A stretch of 64,000 nucleotides of DNA. Origin: Bacteroidales bacterium. Its GTDB lineage: Bacteria; Bacteroidota; Bacteroidia; Bacteroidales; UBA932. A model generated the notes under the pieces. It worked only from the letters and a program-made list of their open reading frames with translations. It searched no databases and was not told the DNA's origin. Location of the stretch: NCBI GenBank assembly GCA_017962165.1, contig JAGCVW010000021.1:1-64000 (forward strand). The letters are read 5' to 3'. This document shows positions 1-64,000 of this stretch, piece after piece. The position numbers and the translations under genes were made by a program. Within the stretch, counting starts at the first letter, position 1; every line of letters begins with the position of its first letter.

Positions 1-251
1 ACGATGAGTGGGCATATGCCTCACATCCCTGGACACACATCGACTTCCTTCTTTTTGATACAGTCTCTCATAAAGCAAGACTTGCTATTGAAGTTGATGG
101 GACACAATACCACCGAGCAGACTCTAACCAAGGACAACGCGACACTATGAAAAACCAAATCCTTGCTGCCATTGGCCTTCCTCTCCTTAGACTAAGCACG
201 GCCGGTGCACAGGAGAAGGAACAGATTATCAGAGCGTTGATACAACAATAA
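1..251 (+). CDS. C-terminal part of a DUF2726/DUF559-like nuclease-fold protein (5' end outside window)
   Basis: An open frame enters from the window edge (first full codon at base 3) and stops at 249-251. The visible 82 residues carry a hydrophobic beta strand, then AIEVDG, then TQYHR, a QGQRDTMKN helix and the ending GLPLLR. This order (strand, E-V-D-G, Q..D..K, GIPLLR) is that of DUF2726-type and Vsr/DUF559-type domains, which have the PD-(D/E)XK nuclease fold. The partners and substrate of these small domains are mostly unknown; some sit in mobile regions. Only the C-terminal domain is visible, so the rest of the protein cannot be described. A DUF2726 assignment fits better than DUF559 because of the IDFLLFD segment, but I cannot separate them firmly. 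Confidence 0.6.
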   Translation, partial: DEWAYASHPWTHIDFLLFDTVSHKARLAIEVDGTQYHRADSNQGQRDTMKNQILAAIGLPLLRLSTAGAQEKEQIIRALIQQ

Positions 252-482
252 TAGTTCTACTCTAACGGCTCTAGTACTCGCCCGCGGTGCAGCAGTTTGC
301 CCCGGGCGGACCTGTCCACCCTCGGACAGGGGCAGGGGGTCGGCGTCCGTCCTAGACGAGTTATCGCGTAGCGATGACGATGGATAGGATGGAAGGGGCC
401 GGAAGGAGCCGCAGGCGACTGGAGTTCCGCACGGGGCAACTGCTGACCGCGGCAGCGATGTAAACCACCTAACTACTTGAGT
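252..482. repeat. GC-rich structured repeat element, copy 1 (core 284-450)
   Basis: No gene is supported here. Bases 284-303 and 433-450 form imperfect terminal inverted repeats (GCGG..CAGCAGTT(T)GCCCC against GGGGCAACTGCTGACCGC). Inside is a perfect hairpin CCTGTCC / GGACAGG at about 311-330 and a GGAAGGGGCCGGAAGGAGC block near 391-409. A second copy with the same order of blocks lies at 58597-58762. Both are about 166 bp. The arms of each copy differ in sequence but stay complementary, which points to a selected fold. No transposase is associated. Confidence 0.65.
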
Positions 483-530
483 GTCAAGACTTTCGAGTCT
501 TGACTTTTTTGTTGGGAGGTGGTATCTTTG
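483..530 (+). promoter_or_regulatory. Promoter with palindrome, upstream of the 555-1043 gene
   Basis: A perfect inverted repeat (GTCAAGACT, loop TTCG, AGTCTTGAC, 483-504) is followed by TATCTTTG (523-530), which fits the Bacteroidetes -7 box TAnnTTTG. The TTG inside the right arm (500-502) is 20 bp upstream, the right spacing for the -33 box, so the palindrome overlaps the -33 site. GTAAACCA and AACTACTTGA blocks precede it. The same arrangement recurs at 2025-2072. The hairpin is followed by a T run (505-510), so it could also act as a terminator for upstream transcription. Confidence 0.7.
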
Positions 531-554
531 CAGGAGAGATTTGTGACGAAGGCT

Positions 555-1043
555 ATGGAAGACTTCATTCTATACAAGACCTTCCCGTCAGGAGGAACGG
601 TGTCTTTGATGACCGGATTGGATAAGACCAGTTCGGATTATAGTGATTTGATTTCTATAGCATGTTGTTTTGCCCGGGCGGGGAGATATGTTATTATTCT
701 CTCCCCCGTTCACTATAAAGATCAATTATATGGTCAGGTATTCGGGAAACTAATAGGAACAAAGTATGAGCGCAAATGCCCAGACTTGCTTATTGATGGG
801 AATTACTATGAGTATGAGAGTTATGAGCGTCCTTATGAAACGGAAAAAATAGAAAGAATGATTTCCAGAGGGGCCAAACAAGCTCCAAATATAGTGATAG
901 ATATACGAGAATCGTCGGTAACGAAAAAAGTAATTAGTACTAAGGTTCAGAGACTAAAGGGGCAGAAGAGTTTTAAAAGCCAGATTGCTAGTGTCTGGAT
1001 TTACGATGGGGAAAATGTTGAGATGGTTTATAAAAACAAATAG
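555..1043 (+). CDS. Small protein with probable CdiA-C/BECR-type nuclease domain
   Basis: A 162-aa soluble protein with no signal peptide. The frame is open from 519, but that start would lie inside the promoter box (523-530), so the ATG at 555 is preferred. The C-terminal half has the pattern KCPDLLIDGNYYEYESY, then an IERMISRGAKQ helix, then NIVIDIR and a final strand with W-I-Y. From memory this resembles the CdiA C-terminal tRNase-like (BECR-fold) proteins found in Bacteroidales mobile elements; the D/K/Y-rich strand would carry the active site. No immunity or antitoxin gene follows, and a terminator-like hairpin covers the stop codon. Codon use is AT-rich compared with core genes, suggesting transfer. 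The family assignment is inference. Confidence 0.55.
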   Translation: MEDFILYKTFPSGGTVSLMTGLDKTSSDYSDLISIACCFARAGRYVIILSPVHYKDQLYGQVFGKLIGTKYERKCPDLLIDGNYYEYESYERPYETEKIERMISRGAKQAPNIVIDIRESSVTKKVISTKVQRLKGQKSFKSQIASVWIYDGENVEMVYKNK

Positions 1044-1122
1044 AGGGGCGTCCCCCTCTATCTCTGCGGAGAATTCTCTCCGGCTCACCAATCCGTAGAA
1101 TGGCTAAAATCATTGCTGATTC
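1031..1122 (-). ncRNA. Predicted small RNA A
   Basis: The minus strand has a complete promoter: TTTG (1158-1155), exactly 19 bp, TATATTTG (1135-1128). About 90 nt downstream is an intrinsic terminator (TAGAGGGG / CCCCTCTA at 1060-1041, then TTTGTTTTT). The RNA contains TCTACGGATT near 1092-1101 and a GGAGA/TCTCC hairpin, and no open frame of useful length. It shares TTTTAGC.A.TCTACGGATT.GTG with small RNA B. The terminator overlaps the stop codon of the convergent 555-1043 gene and may serve both strands. Confidence 0.6.
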
Positions 1123-1241
1123 TGATGCAAATATAATGGGAATTCCTGGATTTCCAAATACAGAAGCACCTTTTTGACTAGTCTCCCCTGCCCACGAGAA
1201 CTGACTGACTTACCCGCCATGGCAGCTGCTGACCGCGGCGC

Positions 1242-1288
1242 CAATGTAAACCATATAACTTCTTTGATGTTTTGGGGCGGTATCTTTG
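1242..1288 (+). promoter_or_regulatory. Degenerate third copy of the GTAAACCA/TATCTTTG promoter
   Basis: ATGTAAACCATATAACT (1244-1260) followed by TATCTTTGCGGGAA (1281-1294) matches the promoters at 483-530 and 2025-2072. The palindrome is missing and no -33 TTG stands at the right distance. Only very short frames follow (up to about 24 codons from 1361), so this looks like the relic of a third gene unit. Confidence 0.5.
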
Positions 1289-1490
1289 CGGGAAGGAAAA
1301 ATGTATGTGTGGATATGAAAGAAGATAAAAGGTGAGATAGAATGGTCACCAGTCGTCATATGAATTCATTGTTGGTGTGTGCAAAAAATGCACATACCAA
1401 GAAATATGGCCGCAGGGAAGGATTAGGACGGTGACCTTTTCTGCGGAGCGGAAGTATGGGGAAACGCATGCCGACACAATCGGTCCCTAT

Positions 1491-1561
1491 AAAAAAACGG
1501 TAGGGAGCATGGCTCCCCCCGCAGCACGAATCCGTAGACTCGCTAAAACCTAAATGGTTCT
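1491..1561 (-). ncRNA. Predicted small RNA B
   Basis: A minus-strand TATATTTG box (1574-1567) has only a weak -33. About 70 nt downstream is a strong intrinsic terminator: GGGAGC, loop CAT, GCTCCC (1517-1503), then ACCG and seven T (1497-1491). The body shares TTTTAGC.A.TCTACGGATT.GTG with small RNA A but has a different terminator, so A and B look like paralogous RNAs with exchanged 3' hairpins. No coding frame was seen. Confidence 0.6.
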
Positions 1562-1636
1562 ATGTACAAATATAGAGGTTATACTTGAAATCGCGAATTT
1601 AGATGAAAAGGAATTCAATAATGGATACCTCAATAT

Positions 1637-1728
1637 AAAAAAGACCAGATAGGCGGTGGGGTTGAACCACTCATTCTCACGCAGAGCCGAATTGTTCCAC
1701 AAATATATCGGTGTCTACCTACGGTCCT
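1637..1728 (-). ncRNA. Predicted small RNA C
   Basis: The minus strand has TTTG (1764-1761), exactly 19 bp, TATATTTG (1741-1734). The transcript would begin GACC..TAGG and end ..CCTA..GGTC just before a run of six T (1642-1637), so its two ends can pair. Inside is a GTGG/CCAC hairpin. This resembles a rod-like regulatory RNA, but no named family was recognised. Its -33 box overlaps the terminator of RNA D, so the two units are packed end to end. Confidence 0.5.
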
Positions 1729-1760
1729 TGATGCAAATATAGATGTAATTTCTATTTCTT

Positions 1761-1900
1761 CAAACAAAACAGGAGGCCAAATGACCTCCTGTAAGATTTG
1801 CCCCAAGACTACGTGGCGGAATTACTTCAAAAGCGAGGGCCTCGCGGGCGGGGACTTTTGCGCGACTCGATTACCCATCCGTATCACGGTGTTACTGTCT
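1761..1900 (-). ncRNA. Predicted structured RNA D (about 138 nt)
   Basis: A TATATTTG box lies at 1913-1906 on the minus strand (no clear -33). The end is a strong terminator, ACAGGAGG / CCTCCTGT (1792-1769), then TTTTGTTTG. The body contains GCGCAAAAGTCCCCGCC and, near the 3' end, GGGGCAA. AGAC..CGTG at the 5' end can pair with CACG..GTCT before GGGGCAA. The same core, spacing and end pairing occur in RNA E, although the rest of the sequence and the terminators differ. Confidence 0.6.
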
Positions 1901-2024
1901 CGCTGCAAATATAGATGTTTTTCTATAAATAAGGTCAGATGAGCGAAAAAACCTCACGCCCTTGCCAATCGGTGTGAAAATCAGGCATTTTTCACACCGA
2001 CGTAAACCATACAACTACTTGATA

Positions 2025-2072
2025 GTCAAGACTTTCGAGTCTTGACGCGTGTAGTAATATGGGGTATCTTTG
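2025..2072 (+). promoter_or_regulatory. Promoter with palindrome, upstream of the 2089-2520 gene
   Basis: The same 22-bp palindrome as at 483-504 (2025-2046) is followed by TATCTTTG (2065-2072). The TTG in its right arm (2042-2044) is again 20 bp from the -7 box. GTAAACCA and AACTACTTGA precede it here too. Unlike the first copy there is no T run after the hairpin, which argues that the palindrome is an operator and not a terminator. Confidence 0.7.
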
Positions 2073-2088
2073 CGGGAAAAAACAAAAT

Positions 2089-2520
2089 ATGGAAAACAAA
2101 CAATTAAGGTACGAGATTCCTTGCGGGGATACTCCGGAAGAAATACGGCAAAGGGCGCAAGTCATTGTTCGATATTATCAAGATTGGAAACTGGCACATC
2201 CCACTCAAAGAGTGTATAATCACTGTTTAAGAGATTATATAAACGTTCGGAAAATATCTATAACAGAAACGGCCAGACATGCAGCAAAGTCTTACCTATC
2301 TACATTGGCCGTTATGCAATTAGATGGGATATTAGCTTGTGCCAAGAAAGTGCGAGTTGGGAAACCGCGTGACAGATCAAATCAGGCAAAGTTTCAAGCT
2401 ATGATAGTGATGGTGCATGATTGTCCAGGAGTGGGCAGAGTTAAGTTGATGGTTGGTGTTAGGTTTAAGACTCACATCAAGATACAGTATTGCATCACAG
2501 CAATCGATATTCTGGATTAA
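2089..2520 (+). CDS. Small protein, probable BECR-type (phage/mobile element) nuclease-like domain
   Basis: A 143-aa soluble protein. An upstream in-frame ATG (2059) lies before the promoter box, so the start at 2089 (ATGGAAAAC) is chosen. The middle carries an ETARHAAKSYLSTLAVMQLD helix, the C-terminal part GRVKLMVGV and VQYC-like QYCITAI. I recall similar proteins in Bacteroidales mobile elements, sometimes annotated as Barnase-EndoU-ColicinE5-RelE-like; that assignment is uncertain. It shares no clear sequence with the 555-1043 protein, yet has a near-identical promoter, suggesting joint regulation. No partner gene follows. The stop codon runs into the terminator of the convergent RNA E. 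Confidence 0.5.
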   Translation: MENKQLRYEIPCGDTPEEIRQRAQVIVRYYQDWKLAHPTQRVYNHCLRDYINVRKISITETARHAAKSYLSTLAVMQLDGILACAKKVRVGKPRDRSNQAKFQAMIVMVHDCPGVGRVKLMVGVRFKTHIKIQYCITAIDILD

Positions 2521-2658
2521 AAAAGCACCCCGCTTTAGCGAGGTGCTAAGCTTGCCCCAGTCTTGCGCGGTCAGAGTTTACTCTAAAAGAGTGAGCCTTC
2601 CCGGGGCGGGGACTTTTGCGCGCAGTGAATAGCTCTCACATACCGCGTCTTATCAGAC
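2519..2658 (-). ncRNA. Predicted structured RNA E (about 138 nt), paralogue of D
   Basis: The minus-strand promoter is TTTG (2694-2691), 19 bp, TACCTTTG (2671-2664). The terminator is AGCACC..CGC, loop TAAA, GCG..GGTGCT (2547-2524), then six T. The body has GCGCAAAAGTCCCCGCC, identical to D over 17 nt, and GGGGCAA before the terminator. 5' AGTCT..CGCGGT can pair with 3' ACCGCG..AGACT, giving the same closing stem as D with different bases, which is covariation-like evidence for a real RNA. Confidence 0.65.
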
Positions 2659-2755
2659 TAATGCAAAGGTAAGCCGTTTTTTCTGATTTCCAAAAATAGA
2701 TGCGCCTTTTGCCGAGCCTCCCCAGCCCTCGAGTGCGCGGTAGGACGGTGACCAT

Positions 2756-3181
2756 CTACCCTTGTAGGGCGGCGAGAAGCTCGGGGATGGTCCCGGCGAC
2801 ATGGTCGAATAGCTTGTACATGAGCTCGGGCTCCCCCATCTCGGGGATGTAGGCGATGACCCGCTTCCCCGTTCCGGCCATCCAGCCCGCTTCCGTGTGG
2901 GCACTCCGGCCGCACGGCAGAACGATCACGCACGTGTCGGCCCACTTCAGGGCCTCCATGTCGGCAGCGAACTGCCGCTCCGCGAGCGGATGGTGTAGGC
3001 CTTCGGCATATTGGTCGAACGTCCAAGTGGGGGCGTTCGGGTCGATGTCGGTCCAGTGGAAGCCGGCTCCGCCATGGGGCGGATTGCGGAAGTCATAGAC
3101 TTCGTGGCCTTCTTCCCGAAGGCGCTTTACCACTTCCGGGTAATAGGAATTTCTCCAGCTGGAGGCGAGGTAAATTTTCAT
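2756..3181 (-). CDS. DUF4406 / nucleoside 2-deoxyribosyltransferase-like protein
   Basis: A 141-aa protein. It begins MKIYLASSWRN, has a WADTCVIVLPCGRSAHTE segment followed by GWMAGTGK, and ends in a helix. This is the Rossmann-like fold of nucleoside 2-deoxyribosyltransferases, DUF4406 and TIR-like domains: a first strand with Y-L-A-S, and a glutamate (here in SAHTEAGW) that in the deoxyribosyltransferases is the nucleophile. Such short stand-alone forms are common in phages and islands, where the substrate is rarely known. The promoter at 3270-3300 leaves a leader of about 84 nt. GC content is higher than that of the neighbouring nuclease-like genes. Confidence 0.6.
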   Translation of the reverse strand: MKIYLASSWRNSYYPEVVKRLREEGHEVYDFRNPPHGGAGFHWTDIDPNAPTWTFDQYAEGLHHPLAERQFAADMEALKWADTCVIVLPCGRSAHTEAGWMAGTGKRVIAYIPEMGEPELMYKLFDHVAGTIPELLAALQG

Positions 3182-3262
3182 TATGGCGGTAATTGTTATT
3201 TGTACCCCTGCAGAGCGTTCTCCTTATCGAGCGTCTGTAGTCTCATCGCACGGTCCTGTAGT

Positions 3263-3300
3263 ATTTGCGCAAATATAGATGCGAGGGAACAACTTTCAAA
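3263..3300 (-). promoter_or_regulatory. Promoter of the DUF4406-type gene, with dyad
   Basis: On the minus strand TTTG (3300-3297), 19 bp, TATATTTG (3277-3270). The -7 box is half of a perfect dyad TATTTGCGCAAATA (3263-3276), so a repressor site may overlap the start of transcription. A second, oppositely directed promoter begins 15 bp away at 3315. Confidence 0.65.
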
Positions 3301-3314
3301 AATTGTTTAATGTT

Positions 3315-3427
3315 TTTGGAGGAATGAGATTATTCTCTATATTTGCAGAAGCATTTGATAACAGTCCCGTTTAGGCGGGGTTATTGGACATTATCTAGGC
3401 ATTTCAGTTTGAGCTGAAATGCCTTTT
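3315..3427 (+). ncRNA. Predicted small RNA or leader H with promoter
   Basis: The plus strand has TTTG (3315-3318), 19 bp, TATATTTG (3338-3345). The transcript would start near 3350 and contains a first stem (ATAAC.CCCG / CGGGGTTAT, about 3357-3384) and a perfect 10-bp stem GGCATTTCAG / CTGAAATGCC (3398-3423) followed by TTTT. It may be a 78-nt small RNA, or the attenuator leader of the 66-aa gene that begins 25 bp later. Confidence 0.55.
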
Positions 3428-3448
3428 GACATCTTAAGAGGGCCGGTG

Positions 3449-3649
3449 ATGTACAGCTACACTCTCCAGAACATCTTGATCAAGTCCAATAATTATTATC
3501 AAATGCACAAGATTGTTCGCTTGAAAGTGAGCTTGGACTATGAGTTCGAAGCTCCCAGATTTGTCAAAGTGAAGGCGCACAAACGCACTCTCGGAGACAA
3601 AACAGTAAAGGTGCGTTCATATTACCGACGCGTTTTAATACGCAAGTAA
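3449..3649 (+). CDS. Small basic protein of unknown function
   Basis: A 66-aa protein rich in K, R and Y, with no signal peptide or membrane segment. The frame stays open upstream to 3419, but that start is within the hairpin of RNA H, and the ATG at 3449 has a GAGGGCCGG stretch before it. The last 30 residues (VKVKAHKRTLGDKTVKV.., ending YYRRVLIRK) could bind nucleic acid. I do not recognise the family. A terminator hairpin follows at 3699-3720. The gene sits between predicted small RNAs, so it could be an RNA-binding partner, but that is only a positional guess. Confidence 0.45.
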   Translation: MYSYTLQNILIKSNNYYQMHKIVRLKVSLDYEFEAPRFVKVKAHKRTLGDKTVKVRSYYRRVLIRK

Positions 3650-3698
3650 TTATTGAACGACAGTCCTTACCAGGACTTCTAATTCACCCATCGGTCCC

Positions 3699-3728
3699 GG
3701 GGAGAGTTTCGGCTCTCCCCATTTCTTT
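3699..3728 (+). terminator. Intrinsic terminator after the 66-aa gene
   Basis: GGGGAGAG, loop TTTCGG, CTCTCCCC (3699-3720), then ATTTCTTT. A smaller hairpin AGTCC/GGACT precedes it at 3662-3677. Confidence 0.7.
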
Positions 3729-4021
3729 CCTGCCCTCGAGTGAGCGGTAGGGCGTTGACCTCAAACGTCAAAGCCAATTATTATCTGTGATGAGAACTGG
3801 AGAAGTTATCAACTTGTGCAACAATTGCACATGTTCAAAAAGAGAGGTTTGTTTAACGTCTCGTGGGCAAGGTGCTAATTTAGTGGGATTTCTTGGATTT
3901 CCAAAAATGAAACACCCCAACCGGAGTTGGGGTGAGGTCGGTACGAGCCGCCCGAAGCGTAACACGTTCCAAATATTCTACCGCAAATATAAGGGGAATT
4001 CTTGGATTTCCAAAAATAAAA
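3729..4021 (-). ncRNA. Predicted small RNA F (transcript about 3978-3903)
   Basis: The promoter is TTTG (4014-4011), 19 bp, TATATTTG (3991-3984) on the minus strand. The terminator is CACCCCAAC / GTTGGGGTG (3934-3913) followed by TTTCATTTTT. The body has a GC, TTCG, GGC hairpin region and GGTA..TACC ends. The upstream block GGGAATTC(C/T)TGGATTTCCAAA is shared with the promoter of RNA A; a further copy near 3887-3908 has a poor -7 box (TAAATTAG). It is not a tRNA: no T-loop GGTTCRA and no CCA end. The remainder of 3729-3902 holds no gene that I can support. Confidence 0.55.
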
Positions 4022-4044
4022 CACCCCAGGCTCTGCCCGGGGTG
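4012..4044 (-). terminator. Intrinsic terminator of the metG-ompA operon
   Basis: On the minus strand CACCCC..GGC / GCC..GGGGTG (4044-4022), then TTTTATTTTT. It lies 38 bp after the stop of the OmpA-like gene and its T tract overlaps the -33 box of RNA F. Confidence 0.75.
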
Positions 4045-4082
4045 AGGAGTGGAATAACCGGGCATGACCCGGTGTGCCGGAA

Positions 4083-4763
4083 CTACTTGAGGGTGCCGGC
4101 TTCGACGGCCTTGACCATGTCTTCGTTCGCGGTGATGTAGATTTCAACGCGGCGGTTCTTGGCGCGGCCTTCTTCGGTCTCGTTGTCAGCGACGGGCTTG
4201 TTGAAGGAAAGACCCTGGGCATAGAGGTGGTTGGGATCCATGCCGTTCTTCTTGAGCTCCTTCTTCACAGCGTCAGCCCTCTTCTGGGAAACTTTCTCGT
4301 TAGCCTCGGCAGTACCGACATTGTCGGTGTGGCCAAGGATGGTGATGTCGGCATTCGCGCCGAGATCCTCGAGGACAGTTGCGAACTGCTTGAGGGACTC
4401 CTTGGACTCCTCGCTGAGAGCGGTGGAGTTGAAGTCGAAGAGGATACCGCTGGAGAAGGTCACCTTGATGGCCTCAAAGCCGTTGGCGTCGGTGATGGTC
4501 TCGATCTTTGCAGCCTCGATCTTCTCGAGTTCCTTAGCTTTCTTGTCCATGACAGCGCCGATGGTGGTTCCGGTTGCAGCACCTGCTGCGCCGCCGATGG
4601 CAGCACCCTTGAGAGCGCCTTCGGCATCACCGGTGATGAGGTAGCCGATGCCTGCACCTACTGCAGCGCCGCCTACGGCACCTGCGAACAGGCCTTTGAG
4701 AGTTGCACAAGACGGAGCGAGAAGCATTGCCGCTGCCGCCACGATGAGTAAACCTTTTTTCAT
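4083..4763 (-). CDS. OmpA-family lipoprotein with glycine-zipper domain
   Basis: A 226-aa outer-membrane lipoprotein. The signal peptide ends in the lipobox LAPSC (Cys19). Residues 25-75 form a Gly/Ala-rich glycine-zipper stretch (GAVGGAAVGAGIGYLI and repeats) that can insert into or span a membrane. The C-terminal 110 residues are an OmpA peptidoglycan-binding domain with ILFDFNST, ILGHTDNVGT and QKRADAVKKEL. By family it ties the outer membrane to peptidoglycan. It follows metG by 40 bp and ends the operon at an intrinsic terminator. It resembles YiaD-type proteins; the symbol is left open because several paralogues exist in Bacteroidales. Confidence 0.85.
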   Translation of the reverse strand: MKKGLLIVAAAAMLLAPSCATLKGLFAGAVGGAAVGAGIGYLITGDAEGALKGAAIGGAAGAATGTTIGAVMDKKAKELEKIEAAKIETITDANGFEAIKVTFSSGILFDFNSTALSEESKESLKQFATVLEDLGANADITILGHTDNVGTAEANEKVSQKRADAVKKELKKNGMDPNHLYAQGLSFNKPVADNETEEGRAKNRRVEIYITANEDMVKAVEAGTLK

Positions 4764-4803
4764 AATGTTAAAAAATTAATATGGTTGATAAAAATGTGTC
4801 CTT

Positions 4804-6867
4804 TTAACCAACTGTAGCTCCATTAACTAATGCCTCCTCCGGCGCGACTATACGCATCTTGCCGTCGCCCTGGCGGGCCATAAGGATCATACCCTTAGAC
4901 TCGATGCCGCGGATGACGCGCGGAGCGAGGTTAGCGAGGATGCATATCTGCTTGCCGACCATCTGCTCGGGAGTGTAGTACTCGGCGATGCCGCTTACTA
5001 TCACCCTCTTGTCGATGCCGGTATCGATCGTAAGTTTCAGTAACTTGTCTGTCTTCGGGACGCGCTCGGCCTCAAGGACGGTAGCGGTACGGATGTCCAT
5101 AGCCTCGAACTGGTCGAAGGTGATCTCGGCCTTCTGCGGCTCGACGCGGGCGGCGGCCTCCGCGGCTGCGGCGGCTCGGGCTTCAGCCTCCTTCGCGGCG
5201 CGGATGGCCGCAAGGCGGTCGAGCTGCTTCTGGATAGACTCGTCCTCGATCTTCTCGAAAAGAAGCTGCGCCTCGCCGATCTGATGGCCGGCAGAGAGAA
5301 TATCGGAGCGGCCGAGCAGATCCCACTCGAGCGGAGAATCTATCATCCCCCGCAGCTTCTCCGCGGCGAACGGAGTGAACGGCTCGAAGGCGATCGCGAG
5401 GTCTGCGCAGATCTGCAGGCAGACATTCAGGATAGTCCCAGTGCGGGCCATGTCGGTCTTCGCAACCTTCCAGGGCTCAGTGTCGGAGATGTATTTGTTG
5501 CCCACGCGGGCCATGCTCATTGCGTCTTTCAACGCCTCGCGGAAGCGGTAGTTCTCAAGGTTCTTTTCAAGAGACTCGCGCAGGGCAGGGATCTCGGCCA
5601 GAGCCTCTTTGTCGATAGCCTCAAGCGCGCCCACGGGCGGGACCTTGCCCTCGAAATACTTATGGGTCAGCACCACGGCGCGGTTCACGAAGTTGCCGAA
5701 GATAGCCACCAGCTCGGAGTTGTTCCTTACCTGGAAGTCCTTCCAGCTGAAATCATTGTCCTTAGTTTCCGGAGCGTTGGCGGTAAGCACATAACGGAGC
5801 ACGTCCTGCTTGCCGGGGAAATCCTCCAGATACTCATGGGCCCAGACAGCCCAGCCGCGAGAGGTCGAAATCTTGTCGCCCTCGAGGTTAAGGAACTCGT
5901 TGGAGGGGACGTTGTCCGGCAGGATGTAGCCGTCACCGTAGGCCTTCAGCATCGACGGGAACACGATGCAGTGGAACACGATGTTGTCCTTGCCGATGAA
6001 GTGGACGAGCTTGGTATCCTCGCTCTTCCACCACTTCTCCCAGTCGTTCGGAAGCAGCTGCCTTGTGTTGCTGATATAGCCGATTGGGGCGTCGAACCAG
6101 ACGTAGAGGACTTTGCCTTCAGCGCCCTCGACGGGCACGGGCACGCCCCAGTCCAGGTCACGCGTGACCGCACGGGGCTGCAGGCCGCCGTCGAGCCAGC
6201 TCTTTACCTGACCGTAGACGTTTGACCTCCACTCTTTGTGGCCTTCGAGTATCCACTCGCGCAGCCACTGCTCATAGTCCTGCAGAGGGAGATACCAGTG
6301 AGTAGTCTCCTTCTTGACGGGCTCTGCGCCGCTGAGCTTCGACTTGGGGTTGATCAGTTCTTCGGGGCTCAGGGTACTTCCGCACTTCTCGCACTGGTCG
6401 CCATAGGCGTCGGGGTTGCCGCACTTGGGGCAGGTTCCCACTATATAGCGGTCTGCAAGGAAGGTCTTAGCCTCCGGGTCGTAGTACTGCTCGGTAGTCT
6501 TCGTGATGAACTTCCCTGAATCGTACAACTTCTTGAAAAACTCCGAGGCGGTCTCTTCGTGGATCTTCGAGGAGGTCCTTCCGTAGACGTCGAAGTTGAT
6601 GCCGAAGCCCTTGAAGGACTCGGAGATTATCTTGTCGTATTTGTCGACTATGTCCTGAGGTGAGCAGCCTTGCTGACGGGCCTTAATAGTAATAGGCACG
6701 CCGTGCTCGTCGCTGCCGCACACGAACAGCACCTCGCGGCCGCGCATCCTCAGATACCTGACGTAGATGTCGGCGGGAACATACACTCCCGCTAGATGTC
6801 CGATATGCACGGGGCCGTTGGCGTAGGGCAGGGCCGCTGTCACTAAGGTTCTTTTGTAGTTCTTCAT
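4804..6867 (-). CDS. metG: Methionyl-tRNA synthetase
   Basis: A 687-aa class I aminoacyl-tRNA synthetase that charges tRNA-Met. Motifs: HIGH at residues 21-24 (GPVHIGHL), a zinc knuckle CPKC..CEKC (Cys146, 149, 159, 162), and KISTS at 332-336 in place of KMSKS, a form usual for this type of MetRS. After an Ala/Glu-rich linker (about 560-580) the C-terminal domain ([14 protein letters not shown]..) is the dimerising tRNA-binding domain. The start codon overlaps the dnaG stop (ATGA), which suggests translational coupling. Length and domain order are typical. Confidence 0.97.
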
Positions 6868-8843
6868 TTCTTGATCTTCTTGATGAGTTCCCTCTGGAAC
6901 TTCTGGTACTTTACGAGCTTCTGCATTATCTTCATCTGCTCGTCCTGATCGGTCGCCTTCGCGAGCGAAGCCTTAAGGAAATCTATCTGCAACTGTACGC
7001 GGCGTTCCGCATACATCAATATTGTTCTCGGTACGTAATTGACCAGCCACGACTCGGTGCTCATCATCGAATCCGTGAAGTTCTGGACCGTGATCTGGTA
7101 TTTTTCGAGCGAAAGGTCGGCCGTGACCTTGCGGATCTCGGGATCCGGGCTGTCGAAGAGCCTGCGGATGATGCCGTCCTGGTCGAGCCCCTCGCAGTAA
7201 GCGTCCACGAAGGCGTCGTAGGTCTTCCTGTAGACGGAATTCTGCATCTCGGAGCCGTCTTCTTCGATAGCGCCGCGAATGAAATCCGTAACGTTTACCA
7301 CCTCCGGAGTATAGTAATCCGAATCCGTCTCGAACTTCATGGGGCGGTCGCCGAAACGCAGCATGAAGCTCAGGATATCCGCCTCCAGCGGAGCCAGCAG
7401 CTTGTTCTCGAACTCCTGCTGCTCGACCGGAGCGAAGCCGGGGCCGTCGACTTCGTCTAGCGGGGCCATCTCCACAAGGCTCTCGTCCGATGCGCGCTGA
7501 ACCCTGCGGGCTTCCCTCTCGCGGGCCTTGTCTTCTTCCTCACGGGCCTTCTCGCGCGTCTTCACTATCCTGTCGAAGATAATCTGCGCCTCGATGCCGA
7601 ACTTCGCGGCAGTCTCCTGAACGTAGACGGAGCGCTGGACGGCGTCCGGAATAAGGGCGATGGTGTCGGCTATATCGTTGATCAGGCCGGATTTCTTGTA
7701 GGGGTCGCCGGCGGCTTCTTCGAGCAGCAGGTCGGTCTTGAAGGAGATGAAATCACGCTCGTTCGCGGCGATGTAATCCTGCACTTCCTGCAGGCTGTGG
7801 GCCCGGCCGAAGCTGTCGGGATCTTCGCCCTCGGGCAGCAGGACTATGCGCACGTTCATGCCTTCCGGCAGCACGATATCCGTCCCGCGGATGGCGGCAT
7901 GGATACCGGCAGAATCGCCGTCGTACATGATCGTCAGGTTCGAGGTGAAACGGTGGATCAGGCGCACCTGCTCCGAGGTCAGGGCCGTTCCGCACGAAGC
8001 CACGACGTTAGTGACGCCCAGCTGCTGCATGGTGATGACATCGACATTGCCCTCGACCAGGATGCATTTGTCCTGGCGGCTGATCTCCGACTTGGCGAAG
8101 TAGATGCCAAGCAGAGCTTTACTCTTGATGTAGATCTCCGTCTCGGGAGAGTTGACATACTTCGCGGGGTTATCGCTCTTGAGCGTCCTGCCCGAAAATG
8201 CGATTACACGGCCGGCCAGCGAATGGATCGGGAACATCACCCGCTCGCGGAAACGGTCGGAGAGCGACCCGTCGTCGTGCTGGACGGTAAGGCCAGCGGC
8301 GATCAGGTACTCGGGCTTGTAGCCCGCAGCGATCGCCGCGTCGGTCAACGCAGAACGACCCGACGGAGCCCATCCCAGGCCCCATTTGGCGATAGTCTCA
8401 TCCTCTATTCCGCGGGAGTGATAATAAGCCAGGCCCACGTTCTTCCCCTCTACGGTCTTCAGCTGTTCGTTGAAGAACTTGTGGGCGAATTCGCTCACGA
8501 GGAGGATACTCTCGCGGCGCTGGCGGCTAGCTATCTCCTCGGCCGAGAGTTCCTCTTCCTGGATCTCGATATGGTACTTCTGGGCGAGGTAACGCAGCGC
8601 GGCGGGGTAATCCAGATGCTCATACTCCATCACGAAGCCTACTGCAGTGCCGGCCTTTCCGCAGCCGAAGCACTTGTAGATGCCCTTCGAAGGGGTCACA
8701 TAGAAGGAAGGAGTCTTTTCGTTGTGGAAGGGACAGCAAGCCACCAGGCTGGCTCCGCGCCTCTTCAGGGACACGAAGTCGCCGACCACCTCTTCTACGC
8801 GGGCGGTTTCAAGGATTAGGTTTACTGTCTCCTGCGGGATCAT
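6864..8843 (-). CDS. dnaG: DNA primase
   Basis: A 659-aa primase that makes RNA primers at the replication fork. The N-terminal CHC2 zinc finger is complete ([11 protein letters not shown], then CFGC: Cys37, His40, Cys58, Cys61). The TOPRIM domain starts near residue 260 with [10 protein letters not shown] and has MYDGDSAG for the acidic metal sites. The C-terminal part (from about 430) is charged and helical, as expected for the helicase-binding region. Start and stop both overlap neighbours by ATGA (recQ before, metG after). Confidence 0.97.
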
Positions 8844-11056
8844 GACGCTACTTCACAGATGAACTTGATTCTGGTGAGGCGGATCTCCATCTCGGAATAG
8901 TCGTTCTCGAGGGCGCGGATAGCGTCGTCGAGCGAATCCGATGCGGCTTCATGGCGGAAGTAGTCCATGAGCTCGGCCACTACGTCTGGCTCCACCTCCT
9001 GGTTTACGTAATAGTTGATATTGAGCCTGGTTCCGGCGGAAACTATAGTCTCCACTTCTGTCAGCAGGTCACACATGGGCATGTCGAGGCCCTTGGCGAT
9101 ATCGTCGAACGGCAGGCGCCTGTCGATCATGCCGATAATCTGGATCTTCACGGCAGACTTGCTCGCCGTGCTCTTCACGATAAGGTCCTGCGGGCGCTCT
9201 ATCTCGTTCTCCTCAACGTACTTTGCGATAAGGTCGATGAAGGGCTGGCCGTATTTTTTGGCCTTTCCTTCGCCTACGCCCTGGCAGTTGCGCAGTTCTT
9301 CGAGTGTGATAGGGTAAAGAATCGACATGTCGTCGAGGGCCGGGTCGCCGAACAGGATCCACGGCTGGAGGTCCAGTTTGTGGGCCATGTCCTTGCGGAG
9401 GTCCTTGAGCATGGCGAGCAGCACGGGATCTCCCCCGCCGCCCTTCATCGCCGCGGCGTTGGCGGCGGCGTCTTCGTCGTCCTCTTCGTCGTCAGGCGAA
9501 CCATCGCCCGTGAAGACGCGGTCTTCGACCAGGTTCAGCGGCCATGGATTCTCCAGGAACTGCTTTCCGAGCGGGGTGACGAAGATAAGGCCGTAGGTCT
9601 CGATTTCCTTATCCAGCAGGTGCATGATGAGGCCCTGGTGGATAACGGTGGCCCAGAACTTATCGGTATGTTCGTCGCCTGCTCCGAAGTACTGTATCTT
9701 GTCGTGGTTATAGCTCTTTACGAGAGCGGTATCGTTGCCGGACAGAATAGCGGCAAGATGGTCGATCTTGAAGTGCTCCTTGAGCGAGAGGATGAGCTTG
9801 ATGACGAGCTTCATCTCGGCGCGGCCGTCGAAGACCTTCCTCGGGTGCAGGCAGTTGTCGCAGATGCCGCAGTTGTCATTGGGATAATCCTCACCGAAAT
9901 AGCCCAGCAGCAGGCGCCTGCGGCAGTCGCTCGATTCGGCGTAGGCCACCACTTCGTTCAGAAGCTGCTTGTTGATCTCCTGCTCGGAGACGGGCTTGCC
10001 GCGCATGAACTTCTCCAGCTTCTGGATGTCCTTGTAACTGTAGTAAGTGATGCAGAGGCCTTCCCCGCCGTCGCGGCCGGCGCGGCCGGTTTCCTGGTAA
10101 TAGCTCTCGACGCTCTTGGGAATGTCGTAGTGGATTACGAAGCGGATGTCGGGCTTGTCGATGCCCATGCCGAAAGCGATGGTTGCGACTATTACGTTCA
10201 CGTCCTCCATCAGGAATTTGTCCTGGTTTTCGGCGCGGACCTTGGCGTCCAGGCCGGCGTGGTAAGGGAGGGCCTTGATTCCGTTGATCTGGAGGAACTC
10301 GGCCATCTCCTCCACTTTTCTGCGGCTAAGGCAGTAGACAATTCCGGACTTGCCGGGATGCTGGCGGATGAAGCGGACTATGTCCTTGTCGGCGTCGATC
10401 TTGTCTCTGACCTCATAGTAGAGGTTGGGGCGGTTGAACGAGGATTTGTAGACCACGGCGTCCGGGATGGCGAGGGTCTTGAGGATATCGCTCTGGACCT
10501 TAGGAGTCGCCGTAGCGGTAAGGGCTATGATGGGCGCGCGGCCTATCGTATCTACAATAGGGCGTATGCGCCTATACTCCGGGCGGAAGTCGTGGCCCCA
10601 CTCGGAGATACAGTGGGCTTCGTCCACCGCGTAGAATGATATCTTTATTGTCCTCAGGAACGCGACGTTCTCGCCCTTGGTGAGGGATTCGGGCGCGACG
10701 TAGAGGATCTTCGTTTTGCCTTCCTTTATGTCGTTCTTGACCTCTTCGATCTGGGGGCGGGAGAGCGACGAATTGAGGAAGTGGGCTATGCTTTCGTTAC
10801 CGGATACGAAACCCCTGATGGCGTCGACCTGGTTTTTCATCAGGGCGATCAGAGGGGAAATGACGATCGCGGTACCGTCCATCAGCAGCGCGGGCAACTG
10901 GTAACAAAGGGACTTTCCTCCGCCCGTAGGCATGAGCACGAAACAGTCCTTCCCGTCCGTCAGGTCCTTGATGATGTCTTCCTGATCACCTTTGAACCCG
11001 TCGTAACCGAAGAACTCCTTGAGTGTCTTGCGTATGTCTGCTGATGTTACTGACAT
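8840..11056 (-). CDS. recQ: ATP-dependent DNA helicase RecQ
   Basis: A 738-aa superfamily 2 helicase for recombination and fork repair. Motifs: PTGGGKSLCYQLPA (Walker A), DEAHCISEWGHDFRP, ALTATATPKVQ, ETGRAGRDG, then the RecQ-Ct zinc site (C..C..CGICDNC) and a winged helix. The C-terminal 250 residues contain a Glu/Asp-rich linker (DDEEDDED) and an HRDC-like helical region. The frame extends 18 codons upstream, but the ATG at 11056, 5 bp after the stop of the DUF1015 gene, gives MSVTSADIRKTL, the usual family start. It overlaps dnaG by 4 bp. Confidence 0.95.
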   Translation of the reverse strand: MSVTSADIRKTLKEFFGYDGFKGDQEDIIKDLTDGKDCFVLMPTGGGKSLCYQLPALLMDGTAIVISPLIALMKNQVDAIRGFVSGNESIAHFLNSSLSRPQIEEVKNDIKEGKTKILYVAPESLTKGENVAFLRTIKISFYAVDEAHCISEWGHDFRPEYRRIRPIVDTIGRAPIIALTATATPKVQSDILKTLAIPDAVVYKSSFNRPNLYYEVRDKIDADKDIVRFIRQHPGKSGIVYCLSRRKVEEMAEFLQINGIKALPYHAGLDAKVRAENQDKFLMEDVNVIVATIAFGMGIDKPDIRFVIHYDIPKSVESYYQETGRAGRDGGEGLCITYYSYKDIQKLEKFMRGKPVSEQEINKQLLNEVVAYAESSDCRRRLLLGYFGEDYPNDNCGICDNCLHPRKVFDGRAEMKLVIKLILSLKEHFKIDHLAAILSGNDTALVKSYNHDKIQYFGAGDEHTDKFWATVIHQGLIMHLLDKEIETYGLIFVTPLGKQFLENPWPLNLVEDRVFTGDGSPDDEEDDEDAAANAAAMKGGGGDPVLLAMLKDLRKDMAHKLDLQPWILFGDPALDDMSILYPITLEELRNCQGVGEGKAKKYGQPFIDLIAKYVEENEIERPQDLIVKSTASKSAVKIQIIGMIDRRLPFDDIAKGLDMPMCDLLTEVETIVSAGTRLNINYYVNQEVEPDVVAELMDYFRHEAASDSLDDAIRALENDYSEMEIRLTRIKFICEVAS

Positions 11057-11061
11057 TGTCG

Positions 11062-12297
11062 TTAGAATGTATGGATTGCCAGGCCGCTTCGGAGCTTGGG
11101 CTCGAACCATGTAGTCTTCGGGGGCATGATGTTGCCGCTGTCCGCTATGTCCGTGATCTGTTTCATGCTGACCGGATAGAGGGCGAAGGCTATCTTCATC
11201 TCACCGCTGTCAACCCTGCGCTTCAGCTCTCCGAGGCCCCTGATTCCGCCGACGAAATCGATGCGGGAATCGGTCCTGAGGTCCTTGATGCCGAAGACCG
11301 GGCCGAGCACCCTCGATGAGAGGATAGTGACGTCCAGCACGCCTATCGGGTCGTTGTTGTCGTAGGTACCAGGACGGGCGCGGAGCTCATACCACTTCCC
11401 TTCCAGATACATCGAGAAGGTGTGGAGTTCGTCCGGAGTGTATATTTCCGTTCCCCTGCAGGTCACGTCGAAGGTCTCGCCGAGAATCCCGATTACCTGG
11501 CTGGGGGTAAGGCCGTTCAAGTCTTTCAGGACGCGATTGTAGTCCAGCACCTTGAGCTGGTCCTCGGGGAAGCACACCGCCATGAAGTAGTTATACTCCT
11601 CCTCGCCGGTGTGATTGGGATTCTGCTTTGCGCGCTCGGCGCCGACGCGGGCCGCAGCCGCGCTGCGGTGGTGGCCGTCGGCGATGTAGAATGCGTCGAC
11701 CTTGTCGGTGAAGAGCTCTGTGATCTGCTTGATCAGTTTATCGTCCTCAATCACCCAGAATTCGTGGCCGAAATTATTCTCGTCCGTGAACTTGTATTCC
11801 GAAGGATTCTTGATAGTGTCGGCTATGATCTGCTCGAGTTCGGGCTGGTGCTTGAAAGCGAAGAAGACGGGCTCGATGTTGGCGCTCTGGATTTCGACAT
11901 GCTTCATCCTGTCGTCTTCCTTGTCCTTACGGGTAAGCTCGTGCTTCTTGATGCGGCCCTCAATATAGTCCTGCGAATTGGCGCAGAGGACGTAGCCGTA
12001 CTGGGTGCGCTGGCCCATGGTCTGAGCGTAGATATAGTAACAGGGCTTCGGATCGCGGACGAGCCAGCCGTTTTTCTGCCACTTTGCGAAGTTTTCGACC
12101 GCCTTGGCGTAGACCTTGGGGTCGTGCTCCTCGGGCATGGGGTCGAAATCGATCTCCGGCTTAGTGATGTGGAGCAGAGACTTCTCTCCGGCCATCTTCT
12201 TAGCTTCCTCCGAGTCAAGGACATCGTAGGGCGGAGCTGCTACTTCGGTTACGAGATTTCTGGGCGGACGAACTGCCGCGAAGGGTCTTACTTTCAT
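11062..12297 (-). CDS. DUF1015 family protein in the serine operon
   Basis: A 411-aa soluble protein of the DUF1015 family. Seen: the N-terminal motif APPYDVLDSEEA and a central YIADGHHRSAAAA (D207-R211). DGHHR is a strongly conserved, probably catalytic motif; by fold the family has been compared with ParB/sulfiredoxin-type domains that include free-serine kinases. The gene overlaps serA by ATGA and follows serC, an arrangement common in Bacteroidetes. No serB phosphatase is found here. A role in phosphoserine or serine metabolism is therefore a reasonable inference, not shown by the sequence. Confidence 0.85.
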   Translation of the reverse strand: MKVRPFAAVRPPRNLVTEVAAPPYDVLDSEEAKKMAGEKSLLHITKPEIDFDPMPEEHDPKVYAKAVENFAKWQKNGWLVRDPKPCYYIYAQTMGQRTQYGYVLCANSQDYIEGRIKKHELTRKDKEDDRMKHVEIQSANIEPVFFAFKHQPELEQIIADTIKNPSEYKFTDENNFGHEFWVIEDDKLIKQITELFTDKVDAFYIADGHHRSAAAARVGAERAKQNPNHTGEEEYNYFMAVCFPEDQLKVLDYNRVLKDLNGLTPSQVIGILGETFDVTCRGTEIYTPDELHTFSMYLEGKWYELRARPGTYDNNDPIGVLDVTILSSRVLGPVFGIKDLRTDSRIDFVGGIRGLGELKRRVDSGEMKIAFALYPVSMKQITDIADSGNIMPPKTTWFEPKLRSGLAIHTF

Positions 12298-13214
12298 TTG
12301 TTTACCTGGAATTTTGTGTTTCCCGTTGCAAAATAATCGACTATCTGGCGCGCGGCGGCAAGGCCGGCGTTGACGTTTGCCTCTGCGGTCTGGGCGCCCA
12401 TTTTCTTGGGGGTTGCGAAGACGCGCAGACCGAACTTCTCCTGCAGGACTGCAAGGTTGTCTGGGGCGACGTCCGTGACATACTTCAGGTCGGGCCTGTC
12501 TTCCAGCGCCTTCTCAAGGCCGGCTTCGTCAATGACTTCCTTACGGGCGGTATTTACGAGGGTCGCGCCCTTGGGCATCTTGGTGATGAGATCGTAGTTG
12601 ATGCTGCCGATCGTGCTCGGAAGGGCCGGGATATGCAGGCTGAGGTAGTCGCTGCCTTCATAAAGCTCGTCGAGGGTATGGACGGGCTCGGCGCCGCCGG
12701 CGATAATCTGCTCGTCCGTAAGGAACGGGTCGAGGGCTTTGACCTTCATTCCGAGGGCCTTGGCTTTCGCGCCCACGAGGCGGCCTACGTTTCCGAAGGC
12801 CTGGACTCCGAGGGTCTTGCCTTGAACCTCCGAGCCGGTAGCGGGAGTGAACTGGGTCCTGGCCATGAAGATCATCATGGCTATCGCGAGCTCAGCTACC
12901 GCGTTGGAGTTCTGGCCGGGGGTGTTCATGACCACGACACCCGCTTTAGTCGCGGCCTCGAGGTCTACGTTGTCATAGCCGGCGCCCGCGCGCACGACTA
13001 TCTTCAGTTTAGGGGCGGCGGCGATGACCTCCGCGGTCACCTTATCTGAGCGGATGATCAGGGCCTCGGCGTCCGCTGCGGCTTTTACCAGGTCCGCCTG
13101 GGCCTCATATTTTTCGAGCTTCACGACCTGGTGTCCGGCGCCCTCGAGGATATCGGTAATCCCCTTGACGGCCGCGGCCGCGAACGGTTTCTGGGTTGCG
13201 AGAAGTATCTTCAT
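12294..13214 (-). CDS. serA: D-3-phosphoglycerate dehydrogenase, short form without ACT domain
   Basis: A 306-aa NAD-dependent dehydrogenase for the first step of serine synthesis (3-phosphoglycerate to phosphohydroxypyruvate). Seen: RAGAGYDNVD (75-84), a nucleotide-binding loop GVQAFGNVG (136-144) and NTARKEVIDE with Arg224. The usual catalytic histidine motif TPHxG is replaced by TPKKMG (Lys270). That change is a trait I recall from Bacteroidetes-type and Entamoeba-type enzymes, where Lys stands in for His. There is no ACT or ASB domain, so serine feedback through ACT is not expected. It is 1 bp after serC and overlaps DUF1015 by 4 bp. Confidence 0.92.
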   Translation of the reverse strand: MKILLATQKPFAAAAVKGITDILEGAGHQVVKLEKYEAQADLVKAAADAEALIIRSDKVTAEVIAAAPKLKIVVRAGAGYDNVDLEAATKAGVVVMNTPGQNSNAVAELAIAMMIFMARTQFTPATGSEVQGKTLGVQAFGNVGRLVGAKAKALGMKVKALDPFLTDEQIIAGGAEPVHTLDELYEGSDYLSLHIPALPSTIGSINYDLITKMPKGATLVNTARKEVIDEAGLEKALEDRPDLKYVTDVAPDNLAVLQEKFGLRVFATPKKMGAQTAEANVNAGLAAARQIVDYFATGNTKFQVNK

Positions 13215-13215
13215 A

Positions 13216-14289
13216 CTATGCGTGCAGTTTTTCGAACTCCTGCATGCAGGCGACCAGGGCCTTTACGTCCTCGAGGGTGCAGGCGTTGTAAATCGATGAG
13301 CGGAATCCGCCCACGCTGCGGTGGCCCTTCAGGCCGACCATGTCGTGCTCCTTCGCGAAGGCGAGGAATTCGTCCTGCAACTCTTCATAGCCCGGGGCCA
13401 TGACGAAGCATACGTTCATGATCGAACGGTCTTCCTTAGCGGCGGTACCGACAAACAGGGGGTTGCGGTCGATCTCAGCGTAGAGGGCCGCGGCCTTCTC
13501 CTCGTCGCGCCTCTGCATCGCTTCGACTCCGCCCATGTCCTTGATCCAATGCAGAGTCCTGTTCATCAAGTAGAGCGGCAGGACGGCCGGGGTGTTGAAC
13601 ATGGAGAGCTTGTCGATATGAGTATGCAGGTCGAGCATCGTAGGGATGTAGCGACTGACCTTTCCGAGGGCGTCCAGCTTCACGATTGCGAAGGTGCAGC
13701 CGGCAGGGCCGACGTTTTTCTGGGCTCCGCCGTAGATCATCGTGTACTTGGAGACGTCCACCGGGCGGCTCATGATATCCGAAGACATGTCCGCGATTAG
13801 GGGAACCGGGCTGTCCAGATCCTTCTTAATCTCGGTGCCGTAGATGGTGTTGTTGGTGGTGATATGGAAATAATCCACGTCGGTGGGGATCACGAAGTCT
13901 TTCGGGATGTATGAATAGTTCTTGTCGGCCGAACTGGCGAGAGCGTACGCATCGCCATAGGCCTTCGCTTCCTTCAGGGCTTTCTTCGCCCACACGCCCG
14001 TCTCCAGGTAAGCGGCCTTCTTCTCAAGGAAGTTCAGCGCGACGAAGAGGAACTCCATGCTGGCTCCGCCGGGCAGGAAGACCACTTCATAGCCCTCGGG
14101 GATGTTGAGAATCTCCTTCCAGAGAGCTCTGGTCTCGTCCATCACGGCATCCCATTCTTTTGTTCTATGTGAAATGCAAAGCAGGGACACACCAGTCCCC
14201 GCAAAATCCTTTATCGCATCGATTGTCGCGTCCAGCGCTTCTTGCGGAAGCAGACAGGGACCGGCATTGAAAACGTGTTTTTTACCCAT
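13216..14289 (-). CDS. serC: Phosphoserine aminotransferase
   Basis: A 357-aa PLP enzyme (class V fold) that turns phosphohydroxypyruvate plus glutamate into phosphoserine. Seen: [12 protein letters not shown] at the N-terminus, ISHRTKEW for phosphate binding, PGGASMEF, and the PLP-lysine segment [12 protein letters not shown]. Length is normal. It follows yigZ after 13 bp and precedes serA after 1 bp, so the two enzymes are made together. Confidence 0.96.
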
Positions 14290-14302
14290 AGTATAGTTTG
14301 TG

Positions 14303-14911
14303 TTACAGATTCCGATAGTTAAAGTTAGCGATATTTTTGGTTCTTTCCAAGAAATCTTCCTGCAGAGTAAGGCGCACTCTCACCTCCATACTGCAGCTTT
14401 CTCCAAATTGCTGGTTTCGGCTCGGAAGCCCCAGGTCCTTCACCACTTTCATCACCTCCGGCATCTGCGCGTAGTCAAATTGCAGTTCATACCAGACGCC
14501 CGCGACCTTTTCTATTATCTGAGCGTTGTTGATTGCGTCTGCGGTCGATGATTTGTACGCACGGATAAGGCCGGGAATGCCGAGTTTTATTCCCCCGAAA
14601 TACCTGACGACTATCACCGCTATATCGCTCAGGCCCGCGCTGTCTATCTGCCCGAGGATAGGGCGCCCGGCGGAGCCTGCGGGCTCGCCGTCGTCGCTGG
14701 CGCGCCACAGCGCGCCTGCAGGGCCCAGACGGTAAGCCAGGCAGTGGTGCCGAGCGTCGTGGTACTCCTTCCGCGCCTTCTCCAGCAGAGCCTTCACCTC
14801 ATCCTCGCTCTCTACCGGATAAGCGAGAGCGATGAAGCGGCTGCCCTGATCCTTGAAAAGACCTTCTGAAGGGGCCGCGATACTAATGTATGTATCTTTC
14901 AGTTCGCCCAT
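14303..14911 (-). CDS. YigZ/IMPACT family protein
   Basis: A 202-aa cytosolic protein. The UPF0029 N-terminal domain has [23 protein letters not shown] and [19 protein letters not shown], the signature of the YigZ/IMPACT family; the C-terminal DUF1949 ferredoxin-like domain follows. The family has been linked to translation stress; its exact reaction is unknown. The ATG at 14911 is chosen over an upstream one (14929). A TAAATTTG box (14925-14918) stands only 6 bp before it, so the mRNA would be almost leaderless, or the box is not used. First gene of the ser-rec-dna-met operon. Confidence 0.9.
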
Positions 14912-14913
14912 TC

Positions 14914-15033
14914 TTCTCAAATTTAACAAATATTCCGGACTAAAGCGCGCGTACCCCCGGCTTTTTCACCGAGGGTACGCACGAAAACGCGCCAAAACGT
15001 GCATACCCCCAGCAATTTTGCCGAGGGTACGCA
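14914..15033. repeat. 120-bp direct repeat, copy 1 (twin hairpins plus promoter box)
   Basis: Ungapped match to 24979-25098 with 3 differences in 120 bp, same orientation. It contains two tandem hairpins: GCGTACCC / GGGTACGC (14949-14980) and GCATACCC / GGGTACGC (15001-15032), plus CAAATTTA at 14918-14925 (TAAATTTG on the minus strand). The copies lie just outside the two ends of the four-gene fimbrillin operon. Confidence 0.9.
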
Positions 15034-15058
15034 TACCTAAAGGTGATTGTTATTACGG

Positions 15059-18000
15059 TCAGAGATCGCTGCTGACTATTCCGAGTGTCAGGTCGGCCGG
15101 GTTCAGCAGAAGGTCGTAGGTGCCGGCTTCCGGAACCAGGAAAGCATTCTCGCTTGCAACGACAAGGGGATATGTCTGTCCCGGCTGCATGGTAACTACT
15201 TCCAGCTCCGGACCAAGTGAATAAGACCAATGGAACGTGAGCCTGATCGCTTCCTGCTCGGAGAACTCCTTACCGGAAAGTTTCAGGACGGGACCGTTGT
15301 CCGTGGACAGTACGCTGTCGAACGCCCATTCATAATTGACCAGCCAGGGAGATTCCTCTCCAAATGGATGTATCTCCAGGTGCTTGTTTTCGCTTGTGAT
15401 ATTAAGCTGGGCCTCAAAGTAACCGACGTAAGGCAGCAGGAAAGGATTTCCGTCCCTGATAAGAGTGCGGGAACCTATTCCGCTGATACCGTAGTCCGTG
15501 CTCCATTTGTCTCCGGTTGTCTTGTTGAGGACCTGGAACTTCTCTCCGGCCTTATAATGGACAATAGCGTAGAGCATCTCGCTCGTGTAGGAATCTTCCC
15601 GTCTGGAGCCCACAAAGCGGAGCGGGATTTCCGTCCCCTTGTTGCCGGAAAGCACCCAGTCGCATCCGAAGTCATCCGACGCGCCTTCCGAAGACGTGGT
15701 GCCGTTGATCGAATAGATGTAACCCTGGATTGCTTCCGCGGTTGAGCCGCCGTAGTAGACAAGAGGCGAATAGATTATGACCTCGTCGTCATCACTGATA
15801 TCCAGCTGGCCTTCCTGCCATCTCTCACCGCCGAAATACAGGATCTGGTAAGCCTGGAGAATCTGCTCACGGTCATTTCCGTCCCACATGTCAAAGGTGG
15901 CGTTGCCGTACGCGCTTCCAAAGCAGTTGCGGACATTCGTGACACGCCCTTTGATGTAATAGGAGTCCTCCGATGCATTTTCGCCGACCGCCTGCGCCTT
16001 ATGGATGGCATCCTGGACGGTGAAAGGATTCTCAAGGGAGCCGTCTCCCATATACTGGTAAGGAGCCGGAACCTCGGAAGTCATGCCGTTGAGGCTGTAA
16101 AGATAGGCCTGTGAAGGAGCTGTCCTCGTCTCTCCGTTACTGTCAAGGTAAAGCTTTCCACACACAAGGACGCGGTCCCATCTGTAGATTTCAGAGTTGC
16201 CTTCTACCCACGGCTTGTTCTCAAGGAATGCGGCATCGTCCATCTCGAAACAGCATTCGTAGCTGCTCTCACCTCCAAGGGTAATGCGGAAGCTGGCGGT
16301 CCCGGTGTCTGCTGAGTACTGCTTCAGGACCTCGCTCACGTATCCATGGATGAACACATCCTCAGCCGAGGCGGAACCGGGCTCCAGCGTCTTGGCGTAA
16401 AGAACTGCGCCCACCGGGTCGAAAGGACTGTCGAGAGTCCCCTTTCCGTGGTCAAGCTCCTGAAGTCCCTCGATTGCATCCACGGTGATATAGCCGAAAT
16501 TATCGGCATTTCCACCGTACCAGCCGCGGACTTTTACCCTGGAGCCATAATACTTCAGGTACTCGTCAAAGCAGTAATGGGTCCTGAACATCCCCCATGG
16601 AGAGTCTATGAACACAACTTCATAGTTGGTGAACGGCCTCACATAAAGCTGTCCCTCGAAGGTCACGGGGACGGAGACGGAATACCTGCCACCCTGCAAC
16701 TCGGAATAAACCACTTCCTCGAGCGCAGCCTCGCCCGTCTTTTCAAACGTCGCACCGATAATCTCGGGGAGTTCAGCGAATGTTGTCTTCACGCCATGAA
16801 TCTTTACGACATCTCCGACGGCAGGGAGCGAATTTCCATATCCGGAATAGACATAAAGACCCAAATGTCCGTCTTCGGAAACCACAAAGCCTTCCTCAGA
16901 GAGGGAATACACGGTCACATTTTCCAGGGAAACCGCCGTGTCGTCGGCCACGGAGCTGTAAATCCTGCGTATCGTAAAGCCCTGGTTCTCACTCCTGTTC
17001 ATCGTGAACAGCCCTTCCTCCGGGCTCCATGTGAAGTCCATCCAGCCGCCGTTTTCCACATACATGAGCACCGAACCGCCCATGACAAGGCTCACCGGGG
17101 ATTCGGGCGAAATGGACGCCACGTCATAGCCGTCTACGCTCTGCTCGCCGGACTCCAGTCCATACTGGTTCCAGTTCCAGTCCTGAAGGGCCAGGATTCC
17201 ACCGTCCTGCACATAGACGTCTTCAAGTGCATATGCGCCGTCCTTCCATTCCATTTCCTTCCAGAAGTCGAAATTGGCTCCAAACAGGGTCATGTTCCTG
17301 TGGGCCTCGCTCACAAGCGCCGTACTATTGTTGACATCCAGGGTTATGGTCACGTAACCGCCCTGAGGAAAATACAGGTTGGGACCGCCGGGCAAGAGAG
17401 GAATAACTTTCCCCGCTTCTATCAGGGAGCGGAAATTATCGTCCACGTTTTCTTCAGTGGCGCCGAACTGCTCGTCCCATTTGTAATCCTTGCGGAACTT
17501 GAACTCCGCTTCTTCCGGAAGATCAAGAGTAACCTCATAAACTCCGTCCGAGACCTGAGTCATGTCATAGTCCCAGTCCCAGGAGGTGAAGTTGCCCACA
17601 ATAGACCACCTGGGCTTGTAGGTATCGAAGAACATCCAGTCTCCGTAGACCCAGTCATAGACCTGGAAGGCGAATTCCGCATCCAGGGAGCCGTCGGCCT
17701 TGAGAGAAAGGGTTGCTTTGTAACGGCAGTTGCTCTCAAACCAGATGCTCTGGCCGAGCGGATATGTCAGCTGCTCCCCGTCCGTCGTGGTCACGACCAG
17801 GGTCGGAGCAGTTTCCTGCGGCACAAGGATCAGGGACCAGATGTCCTCACCATCGGCATTCTGCGCCTTTGCAGCGAGGATCGCGCCCTTTTCTCCCACG
17901 GGGCCCTCACCAACATTAATGACAGAATAGACATCGTCCAGGGCGACGGAAGCCACCTTTCCGGCGAGAGAACCGCCTATGGCTATATCCACCCTCGAAA

Positions 18001-18460
18001 GCCGATGACGGAATTGGAGTGCCACCGTCTCATCCGGCTTAACACGATTCTCAGCCACCATGAAATCCGACCTAGAATAGGCCGCATGCGTTCTCTGATC
18101 CTTCTCAACTTTAATGTTGTAGGCATACTGCTCGAAAAAGTTGAAGTCCGGATCATAGGGATAGTAAGCCATGAACTCGGTGTAGTCAGTCTGGTCCTCC
18201 AGCCAGCAGATGGGCGTGTCTGAAGTGAGGCTGCTGCCACTGATGGTATATTTGACATTGAGGGCGGAGATGGGCTCCAAGGCTATGACGCCGATCTCAT
18301 CACCGGCCTCAAATCCGGAGGCCGTAGCCTTGGTGGCATATTCCCCTATATTGGTCGTAAAGGCAATCTGCCTTTCATTGAGCAAAGCGTCCTTTTCCAT
18401 AAGAGAGGAGCAGGATATCGCCGCAAGCACAGTCACAAGTGATAAAATAATCTTTTTCAT
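15059..18460 (-). CDS. Fimbrillin-like surface lipoprotein with SusE/F-like and repeated DUF6359-like domains
   Basis: A 1133-aa lipoprotein; the lipobox is AAISC (Cys17). Residues about 30-250 look like a fimbrillin-family (Mfa-like) domain: RQIAFTTNIGEYATKAT, then YYPYDPD, DQRTHAAYSRSDFM and FRHRLSRVDI. Residues about 285-375 (RWSIVGNFTSWDWD, DGVYEVTLDLPEEAEFKFR) resemble the starch-binding modules of SusE/SusF. Later parts show two related blocks starting with GT(L)DSPFDPV and GDGSLENPFTV, similar to DUF6359 repeats of Bacteroidales surface proteins. Probably a surface or fimbrial-tip lipoprotein, possibly carbohydrate-binding; the ligand is unknown. Last gene of the operon. Confidence 0.75.
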   Translation of the reverse strand: MKKIILSLVTVLAAISCSSLMEKDALLNERQIAFTTNIGEYATKATASGFEAGDEIGVIALEPISALNVKYTISGSSLTSDTPICWLEDQTDYTEFMAYYPYDPDFNFFEQYAYNIKVEKDQRTHAAYSRSDFMVAENRVKPDETVALQFRHRLSRVDIAIGGSLAGKVASVALDDVYSVINVGEGPVGEKGAILAAKAQNADGEDIWSLILVPQETAPTLVVTTTDGEQLTYPLGQSIWFESNCRYKATLSLKADGSLDAEFAFQVYDWVYGDWMFFDTYKPRWSIVGNFTSWDWDYDMTQVSDGVYEVTLDLPEEAEFKFRKDYKWDEQFGATEENVDDNFRSLIEAGKVIPLLPGGPNLYFPQGGYVTITLDVNNSTALVSEAHRNMTLFGANFDFWKEMEWKDGAYALEDVYVQDGGILALQDWNWNQYGLESGEQSVDGYDVASISPESPVSLVMGGSVLMYVENGGWMDFTWSPEEGLFTMNRSENQGFTIRRIYSSVADDTAVSLENVTVYSLSEEGFVVSEDGHLGLYVYSGYGNSLPAVGDVVKIHGVKTTFAELPEIIGATFEKTGEAALEEVVYSELQGGRYSVSVPVTFEGQLYVRPFTNYEVVFIDSPWGMFRTHYCFDEYLKYYGSRVKVRGWYGGNADNFGYITVDAIEGLQELDHGKGTLDSPFDPVGAVLYAKTLEPGSASAEDVFIHGYVSEVLKQYSADTGTASFRITLGGESSYECCFEMDDAAFLENKPWVEGNSEIYRWDRVLVCGKLYLDSNGETRTAPSQAYLYSLNGMTSEVPAPYQYMGDGSLENPFTVQDAIHKAQAVGENASEDSYYIKGRVTNVRNCFGSAYGNATFDMWDGNDREQILQAYQILYFGGERWQEGQLDISDDDEVIIYSPLVYYGGSTAEAIQGYIYSINGTTSSEGASDDFGCDWVLSGNKGTEIPLRFVGSRREDSYTSEMLYAIVHYKAGEKFQVLNKTTGDKWSTDYGISGIGSRTLIRDGNPFLLPYVGYFEAQLNITSENKHLEIHPFGEESPWLVNYEWAFDSVLSTDNGPVLKLSGKEFSEQEAIRLTFHWSYSLGPELEVVTMQPGQTYPLVVASENAFLVPEAGTYDLLLNPADLTLGIVSSDL

Positions 18461-18478
18461 ATCCTTTCTTTCTTATGG

Positions 18479-20437
18479 TTATTCACTTTTTGTCCAAGTC
18501 TGAGGGAGAGGATAAACCACTCCGTACGATCCATACCCTCCCTCATAGTCACCCTCCTGGATGACAGCCAGCACCTCAAAGCTCGTAAACGGATACCCGT
18601 TGTAGGAAAGCCCGGGCTGGATGTCAATGGCACCGTCGTCATTGATTTTACCGGTAAAGAGGATCAGGTCGGAGAGCTCCCCGTACAGCCAATAATCGCC
18701 ATCGTCGTCGGGGATGGAGTAGCTTGCTTTCGGCCAGTCATATGTGAGGCCGTAACTTGACCATGTCCATTCCCTCAGCCTCTGGAAATAAACATTGAAC
18801 GAGGAATCGCCCGTGTTGAAACGAGCCTTGAACTGACGCCCATCGTATTCTATGTTGAGCTGCAGTCCGTCCTGGCTGATCGTGATGGGAATAAAGCTTT
18901 CATCGTCAAGCCAATACATCCAGCTGCCGACGAAAGAATCGAGAGCTTCCGGGACATAGGCCTCAAGGAATTCCGCCTTTATCCATTTGTCCCGCACATT
19001 CAGCGTGAGATGGTAGCGGCCGGGCTCGGAAATGGTCATGTCGGCCCCGTCGTACCAAACGGTGTACTTGAGGGGATTGTCCGACTTCGGGAGCTGCGGT
19101 CCGCCTAAATTCTTGCTCCAGTCATGGTTGCAGCGGAATTTGAACTTCTCGCCCCAGTAGTCTATATCAATCGAATAGACTCCGGAAGACTCCCTTGTCA
19201 TGTCGAAGTCCTCATCCCAGTTCGTGCCTTTGTATGTGCCGATCAGCGACCACACTTCGTCGTCGGGAGCGATGAAGAACACTTCATGCTCGGGGTCCAC
19301 GTTCAAGACATATTCACCCGCCTCAAGCGCGCTGAAGGGCTTTCCTCCCTGCACAAGGAGATTCTTTCCTTCGGATATGGCCGCATCGGCATCACGGGCA
19401 AGGCCGAACACCAGCTCCATCCGACCGATGCGGTAGATGAGATCGTAAGTGTCCGATATCCCTGTGGTAAAGCCGGTCTCGAAGTGCAGGCCTCCAAAGG
19501 AATCCTGCGTCATCAGGGTTTCGTCAACGCCATTCATCCTCAGATACCAGTCGCCCTCGGTATGGAACTCGTCGGCCACAAACGCCCCAAACTGGGCGTC
19601 CGACTCCGGAGTCCATTCCGTGACATCCAAGCTGATGGCAGTCGCGGCGTTTTTGTCTATGCTGAGACCTATGGAATACTGTCTGGCCGACTTCATGGTC
19701 ACGCTCTCCCTGCTGGACTTGCAGACAATCTGCTCATCCTCGGCTGTAACCACCACTATCTCGAAATCAGCTTCCTGGGGAGGGACAACCGCAACCCAGG
19801 TCCTGCCGCCGGAATAGGGCGAGCTCAGTTTTCCGGTGCGGATCATTCCCTTTTCACCGACGGTGGCCACGGGAGTTCCGTACCATACGCCCACCCGGGC
19901 TTTGCCATAAACACCTCTGAGGTAGATGTCCTTGACGTCCACGTCCGAGTAATTCTCAATCACAACACGTGACATGCGATGTATGAAATTGAGAGGAATG
20001 GTTTCGGCGTCGACATAAGCCATAAAGTTGGCACCCATGAGATCCGATGCCGTGTAGGCTTCATGGGTAGACTGGTCCGCTTCCACGGAGAAAACGTTGA
20101 GATCCACCAGATCCACCCAGTCCTCTCTATAAGGATAGACCGCGAAGAAGCTCACCGGCGCGGTCTTGTCCATGTCTTCGGGCCAGACTATGCTGTGCTC
20201 GGGGATAAGCTCGTTGCCGGAGAATGTCATCTTCACATTCAGCTCATTCAACGGCTCTTCCACAAACAGGGACACGGCGTCGCCGAGCTCGAAAGATCTT
20301 TCCGTCGCCTTGGTGCCGAAGTACTCAAGGTTGGAAGTGAAGCGAAGGGCTTTGCTCTCAGAGACAGGGCCCTCCTTCACGGTGCAGGAGGCAAGGGCCG
20401 CAAGGGCCGATATCGCAAAAAACATATATAATTTCAT
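18479..20437 (-). CDS. Fimbrillin-like lipoprotein with SusE/F-like domain
   Basis: A 652-aa lipoprotein with lipobox AALASC (Cys18). The N-terminal domain has LRFTSNLEYFGTKATERSF, VYPYREDW, DQSTHEAYTASDLM and FIHRMSRVVI, the same landmarks as the two neighbouring fimbrillin-like proteins. Around residues 395-475 there is WSLIGTYKGTNWDEDFDM, GVYSIDIDYWGEKFKFR, a SusE/F-like module. The C-terminal 150 residues (GSWMYWLDDESFIPI..) have no recognised family. The stop is 18 bp before the start of the 1133-aa gene. Paralogy with its neighbours suggests local duplication followed by domain exchange. Confidence 0.75.
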   Translation of the reverse strand: MKLYMFFAISALAALASCTVKEGPVSESKALRFTSNLEYFGTKATERSFELGDAVSLFVEEPLNELNVKMTFSGNELIPEHSIVWPEDMDKTAPVSFFAVYPYREDWVDLVDLNVFSVEADQSTHEAYTASDLMGANFMAYVDAETIPLNFIHRMSRVVIENYSDVDVKDIYLRGVYGKARVGVWYGTPVATVGEKGMIRTGKLSSPYSGGRTWVAVVPPQEADFEIVVVTAEDEQIVCKSSRESVTMKSARQYSIGLSIDKNAATAISLDVTEWTPESDAQFGAFVADEFHTEGDWYLRMNGVDETLMTQDSFGGLHFETGFTTGISDTYDLIYRIGRMELVFGLARDADAAISEGKNLLVQGGKPFSALEAGEYVLNVDPEHEVFFIAPDDEVWSLIGTYKGTNWDEDFDMTRESSGVYSIDIDYWGEKFKFRCNHDWSKNLGGPQLPKSDNPLKYTVWYDGADMTISEPGRYHLTLNVRDKWIKAEFLEAYVPEALDSFVGSWMYWLDDESFIPITISQDGLQLNIEYDGRQFKARFNTGDSSFNVYFQRLREWTWSSYGLTYDWPKASYSIPDDDGDYWLYGELSDLILFTGKINDDGAIDIQPGLSYNGYPFTSFEVLAVIQEGDYEGGYGSYGVVYPLPQTWTKSE

Positions 20438-20449
20438 AGCCTCTCTTCT

Positions 20450-23400
20450 TTATTCGTTAACACTCTTGACAACGGGAGCGCCCATCGGGAGCGGGACCCT
20501 CTTGAACGGGAGGACTTTGCTTCTGGCCCGGACCGGTTCGCCCGGCTCCGCTTCCACATAATTGGAACGCTTCGCGGGAGCAAAGGACGCAGGAGCCGAT
20601 GCCGCAGCGGCGGCGTCGGGCATGACAAGCGTCCAGCCACCCATCATCCTCATCCAATTGTAGTAAGACCTTGTGTCCACAATGCGGCCGTAAGGCGCAA
20701 TATTGTAAGCCCCGTCGGAAACTTCCTTGTTGTTCCTTATATACATATGAGAACCGGGGTGCTTTTCCGCAAGGTTGTAATGGGTGAGTTCCCATGCGCC
20801 TTTTTCGGTGTCCGGCTCATTCAGGCTCTTCTCCATGTATCCGGTCCTGAACGGCAGATAGTAGATGTAGGAAATGCCTTCGTCTTCCACGAATGTGAAG
20901 TCGAAGTCCCCGGAGTATCCGATGTAGACACCATCAAGATCGGGGTTTTCTTGGACCTGCGAAGGCCATGTGTTGCTCCAGTAATCCGCGTAAGGTTGCA
21001 CGGCGCGATAGCGCTCGAGGCCCTGCGCCTTAAGGATGCTCACGTTCCGGGTAAATCCTCCGGTGTTCCACATATCGTCAATCCAGGTTCCTTCTCCCAC
21101 TTCTTCCCACACGGACGGAGCCTTTTCCGTCTTCAGAGGGGCCGAAGTCCAGAAGGAATTGCCGTTTATGTCGTTGCCGGCAGCTATTATCAGATACTCA
21201 GTGTCCGGCTCGAGGGAGTCCACGGAGAAGTCTCCGCCGGCCGTGTCTGAGACAAAGCTCATGTAGCCGCTCTTCGTGTAATTGCCGTTCATCGCGAGGG
21301 AGTAGTAGTCGTCCTCCGTGATGCCAGACTCAATGGCCGCGGCCTGCGAGATGGCCGTGACTCCGATCACGCTGGAATAAGGCAGATCCACATGCATTGT
21401 TGCAACGCTTTCCGGGAATGCGGGATGCACAGAAACGTCGGACAAGGTCAGAGGACCGGCTTCCGGAACCTCACTGCCAGGAATCTCCACTGTAAAATAA
21501 TTATAGTAGTACGCCTGGAAATCCGTTCCCGGGGCCGATGCATAGAAGAATCCGGTGTAGCGTCCGTTCTGGAAAATGGGGATCCTCACCTCGGAGGTCT
21601 TTCCGGGAACAAGGTCCGGAACCGTCTCGCCGGCGCCCTGCCTGAAGGCGGGAAGAATATCGGCCTCGATCTCCTGATATGAGGGCCTGCCCTGGAAAAA
21701 CATGTAGCGGACATCGGTCACATCCATTGAGGGAGTAATGGTAAAGCTGGCAAAACGTATTCCGTCATCTTCCACTATTCCGTTGAAGGAATACTCGAAA
21801 TTAAGGACCGGCTCTCTCGTTGCTCCGGGAAGGACAAGCTGGAAAGCGTCGTTCTGGTTCATCGGAGCGGTCTCTTTGGAGTTCGTGTAATATGCAGTCA
21901 GTTCTCCGAGACGGATGACGCCATTATTGAGAGAGCCGTACTGCTCCCCGTCCTCCATAATCTCGGGAACACTGGAATAGACATAGAACTCACGTGAGTT
22001 GTAATCGTTCCACCACCAGGGCTCCCTGAAGTTGGATGTAGGACGCAGGAATATTTTCTGGGGATCTCTGGCATCGATGATGATCTGGTAAGGCCAATTG
22101 TCAAGAGGCAGATTCTCAAAAGCATTCTCCAGCATGTAAAGGCCGGGGTTGTTCTTTTCCTCGTACAGCCTTCCCTTCGTCGGTGCGGGAGTGACTCCAT
22201 ACTCGCCCCAGAACATGCCCTGAACAACCTCCACTTCATCAACGTATTCGAAATCGAGGTTCTCGGGTTCATAGACAAGGACGCCCCTGTCCGGGTAGAA
22301 CCATACTCCGAGAGGTCCCTCATAACCCGAAAGTTCAAACCAACCCTGGTTGTCCACAGGCCAGGTGTTGTTGTTTTCCCATATTCCCTGGGGCACCTGA
22401 AGGTTGCAGCCGTAGATATAATTATTGTATTCCGACAGGACATAGAACCTGTTGCCGCTGCGGTAATATGGGATTGCGGCATAGAAAGCGCCCGGAGCCT
22501 TCTCCTCCATGGGAATGACAAACCTGTTGGAGGAATTCATGAAGGACAGCCTGTAGCCTCCGCGCACACCCACTTCCGCATCCGTGAAACGGAATGATCC
22601 GCCTTCTTCCCAGCCCGAGATTGAAATCTCGAATTCGACTTGATTGCCGATCTTGATTTCCGGGATGACTATGGTACCGTGGCTCTGCTTTCCGGGCTTG
22701 AAGTCCGCGACTGCGTAGAAGATCTCAGTCCTTCCGGAGGAAAGGGTCGCGACAACCGCAAAATGTGTTTCTTCCTGAGGAGGAACTATCAGGGAGAAGT
22801 ATTGGCTGCCGGAAGCATCTTCCAGAGTGGCCGGATAGAAATAACGGTCTTCGTACCCTTCGCCGGACGAGCCTTTGGCCTTCAGGGCGTCGCAGTCGAT
22901 TATGGCATCGGGGCGGAAGCCCGTCAGGAAGATTTCCTTGACGGCTTCTCCGCTTCGGTTGTCGATCTTGACCAGGAGCTTCGAGAGGAGGTGGTCAAAG
23001 GTCAGATGCACTTCCGCGTCCTCCGGGCCGGCTTCTGTGACTGCAGCCATGAGGTCGTTGCGGGTGTACTTCGCGTGGGTGCTCTGGTCATAGCTCACGG
23101 GGAAAACTGCCTCGCCGGAGAGAGACCGGAACTGCGCATTGTAAGGATAATATCCTTTGAATACAGACTTGGCGGTCTGGCCCTCTGCCCAGAACAGCTC
23201 ACCGTCAAGGACAAGCTTGCTGCCGTCGGCGACCATCAGCATGTTGTTGACATTAAGGGGTGTCCCCACGAACAGACCGAGGGAGTCCCCTTTTTCAAAG
23301 GCGTTATCAGTCGCCTTGGTGGCATTGTATCCGCCAACCGATGCGGTGATAAGGACAGCCCTTGGCTGCGAAGACTGAATGTCTTCCTTAATAGCATTGC

Positions 23401-23458
23401 AGCTTGAAACTGCCGCTACGGCAAGAAGTGCCGTTGCAATCCATAATATCTTTTTCAT
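20450..23458 (-). CDS. Large fimbrillin-like lipoprotein with Fn3-like region
   Basis: A 1002-aa lipoprotein (start at MKKILW, 23458; another in-frame ATG 9 bp upstream is possible). The lipobox is AVSSC. The fimbrillin landmarks are ITASVGGYNATKATDNAFE, YYPYNAQF, DQSTHAKYTRNDLM and FDHLLSKLLVKI. The middle part has no family that I recognise; about residues 650-790 (LTLSDVSVHPAFP.. SLEPDTEYLIIAAG) look like a fibronectin type III fold. The C-terminus is also unassigned. It probably forms part of the same surface assembly as its two paralogues. The gene starts 11 bp after the BACON gene. Confidence 0.72.
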   Translation of the reverse strand: MKKILWIATALLAVAAVSSCNAIKEDIQSSQPRAVLITASVGGYNATKATDNAFEKGDSLGLFVGTPLNVNNMLMVADGSKLVLDGELFWAEGQTAKSVFKGYYPYNAQFRSLSGEAVFPVSYDQSTHAKYTRNDLMAAVTEAGPEDAEVHLTFDHLLSKLLVKIDNRSGEAVKEIFLTGFRPDAIIDCDALKAKGSSGEGYEDRYFYPATLEDASGSQYFSLIVPPQEETHFAVVATLSSGRTEIFYAVADFKPGKQSHGTIVIPEIKIGNQVEFEISISGWEEGGSFRFTDAEVGVRGGYRLSFMNSSNRFVIPMEEKAPGAFYAAIPYYRSGNRFYVLSEYNNYIYGCNLQVPQGIWENNNTWPVDNQGWFELSGYEGPLGVWFYPDRGVLVYEPENLDFEYVDEVEVVQGMFWGEYGVTPAPTKGRLYEEKNNPGLYMLENAFENLPLDNWPYQIIIDARDPQKIFLRPTSNFREPWWWNDYNSREFYVYSSVPEIMEDGEQYGSLNNGVIRLGELTAYYTNSKETAPMNQNDAFQLVLPGATREPVLNFEYSFNGIVEDDGIRFASFTITPSMDVTDVRYMFFQGRPSYQEIEADILPAFRQGAGETVPDLVPGKTSEVRIPIFQNGRYTGFFYASAPGTDFQAYYYNYFTVEIPGSEVPEAGPLTLSDVSVHPAFPESVATMHVDLPYSSVIGVTAISQAAAIESGITEDDYYSLAMNGNYTKSGYMSFVSDTAGGDFSVDSLEPDTEYLIIAAGNDINGNSFWTSAPLKTEKAPSVWEEVGEGTWIDDMWNTGGFTRNVSILKAQGLERYRAVQPYADYWSNTWPSQVQENPDLDGVYIGYSGDFDFTFVEDEGISYIYYLPFRTGYMEKSLNEPDTEKGAWELTHYNLAEKHPGSHMYIRNNKEVSDGAYNIAPYGRIVDTRSYYNWMRMMGGWTLVMPDAAAAASAPASFAPAKRSNYVEAEPGEPVRARSKVLPFKRVPLPMGAPVVKSVNE

Positions 23459-23469
23459 AGCTGCCATGT

Positions 23470-24723
23470 TTAATCCTGATTAAAAATCACGTCTCCGCCA
23501 TCGCCCCAGTCATTTACGTCTCCGCCGACACCGCCGACGGGATTCTCCGCCGCCTCCTGCGAGACAGCAATGGTGACAGAGGCCTGGTCGCCGGCGGAAA
23601 TTGTCACGGTAGCCGTGCGGACTTCGTAACTATCATTGGCGGCGACGGTGCCCACGACCGACACGGTGCCGCCGTCACCGGAAGCGGGTGCAAGGGTTAT
23701 CCATGCAACACCGGCCGTCGCAGTCCATGCCATATTGGATGTCACGGTGAATCTGAATTCTCCGCCCTCCGCAGGCAGTTGAGCGCTTGTCGGGGACGCT
23801 TCGAGAACGGGAGTCGCGCCTTTCTGCTTCACTGCAAATTCCGCAGTGAGGCCTTCCGAGCGGAACACCACCTTTCCTTCCCTGGCGCTGACGACCGTGT
23901 TCTCAGATACGGAGATCACCACCTGGGCGCCGGCGTCTCCGTTGGCGGGTGACAGCGCGATCCAACTCTCGGAAGCCTCCGCCGTCCATGCGTAATTGGC
24001 AGACAGCTGCACTGTGACTCTTCCGGCGGCGGCATCAAACTCAGTCTGATTAGAACCTAAGGTAAGATAAGCCGGCTCCGGTGCGGCATCCTGCTGCACT
24101 GGAAGCTCCACCTTGAGGCTCTCGCAGGTGAAGACCACCTTGGTAGAGCGCGAAGATGTAAGCTTGCTCTCTGCAACGGTCACGGCGAGCGTGCTTGTGC
24201 CGGCAGCGCCACTAGCCGGAGACAGGGTTACCCAGTCGTCTGCGCAGGCGGCCGACCATGCGTAGTTTGCCTCAACGCTCACGGAGAGAGTCGCTCCGGC
24301 ATAAGGAGCGGAAAGCGACTTGGGCGACAGCGTCAGGGACGGAGTCGGAGGTGCGGGTTTTCCGGGCTGGATCACAGTGAAGGTTTCACTGTACTCCGGT
24401 TCATCAACGGACACCTTGACGGTGCCGGTCCTTTCCGTCTCCGAGGGATTGGCATCTGCGGACACCGTGAGTACAACCTCCCCTGCCTCACCGGATGCGG
24501 GATTGATGTGCATCCAGTCGGCGGAGGGTTCTGCCTTCCAGGCAATGGGGGAAGTGAACTTGACAGTTTCCCTTCCGCCGTCTGCCGGGATAGTCACCTC
24601 TTTGGGAGATACGCCGAAGTTCACGGTGATGTCTGGAACATCCTCACATGACACCAGCGCGGAGGAGACCAGAAGCGTCCCCAGCAGCCCCCAAAAGAAT
24701 TTTTGCTTTAAAATTGGAATCAT
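23470..24723 (-). CDS. Lipoprotein with four BACON domains
   Basis: A 417-aa lipoprotein. The frame is open to 24933, but the upstream part is an SGNH relic; the start at 24723 gives a proper signal peptide and the lipobox ALVSC. Four repeats follow (about 35-125, 130-213, 218-300 and 303-390), each with TIPADGG-like, W(T/S)A and W(I/V)TLSPASG(D/E)AG motifs, typical of BACON domains, which in Bacteroidetes act as spacers or bind mucin or glycans. The C-terminus is Gly/Asp-rich. First gene of the operon, with a -7 box TATCTTTG at 24824-24817 and a leader of about 90 nt. Confidence 0.82.
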   Translation of the reverse strand: MIPILKQKFFWGLLGTLLVSSALVSCEDVPDITVNFGVSPKEVTIPADGGRETVKFTSPIAWKAEPSADWMHINPASGEAGEVVLTVSADANPSETERTGTVKVSVDEPEYSETFTVIQPGKPAPPTPSLTLSPKSLSAPYAGATLSVSVEANYAWSAACADDWVTLSPASGAAGTSTLAVTVAESKLTSSRSTKVVFTCESLKVELPVQQDAAPEPAYLTLGSNQTEFDAAAGRVTVQLSANYAWTAEASESWIALSPANGDAGAQVVISVSENTVVSAREGKVVFRSEGLTAEFAVKQKGATPVLEASPTSAQLPAEGGEFRFTVTSNMAWTATAGVAWITLAPASGDGGTVSVVGTVAANDSYEVRTATVTISAGDQASVTIAVSQEAAENPVGGVGGDVNDWGDGGDVIFNQD

Positions 24724-24861
24724 ATTGCGGGTTATTGTCTCAAGTTTCACAATCGAAATCTCGTCATTCCTCACGAAGTTATGTAACAATATATAATTAT
24801 GCAACATAGCCGATAGCAAAGATATATCATCTTTAGACTTTAGGATAATGTGTGTACAAAA
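24724..24861 (-). promoter_or_regulatory. Promoter and leader of the fimbrillin operon
   Basis: TATCTTTG on the minus strand (24824-24817); no good TTTG at 19-21 bp, so regulation or a helper factor may be needed. The leader is AT-rich, unlike the surrounding genes, with no clear hairpin. Confidence 0.55.
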
Positions 24862-24978
24862 GCCAGGGAGGGTGGGATGGATGCCGTCGTTGGTGTAGGA
24901 GGGGTTGAGGGAACGGCCGTCAGGGGCGACCATCTTGTCGTTGTCGAAGAAACCGGGCGTTCCTTTATAGCCCCAGCC
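24862..24978 (-). pseudogene. SGNH hydrolase relic with internal deletion
   Basis: Thirty-nine codons translate to GWGYKGTPGFFDNDKMV joined directly to APDGRSLNPSYTNDGIHP and TLPG. In the intact gene at 25916-26581 these two pieces are more than 100 residues apart. The join falls at GATGGTCG, which occurs at both places in the intact gene, so an 8-bp microhomology deletion explains it. The relic touches the 120-bp repeat at 24979 without a gap. Confidence 0.88.
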
Positions 24979-25098
24979 TTCTCAAATTTAACAATAATTC
25001 CTGACTAAAGCGCGCGTACCCCCGGCTTTTTCACCGAGGGTACGCACGAAAACGCGCCAAAACGTGCATACCCCCAGCAATTTTGCCGAGGGTACGCA
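24979..25098. repeat. 120-bp direct repeat, copy 2
   Basis: 117 of 120 positions match 14914-15033, with all three differences in the AT-rich spacer before the hairpins. Same two hairpins (25014-25045 and 25066-25097). Offset between copies is 10,065 bp. Its TAAATTTG box points into the SGNH relic. Confidence 0.9.
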
Positions 25099-25118
25099 CG
25101 CATTACGGTATGTTTGAA

Positions 25119-25865
25119 TTAGAAAGTCAGAGAGAGGCCGAGGCCGGAAGGGGTGGGCCCAAGAGAAAGAGTCGGAGAGTCCTTCGGGCCATAGCGGCGG
25201 TTGTAGTCGTCCGCGATTTTACCCATCGCCTTATTTCCTTTTACCCATAAAGGAACACCTACTCCCAGACAAGCCACACCGGCTAAAGCACCTATGACAG
25301 GACCGGCCTGGCTGATTTTTTTGTCATCAAAAAACGAATCGCTCGTACCACTGTTGTACGAACTGATGAACAAAGAAGAGATAAGAGATAAGGACAAAAG
25401 AGAGCCGCCGCCCAGGGTGAGGTTCGCTCCCGCAAGTCGCTGTCTTTCCGCTTTCAGATAGTCGTTCCCATAAAGAGAGATACCAAGGTAGTCGCGGAGC
25501 TGATCTTCATAGAGCCTGCCTCTTCTGTCATAGAAATGTCCACGGCGATAAGCCAGCGGGCCGTAAGTGTAATAGGGATCGAAATCGTCGTAGTAGGGAG
25601 AAACAGGTCGCGTTGAAAAGATGTCTGCGGGCGCAAATATCTTTTCTGTTCCGTTTGCAAAGACGATACGGGCTACGCGAGAAGTAGAAATCCGATACTC
25701 CGGCCCGTCGAGATTATCGAAGGTCTTGTATCTGATATATTCGTCTGTTATCTCAATGATCTTAGCCTCTATCGGGGTTCCGGTAAAGATGTGAATGATG
25801 TCCTGCGCATAACTGCTGACACACAAAGCCATCATCACTGCAGTTAATGTAAGTTTCGATTTCAT
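25119..25865 (-). CDS. Exported protein of unknown function
   Basis: A 248-aa protein with a signal peptide (to about SSYAQ, residue 20) and no lipobox. After it, FTGTPIEAKIIEITDEYIRYKTF.. with VARIVFANGTEKIF resembles the short beta domain seen in many Bacteroidetes exported proteins that begin with a ..I.G..I.AKV.EI...I.YK pattern. A Tyr/Arg/Asp-rich stretch (YYDDFDPYYTYGPLAYRRGHFYDRRG) follows and then a hydrophobic segment (about 195-215). The very C-terminus (LGLSLTF) ends in an aromatic residue as outer-membrane beta proteins do. Upstream there is a near-consensus -7 box around 25892-25900. Function unknown. Confidence 0.7.
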   Translation of the reverse strand: MKSKLTLTAVMMALCVSSYAQDIIHIFTGTPIEAKIIEITDEYIRYKTFDNLDGPEYRISTSRVARIVFANGTEKIFAPADIFSTRPVSPYYDDFDPYYTYGPLAYRRGHFYDRRGRLYEDQLRDYLGISLYGNDYLKAERQRLAGANLTLGGGSLLSLSLISSLFISSYNSGTSDSFFDDKKISQAGPVIGALAGVACLGVGVPLWVKGNKAMGKIADDYNRRYGPKDSPTLSLGPTPSGLGLSLTF

Positions 25866-25915
25866 AGTGATATTTTTTCACTATGTTCCTACAAATTATA
25901 TGCCCACGGGGCTTC

Positions 25916-26581
25916 CTACAGCGCCTTGAGGATGATGCTCTCCATTACCTCGTAACCGGGGAGAGTAGGGTGAATCCCGTCGTTAGTGTAGTTGGGATTC
26001 AGAGAGACGCCGTCTTCGGCGACCATCGCCGGAAAGTAGTCAACGTACTTGATGTGATTCTTAGCGCAGTACTCGCGCAGGCGGGCGTTGAGCGAGGCCA
26101 CCTTCTCGGGAGCGTCTTTGACTTCCAGACGCCATGGGAAGGCAGCGGCCGGGAGAACCGAGCAGACTATGGGCTTGATCTTATTGGCTTTGGCGAGCTC
26201 GATCATGGTGACTATGTTACCGAAGGTGTAATCCTCGTTATATTCGCCCTGGTTGAGGGCGATGTCGTTGCAGCCGCAGAGGATGACGACGGTCTTAGGC
26301 TTGAGGTCTATGACATCGCGCCTGAAACGCAGAACCATCTGGGCGGTGACTTCGCCGCTGATGCCGCGCTCGACCATCTTGTCGTTGTCGAAGAAACCGG
26401 GAGTTCCTTTCGTGCCCCAGCCCTCGGTGATGGAGTCGCCGATAAAAACGACACGGCCTTTAGTCCCGGCCGGGACGGTCGCATTCTCCCCGTCGAACCA
26501 GTGATAATGAACGAAATTCTGTGCTGAAAGGCCGCATACCGATAGGATAGCGACCGCAATAGTGACTATTAATCTGCGCAT
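25916..26581 (-). CDS. SGNH/GDSL family hydrolase, exported
   Basis: A 221-aa secreted esterase-type protein. Signal peptide to about CGLSAQ. Family blocks: GDSITEGWG (block I, catalytic Ser), GISGEV (Gly, block II), CGCNDIA (Asn, block III) and DGIHPTLPGY (Asp and His, block V). Enzymes of this group remove acetyl or other acyl groups from carbohydrates or lipids; the substrate cannot be told. It starts 9 bp after the original end (26591) of the upstream acidic protein. Two relics of the same family lie nearby (24862-24978 and 28134-28211), showing repeated duplication and loss. Confidence 0.92.
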   Translation of the reverse strand: MRRLIVTIAVAILSVCGLSAQNFVHYHWFDGENATVPAGTKGRVVFIGDSITEGWGTKGTPGFFDNDKMVERGISGEVTAQMVLRFRRDVIDLKPKTVVILCGCNDIALNQGEYNEDYTFGNIVTMIELAKANKIKPIVCSVLPAAAFPWRLEVKDAPEKVASLNARLREYCAKNHIKYVDYFPAMVAEDGVSLNPNYTNDGIHPTLPGYEVMESIILKAL

Positions 26582-26590
26582 ATTGGGTGG

Positions 26591-27169
26591 TTATTCGTTT
26601 TCGTCGTAGATCTCCTCGGTCTCGTCGTCTTCATCCTCATCGTCCTCATCCTCCTAATCCTCCTCGTCACCGATATCTTCGTCATCATCGTCATCGCCTC
26701 CGAGGAGCATTTCCAGGGGATTCTTCTCGCCGGGGAGGTGGCGCTTTTCCCGAGGGAGGTCTTCGAAGGCGACATAACCGTTCTCGAACTCGATCGGCAG
26801 GGGACCTTTCATGTCGTTCATGAGGGTCGGGACCGCGACTTCGTTTCCGGGCTCCTCCGCTTCGAGGGTGACGATTACTTTCTTCTTGGCCTTCGTGTCG
26901 TAGAAATACTCGAAGTATTCAGCTCCGCCTTTCACTGCATAACCTATTGTGACTTCGTCCACCAAGCCGTAGCCAAGGTTGACGAGAGCGTAGCGCGCAA
27001 GGACTGTCTCGCCGTTCATGGCCTTGAAGAGAATCGGCTGATCTGCGGGGAATTCCAGGTCGGCCTGCATCTGTTTGTGCAGGCTATACAATGTGTTCAC
27101 AGAATTGACTTTGTAGATTCTGTAGAAGCCCTTGATGCCGGGCAGGGTGACGCGGAACTGATAAATCAT
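26591..27169 (-). pseudogene. pRiA4b ORF-3-like acidic protein, interrupted by an in-frame TAG in its tail
   Basis: The first 171 codons (27169-26657) encode a plasmid pRiA4b ORF-3-like domain (YQFRVTLPGIKGFYRIYKVNS, LYSLHKQMQADLEF, FEYFYDTKAKKKVIVTLE, GDRGLP-like LPREKRHLPGEKNP) and an acidic tail. A TAG stands at 26656-26654. The same frame continues with EDEDDEDEDDETEEIYDENE to a TAA at 26591-26593, so the acidic tail once ran on for 20 more residues. GAG to TAG is a single change. The conserved domain is intact, so the shortened 171-aa form may still work. Function of the family is not known. Confidence 0.8.
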
Positions 27170-27545
27170 ACCACGAAGTTATAAAAGAAATAGCAAACAC
27201 GGTTCATTTTTGCTAAAAATGAGAGATTCGCTCCCCTGTCCGCATTTTCTCGCTTCGCGCCAAAATACCCGGCCCGGCCGGTCGGCTGATGCCGACTTCG
27301 TCGCTCCGCTCCTCTAGCTCTTACCAGATAAGCCGAAGGGGCGGAGGGGCGCGCCTTGGCGCGGGGCTTCCGACCCTTTGACCCGACAGACACAGGCCGC
27401 GAGGTGGCGAGCGGCCGGTACTGAGAGGGGCCCGGCTTCGGGGTCGCCGGGGCCCGACTCCATTCTTCAGTTGGAAATAACCGTAGAGTAAAGAACCCAT
27501 CGCGCAAGCTGAGCCGCTCCCTCGAGCTCGGCGCAGCGCGATCTA
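27170..27545. other. Non-coding GC-rich stretch with dyads
   Basis: No gene supported. Starts with a short AT-rich piece upstream of the acidic-protein gene. The rest has several GC-rich dyads, such as GTCGGC / GCCGAC near 27280-27297 and GGGGCCCGG / CCGGGGCCC near 27426-27455. It is not recognisably related to the 166-bp element. Confidence 0.4.
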
Positions 27546-28133
27546 TTAGTTTGATGTTCGATTATTGATTCTTGATGATTCTTGGCGTGGGAGACAAGTT
27601 GCTTGCACACAGTTAGATAAGTGAATTAGGTCCTTTGATTTTGACAGACCTAATTTGATGATTTTACTGATAATCAGGAGGTTATCCCCCACTGCGAAAT
27701 ACGAGGTTGATAAAGGTGCGCGATTTGGGCTTCTGCCACACCAGGGCGCGCAAGGTGGAAGAAAAGTGGCGACACCTTGTGCGCTAGAAGGCATGTGATG
27801 GGGTTTTGCGCGCAAAGTCCCCGTGTTAGAATTCCACCTTGTGCAAAAACAGCGGGGACCTTCCGCGGCCGAAATGGGCTACAGGTACTTGTAGGCAGGA
27901 ATGGCTGCGGAAGGTGTGCGGGTCGTTTGCGGAAGGTGTGTTTTTAAGGGTGACACCTTCCGCACGAGAAATGCACTACAGGTAGCTGTGGTGCAATATG
28001 ACTGCGGAAGGACCCCCGCACAAAAAGGGACCTTCCGCAAACGCGTGGGTGACCTTCTGCAAATAAGGGCAGGAGACCTCCGCGGAAGGGAAAAATAAAA
28101 CTACTCCGCGGGAATTTCCGCAGAGTAGTATGA
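27546..28133. repeat. Palindrome-rich intergenic region with repeated GCGGAAGG motif
   Basis: No gene supported. The left part (27740-27850) has GCGCAAGGTG / CACCTTGTGC dyads. From 27858 to 28089 the motif GCGGAAGG(T) occurs at least seven times in both orientations (27858, 27907, 27929, 27955, 28004, 28030, 28082) plus one variant at 28051. TGCGGAAGGTGT (27928-27939) and ACACCTTCCGCA (27953-27964) form a perfect 12-bp stem. Two copies also share a CTACAGGTA core between the arms. It is not CRISPR: no regular spacers and alternating orientation. Confidence 0.7.
28091..28128 (-). terminator. Intrinsic-terminator-like hairpin
   Basis: On the minus strand CTACTC.GCGG, loop, CCGC.GAGTAG (28128-28101) followed by TTTTATTTTT. 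It would stop leftward transcription that passes the FKBP terminator. Confidence 0.55.
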
Positions 28134-28211
28134 AGTTTCACCAACGACGGGATTCACCCTACCCTCCCCGGTTACGAAGTAATGGAAGCCATCATCAAGA
28201 AAGCACTGTAA
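28134..28211 (+). pseudogene. C-terminal relic of a second SGNH hydrolase
   Basis: Plus-strand codons read SFTNDGIHPTLPGYEVM and then EAIIKKAL and a TAA at 28209-28211. The intact gene at 25916-26581 ends YTNDGIHPTLPGYEVM and ESIILKAL. No upstream part of the gene is left. The relic is in the opposite orientation to the intact gene. Confidence 0.88.
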
Positions 28212-28415
28212 GTTCCCAATTAATCACAGAGCTCGAGCGCGCCAGAAAGGGACGGGAGCGAATTATGTACGAAATACGCCCTTTTTTCGTACGAAATGCC
28301 CACAATAACGCATTTGGTACGAAAACAGCACCTTTTTCGTACCAAATCGCAAATGATAGAGACAAACTGAACAAAAGGGGCAAAAAAAGACCCCCGGACG
28401 AGGCCGGGGGTGACT
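28212..28415. repeat. Twin hairpins of the GTACGAAA type, then FKBP terminator
   Basis: Two tandem palindromes: GTACGAAA / TTTCGTAC (28267-28292) and a perfect 14-bp stem ATTTGGTACGAAAA / TTTTCGTACCAAAT (28312-28347). The minus-strand terminator ACCCCCGG / CCGGGGGT followed by seven T (28413-28382) then closes the FKBP operon. GGGTCGGGAATGAC repeats lie next to it (28433-28467). Confidence 0.7.
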
Positions 28416-28467
28416 TTCTGAGATTCCCGATCGGGTCGGGAATGACCGCAAAGGGTCGGGAATGACA

Positions 28468-29250
28468 CTATTCTGCCTTCTTGCCGACCTTTTCGAGGGT
28501 GACGTTGAAGATGAGGGTAGAGCCGGGCTCGATGCCGCCCTGAGGCTGGCCGTTGTCGCCGTAGCCGAGTTTGGCGGGGATGTAGAGCTCGATCTCACCA
28601 CCTTCGCCGATGAGGGCGAGGCCTTCCTGCCAGCCCCTCACGACACGGTTGAGGAAGAGACGTGCCGCATCTGCCTCGGGTTTGGTCTCATCGAAGACGG
28701 TTCCGTCGAGGAGGCGGCCCTGATACCTGACCCAGATGGTGTCTGCGCCGGCGGGCTTTACGTCGTTACCCTCGGAGATGATCTTGTACTGGAGACCGGA
28801 AGGAGAAACCTCGACGCCGGACTTCTTCGCGTTGGCGGCAAGGAACTTGTCCTCCTTCTCCTTGTTGGTGTAGAGGGTGTAGTTGCGGCGGTTGGCGAGA
28901 TAGTCGTTGAAGAGTTCGTTCATAGTGTTGGGATCTACCCTGAACTGCTTGGTGAACTCCTCGTCACGCTGGTTGCCCTTCGCGTTGATGAAGTCTTCCA
29001 TACCCTTGCGGATCTGGGCATAGTCGAGATCGCCGAAGTTGTATCCCTTGATGAAGGAACCGAAGTTGATACCTACGAGATAGCTGACATCCTTCACAGT
29101 CTGACGTGACGGAACGAAATCTTTTGCTGTCTTCTCTACAGGAGCCTGATCTACATCTTCTCCTTCTGCTGCTTCTTCTGCCGCCTTAGGGGCGCAGGCT
29201 GCAACTGCGAGGCCCATTGCAAGGGCCACAAACCATTTGTTGAATTTCAT
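28468..29250 (-). CDS. FKBP-type peptidyl-prolyl isomerase lipoprotein
   Basis: A 260-aa lipoprotein (start MKFNKW at 29250; ATG at 29256 also possible), lipobox AVAAC (Cys19). A helical FKBP N-terminal domain (about 45-150: VSYLVGINFGSFIKG, YNFGDLDYAQIRKGM) comes before the catalytic FKBP domain (about 155-258) with VRYQGRLLDGTVFDE, VVRGWQEGLALIGEGG and IPAKLGYGDNGQPQGGI. It helps fold exported proteins by proline isomerisation, here at the outer membrane or in the periplasm. Last gene of the dNK-fadD-gluP-ROK operon. Confidence 0.93.
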   Translation of the reverse strand: MKFNKWFVALAMGLAVAACAPKAAEEAAEGEDVDQAPVEKTAKDFVPSRQTVKDVSYLVGINFGSFIKGYNFGDLDYAQIRKGMEDFINAKGNQRDEEFTKQFRVDPNTMNELFNDYLANRRNYTLYTNKEKEDKFLAANAKKSGVEVSPSGLQYKIISEGNDVKPAGADTIWVRYQGRLLDGTVFDETKPEADAARLFLNRVVRGWQEGLALIGEGGEIELYIPAKLGYGDNGQPQGGIEPGSTLIFNVTLEKVGKKAE

Positions 29251-29270
29251 ATGCATTAAAAATTATTGTT

Positions 29271-30242
29271 TCATTTAATCTCCCATGCAAGGGCCGAGGC
29301 GCCGAGGATGGCGGCATCGGAAGCCGGGAGTTTGGAGAACAGCAGCGCCACTTTGTTTCTCCAAAGAGGCAGTACGTTCTCGTTGAGTGAATCGTAAGTA
29401 GGCTGGTAGATGAACTCCTTAGCGCGGGCAAGGCCTCCGAAGAGGACTATGGCCTCAGGTGCGGAGAACTCCACGAAATCCGCAAGCGAGGCTCCGAGGA
29501 TACGTCCGGTGTAGTTGAAGATCTCGATAGCGATCTTGTCTCCCTGCGAAGCGGCCTCGTAGACATCCTTGGAGGTGATGTTCTCGACATCGCGAAGCAC
29601 GCTGGGAGTGTCCGGAGACATCTCGAGCCATTCGCGGGCCGTACGGGCCACACCCATGGCGGAGCAATAAGCCTCGAGACAGCCGGATTTGCCGCAGCCG
29701 CAGAGGCGGCCGTTGTGACGCACCGCGGCGGTGTGGCCCAGCTCGCCCGCGAAGCCGTCGTGGCCGTAGACCACGTTGCCTCCGATGACGATGCCGCTGC
29801 CGACACCCGTTCCGAGGGTAATCATGATGAAATCCTTCATGCCCTTCGCCGCGCCGTAGGTCATCTCACCGACAGCGGCCGCATTGGCGTCGTTGGTAAG
29901 AGCCACGTCGAGGCCGTCGAGGGCCGTCGAGAGCATCTTCGAGAAAGGAACCACGCTCTTTGCCGCCCAAACGAGGTTGGGTGCGAAGGCGATCTCTCCG
30001 GTATAGTAATTACCGTTGGGGGCGCCGACACCGACTCCGCGGATCTGGCCTTCCTTACCGGATTTCTTGATGAGGTCCTTGATGGCTGCCGCAAGAATAT
30101 CGACGAAAGCCTGAGGATCCTCGTCGTTGTCAGTACGGATGACGGTCTGTTCGAGAACAGTTCCGTGGATATCCACAACGCCGATCTTGGAGGTCTGACC
30201 TCCTACATCGACACCGACTACGAAATTCTTCTCCATGGCCAT
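29271..30242 (-). CDS. ROK-family sugar kinase (glucokinase-like)
   Basis: A 323-aa cytosolic kinase. GVDVGGQTSKIGVVD is the ATP phosphate-binding motif, TNDANAAAVGE carries the catalytic Asp (N-D), and GELGHTAA with CGCGKSGCLE is the ROK zinc site. The likely reaction is phosphorylation of glucose (or a hexosamine) taken up by the neighbouring permease. The start overlaps the permease stop (TAATG), which fits coupling. A second ATG 6 bp later is possible. Glucokinase is the best guess; N-acetylmannosamine or fructose kinase cannot be excluded. Confidence 0.9.
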   Translation of the reverse strand: MAMEKNFVVGVDVGGQTSKIGVVDIHGTVLEQTVIRTDNDEDPQAFVDILAAAIKDLIKKSGKEGQIRGVGVGAPNGNYYTGEIAFAPNLVWAAKSVVPFSKMLSTALDGLDVALTNDANAAAVGEMTYGAAKGMKDFIMITLGTGVGSGIVIGGNVVYGHDGFAGELGHTAAVRHNGRLCGCGKSGCLEAYCSAMGVARTAREWLEMSPDTPSVLRDVENITSKDVYEAASQGDKIAIEIFNYTGRILGASLADFVEFSAPEAIVLFGGLARAKEFIYQPTYDSLNENVLPLWRNKVALLFSKLPASDAAILGASALAWEIK

Positions 30243-31513
30243 TAGTCTACCTTGATGTCCTTATTGACGTTCTTGTAGCCCACGAGGGCATAGAAGAGCA
30301 GGAAGCCGAGGCAGGCGATGATGAGCCAGTAGCTCTGCATCGAACCGATCTTGTCTGCAAGGAGGTTCTGGAAGAACGGGATGATACCGCCGCCGCAGAC
30401 CAGGGTCATGAAGATACCCGAAGCAGCTGCAGTATACTTGCCGAGGCCCTCTACCGCGAGGTTGAAGATCGAACCCCACATGATGGAGGTGCAGAGGCCG
30501 CAAAGCACGAGGAAGCCGAGCGCGAGCGGGAATACATTCTTACCGATCGTAATTTGGACGCTCTCAGGAACGAAGATCGCGCAGATGAGGAAAACGATGG
30601 CTACTGAAGACATAACTCCAAGCATCATCTTGCTGCTGACTTTCGCGCTGACGGGAGCGCCGATCAGACGGCCGATGAGCATGCAGAACCAGTAAGCTCC
30701 GATCATGGTGCCGGTGATGGCGGGGCCAACCTCCGGAAGAGCGCTGAAGTGGACGTTCGCGGTGTTCGGGATACCCACCTCAATTCCCACATAGAAGAAG
30801 ATGGCGATTGCGCCGAGCACGAAGTGACGGAAAGAAAGGGCGCTGTGGGGGTCCTTTTCCTTACCGCCGGCCAGACGGGCTGCCTTCTCCTCCGCGGTCT
30901 CCATATGAGGCTCGGGGATGTTCGTGAGCTTGATGACCACGAAAGCGATGGCGAAAATTGCCATGGCGATGATCATAACGGGAGCTGCCTTGGAGACAGT
31001 CGCGTTCTCGATAGAGCCGCCGACGAGCCAACCGACGAGGATGGGGGCGAGGGTTCCACCGATACTGTTGCAGGAACCACCCCACTGGATCAGCTGGTTA
31101 CCCTTGTTTCCGCCGCCGCCGAGTGTGTTCAGCATCGGGTTCACGACGATATTGAGCATACACATCGAGAAGCCTGCCACGAAGGCGCCGAGCACATAGA
31201 CGAAGAAACTCTCTGCATAGCCGGAAAGGAACTGGATAGCTACGCCGACCAGACCGACCACGACGGCGGTAAGGGCGGTGAACTTATATCCCTTGCGGCG
31301 CAGGATAAGACCCGCGGGGATACCCATGCAAGCATAGGCGATGAAGTTGGCGAGGGTTCCCAGCTGCGAGAGGGCCTTCGACGCACCGAACTGATTAGTT
31401 ACGACCACACCCATCGAACCGGCGAGGTTCGTCACGAATGCGATCATGAAGAATAGGGCGAACATCACCACGATAGCCGGGGTGTAGTTCTGTTTCTTTT
31501 CTACATTAGCCAT
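30242..31513 (-). CDS. FHS-family sugar permease (FucP/GluP type)
   Basis: A 423-aa inner-membrane protein with about 12 membrane segments. Seen: VTNLAGSMGVVVTNQFGASKALSQ, NPMLNTLGGGGNKGNQLIQ, IEVGIPNTANVHF, a cytoplasmic loop with EEKAARLAGGKEKDPHS, and a C-terminal GIIPFFQNLLADKIG. These are hallmarks of the fucose/glucose/galactose proton symporter family. The ROK kinase that follows makes glucose or galactose more likely than fucose. It starts 26 bp after fadD. Confidence 0.92.
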   Translation of the reverse strand: MANVEKKQNYTPAIVVMFALFFMIAFVTNLAGSMGVVVTNQFGASKALSQLGTLANFIAYACMGIPAGLILRRKGYKFTALTAVVVGLVGVAIQFLSGYAESFFVYVLGAFVAGFSMCMLNIVVNPMLNTLGGGGNKGNQLIQWGGSCNSIGGTLAPILVGWLVGGSIENATVSKAAPVMIIAMAIFAIAFVVIKLTNIPEPHMETAEEKAARLAGGKEKDPHSALSFRHFVLGAIAIFFYVGIEVGIPNTANVHFSALPEVGPAITGTMIGAYWFCMLIGRLIGAPVSAKVSSKMMLGVMSSVAIVFLICAIFVPESVQITIGKNVFPLALGFLVLCGLCTSIMWGSIFNLAVEGLGKYTAAASGIFMTLVCGGGIIPFFQNLLADKIGSMQSYWLIIACLGFLLFYALVGYKNVNKDIKVD

Positions 31514-31539
31514 AGTTGTGTGTTATTGATTATACTTTT

Positions 31540-33465
31540 TTACTCCAGGGCCTTAAGGTTCTGTTCGTTGACGATCGGACGGCCTTCGGTTGTGTACGCG
31601 AAGTCCATGCGGGCTGCGTAGTGTTCCTCCACCTTGCGGCGGACCATCTTCATCGTACTGTTCATCATGCCGTTTGCGATGGAGAAAGCTTCGTCGCAGA
31701 TGACGACTGCGGTAGGCAGCCAGCGGTCAGGGAACAGGGATTCGTGAGGGCCACCGGTCTTGTAGGTATCAATCTCAGCCTGAATCTTGAGAAGCATGGC
31801 TTCCCTTCCTTCGCGGCTCTTAGGATCGAGGCCCTGGGCCTTTACGAACTCGGCCAGATTGTCCTTATTGGGGACGATGAGGGCGATAGTGTAAGGGTTC
31901 TGGTTGTTGTGGAGCACAGCGGCCTCAACATACTTGGAAACCTCGGGCAGGCTGTCTTCAAATGCTTCCGGAGAGTACTTCTCGCCGTCTGCGGAGATCA
32001 GCAGGCTCTTGAAGCGGCCGACAACATACAGGAAGTCGGTGTCCCAAGGGCAGATGTAACCCATGTCGCCGGTATGCAGCCAGCCGTCGACGATAGTCTC
32101 GGCGGTAGCCTTCGGGTTCTTCCAGTAACCGGCCATGACGTTCTCGCCGCGGATGACGATCTCGCCCTTCGTTCCGATAGGAACTTCCTCGCCCTTGTCG
32201 TCGCAGATCTTGCAGTCCATAGGCTTGACGATACGGCCGGAGGAGCCGAAAATGGCGTGGCCGGCGGAGTTGGCGCAGATGATAGGGGTGGCCTCGGTAA
32301 GGCCATAGCCCTGGAACATAGGCATTCCGACTGCGCAGAAGAAGCGCTGGAGCTCGATGTCGAGCAGGGCGCCGCCGCCGACGAAGAATTTCATTCTGCC
32401 GCCGAAGCTCTCGCGGACCTTCTTGAAGAGGATCTTGTCGAAGAGCCAGACGAGGGGCTTACGCCAGAATGTTCCGCCGGTTCCGCGGTTATAGTATTCC
32501 TTGTTGTACTTGATAGCGTTCTTGACCGCGAAGTTGAAGAGTTTTTCGGTAGTCGCTCCCTTAGCCTTGATACCCGTCTCGATGTTCTTCTTGAAGTTAC
32601 GGGCGAGAGCAGGAACCGACAGCATTACATGAGGCCTGGTTTCCTTGATTGCGGTAGGAATGTTCTTGAGGGTCGCGAGGGCGTTCTTTCCGATAGGCAC
32701 GAAGGCGATGCTTCCGCCGTAGGACATCATGGTGTACATACCGGCTACGTGTGCAAAGCAGTGATCCAGGGGGAGGATGATGAGCATGACGTTGTTTTCG
32801 TCGATGTTGATGACGCTCGCGCCCTGGGCAACGTTTGCTGTGTAGTTACGGTGTGTAAGAAGGATACCCTTCGGGTCTGCGGTAGTTCCGGAAGTGTAGC
32901 TGATATTTGCGTAGTCGTCCGGTCCGATGGACTGGTAGCGGTTTACGAAAGCTTTCTCGTTCTTCTTCAGGAACTCTTCACCCATCTTCATAACCTCGGA
33001 CATCCTGATTTCAGGCTCCTTGAGGCCGTCTACGAAGAATGCGGTGTCGTCGAAAACGATCACTTTCTTGATATCCGGGCATTCGGGGAGAGCCTCACGG
33101 ATTCTGTTAAGGTGATTTGCGGAGACGAGAACCCACTTGCTCTCAGAGTGCTTGATGCGGAAGACGATGTCAGCTGTGCTTCCGAGGTTCACTGAAAGGG
33201 GAATATCGGTAGCTCCTGCATACATTGCGCCGAGTTCGGCGAGGATCCACATCGAACGGCTCTCCGAAAGAAGGGCTATTTTGTCGCCTTTCTCAAGGCC
33301 GAGAGCCATAAGGCCGGCTCCGATTTTATATGCTGTTTCGCGGGTTTGTTCCTGAGTGATTTCCTTCCATTCGCCATCTACTTTCTCACGAAGGTAGACG
33401 TTATTGGGGAACTGGTGAGTGTACTTCTCAACGAAGTCAATGATAGTAATGCGTTTTTCTGCCAT
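31540..33465 (-). CDS. Long-chain fatty acid-CoA ligase (AMP-forming)
   Basis: A 641-aa ANL-superfamily enzyme that activates fatty acids through an acyl-AMP. Seen: P-loop-like YTSGTTADPKGILLTHRN (near 215), GYGLTEATPIICAN (near 395), the YICPWDTDFLYVVGRFKSLLI region with the conserved D..GR, and GEKYSPEAFED. The C-terminal domain is present. Peripheral or membrane-associated by family. It lies 12 bp after dNK1; its role with a nucleoside kinase is unclear and may reflect only operon packing. Confidence 0.92.
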   Translation of the reverse strand: MAEKRITIIDFVEKYTHQFPNNVYLREKVDGEWKEITQEQTRETAYKIGAGLMALGLEKGDKIALLSESRSMWILAELGAMYAGATDIPLSVNLGSTADIVFRIKHSESKWVLVSANHLNRIREALPECPDIKKVIVFDDTAFFVDGLKEPEIRMSEVMKMGEEFLKKNEKAFVNRYQSIGPDDYANISYTSGTTADPKGILLTHRNYTANVAQGASVINIDENNVMLIILPLDHCFAHVAGMYTMMSYGGSIAFVPIGKNALATLKNIPTAIKETRPHVMLSVPALARNFKKNIETGIKAKGATTEKLFNFAVKNAIKYNKEYYNRGTGGTFWRKPLVWLFDKILFKKVRESFGGRMKFFVGGGALLDIELQRFFCAVGMPMFQGYGLTEATPIICANSAGHAIFGSSGRIVKPMDCKICDDKGEEVPIGTKGEIVIRGENVMAGYWKNPKATAETIVDGWLHTGDMGYICPWDTDFLYVVGRFKSLLISADGEKYSPEAFEDSLPEVSKYVEAAVLHNNQNPYTIALIVPNKDNLAEFVKAQGLDPKSREGREAMLLKIQAEIDTYKTGGPHESLFPDRWLPTAVVICDEAFSIANGMMNSTMKMVRRKVEEHYAARMDFAYTTEGRPIVNEQNLKALE

Positions 33466-33477
33466 ATCTGAGTAGGT

Positions 33478-34098
33478 TTATTTTTTGCTGAAAAGTCCGA
33501 ACATCTGCGCGTCGATCATATCCGTGATCTTTGCGAAATCTTCGGGGTTGTTTCCGAACTTTATGTTGTCGGCATCGACAATCAGCAGATTGCCGTCGTA
33601 TTCTTTGATCCAGTTCTCATACTTTTCGTTCAGGCCGGTAAGATAGTCTATGCGTATGCCTTTTTCATACTCGCGGCCGCGCTTCTGGATCTGGGAGACC
33701 AGGTTGGGGATGGAGGAGCGCAGGTAGATCATGAGGTCGGGGTTGCCCACGAGCGACATCATGAGGTTGAAGAGGTCGGAGTAGTTGTCGAAATCGCGGG
33801 TGCTCATCAGGCCCATGTCGTGCAGGTTAGGGGCGAAGATCTTCGCGTCTTCGTAGATCGTCCTGTCCTGGATGATGACGTCGTCCGTCCTGCTGATGTC
33901 CACGACATCCTTGAAGCGCTTGTTCAGGAAGTAGATCTGGAGGTTGAACGACCAGCGTTCCATGTCCTCGTAGAAGTCTGACAGGTAGGGGTTGAAGTCC
34001 ACCGACTCGAATTTGGGAGTCCAGCCGTAATGTGCTGCAAGCATCTTGGTAAGAGTCGTCTTACCGCTTCCGATGTTTCCCGCAATTGCTATATGCAT
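33478..34098 (-). CDS. Deoxynucleoside kinase 1
   Basis: A 206-aa deoxynucleoside kinase of the dCK/dGK family. Seen: P-loop GNIGSGKTT (7-15), FESVDFNPYLSDFYED, QDRTIYEDAKIF with the DR pair, and a lid QIQKRGREYEKG. It phosphorylates deoxynucleosides for salvage (substrate purine or pyrimidine not decidable). About half its residues match the second kinase at 34203-34817 in the same order, so the pair is a tandem duplication. A TATATTTG box at 34128-34121 gives it its own promoter. Confidence 0.92.
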   Translation of the reverse strand: MHIAIAGNIGSGKTTLTKMLAAHYGWTPKFESVDFNPYLSDFYEDMERWSFNLQIYFLNKRFKDVVDISRTDDVIIQDRTIYEDAKIFAPNLHDMGLMSTRDFDNYSDLFNLMMSLVGNPDLMIYLRSSIPNLVSQIQKRGREYEKGIRIDYLTGLNEKYENWIKEYDGNLLIVDADNIKFGNNPEDFAKITDMIDAQMFGLFSKK

Positions 34099-34120
34099 AG
34101 TATTCTATTTTTAAAGCCTA

Positions 34121-34128
34121 CAAATATA
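34121..34128 (-). promoter_or_regulatory. Promoter box of the dNK1-fadD-gluP-ROK-FKBP operon
   Basis: TATATTTG on the minus strand, 23 bp before the dNK1 start codon. No clear TTTG at 19-21 bp. The T tract of a weak terminator from dNK2 (34152-34144) lies just upstream. Confidence 0.55.
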
Positions 34129-34202
34129 ATCAATTCCTTACGATAAAAAAACAGACAGGTGTCCGAAGCCCCTATCGCCTGGGACGCTGCGCGTATGCTT
34201 TT

Positions 34203-34817
34203 TTACTTGAATAGTCCATAAAGTTCTGCATCCACCTTATCGGTGACGAGGGCGAAGTCTTCCGGGCGGTTTTCATAATCGAGGCCGTCGCCGTCGATGA
34301 TCAGAAGGCGGCCTTTGTAGTCGCCAATCCACTTCTCGTAGAGTTCGTTCAGGCCGCCGAGGTACTCCAGGCTCATCGACTGCTCGTAGTCGCGGCCGCG
34401 CTTGCGGATCTGCGATACGAGATGCGGCACGCTGGAGCGGATGTAGATAAGCAGGTCGGGGAGCTTGACAAGAGACATCATGAGGTCGAACAGGTCCATG
34501 TAGGTCGCGAAGTCGCGGTCAGACAGATTGCCCATCCTGTAATTGTTCTGCACGAAAATCTGCACGCCTTCGAGAATAGTCCTGTCCTGGATGATGACGC
34601 CTTTGTTCTTGGCTATCTCCAGCGTGTCGCGGAAGCGCTGCGCGAGGAAATACACCTCCAGGTTGAAGGACCAGCGCTGAATGTCGGAGTAATAGTCTTC
34701 GAGATAGGGGTTGTAGGTGACGGACTCGAAACGGGGAGTCCAGCCGTAGTACTCGGCGAGTTTGCGGGTGAGGGTGGTCTTTCCGCAGCCGATGTTTCCT
34801 GCTATTCCGATGTGCAT
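34203..34817 (-). CDS. Deoxynucleoside kinase 2 (paralogue)
   Basis: A 204-aa kinase of the same family: P-loop GNIGCGKTT (7-15), FESVTYNPYLEDYYSD, QDRTILEGVQIF and a lid QIRKRGRDYEQS. It differs from dNK1 in the residues around the DR motif (ILEG against IYED) and in the HDMGLMS / YRMGNLS region, so substrate preference may differ (for example deoxyadenosine against deoxyguanosine, as in paired kinases of other bacteria). A TAAATTTG box (34850-34843) precedes it. Weak terminator at 34152-34185. Confidence 0.92.
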   Translation of the reverse strand: MHIGIAGNIGCGKTTLTRKLAEYYGWTPRFESVTYNPYLEDYYSDIQRWSFNLEVYFLAQRFRDTLEIAKNKGVIIQDRTILEGVQIFVQNNYRMGNLSDRDFATYMDLFDLMMSLVKLPDLLIYIRSSVPHLVSQIRKRGRDYEQSMSLEYLGGLNELYEKWIGDYKGRLLIIDGDGLDYENRPEDFALVTDKVDAELYGLFK

Positions 34818-34898
34818 AAAGTGTCCGTGGTTTGCAATCTCACAAATTTACGATAAGTTTTGTTAATTTTGCCTTCGGCAATTTTTAGTTATCCACAA

Positions 34899-35534
34899 AT
34901 GCTGAACATCAGAGCTTTCGTCTTCAACGCCTACGGCGAGAATTGCTATGTCCTGACCCTCGAAGGAAGCAGTCAGGCGGTTATCGTAGACCCGGGCTGC
35001 GGGCCCGGCGCCGAGCAGGAGCACTTCCTGCGCTGGCTCGGCGACCAGGGGCTCCGGCCGGCAGCAGTACTGCTTACGCACGCCCACCCGGATCATATCG
35101 GCGGCGTAAAGGCACTGCAGGACCGCTACGGCCTGCCGGTCTATATGGGCGAGGAGGAGAAGACGGTCTTCAAGCTCGATTTCGCGACCACGCCGGTCGA
35201 AGACGGGCAGATTCTCGAGCTCGCGGGGCTCAGAGTCGAAGTCATCACCACCCCCGGTCACACTCCGGGCGGGGTGTGCTACCTGCTGCGCGAAGACAAG
35301 GCCATGTTTACCGGGGACACGCTCTTCCGGGGCACGATAGGCCGCACCGACCTGCCAGGCGGCGACTACGACAAGCTCATAGTCTCGGTGATGGAAAAAC
35401 TGATGGGCCTGGATGCCGATATCGAGATATATCCCGGCCACGGCCCCTCCTCGTCGATCTCCGACGAGAGAACGAACAATCCCTTCCTCCAGCCCTTTAA
35501 CGAGCCTTGGGAAGGGATCGATTCTATCGACTGA
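34899..35534 (+). CDS. Metallo-beta-lactamase-fold hydrolase (glyoxalase II-like)
   Basis: A 211-aa cytosolic protein. The frame is open to 34860, but the ATG at 34899 gives MLNIRAFVFNAYGENCYVL, the typical family start. Metal ligands: THAHPDHIGG (H-x-H-x-D-H), TPGHTPGG, FTGDTLFRGTIGR and YPGHGPSS. This set is that of the glyoxalase II-like or YcbL-type group with two metals. Substrate is probably a thioester; not certain. Preceded by TAATTTTG at 34864. Convergent with GH16, 6 bp apart, with no terminator seen. Confidence 0.9.
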   Translation: MLNIRAFVFNAYGENCYVLTLEGSSQAVIVDPGCGPGAEQEHFLRWLGDQGLRPAAVLLTHAHPDHIGGVKALQDRYGLPVYMGEEEKTVFKLDFATTPVEDGQILELAGLRVEVITTPGHTPGGVCYLLREDKAMFTGDTLFRGTIGRTDLPGGDYDKLIVSVMEKLMGLDADIEIYPGHGPSSSISDERTNNPFLQPFNEPWEGIDSID

Positions 35535-35540
35535 AACAGG

Positions 35541-36635
35541 TTACTGCTTCTGGAACACGCGCACCCAGTCCACCTCCATCGCAGTGGGCAGGCATGACTC
35601 GTCGACGCCCTGGGCGCCGCCCCAGTCACCGCCCCACGCAAGGTTGAGGATGATGTAGAACGGTTTGTAGAAGGGCCAGCTGTCGTGGCCGCCTCCGTTG
35701 TTCCTGTAGGTCAGGATGGCCTTGCCGTCCTGGTAGAAGGTCATGTAGTCGGCCGTCCACTCCATGCCGTAGACATGGAACGCGGTCTGGCCGGTCGTGA
35801 TGTATTTCTCGGCGTGTTCGATAGAGGTGCCGCCGTTGTTGTAGCGGTTGCAGTGGATGGTGGAACTGCAGTAATTTGCATGGTAGCCCACCTCCTCCAT
35901 GATATCGATTTCGCCGTCCTTGGGCCAGCCGGTAAATTGGGCCGGCATCATCCAGAACGCGGGCCAGGTGCCCTTTCCGACGGGCAGTTTGATCGAGGCC
36001 TCGATCCAGCCGTACGTCCAGCTCTTGCGGGTATTCAGACGCACGGACCGGACCTTGCCGTCGATCTTTTTCGCCCAGACCTTCAGGGTGCCGTCCGATA
36101 CGTCGGCGATATTGACGCCTTTGTACTGGCCCGACACATAGTCCTGAAGTTCATGGTTTCCCCATCCGCCGTCGCCTGTCTGGTATTTCCATACGGCGTC
36201 GTCGGGCAGGCCTTCGTAGTCGAATTCGTCGTGCCAGACGAGGGTGTAGCCCTCGGGGGTGTCGATACCGAACTCTTCAGGGTCGAGGCCCGGCTGCCTG
36301 ATTGGCAGGTAAACCCTTGTCTGCCCCACCGTCATCACCACCTTGCCCTCGCGGACGGAGGTAGTGTTGTTGGGCTTAACCTTCACGGTAAAGGTCCCCT
36401 CAGTCGCGGAGCAGTAAGGCGGCTCTATGCTCACCACCCAGTCTTCGTTGCTGTAGAGCGAGATGCCCGGGGCGGAAGACGTGGCGAAGAACTTCAGTTC
36501 GCCTCCCTGCTGTTCGAAGATCAGGGAATCGGGAGTGAAGGCTATACTGTTCTGGGGCACCTCAGCAGGCTGGGGCTTGCAGAAGATTGCCAGAAGTATG
36601 AGCGGAAGGACAGACAAAATGCGGATGGGTTTCAT
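35541..36635 (-). CDS. GH16 family beta-1,3-glucanase (laminarinase-type) lipoprotein
   Basis: A 364-aa surface lipoprotein, lipobox LLAIFC (Cys19). An N-terminal BACON-like domain (about 30-115) leads to the GH16 catalytic domain (about 125-364). The catalytic motif is DGEIDIMEEVG, with the E-I-D-I-M-E form (the extra Met marks beta-bulge GH16 laminarinases and lichenases). Also VWHDEFDYEG, WPAFWMMPAQ and FHVYGMEWTADYMTFYQDG. It likely cuts beta-1,3-(1,4/1,6)-glucans at the cell surface. It ends the PUL operon with susC, susD and the binding protein. Confidence 0.93.
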   Translation of the reverse strand: MKPIRILSVLPLILLAIFCKPQPAEVPQNSIAFTPDSLIFEQQGGELKFFATSSAPGISLYSNEDWVVSIEPPYCSATEGTFTVKVKPNNTTSVREGKVVMTVGQTRVYLPIRQPGLDPEEFGIDTPEGYTLVWHDEFDYEGLPDDAVWKYQTGDGGWGNHELQDYVSGQYKGVNIADVSDGTLKVWAKKIDGKVRSVRLNTRKSWTYGWIEASIKLPVGKGTWPAFWMMPAQFTGWPKDGEIDIMEEVGYHANYCSSTIHCNRYNNGGTSIEHAEKYITTGQTAFHVYGMEWTADYMTFYQDGKAILTYRNNGGGHDSWPFYKPFYIILNLAWGGDWGGAQGVDESCLPTAMEVDWVRVFQKQ

Positions 36636-36638
36636 AAA

Positions 36639-38093
36639 TTAAAGGTTGTATTCCTGGAGGCAGATATCCTTGATGGTGACGGTAGTGCCAGCCTGGGCAC
36701 CGCCGAATGCGAAGACGAGGTTGATGTTGTCACATGCGACATCTTTAATGATCTTGGAAGTCACCACATAGTCCTCTCCGGCCGTGATTGTAAACTCTCC
36801 CTTTTCCCAGATAGTTGCACCTTCGCGCTTTGCATGTTCAGCGTTATACTGCTCAAGTTTGAAGAATGCAGGGGTGTCGGCGGTCGCCGAGAGTTTTATC
36901 TGAAGAGCGTACTTCTTCGCGGCGTCAAGGGCAACAAAGTTGCCGGCCTTGGGATAAATGAAGAACTGGTTGTACCAGATGTTTGCACCGGTGCCCTTCT
37001 CATAGGTAAGAGCATATGAGTTGTTGTTCTTTACCATGAAAGGAACCTCATCCGCAAGAGTGTCACCATAAACGCCACCCCAGGCATCACCGTCGCTTGC
37101 GTAATAGTAGTAAGACTCGCCATTGCCTTCGGCAACTGCTTTCCAGAGGTTGGCGGCGCCGTCGACGGCCCATGCGAAGTTGTCAGCAGGATATTCGCCT
37201 TCCGGTTCCGGTTCCGGCTCCGGCTCCACGGGTTTCTCTTTGTCGGGAGCGTTGGTGCCGTCGTTGTCGGCATGGTCCTTAAGGGTGATGCGGGTGATCT
37301 CAACCTCGGTGCCGGCTTCGCAGTAACCGAAGTCGAAGACGATCTTGATGGCAGTTGCGTCAATACCGGGGACGTCCTTCATATAGAAGATGTTGTCACC
37401 TGCAGGGGTATCCTCGATCTGATCGAAAAGGAAGAGGTCGTCATTGCCCTGCTGGACGACCTTGACGGTCATGCCTACAGACTTGTTGAGCTTTACGAGG
37501 CAGGAGAAATCGTAGTGTTTTTCAGCTGAAAGAGCAACCTCGGCACCGGGAACAAGGTGGAGCTGGCACTGCCACTTGTCATTACATACATCCGCAATGG
37601 AGAGCTTGTAGGGGTTGGTGGTGAAATTGAGGGTCTTCTCGGCTGCCCAACCGGGGTTGTAGTAGGTGTAGGCGTCGTCCATCCCGGCAGCCTCTGCGGG
37701 CTTCCAGATATTGAACTCGGAGTCGTAGTTGTAGCCGCTCCACTCGCCTGCACCTTCGACTGTAAATTCAGCCTCGGAGTAGTCCTTGGACTGGCCTACG
37801 GAGTTGCTTACATACATGCGGACCTTGTAGGTACCTGCGGTGAAGAAGGTCTTCTGGAAACCGTCGCCGCGGCCGGCAAAGACGAAGTTGCCGGATTCGT
37901 TGGTTTCCCACACGGGGATAAGTCCGGTGGTTCCGGAAGGGAGGGAGAAGGTAGCAACGTTACCTTCGACCACCACGACGGGTGTAATACCGGCAGCGGA
38001 AGGAAGCTGGGCTTCCTCTTTTTCGTCGGGATCGCAAGCCACCGAAGCTATCGCGAGGGCGGCAATGCTGAGAAGTGCAAAAAACTTTTTCAT
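36639..38093 (-). CDS. Surface glycan-binding lipoprotein of the PUL
   Basis: A 484-aa lipoprotein, lipobox IASVAC (Cys20). About 35-112 is a PKD-like Ig domain (VVVVEGNVATFSLPSGT.., TAGTYKVRMYVSN). Two similar beta-sandwich modules follow (about 115-285 and 315-484), each with an N-terminal NLW/NIW motif (FNIWKPAEAAG and ANLWKAVAEG) and an ending VTIKDI/ITRITL, resembling CBM4-type binding domains. A Pro/Glu linker (EKPVEPEPEPEPEGE) joins them. It sits in the SGBP (SusE) position between susD and the GH16 gene, 3 bp before the latter. Likely ligand: beta-1,3-glucan. Confidence 0.82.
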   Translation of the reverse strand: MKKFFALLSIAALAIASVACDPDEKEEAQLPSAAGITPVVVVEGNVATFSLPSGTTGLIPVWETNESGNFVFAGRGDGFQKTFFTAGTYKVRMYVSNSVGQSKDYSEAEFTVEGAGEWSGYNYDSEFNIWKPAEAAGMDDAYTYYNPGWAAEKTLNFTTNPYKLSIADVCNDKWQCQLHLVPGAEVALSAEKHYDFSCLVKLNKSVGMTVKVVQQGNDDLFLFDQIEDTPAGDNIFYMKDVPGIDATAIKIVFDFGYCEAGTEVEITRITLKDHADNDGTNAPDKEKPVEPEPEPEPEGEYPADNFAWAVDGAANLWKAVAEGNGESYYYYASDGDAWGGVYGDTLADEVPFMVKNNNSYALTYEKGTGANIWYNQFFIYPKAGNFVALDAAKKYALQIKLSATADTPAFFKLEQYNAEHAKREGATIWEKGEFTITAGEDYVVTSKIIKDVACDNINLVFAFGGAQAGTTVTIKDICLQEYNL

Positions 38094-38114
38094 TGTGTTG
38101 ATAATAAATGGTTG

Positions 38115-39629
38115 TTAATAGTTGTTCTGCTTAAGGGTATTCTGTGCCGCATCGATTTCGCTCTGCGGTATGGGAAGATATTTCTTGGACTCGCTCCAGT
38201 TGTTGGTGCGGTAGCCGTAAGTATCGGGAACAAGCACGGTCGCGGCGTCGCCCCAGCGGATGAGGTCCCAGTAGCGCTTGCCTTCGCCCACGAACTCGAG
38301 CCTGCGCTCCTGCTTGATGTTGGCGAGGGTGGCGTCGAGAGTGTCGGTAAGGCCGGCGCGGTTGTGGACCTTGTTGAGCCAGATCTTAGCATTGGTCGGA
38401 TCGCTGGTGAGGGCGAGCTCGGCCGCGTTGAGAAGGGTCTCGGAGAAGCGGTAGATACGCCAGTTGTTGCCGAAGCGCATGTGGGGAGCGCCGTCGCCGG
38501 TTGCCCTGTCGGCCTGGCTGCCCTGATACTTCTCGAGGAAGTAGCCGGTGTCCTGATAGCGCCACTCGTAAGCGTTGACGGTCGCATCATAGCAGGTAGC
38601 CGCACGGCGCGAGTCGGCAGCGTCGTACATATCATAAGTCTCCTGACGCACCGGAGCGAATCCCCAGCCTTCGACATGGTCGTCGGCGCCTTCGGTCATG
38701 GTGTACGGGCCGATAACCTGCGGGAGGATAGTTCCGCCAGCCGCAAGGACGTTGTCGTAGGAGCGCACCTGGCCGTCGGCCTTGTAGGTGATCTCAAAAA
38801 TAGACTCTTTGCTCCATTCGCCCGCGAGGGTAAAGATAGTGCCATAGTCGTCGACAAGGTCATACTCGGCCGCGTCGCCGATGATCTCCTTCATGTAAGC
38901 GAGGGCGGTCGGGTAGCGGGTTTCGTCTTTCTGGTACATGACCAGCTCGGCGTAGAGCATGTAGGCAAAGGCCTTTGTGAGATATCCGGCCTTGTTGTCG
39001 GGCTGGCGCAGGGGCAGCACGTCGATGGCGATGGCCCCTTCGAGGTCGGCGATCATCTTCGAGTAAACCTCGTCAGCCGTGAACTGGGTTCCCAGGTAAG
39101 GGTCTTCGAGATTTTTCTCATAGTAGACGATATTTCCCCAGAACTTCCATACCCAGCTGTAGTAGTAGACTCTCAGCAGGCGGGCCTGCTCGATGTACTC
39201 GGACTCTTCGGCGTCGGTGATGTTGCCGGCGGCCTTGGTCCAGCCGGTGTACTGGATAAGGTCGTTGCTGCGCTTCACTCCGGAATATGCGCAGGTCCAC
39301 AGGGAACTGATAACCGCGGTGGGGATAGCCTCATAGTTCATCATCAGGTGCCAGTTCTTGTTGTCGGTCGAATTTGCGCCGCCGACCCAGATCTGGTCCG
39401 CCATGATATCGCTCATGAGCAGGAGGGGGTTGTACTCGCCGTTTGCCCAGTCCGTCCAGTGCAGAGGGGCGTAAGCAGCCACCAGGGCCTCGTCCAGATG
39501 AGGCTTGGTGGTGAAGTATTCCTCTATCGGCTGGGCGGTAGGATTCTCAACCGTAAGGAAGTCGTCTCCGCAGGAAGCGAAGAGGATGGTTCCGAGAGCT
39601 ATGACTGAAATGATATTGATGTGTTTCAT
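38115..39629 (-). CDS. SusD-like nutrient-binding lipoprotein
   Basis: A 504-aa RagB/SusD protein, lipobox ILFASC (Cys20). Helical TPR scaffold with LLLMSDIMADQIWVGG, RLLRVYYYSWVWKFWGNIVYYEKN and, near the C-terminus, the SusD signature IKQERRLEFVGEGKRYWDLIRWGDA. It caps the SusC pore and binds glycan at the surface. The stop is 21 bp before the SGBP start, and the start is 18 bp after susC. Confidence 0.96.
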   Translation of the reverse strand: MKHINIISVIALGTILFASCGDDFLTVENPTAQPIEEYFTTKPHLDEALVAAYAPLHWTDWANGEYNPLLLMSDIMADQIWVGGANSTDNKNWHLMMNYEAIPTAVISSLWTCAYSGVKRSNDLIQYTGWTKAAGNITDAEESEYIEQARLLRVYYYSWVWKFWGNIVYYEKNLEDPYLGTQFTADEVYSKMIADLEGAIAIDVLPLRQPDNKAGYLTKAFAYMLYAELVMYQKDETRYPTALAYMKEIIGDAAEYDLVDDYGTIFTLAGEWSKESIFEITYKADGQVRSYDNVLAAGGTILPQVIGPYTMTEGADDHVEGWGFAPVRQETYDMYDAADSRRAATCYDATVNAYEWRYQDTGYFLEKYQGSQADRATGDGAPHMRFGNNWRIYRFSETLLNAAELALTSDPTNAKIWLNKVHNRAGLTDTLDATLANIKQERRLEFVGEGKRYWDLIRWGDAATVLVPDTYGYRTNNWSESKKYLPIPQSEIDAAQNTLKQNNY

Positions 39630-39647
39630 AACTGTGTCCTCCTTGTT

Positions 39648-42600
39648 TTAGAATGCTACGCTCACGCCTGCGGTGAAGGTGCGTGCCTGGGGGTAAACTC
39701 CGTAATCGATTCCAAGCGAGGTTCCGCCCGAAGAGATTTCGGGATCGAAACCGTGGTAGGGAGTAAGGGTCAAAAGGTTCTCTGCCGCTATGTAGACGCG
39801 CACGTCGGAGATGAGGGCCTTGCGCACGAGAGATTCGGGCAGGGTGTAACCAAGCTGGACGTTCTTGATGCGCGCATAGGAACCGTCGTAGACGTAGAGG
39901 TCTGAAGAGACCCAGTTCTTAGTATCTCCCACGACGAAGCGGGGATACTTGTTGGACGAGCCTTCGCCCACCCACCTCTGAAGCATGTAGGAAGGAAGGT
40001 TGACGGACATGATGTCGGTACGGCGGGTGCAGTCGAATACCTGCACTCCCGCTACGCCCTGGATGAGCATCGAGAAGTCGAAGCCCTTCCAGCTGGCCTG
40101 GACGTTGAGACCGAAGGTCCAGTCCGGGGTTCCCTTTCCTATGTATGCACGGTCGTCGTCATCGATCTTGCCGTCGTCGTTGAGGTCCTGGAAACGGACG
40201 TCGCCAGCCACTGCAGTGGGCTGGATCTGGGATACGGTGCCGGTCTTGGGATCGGTCCAGGTGTATGCTGCGACCTCAGCCGCGTTCTGGAAGACGCCGT
40301 CGGTCTTGTAGCCGTAGAAGAACGGGAAAGGATAGCCGTTCTCGGCGCGGGAGATAGTGCCGGTTCCCTGGAAGCCGTCGTAGTTGGCCCAGCCGGTGTC
40401 GTTTCCGAGCTTGATTAGCTTATTCTTAAGGTAGGTGGCATTGCCGCCAATGCGGAAGTTCCAGTCGCCGATCGAATACTTGTAGCCGAGTTCGAACTCG
40501 ACACCGCTGTTGCTCATCAGGCCTACGTTGCCGATAGGCTTGCTCTCGCCGACGTAGGAAGGGATGGGCATGGTCATAAGCATGCCGTCGGTGAGCTTGT
40601 TGTAGTAGTCGACAGTGAAGGTGAGCTTGTTCGCGAAGAAGCCGAGGTCAAGGCCGAGGTCGGTCTGGGTGGAGGTCTCCCAGCGGAGGCTCTGGTTCGC
40701 CAGGCCGCTGGCCTTCACACCGATAGCCTCGGACTCGCCTGTGCCGAAGATGTAGTTGTTGTTGCCTTCGGTAAGGACGGTATAGCCGAAGTCGCCTATG
40801 TTCTCGTTACCGTTCTGGCCCCATGAGACGCGGAGCTTTGCGTTGCTCAGTTCCGGAATCACTCCCTGCATGAAATCCTCCTTCCAGAGGTTCCAGCCCA
40901 GGGATACGGACGGGAAGGTAGCCCAGTGGTTGTTGGCGCCGAAGCGCGAGGAGCCGTCGCGACGGACCGTAACCTCAGCCATGTAGCGCTCGCCGTAGTT
41001 GTAGCTCAGACGCGCGAAGTAGGATGCGAGCTTGGCCTGCACGTAGGGTGCGCCCCAGCCGTTGCGGTCGCCGTCGGCCTGGAGGCCGTTGGTGTAATTG
41101 ATATAGGGTTTGTTGATGTCCTTGAGGAATTTCGAGGAAGCACCGAGATACGAGCCATTCGACGCCTTGGCGGACTGGCCCATGAGGGCGGTGATGCTGT
41201 GTTTGCCGAATGTTTTGCTGTAGGTGAGTGTGTTCTCTACCTGCCAGACGAGCGAGCGGGCACTCTCCGATGACGCGTAAGATTCAGTGATCTTCTGGGC
41301 ATCGGTCAGGTAGTAGACGTCGCTGTAGGAATCGCTTCCCCAGAAGGAAAGGTCGAGGCCGATGGCGCTGCGGAACTTAAGCCCCTCTATGACCTGGAGC
41401 TCTCCGCTGAATCCGCCCACGAATTTGTGGCTCCAGCCCTTGCTGCCCGGAAGGGAGAGGGCGGCCACGGGGTTGACCATTTCGTTGTAGGATCCGCCCG
41501 GGATGGTGTACATCTTTCCGTTGGGACCGTAAAGCATGAGCTCTGCGCCGTAGTCGGAAATCTGCTTGGCTGCTTCCTCGTCGGTCGCGTAGACGTTGAG
41601 TATAGGGGAAAGGGCGACCGCCGAACCGAGGGGCGAGCCGTAGGTGGAGTTCGTCGCGATTCCTGTAGAAGTAATGTACGCGTACGAGAGGTTGCTGCCG
41701 AGGGTGAACTTATTGAGGAAGTCGCGCTCTGCGGTTTTGTCCATCACCTCGTAGGTGGTGTTGGAGCGGAGGGTGAGGCGGTCGTAGTTTGACCTGCCCT
41801 TGTTACCGCCGACTATACCGTCCTGGCTGAGGTAGCCCAGCGACATGTAGTAGTTGACCTTGTCGGAAGCGCCGCTGACGCTGAGTTCGTGCTGGCTCTG
41901 GGGAGCGTTGTAGTAGAATATCTCATCCTGCCAGTCGGTTCCCTCTCCGTAACTTGCGTAGTCGGTACTGTACTTGGGAGCCATTCCTGCTTCCATCATA
42001 CCCTCGTTGATCATCATCGCATACTGCGAAGCGTTCAGCACGTCGAGTTTCTTCCAGGGGCTCGAAAGGCCGTAGGAGAACTCGTAGTTGATGCGGGCAT
42101 CGCCCTTGGTGCCTTTCTTCGTAGTGACCAGGATGACGCCGTTGGCCGCACGTGCGCCGTAGACAGCGCCCGAGGCAGCGTCCTTAAGCACCTCGATGGA
42201 CTCGATGTCCGAAGGGTTAAGGTAATCGATGCCGCCCTCGATAGGCATGCCGTCAACGATGTACAGAGGGTCGGAGTTGTTGATGGTTCCGGTACCGCGG
42301 ACGCGGATTCTGGCGGCGGCGCCGGGCTGGCCCGACGACGATGTGACGTTGACGCCTGCGGCGAGACCCTTCAGGGCATTGTCGACGCGGACCGGCGCCG
42401 TTTTGCCGAGCTCGTCTGAGCCGACCTTGGCGATTGCGGCCGTCACCACGCTCTTCTTCTGGACGCCGTAACCCACTACCACGACATCTTCGAGCATGAT
42501 GCTGTCTTCCTCGAGAACGATCAGGGCCGCATCGGATGCCGCGACAGTTTTAGTCACATAGCCGATAGAGGAAACTACCAGCTCCGCTCCGGCGGGAACG

Positions 42601-42794
42601 CCAGAGAGCGTCCACTCTCCATCGAGGCCGGTGACGGTACCGTTGGATGTCCCTTTGACCACCACGGCGGCGCCGATGACCGGCTCTCCGCTGGGGTCCT
42701 GCACCACTCCGCTCACAGTCTGGGCAAAGGCCGAAGCCGCACCCAGAAGCAAGGCGACCAGCGCAAGGGAAATACGATTGAACAGGTTTTTCAT
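39648..42794 (-). CDS. SusC-like TonB-dependent transporter
   Basis: A 1048-aa outer-membrane protein. The ATG at 42794 gives MKNLFNRISLALVALL and a signal peptide to AFAQ; the frame is open to 42821. Carboxypeptidase-regulatory-like domain (about 25-100, VSGVVQDPSGEPVIGAAVVVKG), plug domain (VVVGYGVQKKSVVT, AARIRVRGTGTINNSDPLYIVDGMP) and a beta barrel ending in an aromatic residue (TFTAGVSVAF). It imports oligosaccharides by TonB. First gene of the PUL operon. Promoter TAATTTTG at 42831-42824. Confidence 0.97.
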   Translation of the reverse strand: MKNLFNRISLALVALLLGAASAFAQTVSGVVQDPSGEPVIGAAVVVKGTSNGTVTGLDGEWTLSGVPAGAELVVSSIGYVTKTVAASDAALIVLEEDSIMLEDVVVVGYGVQKKSVVTAAIAKVGSDELGKTAPVRVDNALKGLAAGVNVTSSSGQPGAAARIRVRGTGTINNSDPLYIVDGMPIEGGIDYLNPSDIESIEVLKDAASGAVYGARAANGVILVTTKKGTKGDARINYEFSYGLSSPWKKLDVLNASQYAMMINEGMMEAGMAPKYSTDYASYGEGTDWQDEIFYYNAPQSQHELSVSGASDKVNYYMSLGYLSQDGIVGGNKGRSNYDRLTLRSNTTYEVMDKTAERDFLNKFTLGSNLSYAYITSTGIATNSTYGSPLGSAVALSPILNVYATDEEAAKQISDYGAELMLYGPNGKMYTIPGGSYNEMVNPVAALSLPGSKGWSHKFVGGFSGELQVIEGLKFRSAIGLDLSFWGSDSYSDVYYLTDAQKITESYASSESARSLVWQVENTLTYSKTFGKHSITALMGQSAKASNGSYLGASSKFLKDINKPYINYTNGLQADGDRNGWGAPYVQAKLASYFARLSYNYGERYMAEVTVRRDGSSRFGANNHWATFPSVSLGWNLWKEDFMQGVIPELSNAKLRVSWGQNGNENIGDFGYTVLTEGNNNYIFGTGESEAIGVKASGLANQSLRWETSTQTDLGLDLGFFANKLTFTVDYYNKLTDGMLMTMPIPSYVGESKPIGNVGLMSNSGVEFELGYKYSIGDWNFRIGGNATYLKNKLIKLGNDTGWANYDGFQGTGTISRAENGYPFPFFYGYKTDGVFQNAAEVAAYTWTDPKTGTVSQIQPTAVAGDVRFQDLNDDGKIDDDDRAYIGKGTPDWTFGLNVQASWKGFDFSMLIQGVAGVQVFDCTRRTDIMSVNLPSYMLQRWVGEGSSNKYPRFVVGDTKNWVSSDLYVYDGSYARIKNVQLGYTLPESLVRKALISDVRVYIAAENLLTLTPYHGFDPEISSGGTSLGIDYGVYPQARTFTAGVSVAF

Positions 42795-42823
42795 TCCTAA
42801 AAATTTTACGAAATATTGCAATG

Positions 42824-42943
42824 CAAAATTAAGTATTTAAATAATGGGGCGAACCATATTAAACGCGCGCAGGGGTAAAAAAGTAGACGCCCGGAAACCC
42901 AAGCGCCTTACTTTCAGCCAGTTAGACTCGCAAAAAAGTGGAC
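42824..42943 (-). promoter_or_regulatory. susC promoter and candidate operator repeat
   Basis: TAATTTTG lies at 42831-42824 on the minus strand. Upstream are two direct copies of GTC(C/T)ACTTTTTT(A/G)C on the minus strand, at 42943-42930 and 42888-42875, 55 bp apart, AT-rich against a GC-rich background. The first copy overlaps the end of the regulator gene. They could be the binding site of the DUF6377 regulator. Confidence 0.5.
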
Positions 42944-44451
42944 TAATTGTGGCGAATTCCTATGGTTTTGACCCTTTCTTCGAAGTCGTCTTTGCCGCTT
43001 AGGGCCGCCGCTTTGATCTGAGCGCGGTAATTATATATGGTATTTACCGAGTAACGGAGCAGCGAGGCGATGTGGGACGACTGGTCGACACCCAGCCTGA
43101 TAAGGGCGAAGATACGGAGCTCGGTGTTGAGTTTCTCGCCTTTCTTCAATTCAATGCGGGCCTCAGGTTCAAGGAGTGCGTTGAAGTCTTCGACGAAGGC
43201 CGGGTACAGTTGGATAAAGGCATTGTCAAACGCCGCATAGAAAGCCTTGAGCTCATCCTCCATCTGTTCGCGGCCAAGATGCCTGCGCAATTTGTCCAGA
43301 TACCCCGAACTCATAGACAGGAACAAAGCCAGGAACTCCTCCTTGGCGGCATTGGCCTCGGAAAGTGCGGCGATGGCCTCCTGCAATTTGCGATGGTAGC
43401 TTATCATCCTCAGTAGGATAAATACCAGCACTATAGCCAGAAGCGAGATCAAAAGCATAAGGACATTGCGCCTCGAGGACGCCCTGTCGAGCATGTCTGT
43501 GTAAGCCTTCTCGATTACCGGCAGGTTCTGGGCTATCTGCACCGGCCTGAGTTTGGAGTTGTAGAAGAGCGCGTCGTCCAGCGCTACCTGGGTGTAGCGG
43601 AAGGCGCGCGCGATGTCGCGGTCCATGATGCTGAGCGCCACGCAGTACAGCGAAGCGTTGTCCTTGGTGGCGCTGCAGATGTCCGCTATGGCAGACTGGA
43701 TGTACCAGTGGACTTCGCCTTCAGGGTCGCCCGCCACACGGCACAGAACGCCCATGTAGTATGCTGCAATTGCGTATTCGTGGCTGTCGGACGGGTAGCG
43801 GACGAGCATCATGGAACCGACCTCGCCGGCTCCGATGTGGTTGCCATTTTCGATGAGCTCGGTAAGCAGCATGGTCTGGCGGAGGAAGTCCGATTCCGGC
43901 AGAAACTCTATAAGGCGTCCGCGGTAGAAGCCGGCCCGTTCGTCCAGTTCACCGCCCTCGCCCGGGCTGTTGTATTCGCGGAAATCGCGGCAGAAGCGCT
44001 GCCTGTACTCATAATAGAGGTAAAGCTGCCTCTTGTCGGTGAACCTAGCGGTATCAATCTGTTCGGCAATAGCCATGCACTCGGCATAACGGCCGGCCGT
44101 GCAGTCGAGAAGGGCCCTGCGCAGACGGGTTTCCGTAAGAAGGTCCCGGCGGCCCATCCTGGTTGCTACCTGTTCCTGGTTATCCAGCGCTTCGAGGGCA
44201 CGGTCATACTGGAAGGCGTAAGCCAGGTCGTATATCTTCCCGTAGACCGAGTAGCGGTATTCGTCCGAGACGGGTTTGCCGGCCGCAAGGTCGTGTTCCA
44301 TGGCCTGTATCCTGCGCTCATGGGCGGCGGCATACTCGGAGGCCTTCGCCAGGGTTTCGTCGAGACGAGCCAGGTCGGCTTGGATATCATAAGCGGCGCT
44401 GGCGCTGAAGGCCGAGGCGGCGAGCAGGGCGATGGTTATCAGTTTTCTCAT
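42943..44451 (-). CDS. DUF6377-type membrane regulator of the PUL
   Basis: A 502-aa protein. Signal peptide (to about AASA, residue 20), then TPR-like helices (about 25-325), a membrane segment (VLMLLISLLAIVLVFILL, about 330-350), a coiled region, and a C-terminal helix-turn-helix (FALIRLGVDQSSHIASLL, RYSVNTIYNYRAQIK) that resembles LuxR/GerE-type DNA-binding domains, as DUF6377 proteins have. It would sense the glycan in the periplasm and bind DNA in the cytoplasm. It overlaps uvrA by ATGA and ends about 150 bp before susC. Confidence 0.85.
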   Translation of the reverse strand: MRKLITIALLAASAFSASAAYDIQADLARLDETLAKASEYAAAHERRIQAMEHDLAAGKPVSDEYRYSVYGKIYDLAYAFQYDRALEALDNQEQVATRMGRRDLLTETRLRRALLDCTAGRYAECMAIAEQIDTARFTDKRQLYLYYEYRQRFCRDFREYNSPGEGGELDERAGFYRGRLIEFLPESDFLRQTMLLTELIENGNHIGAGEVGSMMLVRYPSDSHEYAIAAYYMGVLCRVAGDPEGEVHWYIQSAIADICSATKDNASLYCVALSIMDRDIARAFRYTQVALDDALFYNSKLRPVQIAQNLPVIEKAYTDMLDRASSRRNVLMLLISLLAIVLVFILLRMISYHRKLQEAIAALSEANAAKEEFLALFLSMSSGYLDKLRRHLGREQMEDELKAFYAAFDNAFIQLYPAFVEDFNALLEPEARIELKKGEKLNTELRIFALIRLGVDQSSHIASLLRYSVNTIYNYRAQIKAAALSGKDDFEERVKTIGIRHN

Positions 44452-47144
44452 AATACTTCCTTGAGGTATTTGCCCGTGACGGAGGCGGGGTCGGCGGCGA
44501 GGTCCTCCGGAGTGCCTTCGGCGACTATCCTGCCGCCCTTGCCGCCTCCGTCCGGGCCCATGTCCAGAATCCAGTCGACGCTCTTCAGTACATCGAGGTT
44601 GTGTTCGATGATGATGACCGTATTGCCCTGGTCCACCAGTTTGTGGAGCACGCCCATAAGGGTGTTGATGTCCTGAGTGTGGAGGCCGGTAGTGGGCTCG
44701 TCGAACACGTAAAGTGTATTTCCAGTGGATTTGCGGTAGAGTTCGGCGGCCAGTTTCATTCTCTGGCTTTCGCCGCCCGAGAGGGTGAGGCTCGACTGGC
44801 CGAGGCGTATGTAGCCCAGGCCCACGTCGAGCAGAGCCCTGAGCTTGGGCGCTATCTTCGGATTGGTCTTGAAGAATTCATAGGCTTCGCTCACTGGCAT
44901 CTCCAGCACGTCGTTTATGTTCTTACCCTTGTACCTTACGGCCAGCGTATCTTCCTTGTAGCGTTTTCCGGCACATTCGTCGCAGACCACGGCGACAGGC
45001 GGGAGGAAGTTCATCTCGATGATCTTCACGCCGGCGCCCTTGCAGGCTTCGCAGCGGCCGCCTTCGACATTGAAGGAGAAGCGGCCGGCCTTGAAGCCGC
45101 GCACCTTGGCGTCCGGCGTCTGCTCGAAGAGCGCGCGGATGTCGGTCATGACACCGGTAAAAGTTGCTGGGTTCGAACGCGGGCTGTGGCCTATCGGGGA
45201 CTGGTCGACTTCTATGACCTTGTCTATGTTGCCTGCGCCGATAATCTTTTTGTAGGGCAGCGCTTTCTGATATCTCAATATTGGAAGGAGGGTATCCAGC
45301 ACCAGCGATGATTTGCCGGAGCCGGAAACTCCTGCGACGCCTATCATGCAGCCGAGGGGGAAAACGGCGTCGACATTCTTTAGGTTATTGCCGCTTGCGC
45401 CCTGGATTTCGAGTATCTTCCCGCTGCCGTGGCGGCGCAGGGCGGGCGTCTCGACGGCCGTGTGGGTCTGGCGCGCGGGGCCGCTGTAACACACACGGCC
45501 GCCCTCCTCGCCCGCCCCGGGCCCGACTTCAACTATCCAGTCGGCCGAGCGCATGGTCTCTTCATCGTGCTCGACGACTATTACCGTGTTGCCTTCGTCG
45601 CGCAGTTTCTTCAGCGAGGCGATGAGCTTGCGGTTGTCCCTCTGGTGGAGGCCGATGGACGGTTCGTCCAGGATGTATATGACGTTGACCAGCTTGGATC
45701 CGATCTGGGTCGCCAGCCTGATGCGCTGGCTTTCTCCGCCCGACAGCGAAGAGGTAGCGCGGTCGAGGGTCAGATACTCCAGCCCGACGTCGACCAGGAA
45801 CCCCACACGGTCGGTGAGTTCTTTAAGGATATCGTGGGAGACGGCCTTCGCCTTGCCCTTGAGCTTGCCGGGCAGCGTCCCCAGCCAGCGCTGCAGGTCA
45901 CTGATTTCCATCGCGCCGACTTCGGCTATGGTCTTGCCGTCGATCTTGAAGTAGTTCGTTTCCTCACGAAGGCGGGTGCCATGGCAGACCGGGCAGACGA
46001 TCTTTTCGTCTATGTCGCGCAGCACGCCCGGCCAGCTGACCGTTTCGCTCAGGCTTCCCTCCCCCACGCGGTAGTACTCCTCGGAGCCATAGACCAGCGT
46101 GGATACAGCCTCATCGGGGATCGTCCCGATGGGGTCGTAGAGCGAGAAGCCCATCTTGCGGGCGATGGCGCGGACCACGTCGAACTTGCGGTTTTCGCGC
46201 ACCCTTCCCAGCGGCACTATCGCCCCTTCGGCGACGCTGAGCGTCTTGTCGGGGATTATCGTGTCCATGTTGACGTCCACCACCATTCCGAGGCCCTTGC
46301 AATGGGGACAGCAGCCTTCAGGCGAGTTGAAAGAGAAGGTGTGGGGCGCCGGTTCCTGGAGCGAAATGCCGCTCTTCGGGTCAACCAGATGGCGGGAAAA
46401 GTGACGGAGTTCGCCGGTCGCATGGTCAAGCACTGCAACCGATCCCTTGCCCGTGCTCAGCGCGGTCTGGACCGAAGCCCGTATGCGCTGCAGGTCTCCC
46501 TCTCCGGGCTTGAGCTTGTCGACCACCAGCTCCACGAAGTGGTTCTTGTAGCGGTCGAGTTCGTCCACCTCGTTCAGTTCCTGGATCTCGCCGTCGATGC
46601 GCACCTGCTGGAAGCCCTTGCGGCGCAGGCTCTCGAAGAGCTCGCGGTAGTGGCCTTTTCGGCCGCGCACCAGGGGCGAGAGCAGGATGCACTTGCGGCC
46701 GTCGTATTCCTTGAGGATCAGGTCCACGATCTGCGCGTCGGTGTAGCTGACCATCTCCTCGCCGGTCACGGGCGAATAGGCGGTCGATGCGCGGGCATAG
46801 AGCAGGCGGAGGAAATCGTAGATCTCGGTTATCGTGCCCACGGTCGAGCGCGGGTTGCTTCCGGTGGTCTTCTGGCCTATGGCGATGATGGGGCTCAGGC
46901 CCTCTATGCTCTCCACGGCCGGCTTTTCGAGTATGCCGATGAAATGTTTCGCGTATGGTGAGAGGGTGTTCAGGTAGCGCCTCTGGCCCTCGGCGTAAAG
47001 AGTATCGAACGCCAACGAGGTCTTGCCCGAACCGCTGAGGCCGGTGACGACGGTAAACTTGCGGCGCGGGATGTCGACGTCGATGTTCCGGAGGTTGTTG
47101 GCTTTCGCCCCTCTGATACGTATGAAGTCCTTTGGGGCGGCCAT
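44448..47144 (-). CDS. uvrA: Excinuclease ABC subunit A
   Basis: An 898-aa nucleotide excision repair ATPase. The start at 47144 (MAAPKDFIRIRGAKANN) makes a TGATG overlap with cotH; an earlier in-frame codon is less likely. Two ABC halves: Walker A GLSGSGKTS and GVSGSGKSS; signatures LSGGESQRIRL and LSGGESQRMKL; zinc modules CPHC..CPVC and CEAC..CDEC. All main UvrA parts are present. Length is on the short side for bacterial UvrA (about 940). Recruits UvrB to DNA damage. Its place between a CotH protein and a PUL regulator is unusual. Confidence 0.95.
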   Translation of the reverse strand: MAAPKDFIRIRGAKANNLRNIDVDIPRRKFTVVTGLSGSGKTSLAFDTLYAEGQRRYLNTLSPYAKHFIGILEKPAVESIEGLSPIIAIGQKTTGSNPRSTVGTITEIYDFLRLLYARASTAYSPVTGEEMVSYTDAQIVDLILKEYDGRKCILLSPLVRGRKGHYRELFESLRRKGFQQVRIDGEIQELNEVDELDRYKNHFVELVVDKLKPGEGDLQRIRASVQTALSTGKGSVAVLDHATGELRHFSRHLVDPKSGISLQEPAPHTFSFNSPEGCCPHCKGLGMVVDVNMDTIIPDKTLSVAEGAIVPLGRVRENRKFDVVRAIARKMGFSLYDPIGTIPDEAVSTLVYGSEEYYRVGEGSLSETVSWPGVLRDIDEKIVCPVCHGTRLREETNYFKIDGKTIAEVGAMEISDLQRWLGTLPGKLKGKAKAVSHDILKELTDRVGFLVDVGLEYLTLDRATSSLSGGESQRIRLATQIGSKLVNVIYILDEPSIGLHQRDNRKLIASLKKLRDEGNTVIVVEHDEETMRSADWIVEVGPGAGEEGGRVCYSGPARQTHTAVETPALRRHGSGKILEIQGASGNNLKNVDAVFPLGCMIGVAGVSGSGKSSLVLDTLLPILRYQKALPYKKIIGAGNIDKVIEVDQSPIGHSPRSNPATFTGVMTDIRALFEQTPDAKVRGFKAGRFSFNVEGGRCEACKGAGVKIIEMNFLPPVAVVCDECAGKRYKEDTLAVRYKGKNINDVLEMPVSEAYEFFKTNPKIAPKLRALLDVGLGYIRLGQSSLTLSGGESQRMKLAAELYRKSTGNTLYVFDEPTTGLHTQDINTLMGVLHKLVDQGNTVIIIEHNLDVLKSVDWILDMGPDGGGKGGRIVAEGTPEDLAADPASVTGKYLKEVL

Positions 47145-48763
47145 CAGAGCTTGGCGATATTGGTGTTCATCCAATCGAGGCGCTTGCGGTAGTTCTCCTT
47201 AAGCCAGTCGACCTCGCCCTGGTATGAGCCCGTTATTTTGTACTGGGGCCAGTCGTAGACATTGAGCCGCTGCCACTTCTGGAAGTTGCGCGCGGGGGCC
47301 TCGCCCATCTCTTCGACCATCACGTCTATCTGGTTGTAGAATTCCTTGAACTGAGGATAGACCTGGGCCCAGCGGGTTTTGACTTTAGCTACGAAGTCCG
47401 GGTCCATGAAGAGGCGGTAGTACCAGCCGTGGTTTCTGCCATGGCCGTTCTGGTCCTTGACCCACCAGCCTTCCCAGGGCTGCTTCCCGTCGCCGTAGTA
47501 GTCGCAGTTTCCAAGGGTAATGTCGAAATCCCAGAGGTGGTACATCTCAAGTTTTCCTCCGCTTGTAAGCGTAAGGAAGGTGCTCTTACGCAGATTTCCG
47601 TCCACGTCCTTGGAGAATTCCTCGACTATCCAGTAGTTGATGAAAGAATCGACGTCGATGTACTTGTCGTAGACGTCCTGGAAGTTCTTGGCCCAGAGGG
47701 CGTCCTCGAAGTCCTTGAAGAACTGCTTTGCATAGGCCTGCTGCGCTTCGGTGGGTAGTTCGGGGTCCTTGAACATTATGGGGTGGCCGTGCTCGGTTTC
47801 CCAGCAGACTGGTTCGTCCATGTTGGATTCTATCTCGAAGTACATGTCGCCGGCGTCTACATTGATGTTCACGCGCTCCTTGCTGACCTTCTTGTGCTCG
47901 ATGAAATCGTAAAGGCCGACATACTGGCCGTTGAAGTAAACCTCAACCGGCACGGCCCTGGGCGTCCACGACATGCCGACTATCTTGGACAGCTCGAAGC
48001 ATACGCGGTTCCTCAGGAGCGATTTGTCGACCCAGTTGGCGAGCAGGTTCCACGACTTGTCGTTCGAGAGGTTGAACAGGCGGGCCTTCTCCTCCAGCTT
48101 GATCATGTACGGAAGCTTGGGCTTCCCCCAGGGGTCCCAGGTGGAGTTTCCCCTGCCCCTTATCTGCATCTTGGACTTGAAGACGTCCGTGTCCCAGAAT
48201 TTGTGGTCGAAGTCGTTGATCTCTATAGTTCCCGGTTTGTAGTCCACCTTGCTGGTGACGGACTTGCCGTCGTCGGTCTTTAAGTAGATGATGGGCAGGG
48301 CCTTCGGGCCTTCATGAGGGAGAACCTTTTCCTGGTACCTGATGACTATGTGGTTGGAGTTGCTCAGGCGGAGATGGAAGCCTTCGTTGTAGAAATAAAC
48401 ATAGAAGGGATAGGCGTCTTCGTCCTTGAGGTTTATGTCCCGCATGACGTCTATGGACTCGCCGCCGACCATGTACATGTTGTCCTTGTCGAAAGCGACA
48501 ACCTTGGGGGCCGTTTTGCTGCAGTCTTCGAAGATGATCTCGGAGATGTCGAGCCTTACGCGGCTGTCGTCGTCGAGCATGAGGACTACCGCGGAATCTT
48601 CCACCGTATACTCATAGTAGGTGTGGCCGGCCCTGTAGACGGCGAGAACGGCCGTGTAGCCGGCCGGCTGGGGTTTCTGAACCGTTTTTACCTCCGGCTC
48701 GATATCCTGGCAGGCTGACAGCAGTAAGGCCAGGGCTATAAGTATGAACGAACGCGCTTTCAT
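47144..48763 (-). CDS. CotH-family kinase-like surface lipoprotein
   Basis: A 539-aa lipoprotein. The ATG at 48763 gives MKARSFILIALALLLSAC with lipobox LLSAC (Cys18). CotH landmarks: MQIRGRGNSTWDPWGKPKLPY, SWNLLANWVDKSLLRN, VEVYFNGQYVGLYDFIEHKK and HLWDFDITLGNCDY. CotH proteins phosphorylate other proteins; in Bacteroidetes the exported ones are mostly of unknown target, often near glycan loci. A perfect 17-bp dyad (TTGCAATTGAATTGCAA, 48764-48780) is directly upstream of the start codon. Confidence 0.9.
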   Translation of the reverse strand: MKARSFILIALALLLSACQDIEPEVKTVQKPQPAGYTAVLAVYRAGHTYYEYTVEDSAVVLMLDDDSRVRLDISEIIFEDCSKTAPKVVAFDKDNMYMVGGESIDVMRDINLKDEDAYPFYVYFYNEGFHLRLSNSNHIVIRYQEKVLPHEGPKALPIIYLKTDDGKSVTSKVDYKPGTIEINDFDHKFWDTDVFKSKMQIRGRGNSTWDPWGKPKLPYMIKLEEKARLFNLSNDKSWNLLANWVDKSLLRNRVCFELSKIVGMSWTPRAVPVEVYFNGQYVGLYDFIEHKKVSKERVNINVDAGDMYFEIESNMDEPVCWETEHGHPIMFKDPELPTEAQQAYAKQFFKDFEDALWAKNFQDVYDKYIDVDSFINYWIVEEFSKDVDGNLRKSTFLTLTSGGKLEMYHLWDFDITLGNCDYYGDGKQPWEGWWVKDQNGHGRNHGWYYRLFMDPDFVAKVKTRWAQVYPQFKEFYNQIDVMVEEMGEAPARNFQKWQRLNVYDWPQYKITGSYQGEVDWLKENYRKRLDWMNTNIAKL

Positions 48764-48812
48764 TTGCAATTGAATTGCAAGATAGTGATTTTTTGGCTTA
48801 CTTTGTATCTGT
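48764..48812. promoter_or_regulatory. Divergent cotH / DMT transporter control region
   Basis: A 17-bp perfect dyad (48764-48780) abuts the cotH start. A TATCTTG-like box (48785-48779) could serve cotH, with the dyad covering its transcription start. On the plus strand TTACTTTG (48799-48806) is a near -7 box for the transporter gene. Confidence 0.45.
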
Positions 48813-49664
48813 ATGTGGCTTTGGCTTGCACTATTATCCGCCTTCCTTCTTGGCTTCTATGACATAACCAAGAAAAAGGCCCTCGCGAAGAACGGTCCTA
48901 TCGAAGTTCTGTTCGCCGTGACAGCCATCTCCACCATTTTCCTTTCGCCCTGCCTTTTCTTGTATAGCGGCCCCTGGCAGCATCACCTTATGCTTGTCGG
49001 GAAGGCGGTGCTGGTGAGCGCGTCGTGGATAAGCGGCATGTATGCACTTAAGCTTCTGCCCATCACGGTCGTCTCGCCGCTGAAGGCGACGCGCCCCTTC
49101 TTCGTCGTATTGTTGTCGCTGTTTCTTTTCGGAGAGAGGCTTAATGCCCTTCAGTATGTGGGGGTGGCGCTCGCGCTGGCCTCGATCGCGCTGACGGGGC
49201 TGTCGGGCGGCCGCGGCCAGGCCGGTTCCGGCAACCGCCGCGGCTACCTCGCCATCGCCGTCTCGATCGCGGCAGGAGTTGCGAGCGCCCTCTACGACAA
49301 ACACATAATGGCTCAGATGGAGCCGCTCTTCGTCCAGAGCTGGACCAACCTGTATATCACGGTCGTAGTCGGAGTGTATCTGCTGGCGGTCCGCGGCATT
49401 TCCGGCACTTCGGAGGGTTTCCGCTGGGACTGGATGCTTCTGCTGACGGCTGTTCTGATTACCGGGGCCGACATGGCCTACTTCTTTGCGCTTGGCAGTG
49501 AAGGCGCGCTGCTCTCGGTGATCTCCATCGTCCGCAGGGCGGCCGTGCTGGTCACCTTCGTCTTCGGCGCGCTCATCTTCAAGGAGAAAAACCTCCGCGG
49601 ACGGGCCTTCGCCCTTATTCTCCTGCTCGCCGGAATGGTCTGCCTGATGCTTGGAACCCAGTAG
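48813..49664 (+). CDS. EamA/DMT-family transporter
   Basis: A 283-aa inner-membrane protein with about ten membrane segments in two EamA repeats: first GFYDITKKKALAKNGPIEVLF and SPLKATRPFFVVLLSLFLFGERL, second YLAIAVSIAAGVASALYDKH and SIVRRAAVLVTFVFGALIFKEKN. The family exports metabolites such as amino acids; substrate not known. The stop and the recO start are 1 bp apart, so the two are cotranscribed. Confidence 0.88.
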   Translation: MWLWLALLSAFLLGFYDITKKKALAKNGPIEVLFAVTAISTIFLSPCLFLYSGPWQHHLMLVGKAVLVSASWISGMYALKLLPITVVSPLKATRPFFVVLLSLFLFGERLNALQYVGVALALASIALTGLSGGRGQAGSGNRRGYLAIAVSIAAGVASALYDKHIMAQMEPLFVQSWTNLYITVVVGVYLLAVRGISGTSEGFRWDWMLLLTAVLITGADMAYFFALGSEGALLSVISIVRRAAVLVTFVFGALIFKEKNLRGRAFALILLLAGMVCLMLGTQ

Positions 49665-49665
49665 T

Positions 49666-50316
49666 ATGAAACAGGCTTTGGAGTTTATCATTCTGGGAGT
49701 CACCAAGGTCGGGGAGAAGTCGCTCGTGCTCCACACCCTGAGCGCGGAGTTCGGCCGCCGCAGTTTTATAGTCAGCGTGTCGAAATCGTCATCGATGGCG
49801 CTGTATTTACCTCTGAACATTTTGAGCGGAGAGGTGTCGCCCAATAATTTATCCGATTTGTGGCGGGTCTCAAGCCTTCGCTCAGAATACCCCCTGGCGG
49901 GGATACGCAATTCCGTGTCGAAGAATTCGGTCTGCCTGTTTATGAGCGAAGTGCTCTACCGCGTACTTCGCGACGGGGAGTATTCAGTCGGACTGTATGA
50001 ATGGTGCCGCCGCAGCATCCTGACACTGGATGGAATTAATAGCGACTGCGCGAATTATCACTTGCTGTGGCTTTTGGAGCTTTGCGGCGAGCTGGGATTC
50101 AGCCCGCGCATGGAGGATCTGATGCCTTTCGCCGGCGAAAGGCTCGAAGACCTGCGCGGCCTTCTGACCCTGCCCTTCAGCGAAGCCCTTCTGCTTCCCC
50201 TTTCCGGCGCCCGCCGCAGCGAAATCGCCGAAATCCTCCTCGAATACCTATCCTACCACCTGGATTGTCGCCTGAACATCCGCTCCCTCCCCGTCCTCCG
50301 CGAACTATTTCTTTAG
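49666..50316 (+). CDS. recO: DNA repair protein RecO
   Basis: A 216-aa recombination mediator protein that loads RecA with RecR in the RecFOR pathway. The N-terminal OB fold (IILGVTKVGEKSLVLHTLSAEFGRRSFIV) and the C-terminal helical part (LLWLLELCGELGFSPRMEDL) are typical. The usual zinc-binding Cys set is absent (only NYHLLWLLELCGELG with one Cys), as in many Bacteroidetes RecO proteins. The last 12 bp overlap the convergent rdgB gene. Confidence 0.87.
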   Translation: MKQALEFIILGVTKVGEKSLVLHTLSAEFGRRSFIVSVSKSSSMALYLPLNILSGEVSPNNLSDLWRVSSLRSEYPLAGIRNSVSKNSVCLFMSEVLYRVLRDGEYSVGLYEWCRRSILTLDGINSDCANYHLLWLLELCGELGFSPRMEDLMPFAGERLEDLRGLLTLPFSEALLLPLSGARRSEIAEILLEYLSYHLDCRLNIRSLPVLRELFL

Positions 50317-50952
50317 CCAGGCGGCCATCAGGCGGAGGGCCTTGCCGCGGTGGGAGATGGCGTTCTTGACCTCTTCAGGCATTTCGGCGACGGTGCATTC
50401 GCCCAAACGGTCCACCCATTCCTGTCCGGAAAGGGGCAGGCCCAGGTCGTTCAAAATTTGAACGGCTTCTTCGCGGGACAGCAACGGGATGAATACGGGG
50501 TCGTAGCCAAAGCCTTCATGGCCGGACTTCCGAAGGGCAATGCGCCCTTCCATCACGCCTTCGAAGAAATGCTTTTCGCCGCCCAGAATCAGAGTGACGA
50601 CACTGCGGAAACGCGCCGTGCGATTCTCTACACCTTCCAGTTCTGCGAGGAGTTTGTTCATATTGTCCTCGAAGCGGCAGCCTTCGCCGGCGTAGCGGGC
50701 GGTCATGACGCCGGGGGCTCCGCCCAGGGCGTCAACTTCCAGCCCGGTATCGTCGGCGAAGCAGTCCATGCCGGTACGCGAGTAGATATACTCGGCCTTG
50801 ATGATGCTGTTATCTTCGAGGGTAAGGCCCGTCTCTTCGACATCTTCAGTAATCCCCGCCTGGGCGGAACTCAGCAATTCGAATTCCGCGCCCAGTATCT
50901 CGGAAGCCTCGCGAAGCTTCCCCTTGTTTCCTGTTGCAAAAACTAATTTCAT
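50305..50952 (-). CDS. rdgB: XTP/dITP diphosphatase (RdgB/HAM1)
   Basis: A 215-aa nucleotide house-cleaning enzyme that removes dITP/XTP. Seen: FATGNKGKLREA (7-16), ETGLTLEDNSIIKA, FADDTGLEVDALGGAPGV and the C-terminal EGFGYDPVFIP plus SHRGKALR. All family motifs are present. No terminator between it and recO; convergent overlap of 12 bp. Upstream are the twin hairpins at 50964-51047. Confidence 0.95.
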   Translation of the reverse strand: MKLVFATGNKGKLREASEILGAEFELLSSAQAGITEDVEETGLTLEDNSIIKAEYIYSRTGMDCFADDTGLEVDALGGAPGVMTARYAGEGCRFEDNMNKLLAELEGVENRTARFRSVVTLILGGEKHFFEGVMEGRIALRKSGHEGFGYDPVFIPLLSREEAVQILNDLGLPLSGQEWVDRLGECTVAEMPEEVKNAISHRGKALRLMAAWLKK

Positions 50953-50963
50953 ATCAAATCGTA

Positions 50964-51047
50964 GTTACTTTGCCCCCGCGAGGGCAAAGTAGTGGCAGTT
51001 TTAGCCAAATTTTGGGGTTACTTTGCTCCGAAGGGGGCAAAGTAACC
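50964..51047. repeat. Twin hairpins of the TTACTTTGC type
   Basis: TACTTTGCCC / GGGCAAAGTA (50966-50991) and GGTTACTTTGC / GCAAAGTAACC (51016-51047) stand in tandem in the gap between the protease and rdgB genes. The second stem touches the protease stop codon. The sequence is unrelated to the other twin-hairpin sites but the design is the same. Confidence 0.75.
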
Positions 51048-52537
51048 TAAATCATAGGACTGACAAGTGCCTTTTTCAACTGATCGTCGTAACGCAGGCG
51101 AAGCTGGACGCCGGCCGCCTGATAGTAATAACGAACAACTATTTCCTCTTCTATCAGGGGAACTATCTGCTCCCGCACCAACGAATCCAGTTTAGCCTTC
51201 TCGCTTTCTGGCAACTTCTCGCGGACAAATGCCACAAAACCCTCATAGTCGTCAAACTCGAACCGCTCGACGGGAGCGATGGTCTCGTGTTCAGAGACAT
51301 ACTTCAAAGTATACTGCTCCACCAGGCCGCGCATCACAAGAGTGTAGACTATGTCGTCGTACTTGGGGGCTTCCAACTCCACATCTGGAGTGATTCCGCC
51401 GCCGTCGCGCACTATCCTGCCTGCCTTGGTCCTAAACTCGTGGGTCAGCGAATCAGGAATCTGCGAGACACTGCCGTCGGCATTGCGCTGGCTGTAGTCG
51501 ATGGCCTGGACGCAGCGGCCGGACGGGGTGTAGTACTTGCCGGTAGTGACCTTGAGCTGGCCGCCGTACGGCAAGGGCTTGATGCTTTGGATGAGGCCCT
51601 TGCCGAAGGTCCTGCGACCCATGATGGTGGCCCGGTCGAGGTCCTGAAGCGCGCCGCTGACAATCTCGGCCGACGAGGCGGTGCCGGAGTCGACGAGCAC
51701 GATCAGCGGCAGCTTCACATCGACCGGGGCCTCGTAGGTCCTGTAGACGTCGACGTCCTTGGGATCACGTCCCTTTGCGGTCACGACCACCGAGCCGCGC
51801 GGTACGAAGAGCGCAACTATCCTGATGGCCTCCTGCATGAGACCGCCCCCGTTGCCGCGAAGGTCGAGCACCAGGCGCTTCATGCCCAGTTTCTTAAGCT
51901 CGGTCACATAGGCGCGGATTTCGTCCGAAACGCCCTCGGTGAAGCCGCTCTGGGAGATGTAGCCGGTAGTAGCATCGAGCATGCCGGCGTATTCGACGTC
52001 GGGAAGGTGGATCTTCTCGCGGGTCACGACCACCTCAACCGTGTCGCGGGCGTACACCCGCTTGACGAGGAATTTCACGTCGGTGCCCGGCGTGCCGCGC
52101 ATCTTGTCGGAGCAGGCCTTGCTGTCGAGGCCATGGACCGTCTCGCCGTCGATCGCGAGGATTTCGTCGCCGCAGCGCAGGCCCGCTTTCACCGCCGGCG
52201 AGCCTTCGTAGGGTTCGTTGATGATGACGTTGCCCTGAGTGTCGGGCTTGTAGATGATCGCGCCGACTCCGCCGTAGACCTTGCCGATCTGCAGCTGGAA
52301 GTCCTCCTGCTCCTCTTCCGGCACATAGACGGTGTACGGGTCGAGGTTCGCGAGCATGGCGTCGATGGCCGCGCGCTCCATCTTGTCGACCGGGAGGGTA
52401 TCCACATACGAACGGCCCAGTTCCTTCATGATGGCGTTGTGGATCTCGACCCACTTGCCGAGCTTGAAGTTCCTGGATTCCGCGCCCGCGCCCAGAGTAA
52501 CGAGCAGCGCCGCGATGATTATGGTGATCTTTTTCAT
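51047..52537 (-). CDS. S41 family C-terminal processing peptidase
   Basis: A 496-aa exported protease. The start at 52537 (MKKITI) overlaps the U32 gene by ATGA. Signal peptide to about GAGAE. PDZ domain about 85-170 (GGVGAIIYKPD.., LRCGDEILAIDGETV), then the S41 core: LVLDLRGNGGGLMQEA, catalytic Ser in DSGTASSAEIVSGAL, catalytic Lys in RRTFGKGLIQ. The C-terminal helical extension is about 110 residues. Periplasmic; it trims or degrades misfolded proteins. Which substrates is unknown. Confidence 0.93.
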   Translation of the reverse strand: MKKITIIIAALLVTLGAGAESRNFKLGKWVEIHNAIMKELGRSYVDTLPVDKMERAAIDAMLANLDPYTVYVPEEEQEDFQLQIGKVYGGVGAIIYKPDTQGNVIINEPYEGSPAVKAGLRCGDEILAIDGETVHGLDSKACSDKMRGTPGTDVKFLVKRVYARDTVEVVVTREKIHLPDVEYAGMLDATTGYISQSGFTEGVSDEIRAYVTELKKLGMKRLVLDLRGNGGGLMQEAIRIVALFVPRGSVVVTAKGRDPKDVDVYRTYEAPVDVKLPLIVLVDSGTASSAEIVSGALQDLDRATIMGRRTFGKGLIQSIKPLPYGGQLKVTTGKYYTPSGRCVQAIDYSQRNADGSVSQIPDSLTHEFRTKAGRIVRDGGGITPDVELEAPKYDDIVYTLVMRGLVEQYTLKYVSEHETIAPVERFEFDDYEGFVAFVREKLPESEKAKLDSLVREQIVPLIEEEIVVRYYYQAAGVQLRLRYDDQLKKALVSPMI

Positions 52538-53769
52538 GCTTCTTCCCATTTGTACAGTTTGTCGCCCCTGTGGACTTTGTGGGGCACGGCCAGCGAACAG
52601 CGCACGCCCTTCGGGGCTTCGGCTACAGGCTCGAACTCCACGCGCATATCGTCGATCGTGAACTCCTCCACACCAGTCGTGCGGCCGATGATCATGACTT
52701 CGTCGCCGGTGTGCAGGGAGGTAGTCTCGACTGTTACTTCAGCCACTCCGATGCGGTCGAACCAGTTCGTGACTTTTCCGACATAGACCTTGCGGCGGGT
52801 GGCCTGGCTGCCGTAGACATCGCTCCACTGGCCCAGGTACGCGCCCTGGTAATAACCGTCCCAGAAGCCGCGGTTGAAGACTTCGGCAAGACGGGCCTTC
52901 AGCGACGCGGCGAGTTCGGGGGTGTAGGTCCCGTCGCAGACTGCGTCCGCCGCAGCGCGGTAACACTCGGCGCAACGCCTGACGTACTCCGCGCTGCGGG
53001 CACGCCCTTCGATTTTGAAGACCCTGACCCCGGCCTCTACCATCTTGTCCATGAACTCGACGGTGCAGAGGTCCTTCGGAGACATGATATACTGGTTGTC
53101 GATATTCAACTGGTTACCGGTCTCAAGGTCGGTGACTTCGTAGCCACGGCGGCATATCTGGAAGCACGCGCCCCTGTTGGCCGACTCTCCGTAGGTATGG
53201 AGGCTCAGGTAGCACTTGCCGCTTATCGCCATGCACAGGGCGCCATGGGCGAACATCTCGACCCTGACCAGTTGGCCCGACGGGCCCTTGATATGTTCGG
53301 CTTCTATCGCATCGCAGATTTCTTTAACCTGCTTCAGGTTCAGTTCGCGCGCAAGGACCACGACGTCCGCGAATTGGGCGTAGAACTTCAGCGCTTCGAC
53401 ATTCGAGATTGAGAGCTGGGTGGAGATGTGGACTTCGAGACCGATCTGTCGGCAATACTGAATCGCCGCGATGTCGGAAGCGATGATTGCGCTTACGCCA
53501 GCCTCCTTCGCAAAATCCAGCGTGCGGCGCATCTCCTCCAGGTCTTCGGGATACAGGCAGATATTCAGGGTCAGGTAGGACTTGATTCCCGCTTCGCGGC
53601 ATATCCTTGTCACCTCCGGGAGGTCCTCCGCCGCGAAATTGTTCGCCGAGCGGCTGCGCATATTGAGTTTACCGACCCCGAAATACACGGAATCGGCCCC
53701 TCCCTGAATCGCCGCCTGAAGACACTCAAAGTTGCCCGCAGGGCACATTATTTCCAGATTGTTGCTCAT
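52534..53769 (-). CDS. U32 family peptidase (TrhP/YegQ-like)
   Basis: A 411-aa cytosolic protein. The ATG at 53769 (MSNNLEIMCPAGN) is preferred to one 30 bp upstream. U32 motifs: CPAGNFECLQAAIQGGADSVYFG, VSAIIASDIAA, VHISTQLSISN, and the signature EMFAHGALCMAISGKCYLS plus RGACFQICR. The RARSAEYVRRC segment follows. Members such as TrhP/YegQ take part in 5-hydroxyuridine modification of tRNA; collagenase activity is an old label. Cysteines suggest an iron-sulfur cluster. Codirectional with the S41 protease. Confidence 0.9.
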   Translation of the reverse strand: MSNNLEIMCPAGNFECLQAAIQGGADSVYFGVGKLNMRSRSANNFAAEDLPEVTRICREAGIKSYLTLNICLYPEDLEEMRRTLDFAKEAGVSAIIASDIAAIQYCRQIGLEVHISTQLSISNVEALKFYAQFADVVVLARELNLKQVKEICDAIEAEHIKGPSGQLVRVEMFAHGALCMAISGKCYLSLHTYGESANRGACFQICRRGYEVTDLETGNQLNIDNQYIMSPKDLCTVEFMDKMVEAGVRVFKIEGRARSAEYVRRCAECYRAAADAVCDGTYTPELAASLKARLAEVFNRGFWDGYYQGAYLGQWSDVYGSQATRRKVYVGKVTNWFDRIGVAEVTVETTSLHTGDEVMIIGRTTGVEEFTIDDMRVEFEPVAEAPKGVRCSLAVPHKVHRGDKLYKWEEA

Positions 53770-53950
53770 ACTTCGCAACAATCTGAAAAATGATTCCACC
53801 CCCGCTGCTCCGCAGCTGCCCCGAGGGGCATGCCGCCTTCGCTTCGCTCCAGGCGGGTGCCTTCCGGTCGTCGCATCGCTCCTCCCTCACGGCACGGCGC
53901 CTGATGGCGCCCTCGGCCCTCCGGGCCTCTAATCGTTCTTCGATTCAGCA
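53770..53950. repeat. GC-rich palindromic intergenic element
   Basis: No gene is supported. In order it has the dyads GCTGCTCCGCAGC, CGCC..GGCG with CTTCGCTTCGCTCC between, GGCGCCTGATGGCGCC and GGCCCTCCGGGCC. It shares CCGGAAGG and GCGAAGCGA pieces (minus strand) with the 166-bp element but not its ends. Probably folds as RNA at the 3' end of the prenyl-synthase operon. Confidence 0.5.
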
Positions 53951-54913
53951 TCATTTCGCTCTTCCAACAAGTTTTTCCGCGAAGTCTTTGAGGGCGTCGA
54001 GGGGGAGGCTGAGGCCGCGGACCGCGTCGAGGGCCCGGTCGCTGTAGCGGACGATCTCCGCCTTGGCGTCTTTGTCAACTTCGTTTTCGGTATATATGGC
54101 CTTTACTGTCGCTATCTTGGCGGCTTTCTCTTCGGGAGTGTTCGAGGGAATGTCCATGGCCTCCATGAAAGCCTTTTTGTCTGAGGTCTTTTCCAAAGTC
54201 CGTACCGTCAGCCAACTCTTCTTCCTGTTAATGATATCGCCGCCTATGGGCTTGCCGAAGACCTTTTCGTCGCCGAACGCGTCGAGGTAGTCGTCGGCCA
54301 CCTGGAAGGCCATGCCCAGTTCGTAGCCGTAGTTGTACAGCGCTTCGCAGTCCGCTTCAGGCGCACCCGCGATCAGGGCGCCCATCTTCGCCGAACATGC
54401 GATCAGGACCGCCGTCTTCAGACCTATCATCTTCGAATAGTCGGCCATCTTGACCTCCGGCACGGTCTCGAACTCCATGTCGTACTGCTGACCTTCGCAG
54501 ACCTGGGCCGCAGTCCGGGAGAACAGGTCGAGCGCCGCGCCGACCTTGTCGGCCGGGGCCTTCGCCAGACGCTTATAGGCATCTATCTGCATCACGTCGC
54601 CGCTGAGGATCGCAGTGTCCTCGTTCCACTTTTTCCAGACGGTATCCCGGCCGCGGCGCAGGGGCGAACGGTCCATGATGTCGTCGTGGATCAGGGTGAA
54701 GGTGTGGAAGACTTCCAGCGCCGCGGCCGGCTCCAGAATCTCTTCAGGGAAACCCTCGCGGTAAAGCGAATAAGTCAGAAGACAAAGCGTAGGACGGATG
54801 CGTTTCCCCCCGATCGATATCATATACCTTAACGGATCGTACAATCCTTCCGGCTCCTTTTCGAACTCTATTTCAGCGAAAAGCCTGCTGATAGTTTCCT
54901 TGATGTCTGCCAT
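53951..54913 (-). CDS. Polyprenyl diphosphate synthase
   Basis: A 320-aa trans-prenyltransferase. The frame is open 29 codons more, but MADIKETISRLF at 54913 is the better start. First Asp-rich motif IHDDIMDRSPLRRG, second VADDYLDAFGD, both complete (DDxxD). GGKRIRP at the N-terminus binds the diphosphate. It makes a medium-chain prenyl diphosphate, probably for menaquinone; short-chain geranylgeranyl or farnesyl products are possible too. It starts 22 bp after MATE in the rsgA operon. Confidence 0.9.
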   Translation of the reverse strand: MADIKETISRLFAEIEFEKEPEGLYDPLRYMISIGGKRIRPTLCLLTYSLYREGFPEEILEPAAALEVFHTFTLIHDDIMDRSPLRRGRDTVWKKWNEDTAILSGDVMQIDAYKRLAKAPADKVGAALDLFSRTAAQVCEGQQYDMEFETVPEVKMADYSKMIGLKTAVLIACSAKMGALIAGAPEADCEALYNYGYELGMAFQVADDYLDAFGDEKVFGKPIGGDIINRKKSWLTVRTLEKTSDKKAFMEAMDIPSNTPEEKAAKIATVKAIYTENEVDKDAKAEIVRYSDRALDAVRGLSLPLDALKDFAEKLVGRAK

Positions 54914-54935
54914 AGTTCTCAAAGATAATAAAAAT

Positions 54936-56294
54936 CTATCGGTCGCGGATGGTTTTCCAGCTGAGGGCGAGCCAGACGGTGCGAACAAGAAGGTGCGCAA
55001 AGTAGGCGATCATCAGCAGGTGCAGCGGCAGGGATTCCGAACCTACGCCGCCTCCCAGCACCAGCCACTTCAATAAAAACCACACCGTCAGAAACGCGAC
55101 GAAGCCCGCGAGGCAGGAGTCGCGCAGGGGGCGCGAGGCGGTAGCGCCGAGGAAGACGCCGTCGAGGGTGAAGGCCGCGCAGCCGACCGGCGGCATCAGG
55201 ATGAGCCACGGCAGGAAGGCAGAGCAGGCCTCGACGACGGCGGGATCCGAGGTCAGGAGCCGAAGCGCCGGCACTCCCCCGACCCAGTACAGGCCGATAA
55301 AGGCCACGGCGATCGACATGCTCCATATGAAGACATACCGCACCGCACGCCGCAACTCCGGGTTGTTGCGCGCCCCGATGAAACGCCCTACCAGCGCCTC
55401 GCCCGCGTACGCAAATCCGTCCGTGAAATACGAGAACAGCATCAGCAGCTGCATCATCACGGCCGAGCATGCGAGCAGCATGTCGCCCATGCCCGTAGCG
55501 ATGAGCGGGTAGCCGATGTACACGCCCAGCATGGCCGACGCGCGCAGAAAGAGATTGCCGTTCATTCGCATGTAAGGAACGACCTCGCTGCGGCTGAGGG
55601 CCTGCCTGAGTTCGGGCAGACGGAAAGCGCCGAGCACCTTGCGGTACTTGACCATGCAAACGCCCACGCAGAACAGCAGGCCGCAGTACTGGGCGATGAT
55701 AGTGCCGACTGCGATTCCCGCGAAGCCGAGTCCGGGCCAGTTTCCGATTCCACGGCCGAGGAGGATGCTCGCAACGACGTTTACACCGTTTACTATGAGG
55801 TCCTTCCACATCGAGCTCATGGAATCCTGCATCCCCACGAACCAGCCGCTGAAGGTCATCAGCGAGACGGTGGCCGGAGCGGCCCAGATGCGGATGGAGA
55901 AGTACTGCGCGGCCAGGGCCTCCACGTCGGCGCTCGCCTGGGTGCAGAGGACCGCAACCTTAAGGAACGGCCACTGCAGCAGCAGAATCGCCATGGCCAC
56001 GGCGGCCGAAAGCGCCATCCCGCGCCAGAAGATCTTCGCCACTTCGTGGGTGTCGCCGGCGCCGTAGGCCTGGGCCGTCAGTCCGCCCGTTCCCGTCCGC
56101 AGGAAGCTGAAATTCCAATAGAGCAGCGAGAACAGCATCGACCCCACGGAGATCGCCCCTATGGCCACGGCGGCCTGCGTCCCTGCCAGATGGCCGGCGA
56201 CAGCTGTATCGACCATGCCCACGAGCGGCACGGTAATATTGGCCAGTATGCTCGGAAGCGCCAGCCGAAGTATCTCTTTGTTGAGGCTGTTCAT
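54936..56294 (-). CDS. MATE family efflux transporter
   Basis: A 452-aa inner-membrane protein with 12 predicted membrane segments. Seen: LPSILANITVPLVGMVDTAVAGH, TGTGGLTAQAYGAGD and, in the second half, FAYAGEALVGRFIGA. It belongs to the DinF-like branch of MATE, which exports drugs or metabolites against sodium or protons. The start overlaps the rsgA stop (TAATG). Confidence 0.93.
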   Translation of the reverse strand: MNSLNKEILRLALPSILANITVPLVGMVDTAVAGHLAGTQAAVAIGAISVGSMLFSLLYWNFSFLRTGTGGLTAQAYGAGDTHEVAKIFWRGMALSAAVAMAILLLQWPFLKVAVLCTQASADVEALAAQYFSIRIWAAPATVSLMTFSGWFVGMQDSMSSMWKDLIVNGVNVVASILLGRGIGNWPGLGFAGIAVGTIIAQYCGLLFCVGVCMVKYRKVLGAFRLPELRQALSRSEVVPYMRMNGNLFLRASAMLGVYIGYPLIATGMGDMLLACSAVMMQLLMLFSYFTDGFAYAGEALVGRFIGARNNPELRRAVRYVFIWSMSIAVAFIGLYWVGGVPALRLLTSDPAVVEACSAFLPWLILMPPVGCAAFTLDGVFLGATASRPLRDSCLAGFVAFLTVWFLLKWLVLGGGVGSESLPLHLLMIAYFAHLLVRTVWLALSWKTIRDR

Positions 56295-57238
56295 TATTTG
56301 CGGAACTTGCTGTCCTCCTCCAGCATTCCGAGGTAGGAGCTGTAACGTTCGGGAGCGATTTCGCCGACCTCGACCGCGGCCTTTACGGCGCAGTCAGGCT
56401 CATGCGTATGCGTGCACGGGATGAACTTGCAGTTGTCGGCTACGCGGAGCATCTCCGGGAAGTACTTCGGAATTTCCTCCTTCTCCAGGCCGTAAAGCCC
56501 GAAGCCGCGAAGGCCGGGGGTATCGATAACATAACCGCCGCCCGTTATGGGATACATTTCGTAGAGGGAAGTCGTATGTTTTCCCTGAAGGTGCGCCGCG
56601 CTGATCTTGCCGACTTTGGGATCGAGCGAGGGATCCAGCGCCTTGATGAGCGAGGACTTCCCCACTCCCGATTCTCCGCTGATAAGATTGAGGCCTTTTT
56701 TACAGATTTCGCGCAGTTCATCTACGCCCTCGCCGGTCTTGGCGGAAGTTTCGAGAACACGGTAACCGGCCCTCGCGTAGACAGACTTGAAGTTGTCAAC
56801 CTCGTCCTGAACCTCACTGCGGTAGAGGTCGACCTTGTTGAGAACAATAGTCGCCGGAATCTTAAACATCTCGCAGGTCACGAGCTGCCTGTCCAGGAAC
56901 GGAAGTTTAACCTCCGGGAAATAGAGCGAGACCACCAGCAGGGCCATGTCGAGGTTCGCCGCGATTACGTGCGACTGACGCGACAGGTTGGCCGACTTGC
57001 GGATAAGGTGGTTAGTGCGGTCGAGAATTTCGGTAATGACGGCGGGATGCTCGGCGTCCGCATCGGACTCGCATTCATAGCGGACGCGGTCGCCGACCGC
57101 CACAGGATTGGTAGACGAGCCTGCCTCCAAACGCACTTTTCCCCGCAAAACTGCAGGGAAAAGATGCCAGTCCGGGAGTTCACTCAGAAGGAAGTGACTG
57201 CCCGCGTTCTTAACTACCGTAGCGATTCCGCTCTTCAT
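56294..57238 (-). CDS. rsgA: Ribosome small-subunit GTPase RsgA
   Basis: A 314-aa circularly permuted GTPase for late 30S assembly. OB domain (1-80), then G4 NKVD (134-137), G1 GESGVGKSS (188-196), G3 DTPGLRGFG, and the zinc site CKFIPCTHTHEPDC, ending in a short helix. The order G4-G1-G3 is the family mark. It follows the VWA gene after 21 bp. Confidence 0.96.
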   Translation of the reverse strand: MKSGIATVVKNAGSHFLLSELPDWHLFPAVLRGKVRLEAGSSTNPVAVGDRVRYECESDADAEHPAVITEILDRTNHLIRKSANLSRQSHVIAANLDMALLVVSLYFPEVKLPFLDRQLVTCEMFKIPATIVLNKVDLYRSEVQDEVDNFKSVYARAGYRVLETSAKTGEGVDELREICKKGLNLISGESGVGKSSLIKALDPSLDPKVGKISAAHLQGKHTTSLYEMYPITGGGYVIDTPGLRGFGLYGLEKEEIPKYFPEMLRVADNCKFIPCTHTHEPDCAVKAAVEVGEIAPERYSSYLGMLEEDSKFRK

Positions 57239-57259
57239 ACGGCAGCGAAGATACGCATT

Positions 57260-58537
57260 TTATTCAAGATACTTGTCGATAAGGCGGACAATAAGTTCGT
57301 TGAGCTGCTCGACTTTGTACTCGCCGACGCTTGCCTGGATGTGGTCTCCGCCGATGCCGCTGTCGTTGGTCAGGAACACATAGGTTCCGGAAGTAGCGAT
57401 TGCGAAGAACCTGAGCATGAATTCAGTGGGTTTGTCGACACCGCTCGCAGCCACCGGGATGATCTTGATGCCGTTCTTGGCGTAAGCCTCGATGCTCTTG
57501 TGCAGGGATGCGATTACATTTTCATTGTGGTGGGCCGGGGCGTCGAGGAACATGAATACTATCCTGCTGCGTGCTCCCTCATCCCATGAAAGATTCTGAA
57601 GTCCCTTTTCGAGCGCGGTGTGGACTGCCTCGGGGAAGTCTCCGCCGCCGGCTGCGGACTGCTTGCCCACATACTCGGACACTGACTTGATCTCAGTCGT
57701 GAAGTCTTTAACTTTGGTTACATACTCGTCGCCCTCGTCGCGGTAGAAGAGAGCCGCGCTGCGGATGGTGGTGCCGCCTTTGAGAGCCTCAACCTTCTTG
57801 AAGATATCGATAAGGTCGCTCTGGAGGAAGTCGATTTCGTCTCCCATCGAGCCGGTCGCGTCCACGAAGAAAGCGATGTCCGCCTTCTTGGCGGTAATCG
57901 ACTTGGATACCTCATATATATTATAGGTAGTGGAATCAGACGCCCATTTGGTAACCACTGGGGCTTCAGGCTGTGCTACGCCGTCGAGGCTGAGGGTAAG
58001 TTTCGCGTCTTCCGCGAGGGTCTCCTGCTTGAAGAGGCTCACCCAGCAATTCGCCTGGCCGAGATTGTCGGTAATTGCCGTCCAGACCGGCGAGCCGTTC
58101 AGGTTGAGGACAACCTTCACACCTGCGGCGGGAGCGCCGTCGTTGGTCACGCTCACCGCGACCCTGTTGTTGGTGTAGAAATCCCAGTAAGAGCAGTACT
58201 GATAATAGCTTCCGTTGCCTTCGTACCAGTCGCCATCCTCAATCTTGCCGGCCTCGTCCTCGCCCTGGGAGAGCATAAGTTTACCCCAGAAAGGCCAGTT
58301 GTCGAGATCGTTCCACTCGCCTGCAGTCAGCATTCCGGCCTGGGTGTTGCCGTTTCCGTTCTCCCCTTCACCGGGTGCGGAAGGCGCTACGTCACTTTCT
58401 CCAGCCATCCTTCCATCAACGGCATACTCGTAATCGCCGTCCATCATCTTTCCGAAATAATCACCTGCCGCATCGCATGAAATAGCCATCGCAGCCACTG
58501 CCGCCACAGCCATCAAATTGTATATTGCCTTTTTCAT
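57260..58537 (-). CDS. VWA-domain lipoprotein
   Basis: A 425-aa lipoprotein (start MKKAIYN at 58537), lipobox MAISC. After an acidic low-complexity stretch (Gly/Asn/Glu, about 40-65) comes an Ig-like beta domain (VAVSVTNDGAPAAGVKVVL.., about 125-205) and a von Willebrand A domain (about 220-425) with MIDAS FVDATGSMGDE and the later GGGDFPEAV. It binds protein or metal ligands; the partner is not known. A Gly/Asn linker suggests surface display. Confidence 0.85.
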   Translation of the reverse strand: MKKAIYNLMAVAAVAAMAISCDAAGDYFGKMMDGDYEYAVDGRMAGESDVAPSAPGEGENGNGNTQAGMLTAGEWNDLDNWPFWGKLMLSQGEDEAGKIEDGDWYEGNGSYYQYCSYWDFYTNNRVAVSVTNDGAPAAGVKVVLNLNGSPVWTAITDNLGQANCWVSLFKQETLAEDAKLTLSLDGVAQPEAPVVTKWASDSTTYNIYEVSKSITAKKADIAFFVDATGSMGDEIDFLQSDLIDIFKKVEALKGGTTIRSAALFYRDEGDEYVTKVKDFTTEIKSVSEYVGKQSAAGGGDFPEAVHTALEKGLQNLSWDEGARSRIVFMFLDAPAHHNENVIASLHKSIEAYAKNGIKIIPVAASGVDKPTEFMLRFFAIATSGTYVFLTNDSGIGGDHIQASVGEYKVEQLNELIVRLIDKYLE

Positions 58538-58596
58538 ATCCATAAAAAACTGCAATATAGATGCGCCCTGCCCCGCTTTCGTTGCAATAAATTATT

Positions 58597-58762
58597 AGCG
58601 GAGCGATAGTTTGCCCTGAGAGGCCTGTCCACCCCCGGACAGGGGTAGGGGGTAGGTGTCCGTTGGATACGAGTTTGAGCGAAGCGAGGACGAAGTAGAC
58701 AATGGAAGGGGCCGGAAGGAGCGTAGCGACTGGAGTCCTCTCAGGGCAAACTATCGTCCGCT
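58597..58762. repeat. 166-bp structured repeat element, copy 2
   Basis: Same block order as at 284-450: terminal inverted repeats (GCGATAGTTTGCCCTGAGA, 58602-58620, against TCTCAGGGCAAACTATCG, 58739-58756), inner hairpin CCTGTCC / GGACAGG (58624-58643), and GGAAGGGGCCGGAAGGAGC (58704-58722). The arms are stronger than in copy 1. The right end overlaps the rnr stop codon, so it forms the 3' end of the rnr transcript. Confidence 0.75.
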
Positions 58763-60809
58763 ATTCTTCTTTATCAAGGAGTTCGAAATCCAATAACCGC
58801 TGTTCGAGGTTGGCGGAGGAGACGCGGATGCGGACGGGGTCGCCGAGGCGGAAGATGCGGCGGGTGCGGCGGCCGCGGAGACGGTACTTGTCCTCTTCGA
58901 ATTCGTAGAAATCGCCCTTGATTTCGCGAAGCGGGACCATGCCCTCGATGTGGGTGGGCTCGATTTCGACGTACATGCCCCATTCGGTGATCCCGGAGAT
59001 GTGGCCGTCGAACTCCTCGCCGATATGGTCCTGCATGTATTCGACAAGCTTGTACTTGATCGAGGTACGCTCGGCGTCGGTCGCGATCGCCTCACGTTCG
59101 GAGGCATGGTCACACTGGGCTGCGTAGTAGTCCTTGTCCTGGCTTTTGCCGTTCGCGAGATAAATCGACAGCAGGCGGTGGACCATCAGGTCAGGATAGC
59201 GGCGGATGGGCGAGGTAAAATGCGTATAGTCGGCGAAGGCGAGGCCGTAGTGGCCGATATTGTCGACGCTGTACTTGGCTTTGGCCATGGCGCGGAGAGC
59301 AATGTCGCGGAAGGCCTCGCCTTCGGGACGGCCCTCCGAACGGGTCAGAAGGTCGTTGACGGCGCGGGCAGATCCCCTGCCTTCGAGGTCGCTGTCCATC
59401 TTGTAGCCCATGCTCTTCGCGAACGTGCGCAGGCCGGCGAGCTTTTCCTCGTTGGGAGTGTCGTGGACGCGGTAGACGAAGGTCTTGCCCTTGCCGGAGA
59501 CGAACTCCGCGACGCTGCGGTTAGCCAGCAGCATGAACTCCTCAATCAGCCAATTGGCCTCGAAGGAGTGAACCTGATATATCTCGATGGGCTTGCCGGT
59601 CTCGTCACACTTGACCTTCATCTCCGGGCGGTCGAAATCAATCGCTCCAGCCTTTTGGCGGCGGTCTTTCAGGATCAGGGCCATGAAGTTCAGGGTCTGG
59701 AGAGCGGTGCGGAGCTCAGCAGTACAGCCGAAGGACTCCCCGGCCGGCTGATCTGGCTCAGCCTTGATAACCTCCTGCGCCTGATTGTAATCCAGCCTGA
59801 AATCGGAGTTGATGACGGTCCTGCCGAACCATTTCTTGCGGACCTTGACATCGGCGGTAAGTTCGAAGACGGCGGAGAAAGTCAGCTTGTCTTCGTGGGG
59901 CCTCAAAGAGCAGAGCCTGTTGCAGAGCTTCTCCGGGAGCATGGGGACAGTTCTGTCAACAAGATACACGGAAGTGCCGCGGTCCTGGGCCTCCTTGTCC
60001 ACGGGCGAGCCCGGCAGCACATAGTGCGAGACATCGGCGATATGGACGCCTACCTCGTAATTGCCATTCTCCAGCGGGCGGAACGACAGGGCGTCGTCAT
60101 AATCCTTTGCGTCAGCCGGGTCGATGGTGAAGGTAAATACCTGACGGAAATCCCTGCGCTCGGCAAGGTCGGCCGGAGTAATCTCGGACGGGATCTTTTC
60201 GGCGGCGTCCTCAACGAACTTCTCGAAACGGTAGGGCAGGTTGAACTCCGCGAGGATAGCGTGCATCTCGGTCTCATTTGCACCTGGCGCGCCAAGGACG
60301 TCGACGACCCTGCCGTAGGGACAGTTCTCGCCGCGGTTCCACCCTTCTACCAACGCGGCCACCTTGAATCCCGTCTGGGCGCCCATCTCAAGGGCCTGCT
60401 CCCCGTCGACCTCTATGTCGTAGGGCATGAAGCGGCTCTGCATCAGGACCCACGCATGGGCCCCGACCATATGGAATACGCCCACGAAGGGTTTTTCGGA
60501 ACGCTTGATGATTTCGACAATCTCGCCCTCACGGCGCTCGCCGCGCGCGGCCTGGCCGATGAGGGCCTTGGCGCGGCCGCCGCTGTGCGGGGTTCGGGTC
60601 ACGGCGACACGGACCGTGTCGCCGTTGAGAGCCCCGCGGGTCTTGGCGGCCCGCACGAACACGTCGTCGTCTTCGCCGTCGATAATGACGAACACATAAC
60701 CCTCGCGGGTCATCTGCACCTTGCCGACGAACTGCGGAAAGACGGTCTTTCCTGCCTTCCTCTTACGCCTCTGCTGAACTGTCTTTCTGCCTCGTCTCTG
60801 GGGTTTCAT
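58761..60809 (-). CDS. rnr: Ribonuclease R
   Basis: A 682-aa 3'-5' exoribonuclease. N-terminal basic tail (KPQRRGRKTVQQRRKRKAG), cold-shock domains (about 25-170), the RNB catalytic domain with IDPADAKDYDDALSF (four Asp for Mg), and LANRSVAEFVS plus HFTSPIRRYPDLMVHRLL. The C-terminal S1 domain (FDGHISGITEWGMYVEIEP) is present. It degrades structured RNA and takes part in RNA quality control. Start overlaps manA stop (ATGA). Confidence 0.96.
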   Translation of the reverse strand: MKPQRRGRKTVQQRRKRKAGKTVFPQFVGKVQMTREGYVFVIIDGEDDDVFVRAAKTRGALNGDTVRVAVTRTPHSGGRAKALIGQAARGERREGEIVEIIKRSEKPFVGVFHMVGAHAWVLMQSRFMPYDIEVDGEQALEMGAQTGFKVAALVEGWNRGENCPYGRVVDVLGAPGANETEMHAILAEFNLPYRFEKFVEDAAEKIPSEITPADLAERRDFRQVFTFTIDPADAKDYDDALSFRPLENGNYEVGVHIADVSHYVLPGSPVDKEAQDRGTSVYLVDRTVPMLPEKLCNRLCSLRPHEDKLTFSAVFELTADVKVRKKWFGRTVINSDFRLDYNQAQEVIKAEPDQPAGESFGCTAELRTALQTLNFMALILKDRRQKAGAIDFDRPEMKVKCDETGKPIEIYQVHSFEANWLIEEFMLLANRSVAEFVSGKGKTFVYRVHDTPNEEKLAGLRTFAKSMGYKMDSDLEGRGSARAVNDLLTRSEGRPEGEAFRDIALRAMAKAKYSVDNIGHYGLAFADYTHFTSPIRRYPDLMVHRLLSIYLANGKSQDKDYYAAQCDHASEREAIATDAERTSIKYKLVEYMQDHIGEEFDGHISGITEWGMYVEIEPTHIEGMVPLREIKGDFYEFEEDKYRLRGRRTRRIFRLGDPVRIRVSSANLEQRLLDFELLDKEE

Positions 60810-61675
60810 GCTTTGGGAACGAAAGTCGTCAAAAGTTTTGCACGGCCCGAAGGGGTTATGGTGAGCGACTTTTCAGACGCAGGCACCAGGGCACACTCTC
60901 CGGGAACCAAAGAGCACTTACCGGACCCCGTGGAAAGCTTAACTTCCCCCTCGGTATCAATAACGATAAGGAAATCGCCGCAGTCGTCGAGCCCACGGAC
61001 AAGTGGCTCCGTTAAATCCAGCAGATCAGTGCTGAAATGGCTGCAACGGGCCAGATTTACCGGCTCGTTCTCCTTAGGCTCGTAGTGGGTCTTATAATCC
61101 GGAAGCACCCTGTAGTCGATGGCCTCTTTGGCCTCCTCGATATGGAGCTTGCGCGGTTTGCCGTCAAAGCCCAGGCGCCCGTAGTCATAGATGCGGTAAG
61201 TAATGTCCGAAGTCTCCTGGATCTCTGCGATATAGCATCCGCCCCCGAGGGCGTGGATGCGCCCTGCCGGAAGAAAGAACACCTCGCCGGGGTGGATTTC
61301 GTAACGGGCCAGGGCGGACACTATCTGATCCTTACGCACAAGGTCCTCATACTCCGAAGGGTTGATCTGCTTGCTGAGTCCGCTGTAAAGATACGCACCT
61401 GGTTTCGCCCCTATCACATACCACATCTCGGTCTTCCCCTTGCAGCCATGGAGCCTCGCTGCCATCTCGTCGTCGGGATGGACCTGGATCGAGAGGTCGC
61501 GGTTGGAGTCTATGAACTTGATGAGCAGGGGAAACTGCCCCTCGTAGATATCGGTGATTTTCTTGCCGGCATCGGGGCCCTCGGCCACGACGGATTCGTC
61601 GCCGGGCCAGCCTGAGAGTACCCAGCTCTCAGTCCCCCAGACGAGAGTCTTCAGGATAGGTTTGAACTTGTACAT
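60806..61675 (-). CDS. manA: Mannose-6-phosphate isomerase, class I
   Basis: A 289-aa cupin-type zinc enzyme for the interconversion of mannose-6-phosphate and fructose-6-phosphate. Zinc ligands: SIQVHPDDEMA (Gln-x-His), KTEMWYVIG (Glu), and IHALGGGCYIAEIQ (His), plus PAGRIHAL with the catalytic region. It is a short bacterial form. The gene begins 1 bp after gpmI, so hexose and glycolysis enzymes are made together. Confidence 0.95.
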   Translation of the reverse strand: MYKFKPILKTLVWGTESWVLSGWPGDESVVAEGPDAGKKITDIYEGQFPLLIKFIDSNRDLSIQVHPDDEMAARLHGCKGKTEMWYVIGAKPGAYLYSGLSKQINPSEYEDLVRKDQIVSALARYEIHPGEVFFLPAGRIHALGGGCYIAEIQETSDITYRIYDYGRLGFDGKPRKLHIEEAKEAIDYRVLPDYKTHYEPKENEPVNLARCSHFSTDLLDLTEPLVRGLDDCGDFLIVIDTEGEVKLSTGSGKCSLVPGECALVPASEKSLTITPSGRAKLLTTFVPKA

Positions 61676-61676
61676 A

Positions 61677-63197
61677 CTAAATAAGCGGTTCGGCGGTCAT
61701 GGCCTCAGGCTGAGGTATACCCATCAGCTTGAGGATAGTCGGAGCCACATTGCACAGGGCGCCGTCCTTTACCGTCTTCACTTCCGGACCGGCGTTGATC
61801 ACCACGAACTGAACGGTGTTCAGCGAATGGGCGGTGTTCGGGGTTCCGTCAGCGTTGACAGCGAAATCGGCGTTGCCATGGTCGGCTGTAAGCAGAACGA
61901 CATAGTCCTTGGCGATAGCCTCGTCGATCACCTTCTTCACCAGCTTGTCGATGCACTCGACAGCCTGGGTGATGGAGTTGTAGACTCCGGTGTGGCCGAC
62001 CATGTCGCCGTTGGCAAAGTTCAGGATGATCATGTCCTGCTTTCCGGTGCGGATCTGGTCGATAAGCTTCTCCGCCACCTCAGGCGCGCTCATCTGCGGC
62101 AGCAGGTCGTAGGTGGGCACCTTCGGGGAATTTACCAGTATGCGGTCCTCGTTCTCGAAGACGGTCTCACGTCCGCCGTTAAAGAAGAAGGTAACGTGGG
62201 CATATTTCTCCGTCTCTGCGATGCGAAGCTGGTGCTTGCCGGCCTTCGAAACAGTCTCGCCGAGAGTATCCTGGACGAGCTCTTTGTCGAACAGGATATG
62301 GACTCCGGTAAACGAAGCGTCGTAGGGAGTAAGGCAGCAGTAGTAAAGAGGAATTGTGTGCATGCCCTCTTCAGGCATATCCTTCTGGGTAAGCGCTGCG
62401 GTAAGCTCGCGGGCGCGGTCGTTGCGGAAGTTGTAGAAGATGACGGCATCGCCCTCTTCGATGGTAGCGACGGGCTTGCCCCCTTCGGTGACCACGATGG
62501 GCTTTATGAACTCATCGGTAACGTCGGCATCGTAGGAAGCCTGGATTCCGGCCTGGGCGCTTTCGAAAGCGGCGCCCTTGCCCTCGACCAGCAGGTCGTA
62601 GGCCTCCTTCACGCGGTTCCAGCGCTTGTCGCGGTCCATGGCATAGAAACGGCCGCAGACCGACGCGACCTTGCCGGTGGTCTCCTTCATTTTCTCTTCG
62701 AGCTCGGCGACGAAGCCAAGGCCGCTGCGCGGGTCGGTGTCGCGGCCGTCCATGAAGGCGTGGACATAGACCTTGTCCAGGCCCAGTTCGGCGGCAACGC
62801 GAAGGAATTCATAGACATGGGTGAGGGAGCTGTGGACTCCGCCATGGGAGGTAAGGCCCATCAGATGGAGCTTCTTGCCCGAAGATTTCACATAGTCGAA
62901 TGCGGCCTTGATCTCCTTGTTTTCGAGGAGTTTGTGCTCACGGCAGGCGATGTTGATCTTCACCAGGTCCTGGTACACGACTCGGCCTGCGCCGAGGTTC
63001 ATGTGGCCCACCTCGGAGTTTCCCATCTGGCCGTCCGGCAGTCCTACGTATTCGCCGCAGGCCTGAAGGTGGCCGTATGGATATTTCTGCCGCAGAGCGT
63101 CTATATTGGGAGTTCCTTTAGTCCAAATTGCGTTGGAGTAATCGTGACGGCCTTCTCCCCAGCCGTCGAGAATCATCAAAAGTACTTTTCTGTTCAT
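61677..63197 (-). CDS. gpmI: 2,3-bisphosphoglycerate-independent phosphoglycerate mutase
   Basis: A 506-aa manganese enzyme of glycolysis. [11 protein letters not shown] starts the alkaline-phosphatase-like fold; the phosphoserine is in [14 protein letters not shown] (Ser64 or near); [15 protein letters not shown] and [13 protein letters not shown] are substrate-binding; [10 protein letters not shown] is a metal site. Length and motifs are complete. Starts 9 bp after the M3 peptidase gene, and is followed by manA and rnr. Confidence 0.97.
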
Positions 63198-63206
63198 GTG
63201 TAAAGT

Positions 63207-64000
63207 TTAGTTAATAAGTCCGCGGCCCCTGAGCATAGGCTTGGAGTCGGGTTCGCGACCCACAAACGACTTGTAGAGCGTCATCGGCTCTTCGCCGCCT
63301 CCCCTCTCGAGGAAGGTCGCCTTGAAAACGCGGGCAAGAGCAACCGTCTTGTCCATATCCCACTGCCCGTCAGCGCCGACGCACTTCTGCTCGAACACGC
63401 TGAACGCATCCTTGTCGAGCACCTCGGACCAGAGATAGCCGTAGTAGCCTGCGCTGTAGCCGCTAGAGAAGATGTGGTTGAAGTAGGTAGTCCTGTAACG
63501 GGGCACAATCTCCTTTATCAGGCCCATCTCCCTGCAGACTTTCTCCTCGAATTCGTCGACGAAAGCGGCGGGATCCACATCCTCCGGGATCGAACTGAGC
63601 TCATGCCATTTCATGTCGAGGATGGAGGCGGCCGCAAGTTCGGTGGTCATGAAGCCCTGGTTGAACTTGAGGGCGCCGTTGATCTTCTCCACGAGCTCTG
63701 CCGGGATCACCTCTCCCTTGTCGTTGACGGCATACTGCTCCAGCAGCCATGGCTGGAAGGCCCAGTTCTCGTTGAACTGCGAAAACATCTCTACGAAATC
63801 GCGCTTGACGCTCGTGCCAGACACGCTGGCGTAGTGGCACTTGGTGAGCAGCCCGTGGAGGGCATGGCCGAATTCGTGGAACACGGTCTGGACATCGTCG
63901 ACCGACAGATATTCGGGGAGGTTGCCCACATTGACGATAATAGGGCGGATATCGTTTCCATCTGCATCGACATACTGGTCGCGGACATTGTTCATCCACG
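63207..64000 (-). CDS. M3 family metallopeptidase (oligopeptidase/Dcp-type), 3' part only
   Basis: The frame enters from the right edge of the window; about 264 codons are visible. The zinc motif HEFGHALHGLL is intact, followed by FVEMFSQFNENWAF (third ligand Glu) and YFNHIFSSGYSAGYYGYLWSEVL, the substrate loop with Tyr and His, typical for Dcp and oligopeptidase A. It cuts small peptides. The N-terminal part is beyond the window, so cell location and signal cannot be judged. Confidence 0.93.
   Translation of the reverse strand, partial: WMNNVRDQYVDADGNDIRPIIVNVGNLPEYLSVDDVQTVFHEFGHALHGLLTKCHYASVSGTSVKRDFVEMFSQFNENWAFQPWLLEQYAVNDKGEVIPAELVEKINGALKFNQGFMTTELAAASILDMKWHELSSIPEDVDPAAFVDEFEEKVCREMGLIKEIVPRYRTTYFNHIFSSGYSAGYYGYLWSEVLDKDAFSVFEQKCVGADGQWDMDKTVALARVFKATFLERGGGEEPMTLYKSFVGREPDSKPMLRGRGLIN

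Follow-up and report, generated by a model that had tools for sequence, protein, structure and literature searches.

Predicted small RNA genes convergent with nuclease-like genes in a Bacteroidales array: candidate RNA antitoxins

What is encoded by a dense run of small, promoter-bearing units lying beside nuclease-like genes in a contig of a gut Bacteroidales bacterium? The window analyzed here is the first 64 kb of the contig, which comes from an incomplete genome (1.24 Mb, 68.8% complete), and the array occupies positions 1031-4014. Its units are A (1032-1127), B (1491-1566), C (1630-1733), D (1761-1905), E (2519-2663), and F (3908-3983) on the minus strand and H (3346-3428) on the plus strand. 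Our answer, to which we assign a probability of roughly 0.7, is that the array consists of predicted small RNA genes, at least five of which belong to families lying tail-to-tail with predicted nuclease genes, and that the RNAs are likely antitoxins that bind and block those nucleases. By sequence comparison, E is paired with the gene at 2089-2520 and A with that at 555-1043, pairings that recur in many genomes; the putative RNAs have conserved, covarying structures behind a Bacteroidetes promoter motif.

The Bacteroides sigma factor consensus is given, in the accessible part of PMC7366714, as TAnnTTTG plus a TTTG near -33. Exact TTTG-N19-TAnnTTTG matches number six over both strands of the whole 64 kb, and all lie inside the array (1158-4014): at 3315 on the plus strand (H) and at 4014 (F), 3300 (a DUF4406-like gene), 2694 (E), 1764 (C), and 1158 (A) on the minus strand. 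These are the same six features to which the sequence-only reading had ascribed a 19-bp spacing. In 500 Markov-1 sequences modeled on positions 1031-4014, the exact promoter occurs on average 0.016 times and never more than once. The density of boxes and terminators claimed for the array was likewise borne out, with 12 TAnnTTTG boxes in 1031-4014 (Markov-1 mean, 2.1; maximum, 8) and 15 terminator-like sites in positions 1-5000 compared to 5.0 expected, a threefold enrichment. The -7 boxes of the six minus-strand units lie at 1135, 1574, 1741, 1913, 2671, and 3991; in B and D, the -7 box is not accompanied by the exact -33 TTTG. End-to-end packing, in which the terminator of one unit was said to overlap the -33 box of the next, held in part: it is found for D into C and for the OmpA-like gene into F and, as read from the sequence and terminator calls, is not seen for A/B, B/C, or E.

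Evidence from the folding of single units is mixed, with z scores against shuffles of -4.8 for A, -4.5 for B, -4.9 for H, -2.6 for E, -1.6 for F, -1.3 for D, and -0.3 for C. The array had been put forward as unlike anything recognized, and no Rfam family reaches the gathering score anywhere in the window. A relaxed-E search of positions 1-4800 returned chance-level matches only, none credible, and a search over nine partner loci gave no gathering-score match save one RNase P. A repeated palindrome-like element is present at 284-451. This element at first looked attC-like, and integron cassettes were considered for the array; that candidate was dropped, as the RNA pairing explained the array better.

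In relatives, DNA related to units D and E was found. Unit D (1761-1905, minus strand) has relatives at 75-95% identity among 149 genomes of the same family, including one at 95% identity over 148 nt (G103), and unit E (2519-2663, minus strand; -33 at 2694, -7 at 2671, terminator at 2547-2524) is kept together with its facing gene, 2089-2520, at locus L037. Ten sequences, including D and E, align as one RNA of ~145 nt, designated R1, with the motif GYGCAAAAGUCCCCGCC ... UUGGGGCAA. The R1 covariance model, in which D scores 151.5 bits and E 111.5 bits (both are among the ten model-building sequences), gives 95 matches in 66 of 398 genomes. In the best 89 of these 95 (85 distinct rows; the six weakest, E values of 4.5e-4 to 0.009, were left out), the R1 helices covary strongly: 92.2% of cells are paired and there are 417 both-sided changes versus 130 in shuffles, counts that lean on an alignment fitted to the same structure. 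A CCCC/GGGG pseudoknot is absent from the model yet is 95.7% paired, a count independent of that fit, with only three both-sided changes; by eye, a compensated CCGC/GCGG version is present in eight further loci. That the units might be parts of degraded protein genes, the outcome that would have told against the sequence-only reading, is unlikely for D and E because of this RNA covariation, and for A and B because their UACG hairpin covaries.

Unit E lies tail-to-tail with a predicted RNase toxin gene at 2089-2520 (plus strand; 143 aa from ATG, 153 from 2059; LPD3/BECR-like), whose antitoxin it is predicted to be, and homologs of this gene face R1 RNAs in the same way. R1 is found at the 3' end of the gene, on the opposite strand, in 67 of 80 loci, the best 80 of 187 stretches encoding a 2089-2520-type protein. 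By title, their hosts are mostly Bacteroidales or families thereof, many from rumen or gut, with one labelled Lachnospiraceae. In a test free of any RNA model, a convergent promoter box is present at 74 of 75 loci (5 of the 80 were left out for a short flank or lack of a tblastn match), whereas shifting the position along the minus strand lowers the figure to 7-9%, and the plus strand over that interval gives 15 of 75; the negative control, the DUF4406-like gene from the array, has such a box in 2 of 17 loci. The one locus without a box (L282) adjoins sequence that is transposase-like by eye, and two others (L284 and L288) have the box with an RNA unlike the rest. In a second branch of the gene, the convergent RNA is of another type, GUCA-GGGG-UUCG ... 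hairpin with UGAC ... CGAGCCCC; because all 13 of 13 rows show the GUCA/UGAC and GGGG/CCCC pairs unchanged, these pairs provide no test of structure. In two sets of gene loci, retrieved for the second branch and for other gene matches, model R2 finds this RNA in 16 of 20 and 13 of 17; at L305 and L306, a box and a unit resembling an RNA are present with no R2 match. By eye, the RNA unit of L306 contains two tandem repeats, the sole exception to single units.

The protein family of 2089-2520 has a domain of ~135 residues, toward the end of which a QYCIT stretch is invariant. At E <= 1e-6, matches to the family are found in 90 of 398 genomes, some rows covering a helix-turn-helix (HTH) part only, and a large protein set contains 3,116 matches to the window protein at E <= 0.001; it has no match in plasmids, phages, or viral contigs. 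Against LPD3 (PF18798), the window protein scores 17.2 bits, below the curated cut-off of 27, while at E <= 0.01 a match is obtained for 28 of 37 members, the best at 6.2e-6, and a few among 120 listed database homologs carry PF18798. The BECR fold is described, in the available text of PMC5512222, as a helix followed by a sheet of 4-5 strands, with S/T in strand 4 and often H in the helix; for this family, a BECR-like RNase fold is a weakly supported prediction. Invariant residues of the proteins include T137 and PD...ExE. Foldseek gave no match at E < 0.001 for the 2089-2520 protein or that of 555-1043.

The HTH part invites another reading, namely that the units are ordinary trans-acting sRNAs and the proteins non-toxic XRE-type RNA-binding regulators or sRNA processing enzymes. 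Of 37 members in the alignment, 19 match an HTH domain, and where one of the 120 listed homologs bears a name, it is called an XRE-family or helix-turn-helix regulator or a hypothetical protein. In PADLOC, the candidate model PDC-M69A is hit by 18 of 37 members (best, 1.1e-5) and HTH_VI by 8, possibly through the HTH. However, the HTH-less form, which is that of the window protein, keeps its RNA, and the second and third families, of CdiA_C type without a Pfam HTH, have the same layout; we regard the regulator reading as the least probable of those considered.

The second family pairs unit A (1032-1127, minus strand; -33 at 1158, -7 at 1135) with a predicted nuclease toxin gene at 555-1043 (plus strand; 162 aa from ATG, 174 from GTG at 519). 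The two are tail-to-tail, the terminator of A (1063-1038) overlapping the stop of 555-1043, and A, an RNA of the UACG-hairpin family (R3), is the predicted antitoxin. Pfam matches CdiA_C (PF18451) in 555-1043 above the cut-off, with a matching fold, and a scan of 17 members at E <= 0.01 gave CdiA_C without an HTH match; a PD-(D/E)XK (CdiA_C) nuclease fold is predicted for the family. The 555-1043 protein has no match in phages, and an association of the first two families with mobile elements was set aside after these searches. A convergent TAnnTTTG box is present at 20 of 21 loci of a further set, from which 3 of 24 were left out for a short flank or lack of a tblastn match. Unit B (1491-1566, minus strand) is a solitary R3 RNA, and closely similar RNAs without a partner gene are present in three genomes (G262, G240, and G390).

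Unit F (3908-3983, minus strand), with its exact promoter and terminator, represents a third family, with the core UUACGCUUCGGGCGGCUCG. In G027 and G136, the two genomes where this core recurs, the RNA faces a 161- to 190-codon gene whose protein has a sub-threshold CdiA_C match and no Pfam HTH match. Homologs of the partner protein are found in 17 of 249 genomes, with no match in the window's own genome (68.8% complete). A convergent box is present in 16 of 18 third-family loci with flank (2 of 20 were left out for a short flank or lack of a tblastn match), the exact core being confined to G027 and G136. The proposal of a dense small RNA array beside nuclease-like genes, and a candidate for an undescribed system, is supported by the comparison with relatives: of the six minus-strand units, all but one (C) fall into RNA families partnered with those genes or their relatives.

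A perfect 5-pair T-arm is present in 4 of 18 third-family RNA strands, from distant loci, versus 2 of 73 control windows and none of 89 R1 RNAs; ARAGORN found no tRNA in six third-family loci. This thin signal suggests that third-family RNAs may be tRNA mimics, and we keep it as a lead. Unit C (1630-1733, minus strand) is a predicted RNA with an exact promoter and no fold signal of its own; its T-arm-like hairpin, GUGG-UUCAACC-CCAC, has 4 pairs, and the window contains four such matches, this one included. Unit C, which is not assigned to a family, is possibly a tRNA-mimic antitoxin. Unit H (3346-3428, plus strand) is unlike the other units, being a structured leader with a terminator-like hairpin on the same strand as, and upstream of, a small ORF at 3419-3649 (76 codons, or 66 from an inner ATG), and it is not assigned to any of the RNA families. 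This ORF has no Pfam, PHROG, or PADLOC match; similar DNA is present in G084 and G091, and by eye a similar promoter-leader-ORF layout occurs at L032. The DUF4406-like, or nucleoside deoxyribosyltransferase, gene lies at 2756-3181 on the minus strand.

The distribution of RNAs without genes bears on what the RNAs do. R1 often lacks an intact gene (42 of 89), but the gene almost never lacks a convergent unit; on comparison of match lists, 27 of 47 R3 matches at E <= 1e-4 lie away from the gene, at least one of them (G117) without a promoter box. A protein so rarely found alone, together with structured RNAs whose distances track protein distances, would also suit an RNA that is a cofactor or guide needed for activity, as in an RNA-guided or RNA-activated effector. 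Such a role leaves the common gene-less RNAs unexplained, and the alignments, read by eye, contain no variable guide-like stretch; we judge it unlikely. The RNA could instead regulate the convergent mRNA in a type I-like manner, as an antisense RNA or at the 3' end; in favor of this, the two 3' ends overlap, or come close to doing so, around the terminator. Yet over 44 pairs there is no excess complementarity of the RNA body to the start of its own gene (mean rank, 0.51), the overlap does not extend to the conserved pseudoknot and tetraloop structures, and the RNA persists without the gene. Antisense regulation, which we find very improbable, was set aside for want of that pairing signal at the translation start.

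Under the antitoxin reading, each RNA would be made in excess from its own promoter, fold, and occupy the RNA-binding site of the nuclease. Should the module be lost or host transcription be stopped, the RNA would decay before the nuclease, and the freed enzyme would cut cellular RNA, with tRNA as a first guess, stopping growth. The solitary B, D, and F may be antidotes that outlived their toxin or that are kept as protection against related toxins. In the window, three families are each represented by an RNA that lacks a partner gene (B, D, and F), and partners are possible in the missing part of the genome. Elsewhere, one locus (L342, genome G359) has R2, R3, R1 with a gene, and another R1 within 2.2 kb, a second (L344, G390) has R3, R2, and R3 within 0.5 kb, and a third (L341, G308) has two R1 copies. 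A broader and doubtful proposal is that such arrays are solitary RNA antidotes that guard the cell against nuclease toxins for which it has no gene of its own, within a general Bacteroidales class of convergent RNA antitoxins for unrelated nucleases, some acting as tRNA-mimic decoys; arrays of this kind would be a new kind of immunity repertoire.

If the antitoxin reading is right, RNA antitoxins reach well beyond ToxN-like type III systems, and a dedicated RNA accompanies each of at least three protein groups, one LPD3/BECR-like and two CdiA_C-related. Such systems would have stayed hidden under a misleading label, because named homologs among the 120 listed are called HTH regulators or hypothetical proteins. 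The system would also offer a direct test of one structured RNA blocking a PD-(D/E)XK or BECR-like nuclease.

How does the array compare with known systems? A prior description of the convergent RNA-nuclease arrangement was not found in the open-access literature, a search without preprints and with few subscription papers. Bacteroides thetaiotaomicron candidates likewise have an RNA gene adjoining a presumed toxin gene in a member of the Bacteroidota; in the accessible part of PMC7366714, they are reminiscent of type I, with divergent partners and candidate short ORFs. The array instead has convergent nuclease-type genes of 140-260 codons and no antisense signal, with no excess pairing at the own translation start in 44 pairs and overlap confined to 3' ends. 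Contact-dependent inhibition (CDI) toxins (CdiA-CT, PF18451, with CdiI immunity) share the CdiA_C domain and fold of 555-1043. However, the latter is a stand-alone ORF of 162-174 aa without a CdiA stalk, and a convergent RNA unit sits where an immunity gene would be sought; a large secreted CdiA with cdiB and cdiI was not found on the downstream side, the contig starting 518 bases upstream of the 555-1043 ORF.

In AbiF/RCd22-type systems, according to the available text of PMC12373285, an RNA neutralizes a toxic protein by direct binding, as predicted here. Their RNA, as described there, lies upstream of the gene and has two repeated motifs, and the protein belongs to the Abi_2/AbiD/F family, whereas Pfam scans of array proteins and family members gave no Abi_2 match.

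Functionally, the array systems are closest to type III toxin-antitoxin systems (ToxIN, CptIN, and TenpIN), sharing a predicted RNase toxin and a structured RNA, with a pseudoknot in one family, thought to block it. In type III systems, as set out in the accessible portion of PMC5086642, the RNA lies upstream in the same operon under one promoter and consists of repeats with a terminator behind them. The RNAs described here are convergent (box at 74 of 75 and 20 of 21 loci; R1 on the opposite strand at 67 of 80) and carry a promoter motif of their own; they are usually single structured units (in alignments A1, A4, and A6, by reading, with L306 the exception) and often solitary. The proteins are LPD3/BECR-like or CdiA_C rather than ToxN-like, and Pfam scans of 37 and 17 members at E <= 0.01 gave no ToxN, CptN, or TenpN family. 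We do not class the array as type III because it lacks an upstream same-operon RNA and a ToxN-like toxin and has a repeat array in one locus only; a convergent RNA antidote with a nuclease toxin would be a new arrangement of an RNA-based toxin-antidote system.

Between the small ORF at 3419-3649 (plus strand) and unit F, a predicted small RNA at 3908-3983 (minus strand), the site TAAATTAG is found on the minus strand at 3875-3882, 3' of a copy of the -33 region of unit F (GGAAATCCAAGAAATCCC). This site looks like a decayed additional unit. The promoter stretch GGAAATCC...GAATTCCC recurs ahead of both unit F and unit A (1032-1127, minus strand).

At the left end of the window, a gene for a nuclease-like protein with DUF2726 is truncated by the contig start, and positions 1-251 encode its C-terminal portion. 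As the gene is interrupted at the contig edge, the window start and the end of contig C1 from the same genome may be adjacent. A palindrome-rich element of ~165 nt lies at 284-451; an 87% identical copy is located close to the C1 end (locus L036, 8605-8767), and DNA comparison reveals partial copies in other genomes.

A weak match to R1, the covariance model of the pseudoknot RNA family, is seen in locus L122 (G361:C31), lacking a promoter box and ~105 nt from a convergent gene. By eye, the end of this gene, with the motif RNRIAHHEP, resembles that of an Abi_2/AbiF HEPN protein.

The region at 3315-3649 carries, on one strand, a promoter, a structured leader (unit H), a terminator-like hairpin and a small basic ORF, and by eye a similar layout occurs in genome G084 (L032). 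This arrangement resembles the order of type III toxin-antitoxin systems or, alternatively, an attenuator. In locus L306 (G104:C231), the partner is a divergent homolog of gene 3, the predicted RNase toxin gene (2089-2520, plus strand); the gene ends at 871, and within the convergent RNA that lies downstream of it, a stretch of ~26 nt appears by eye twice in tandem. Type III antitoxins likewise have tandem repeats.
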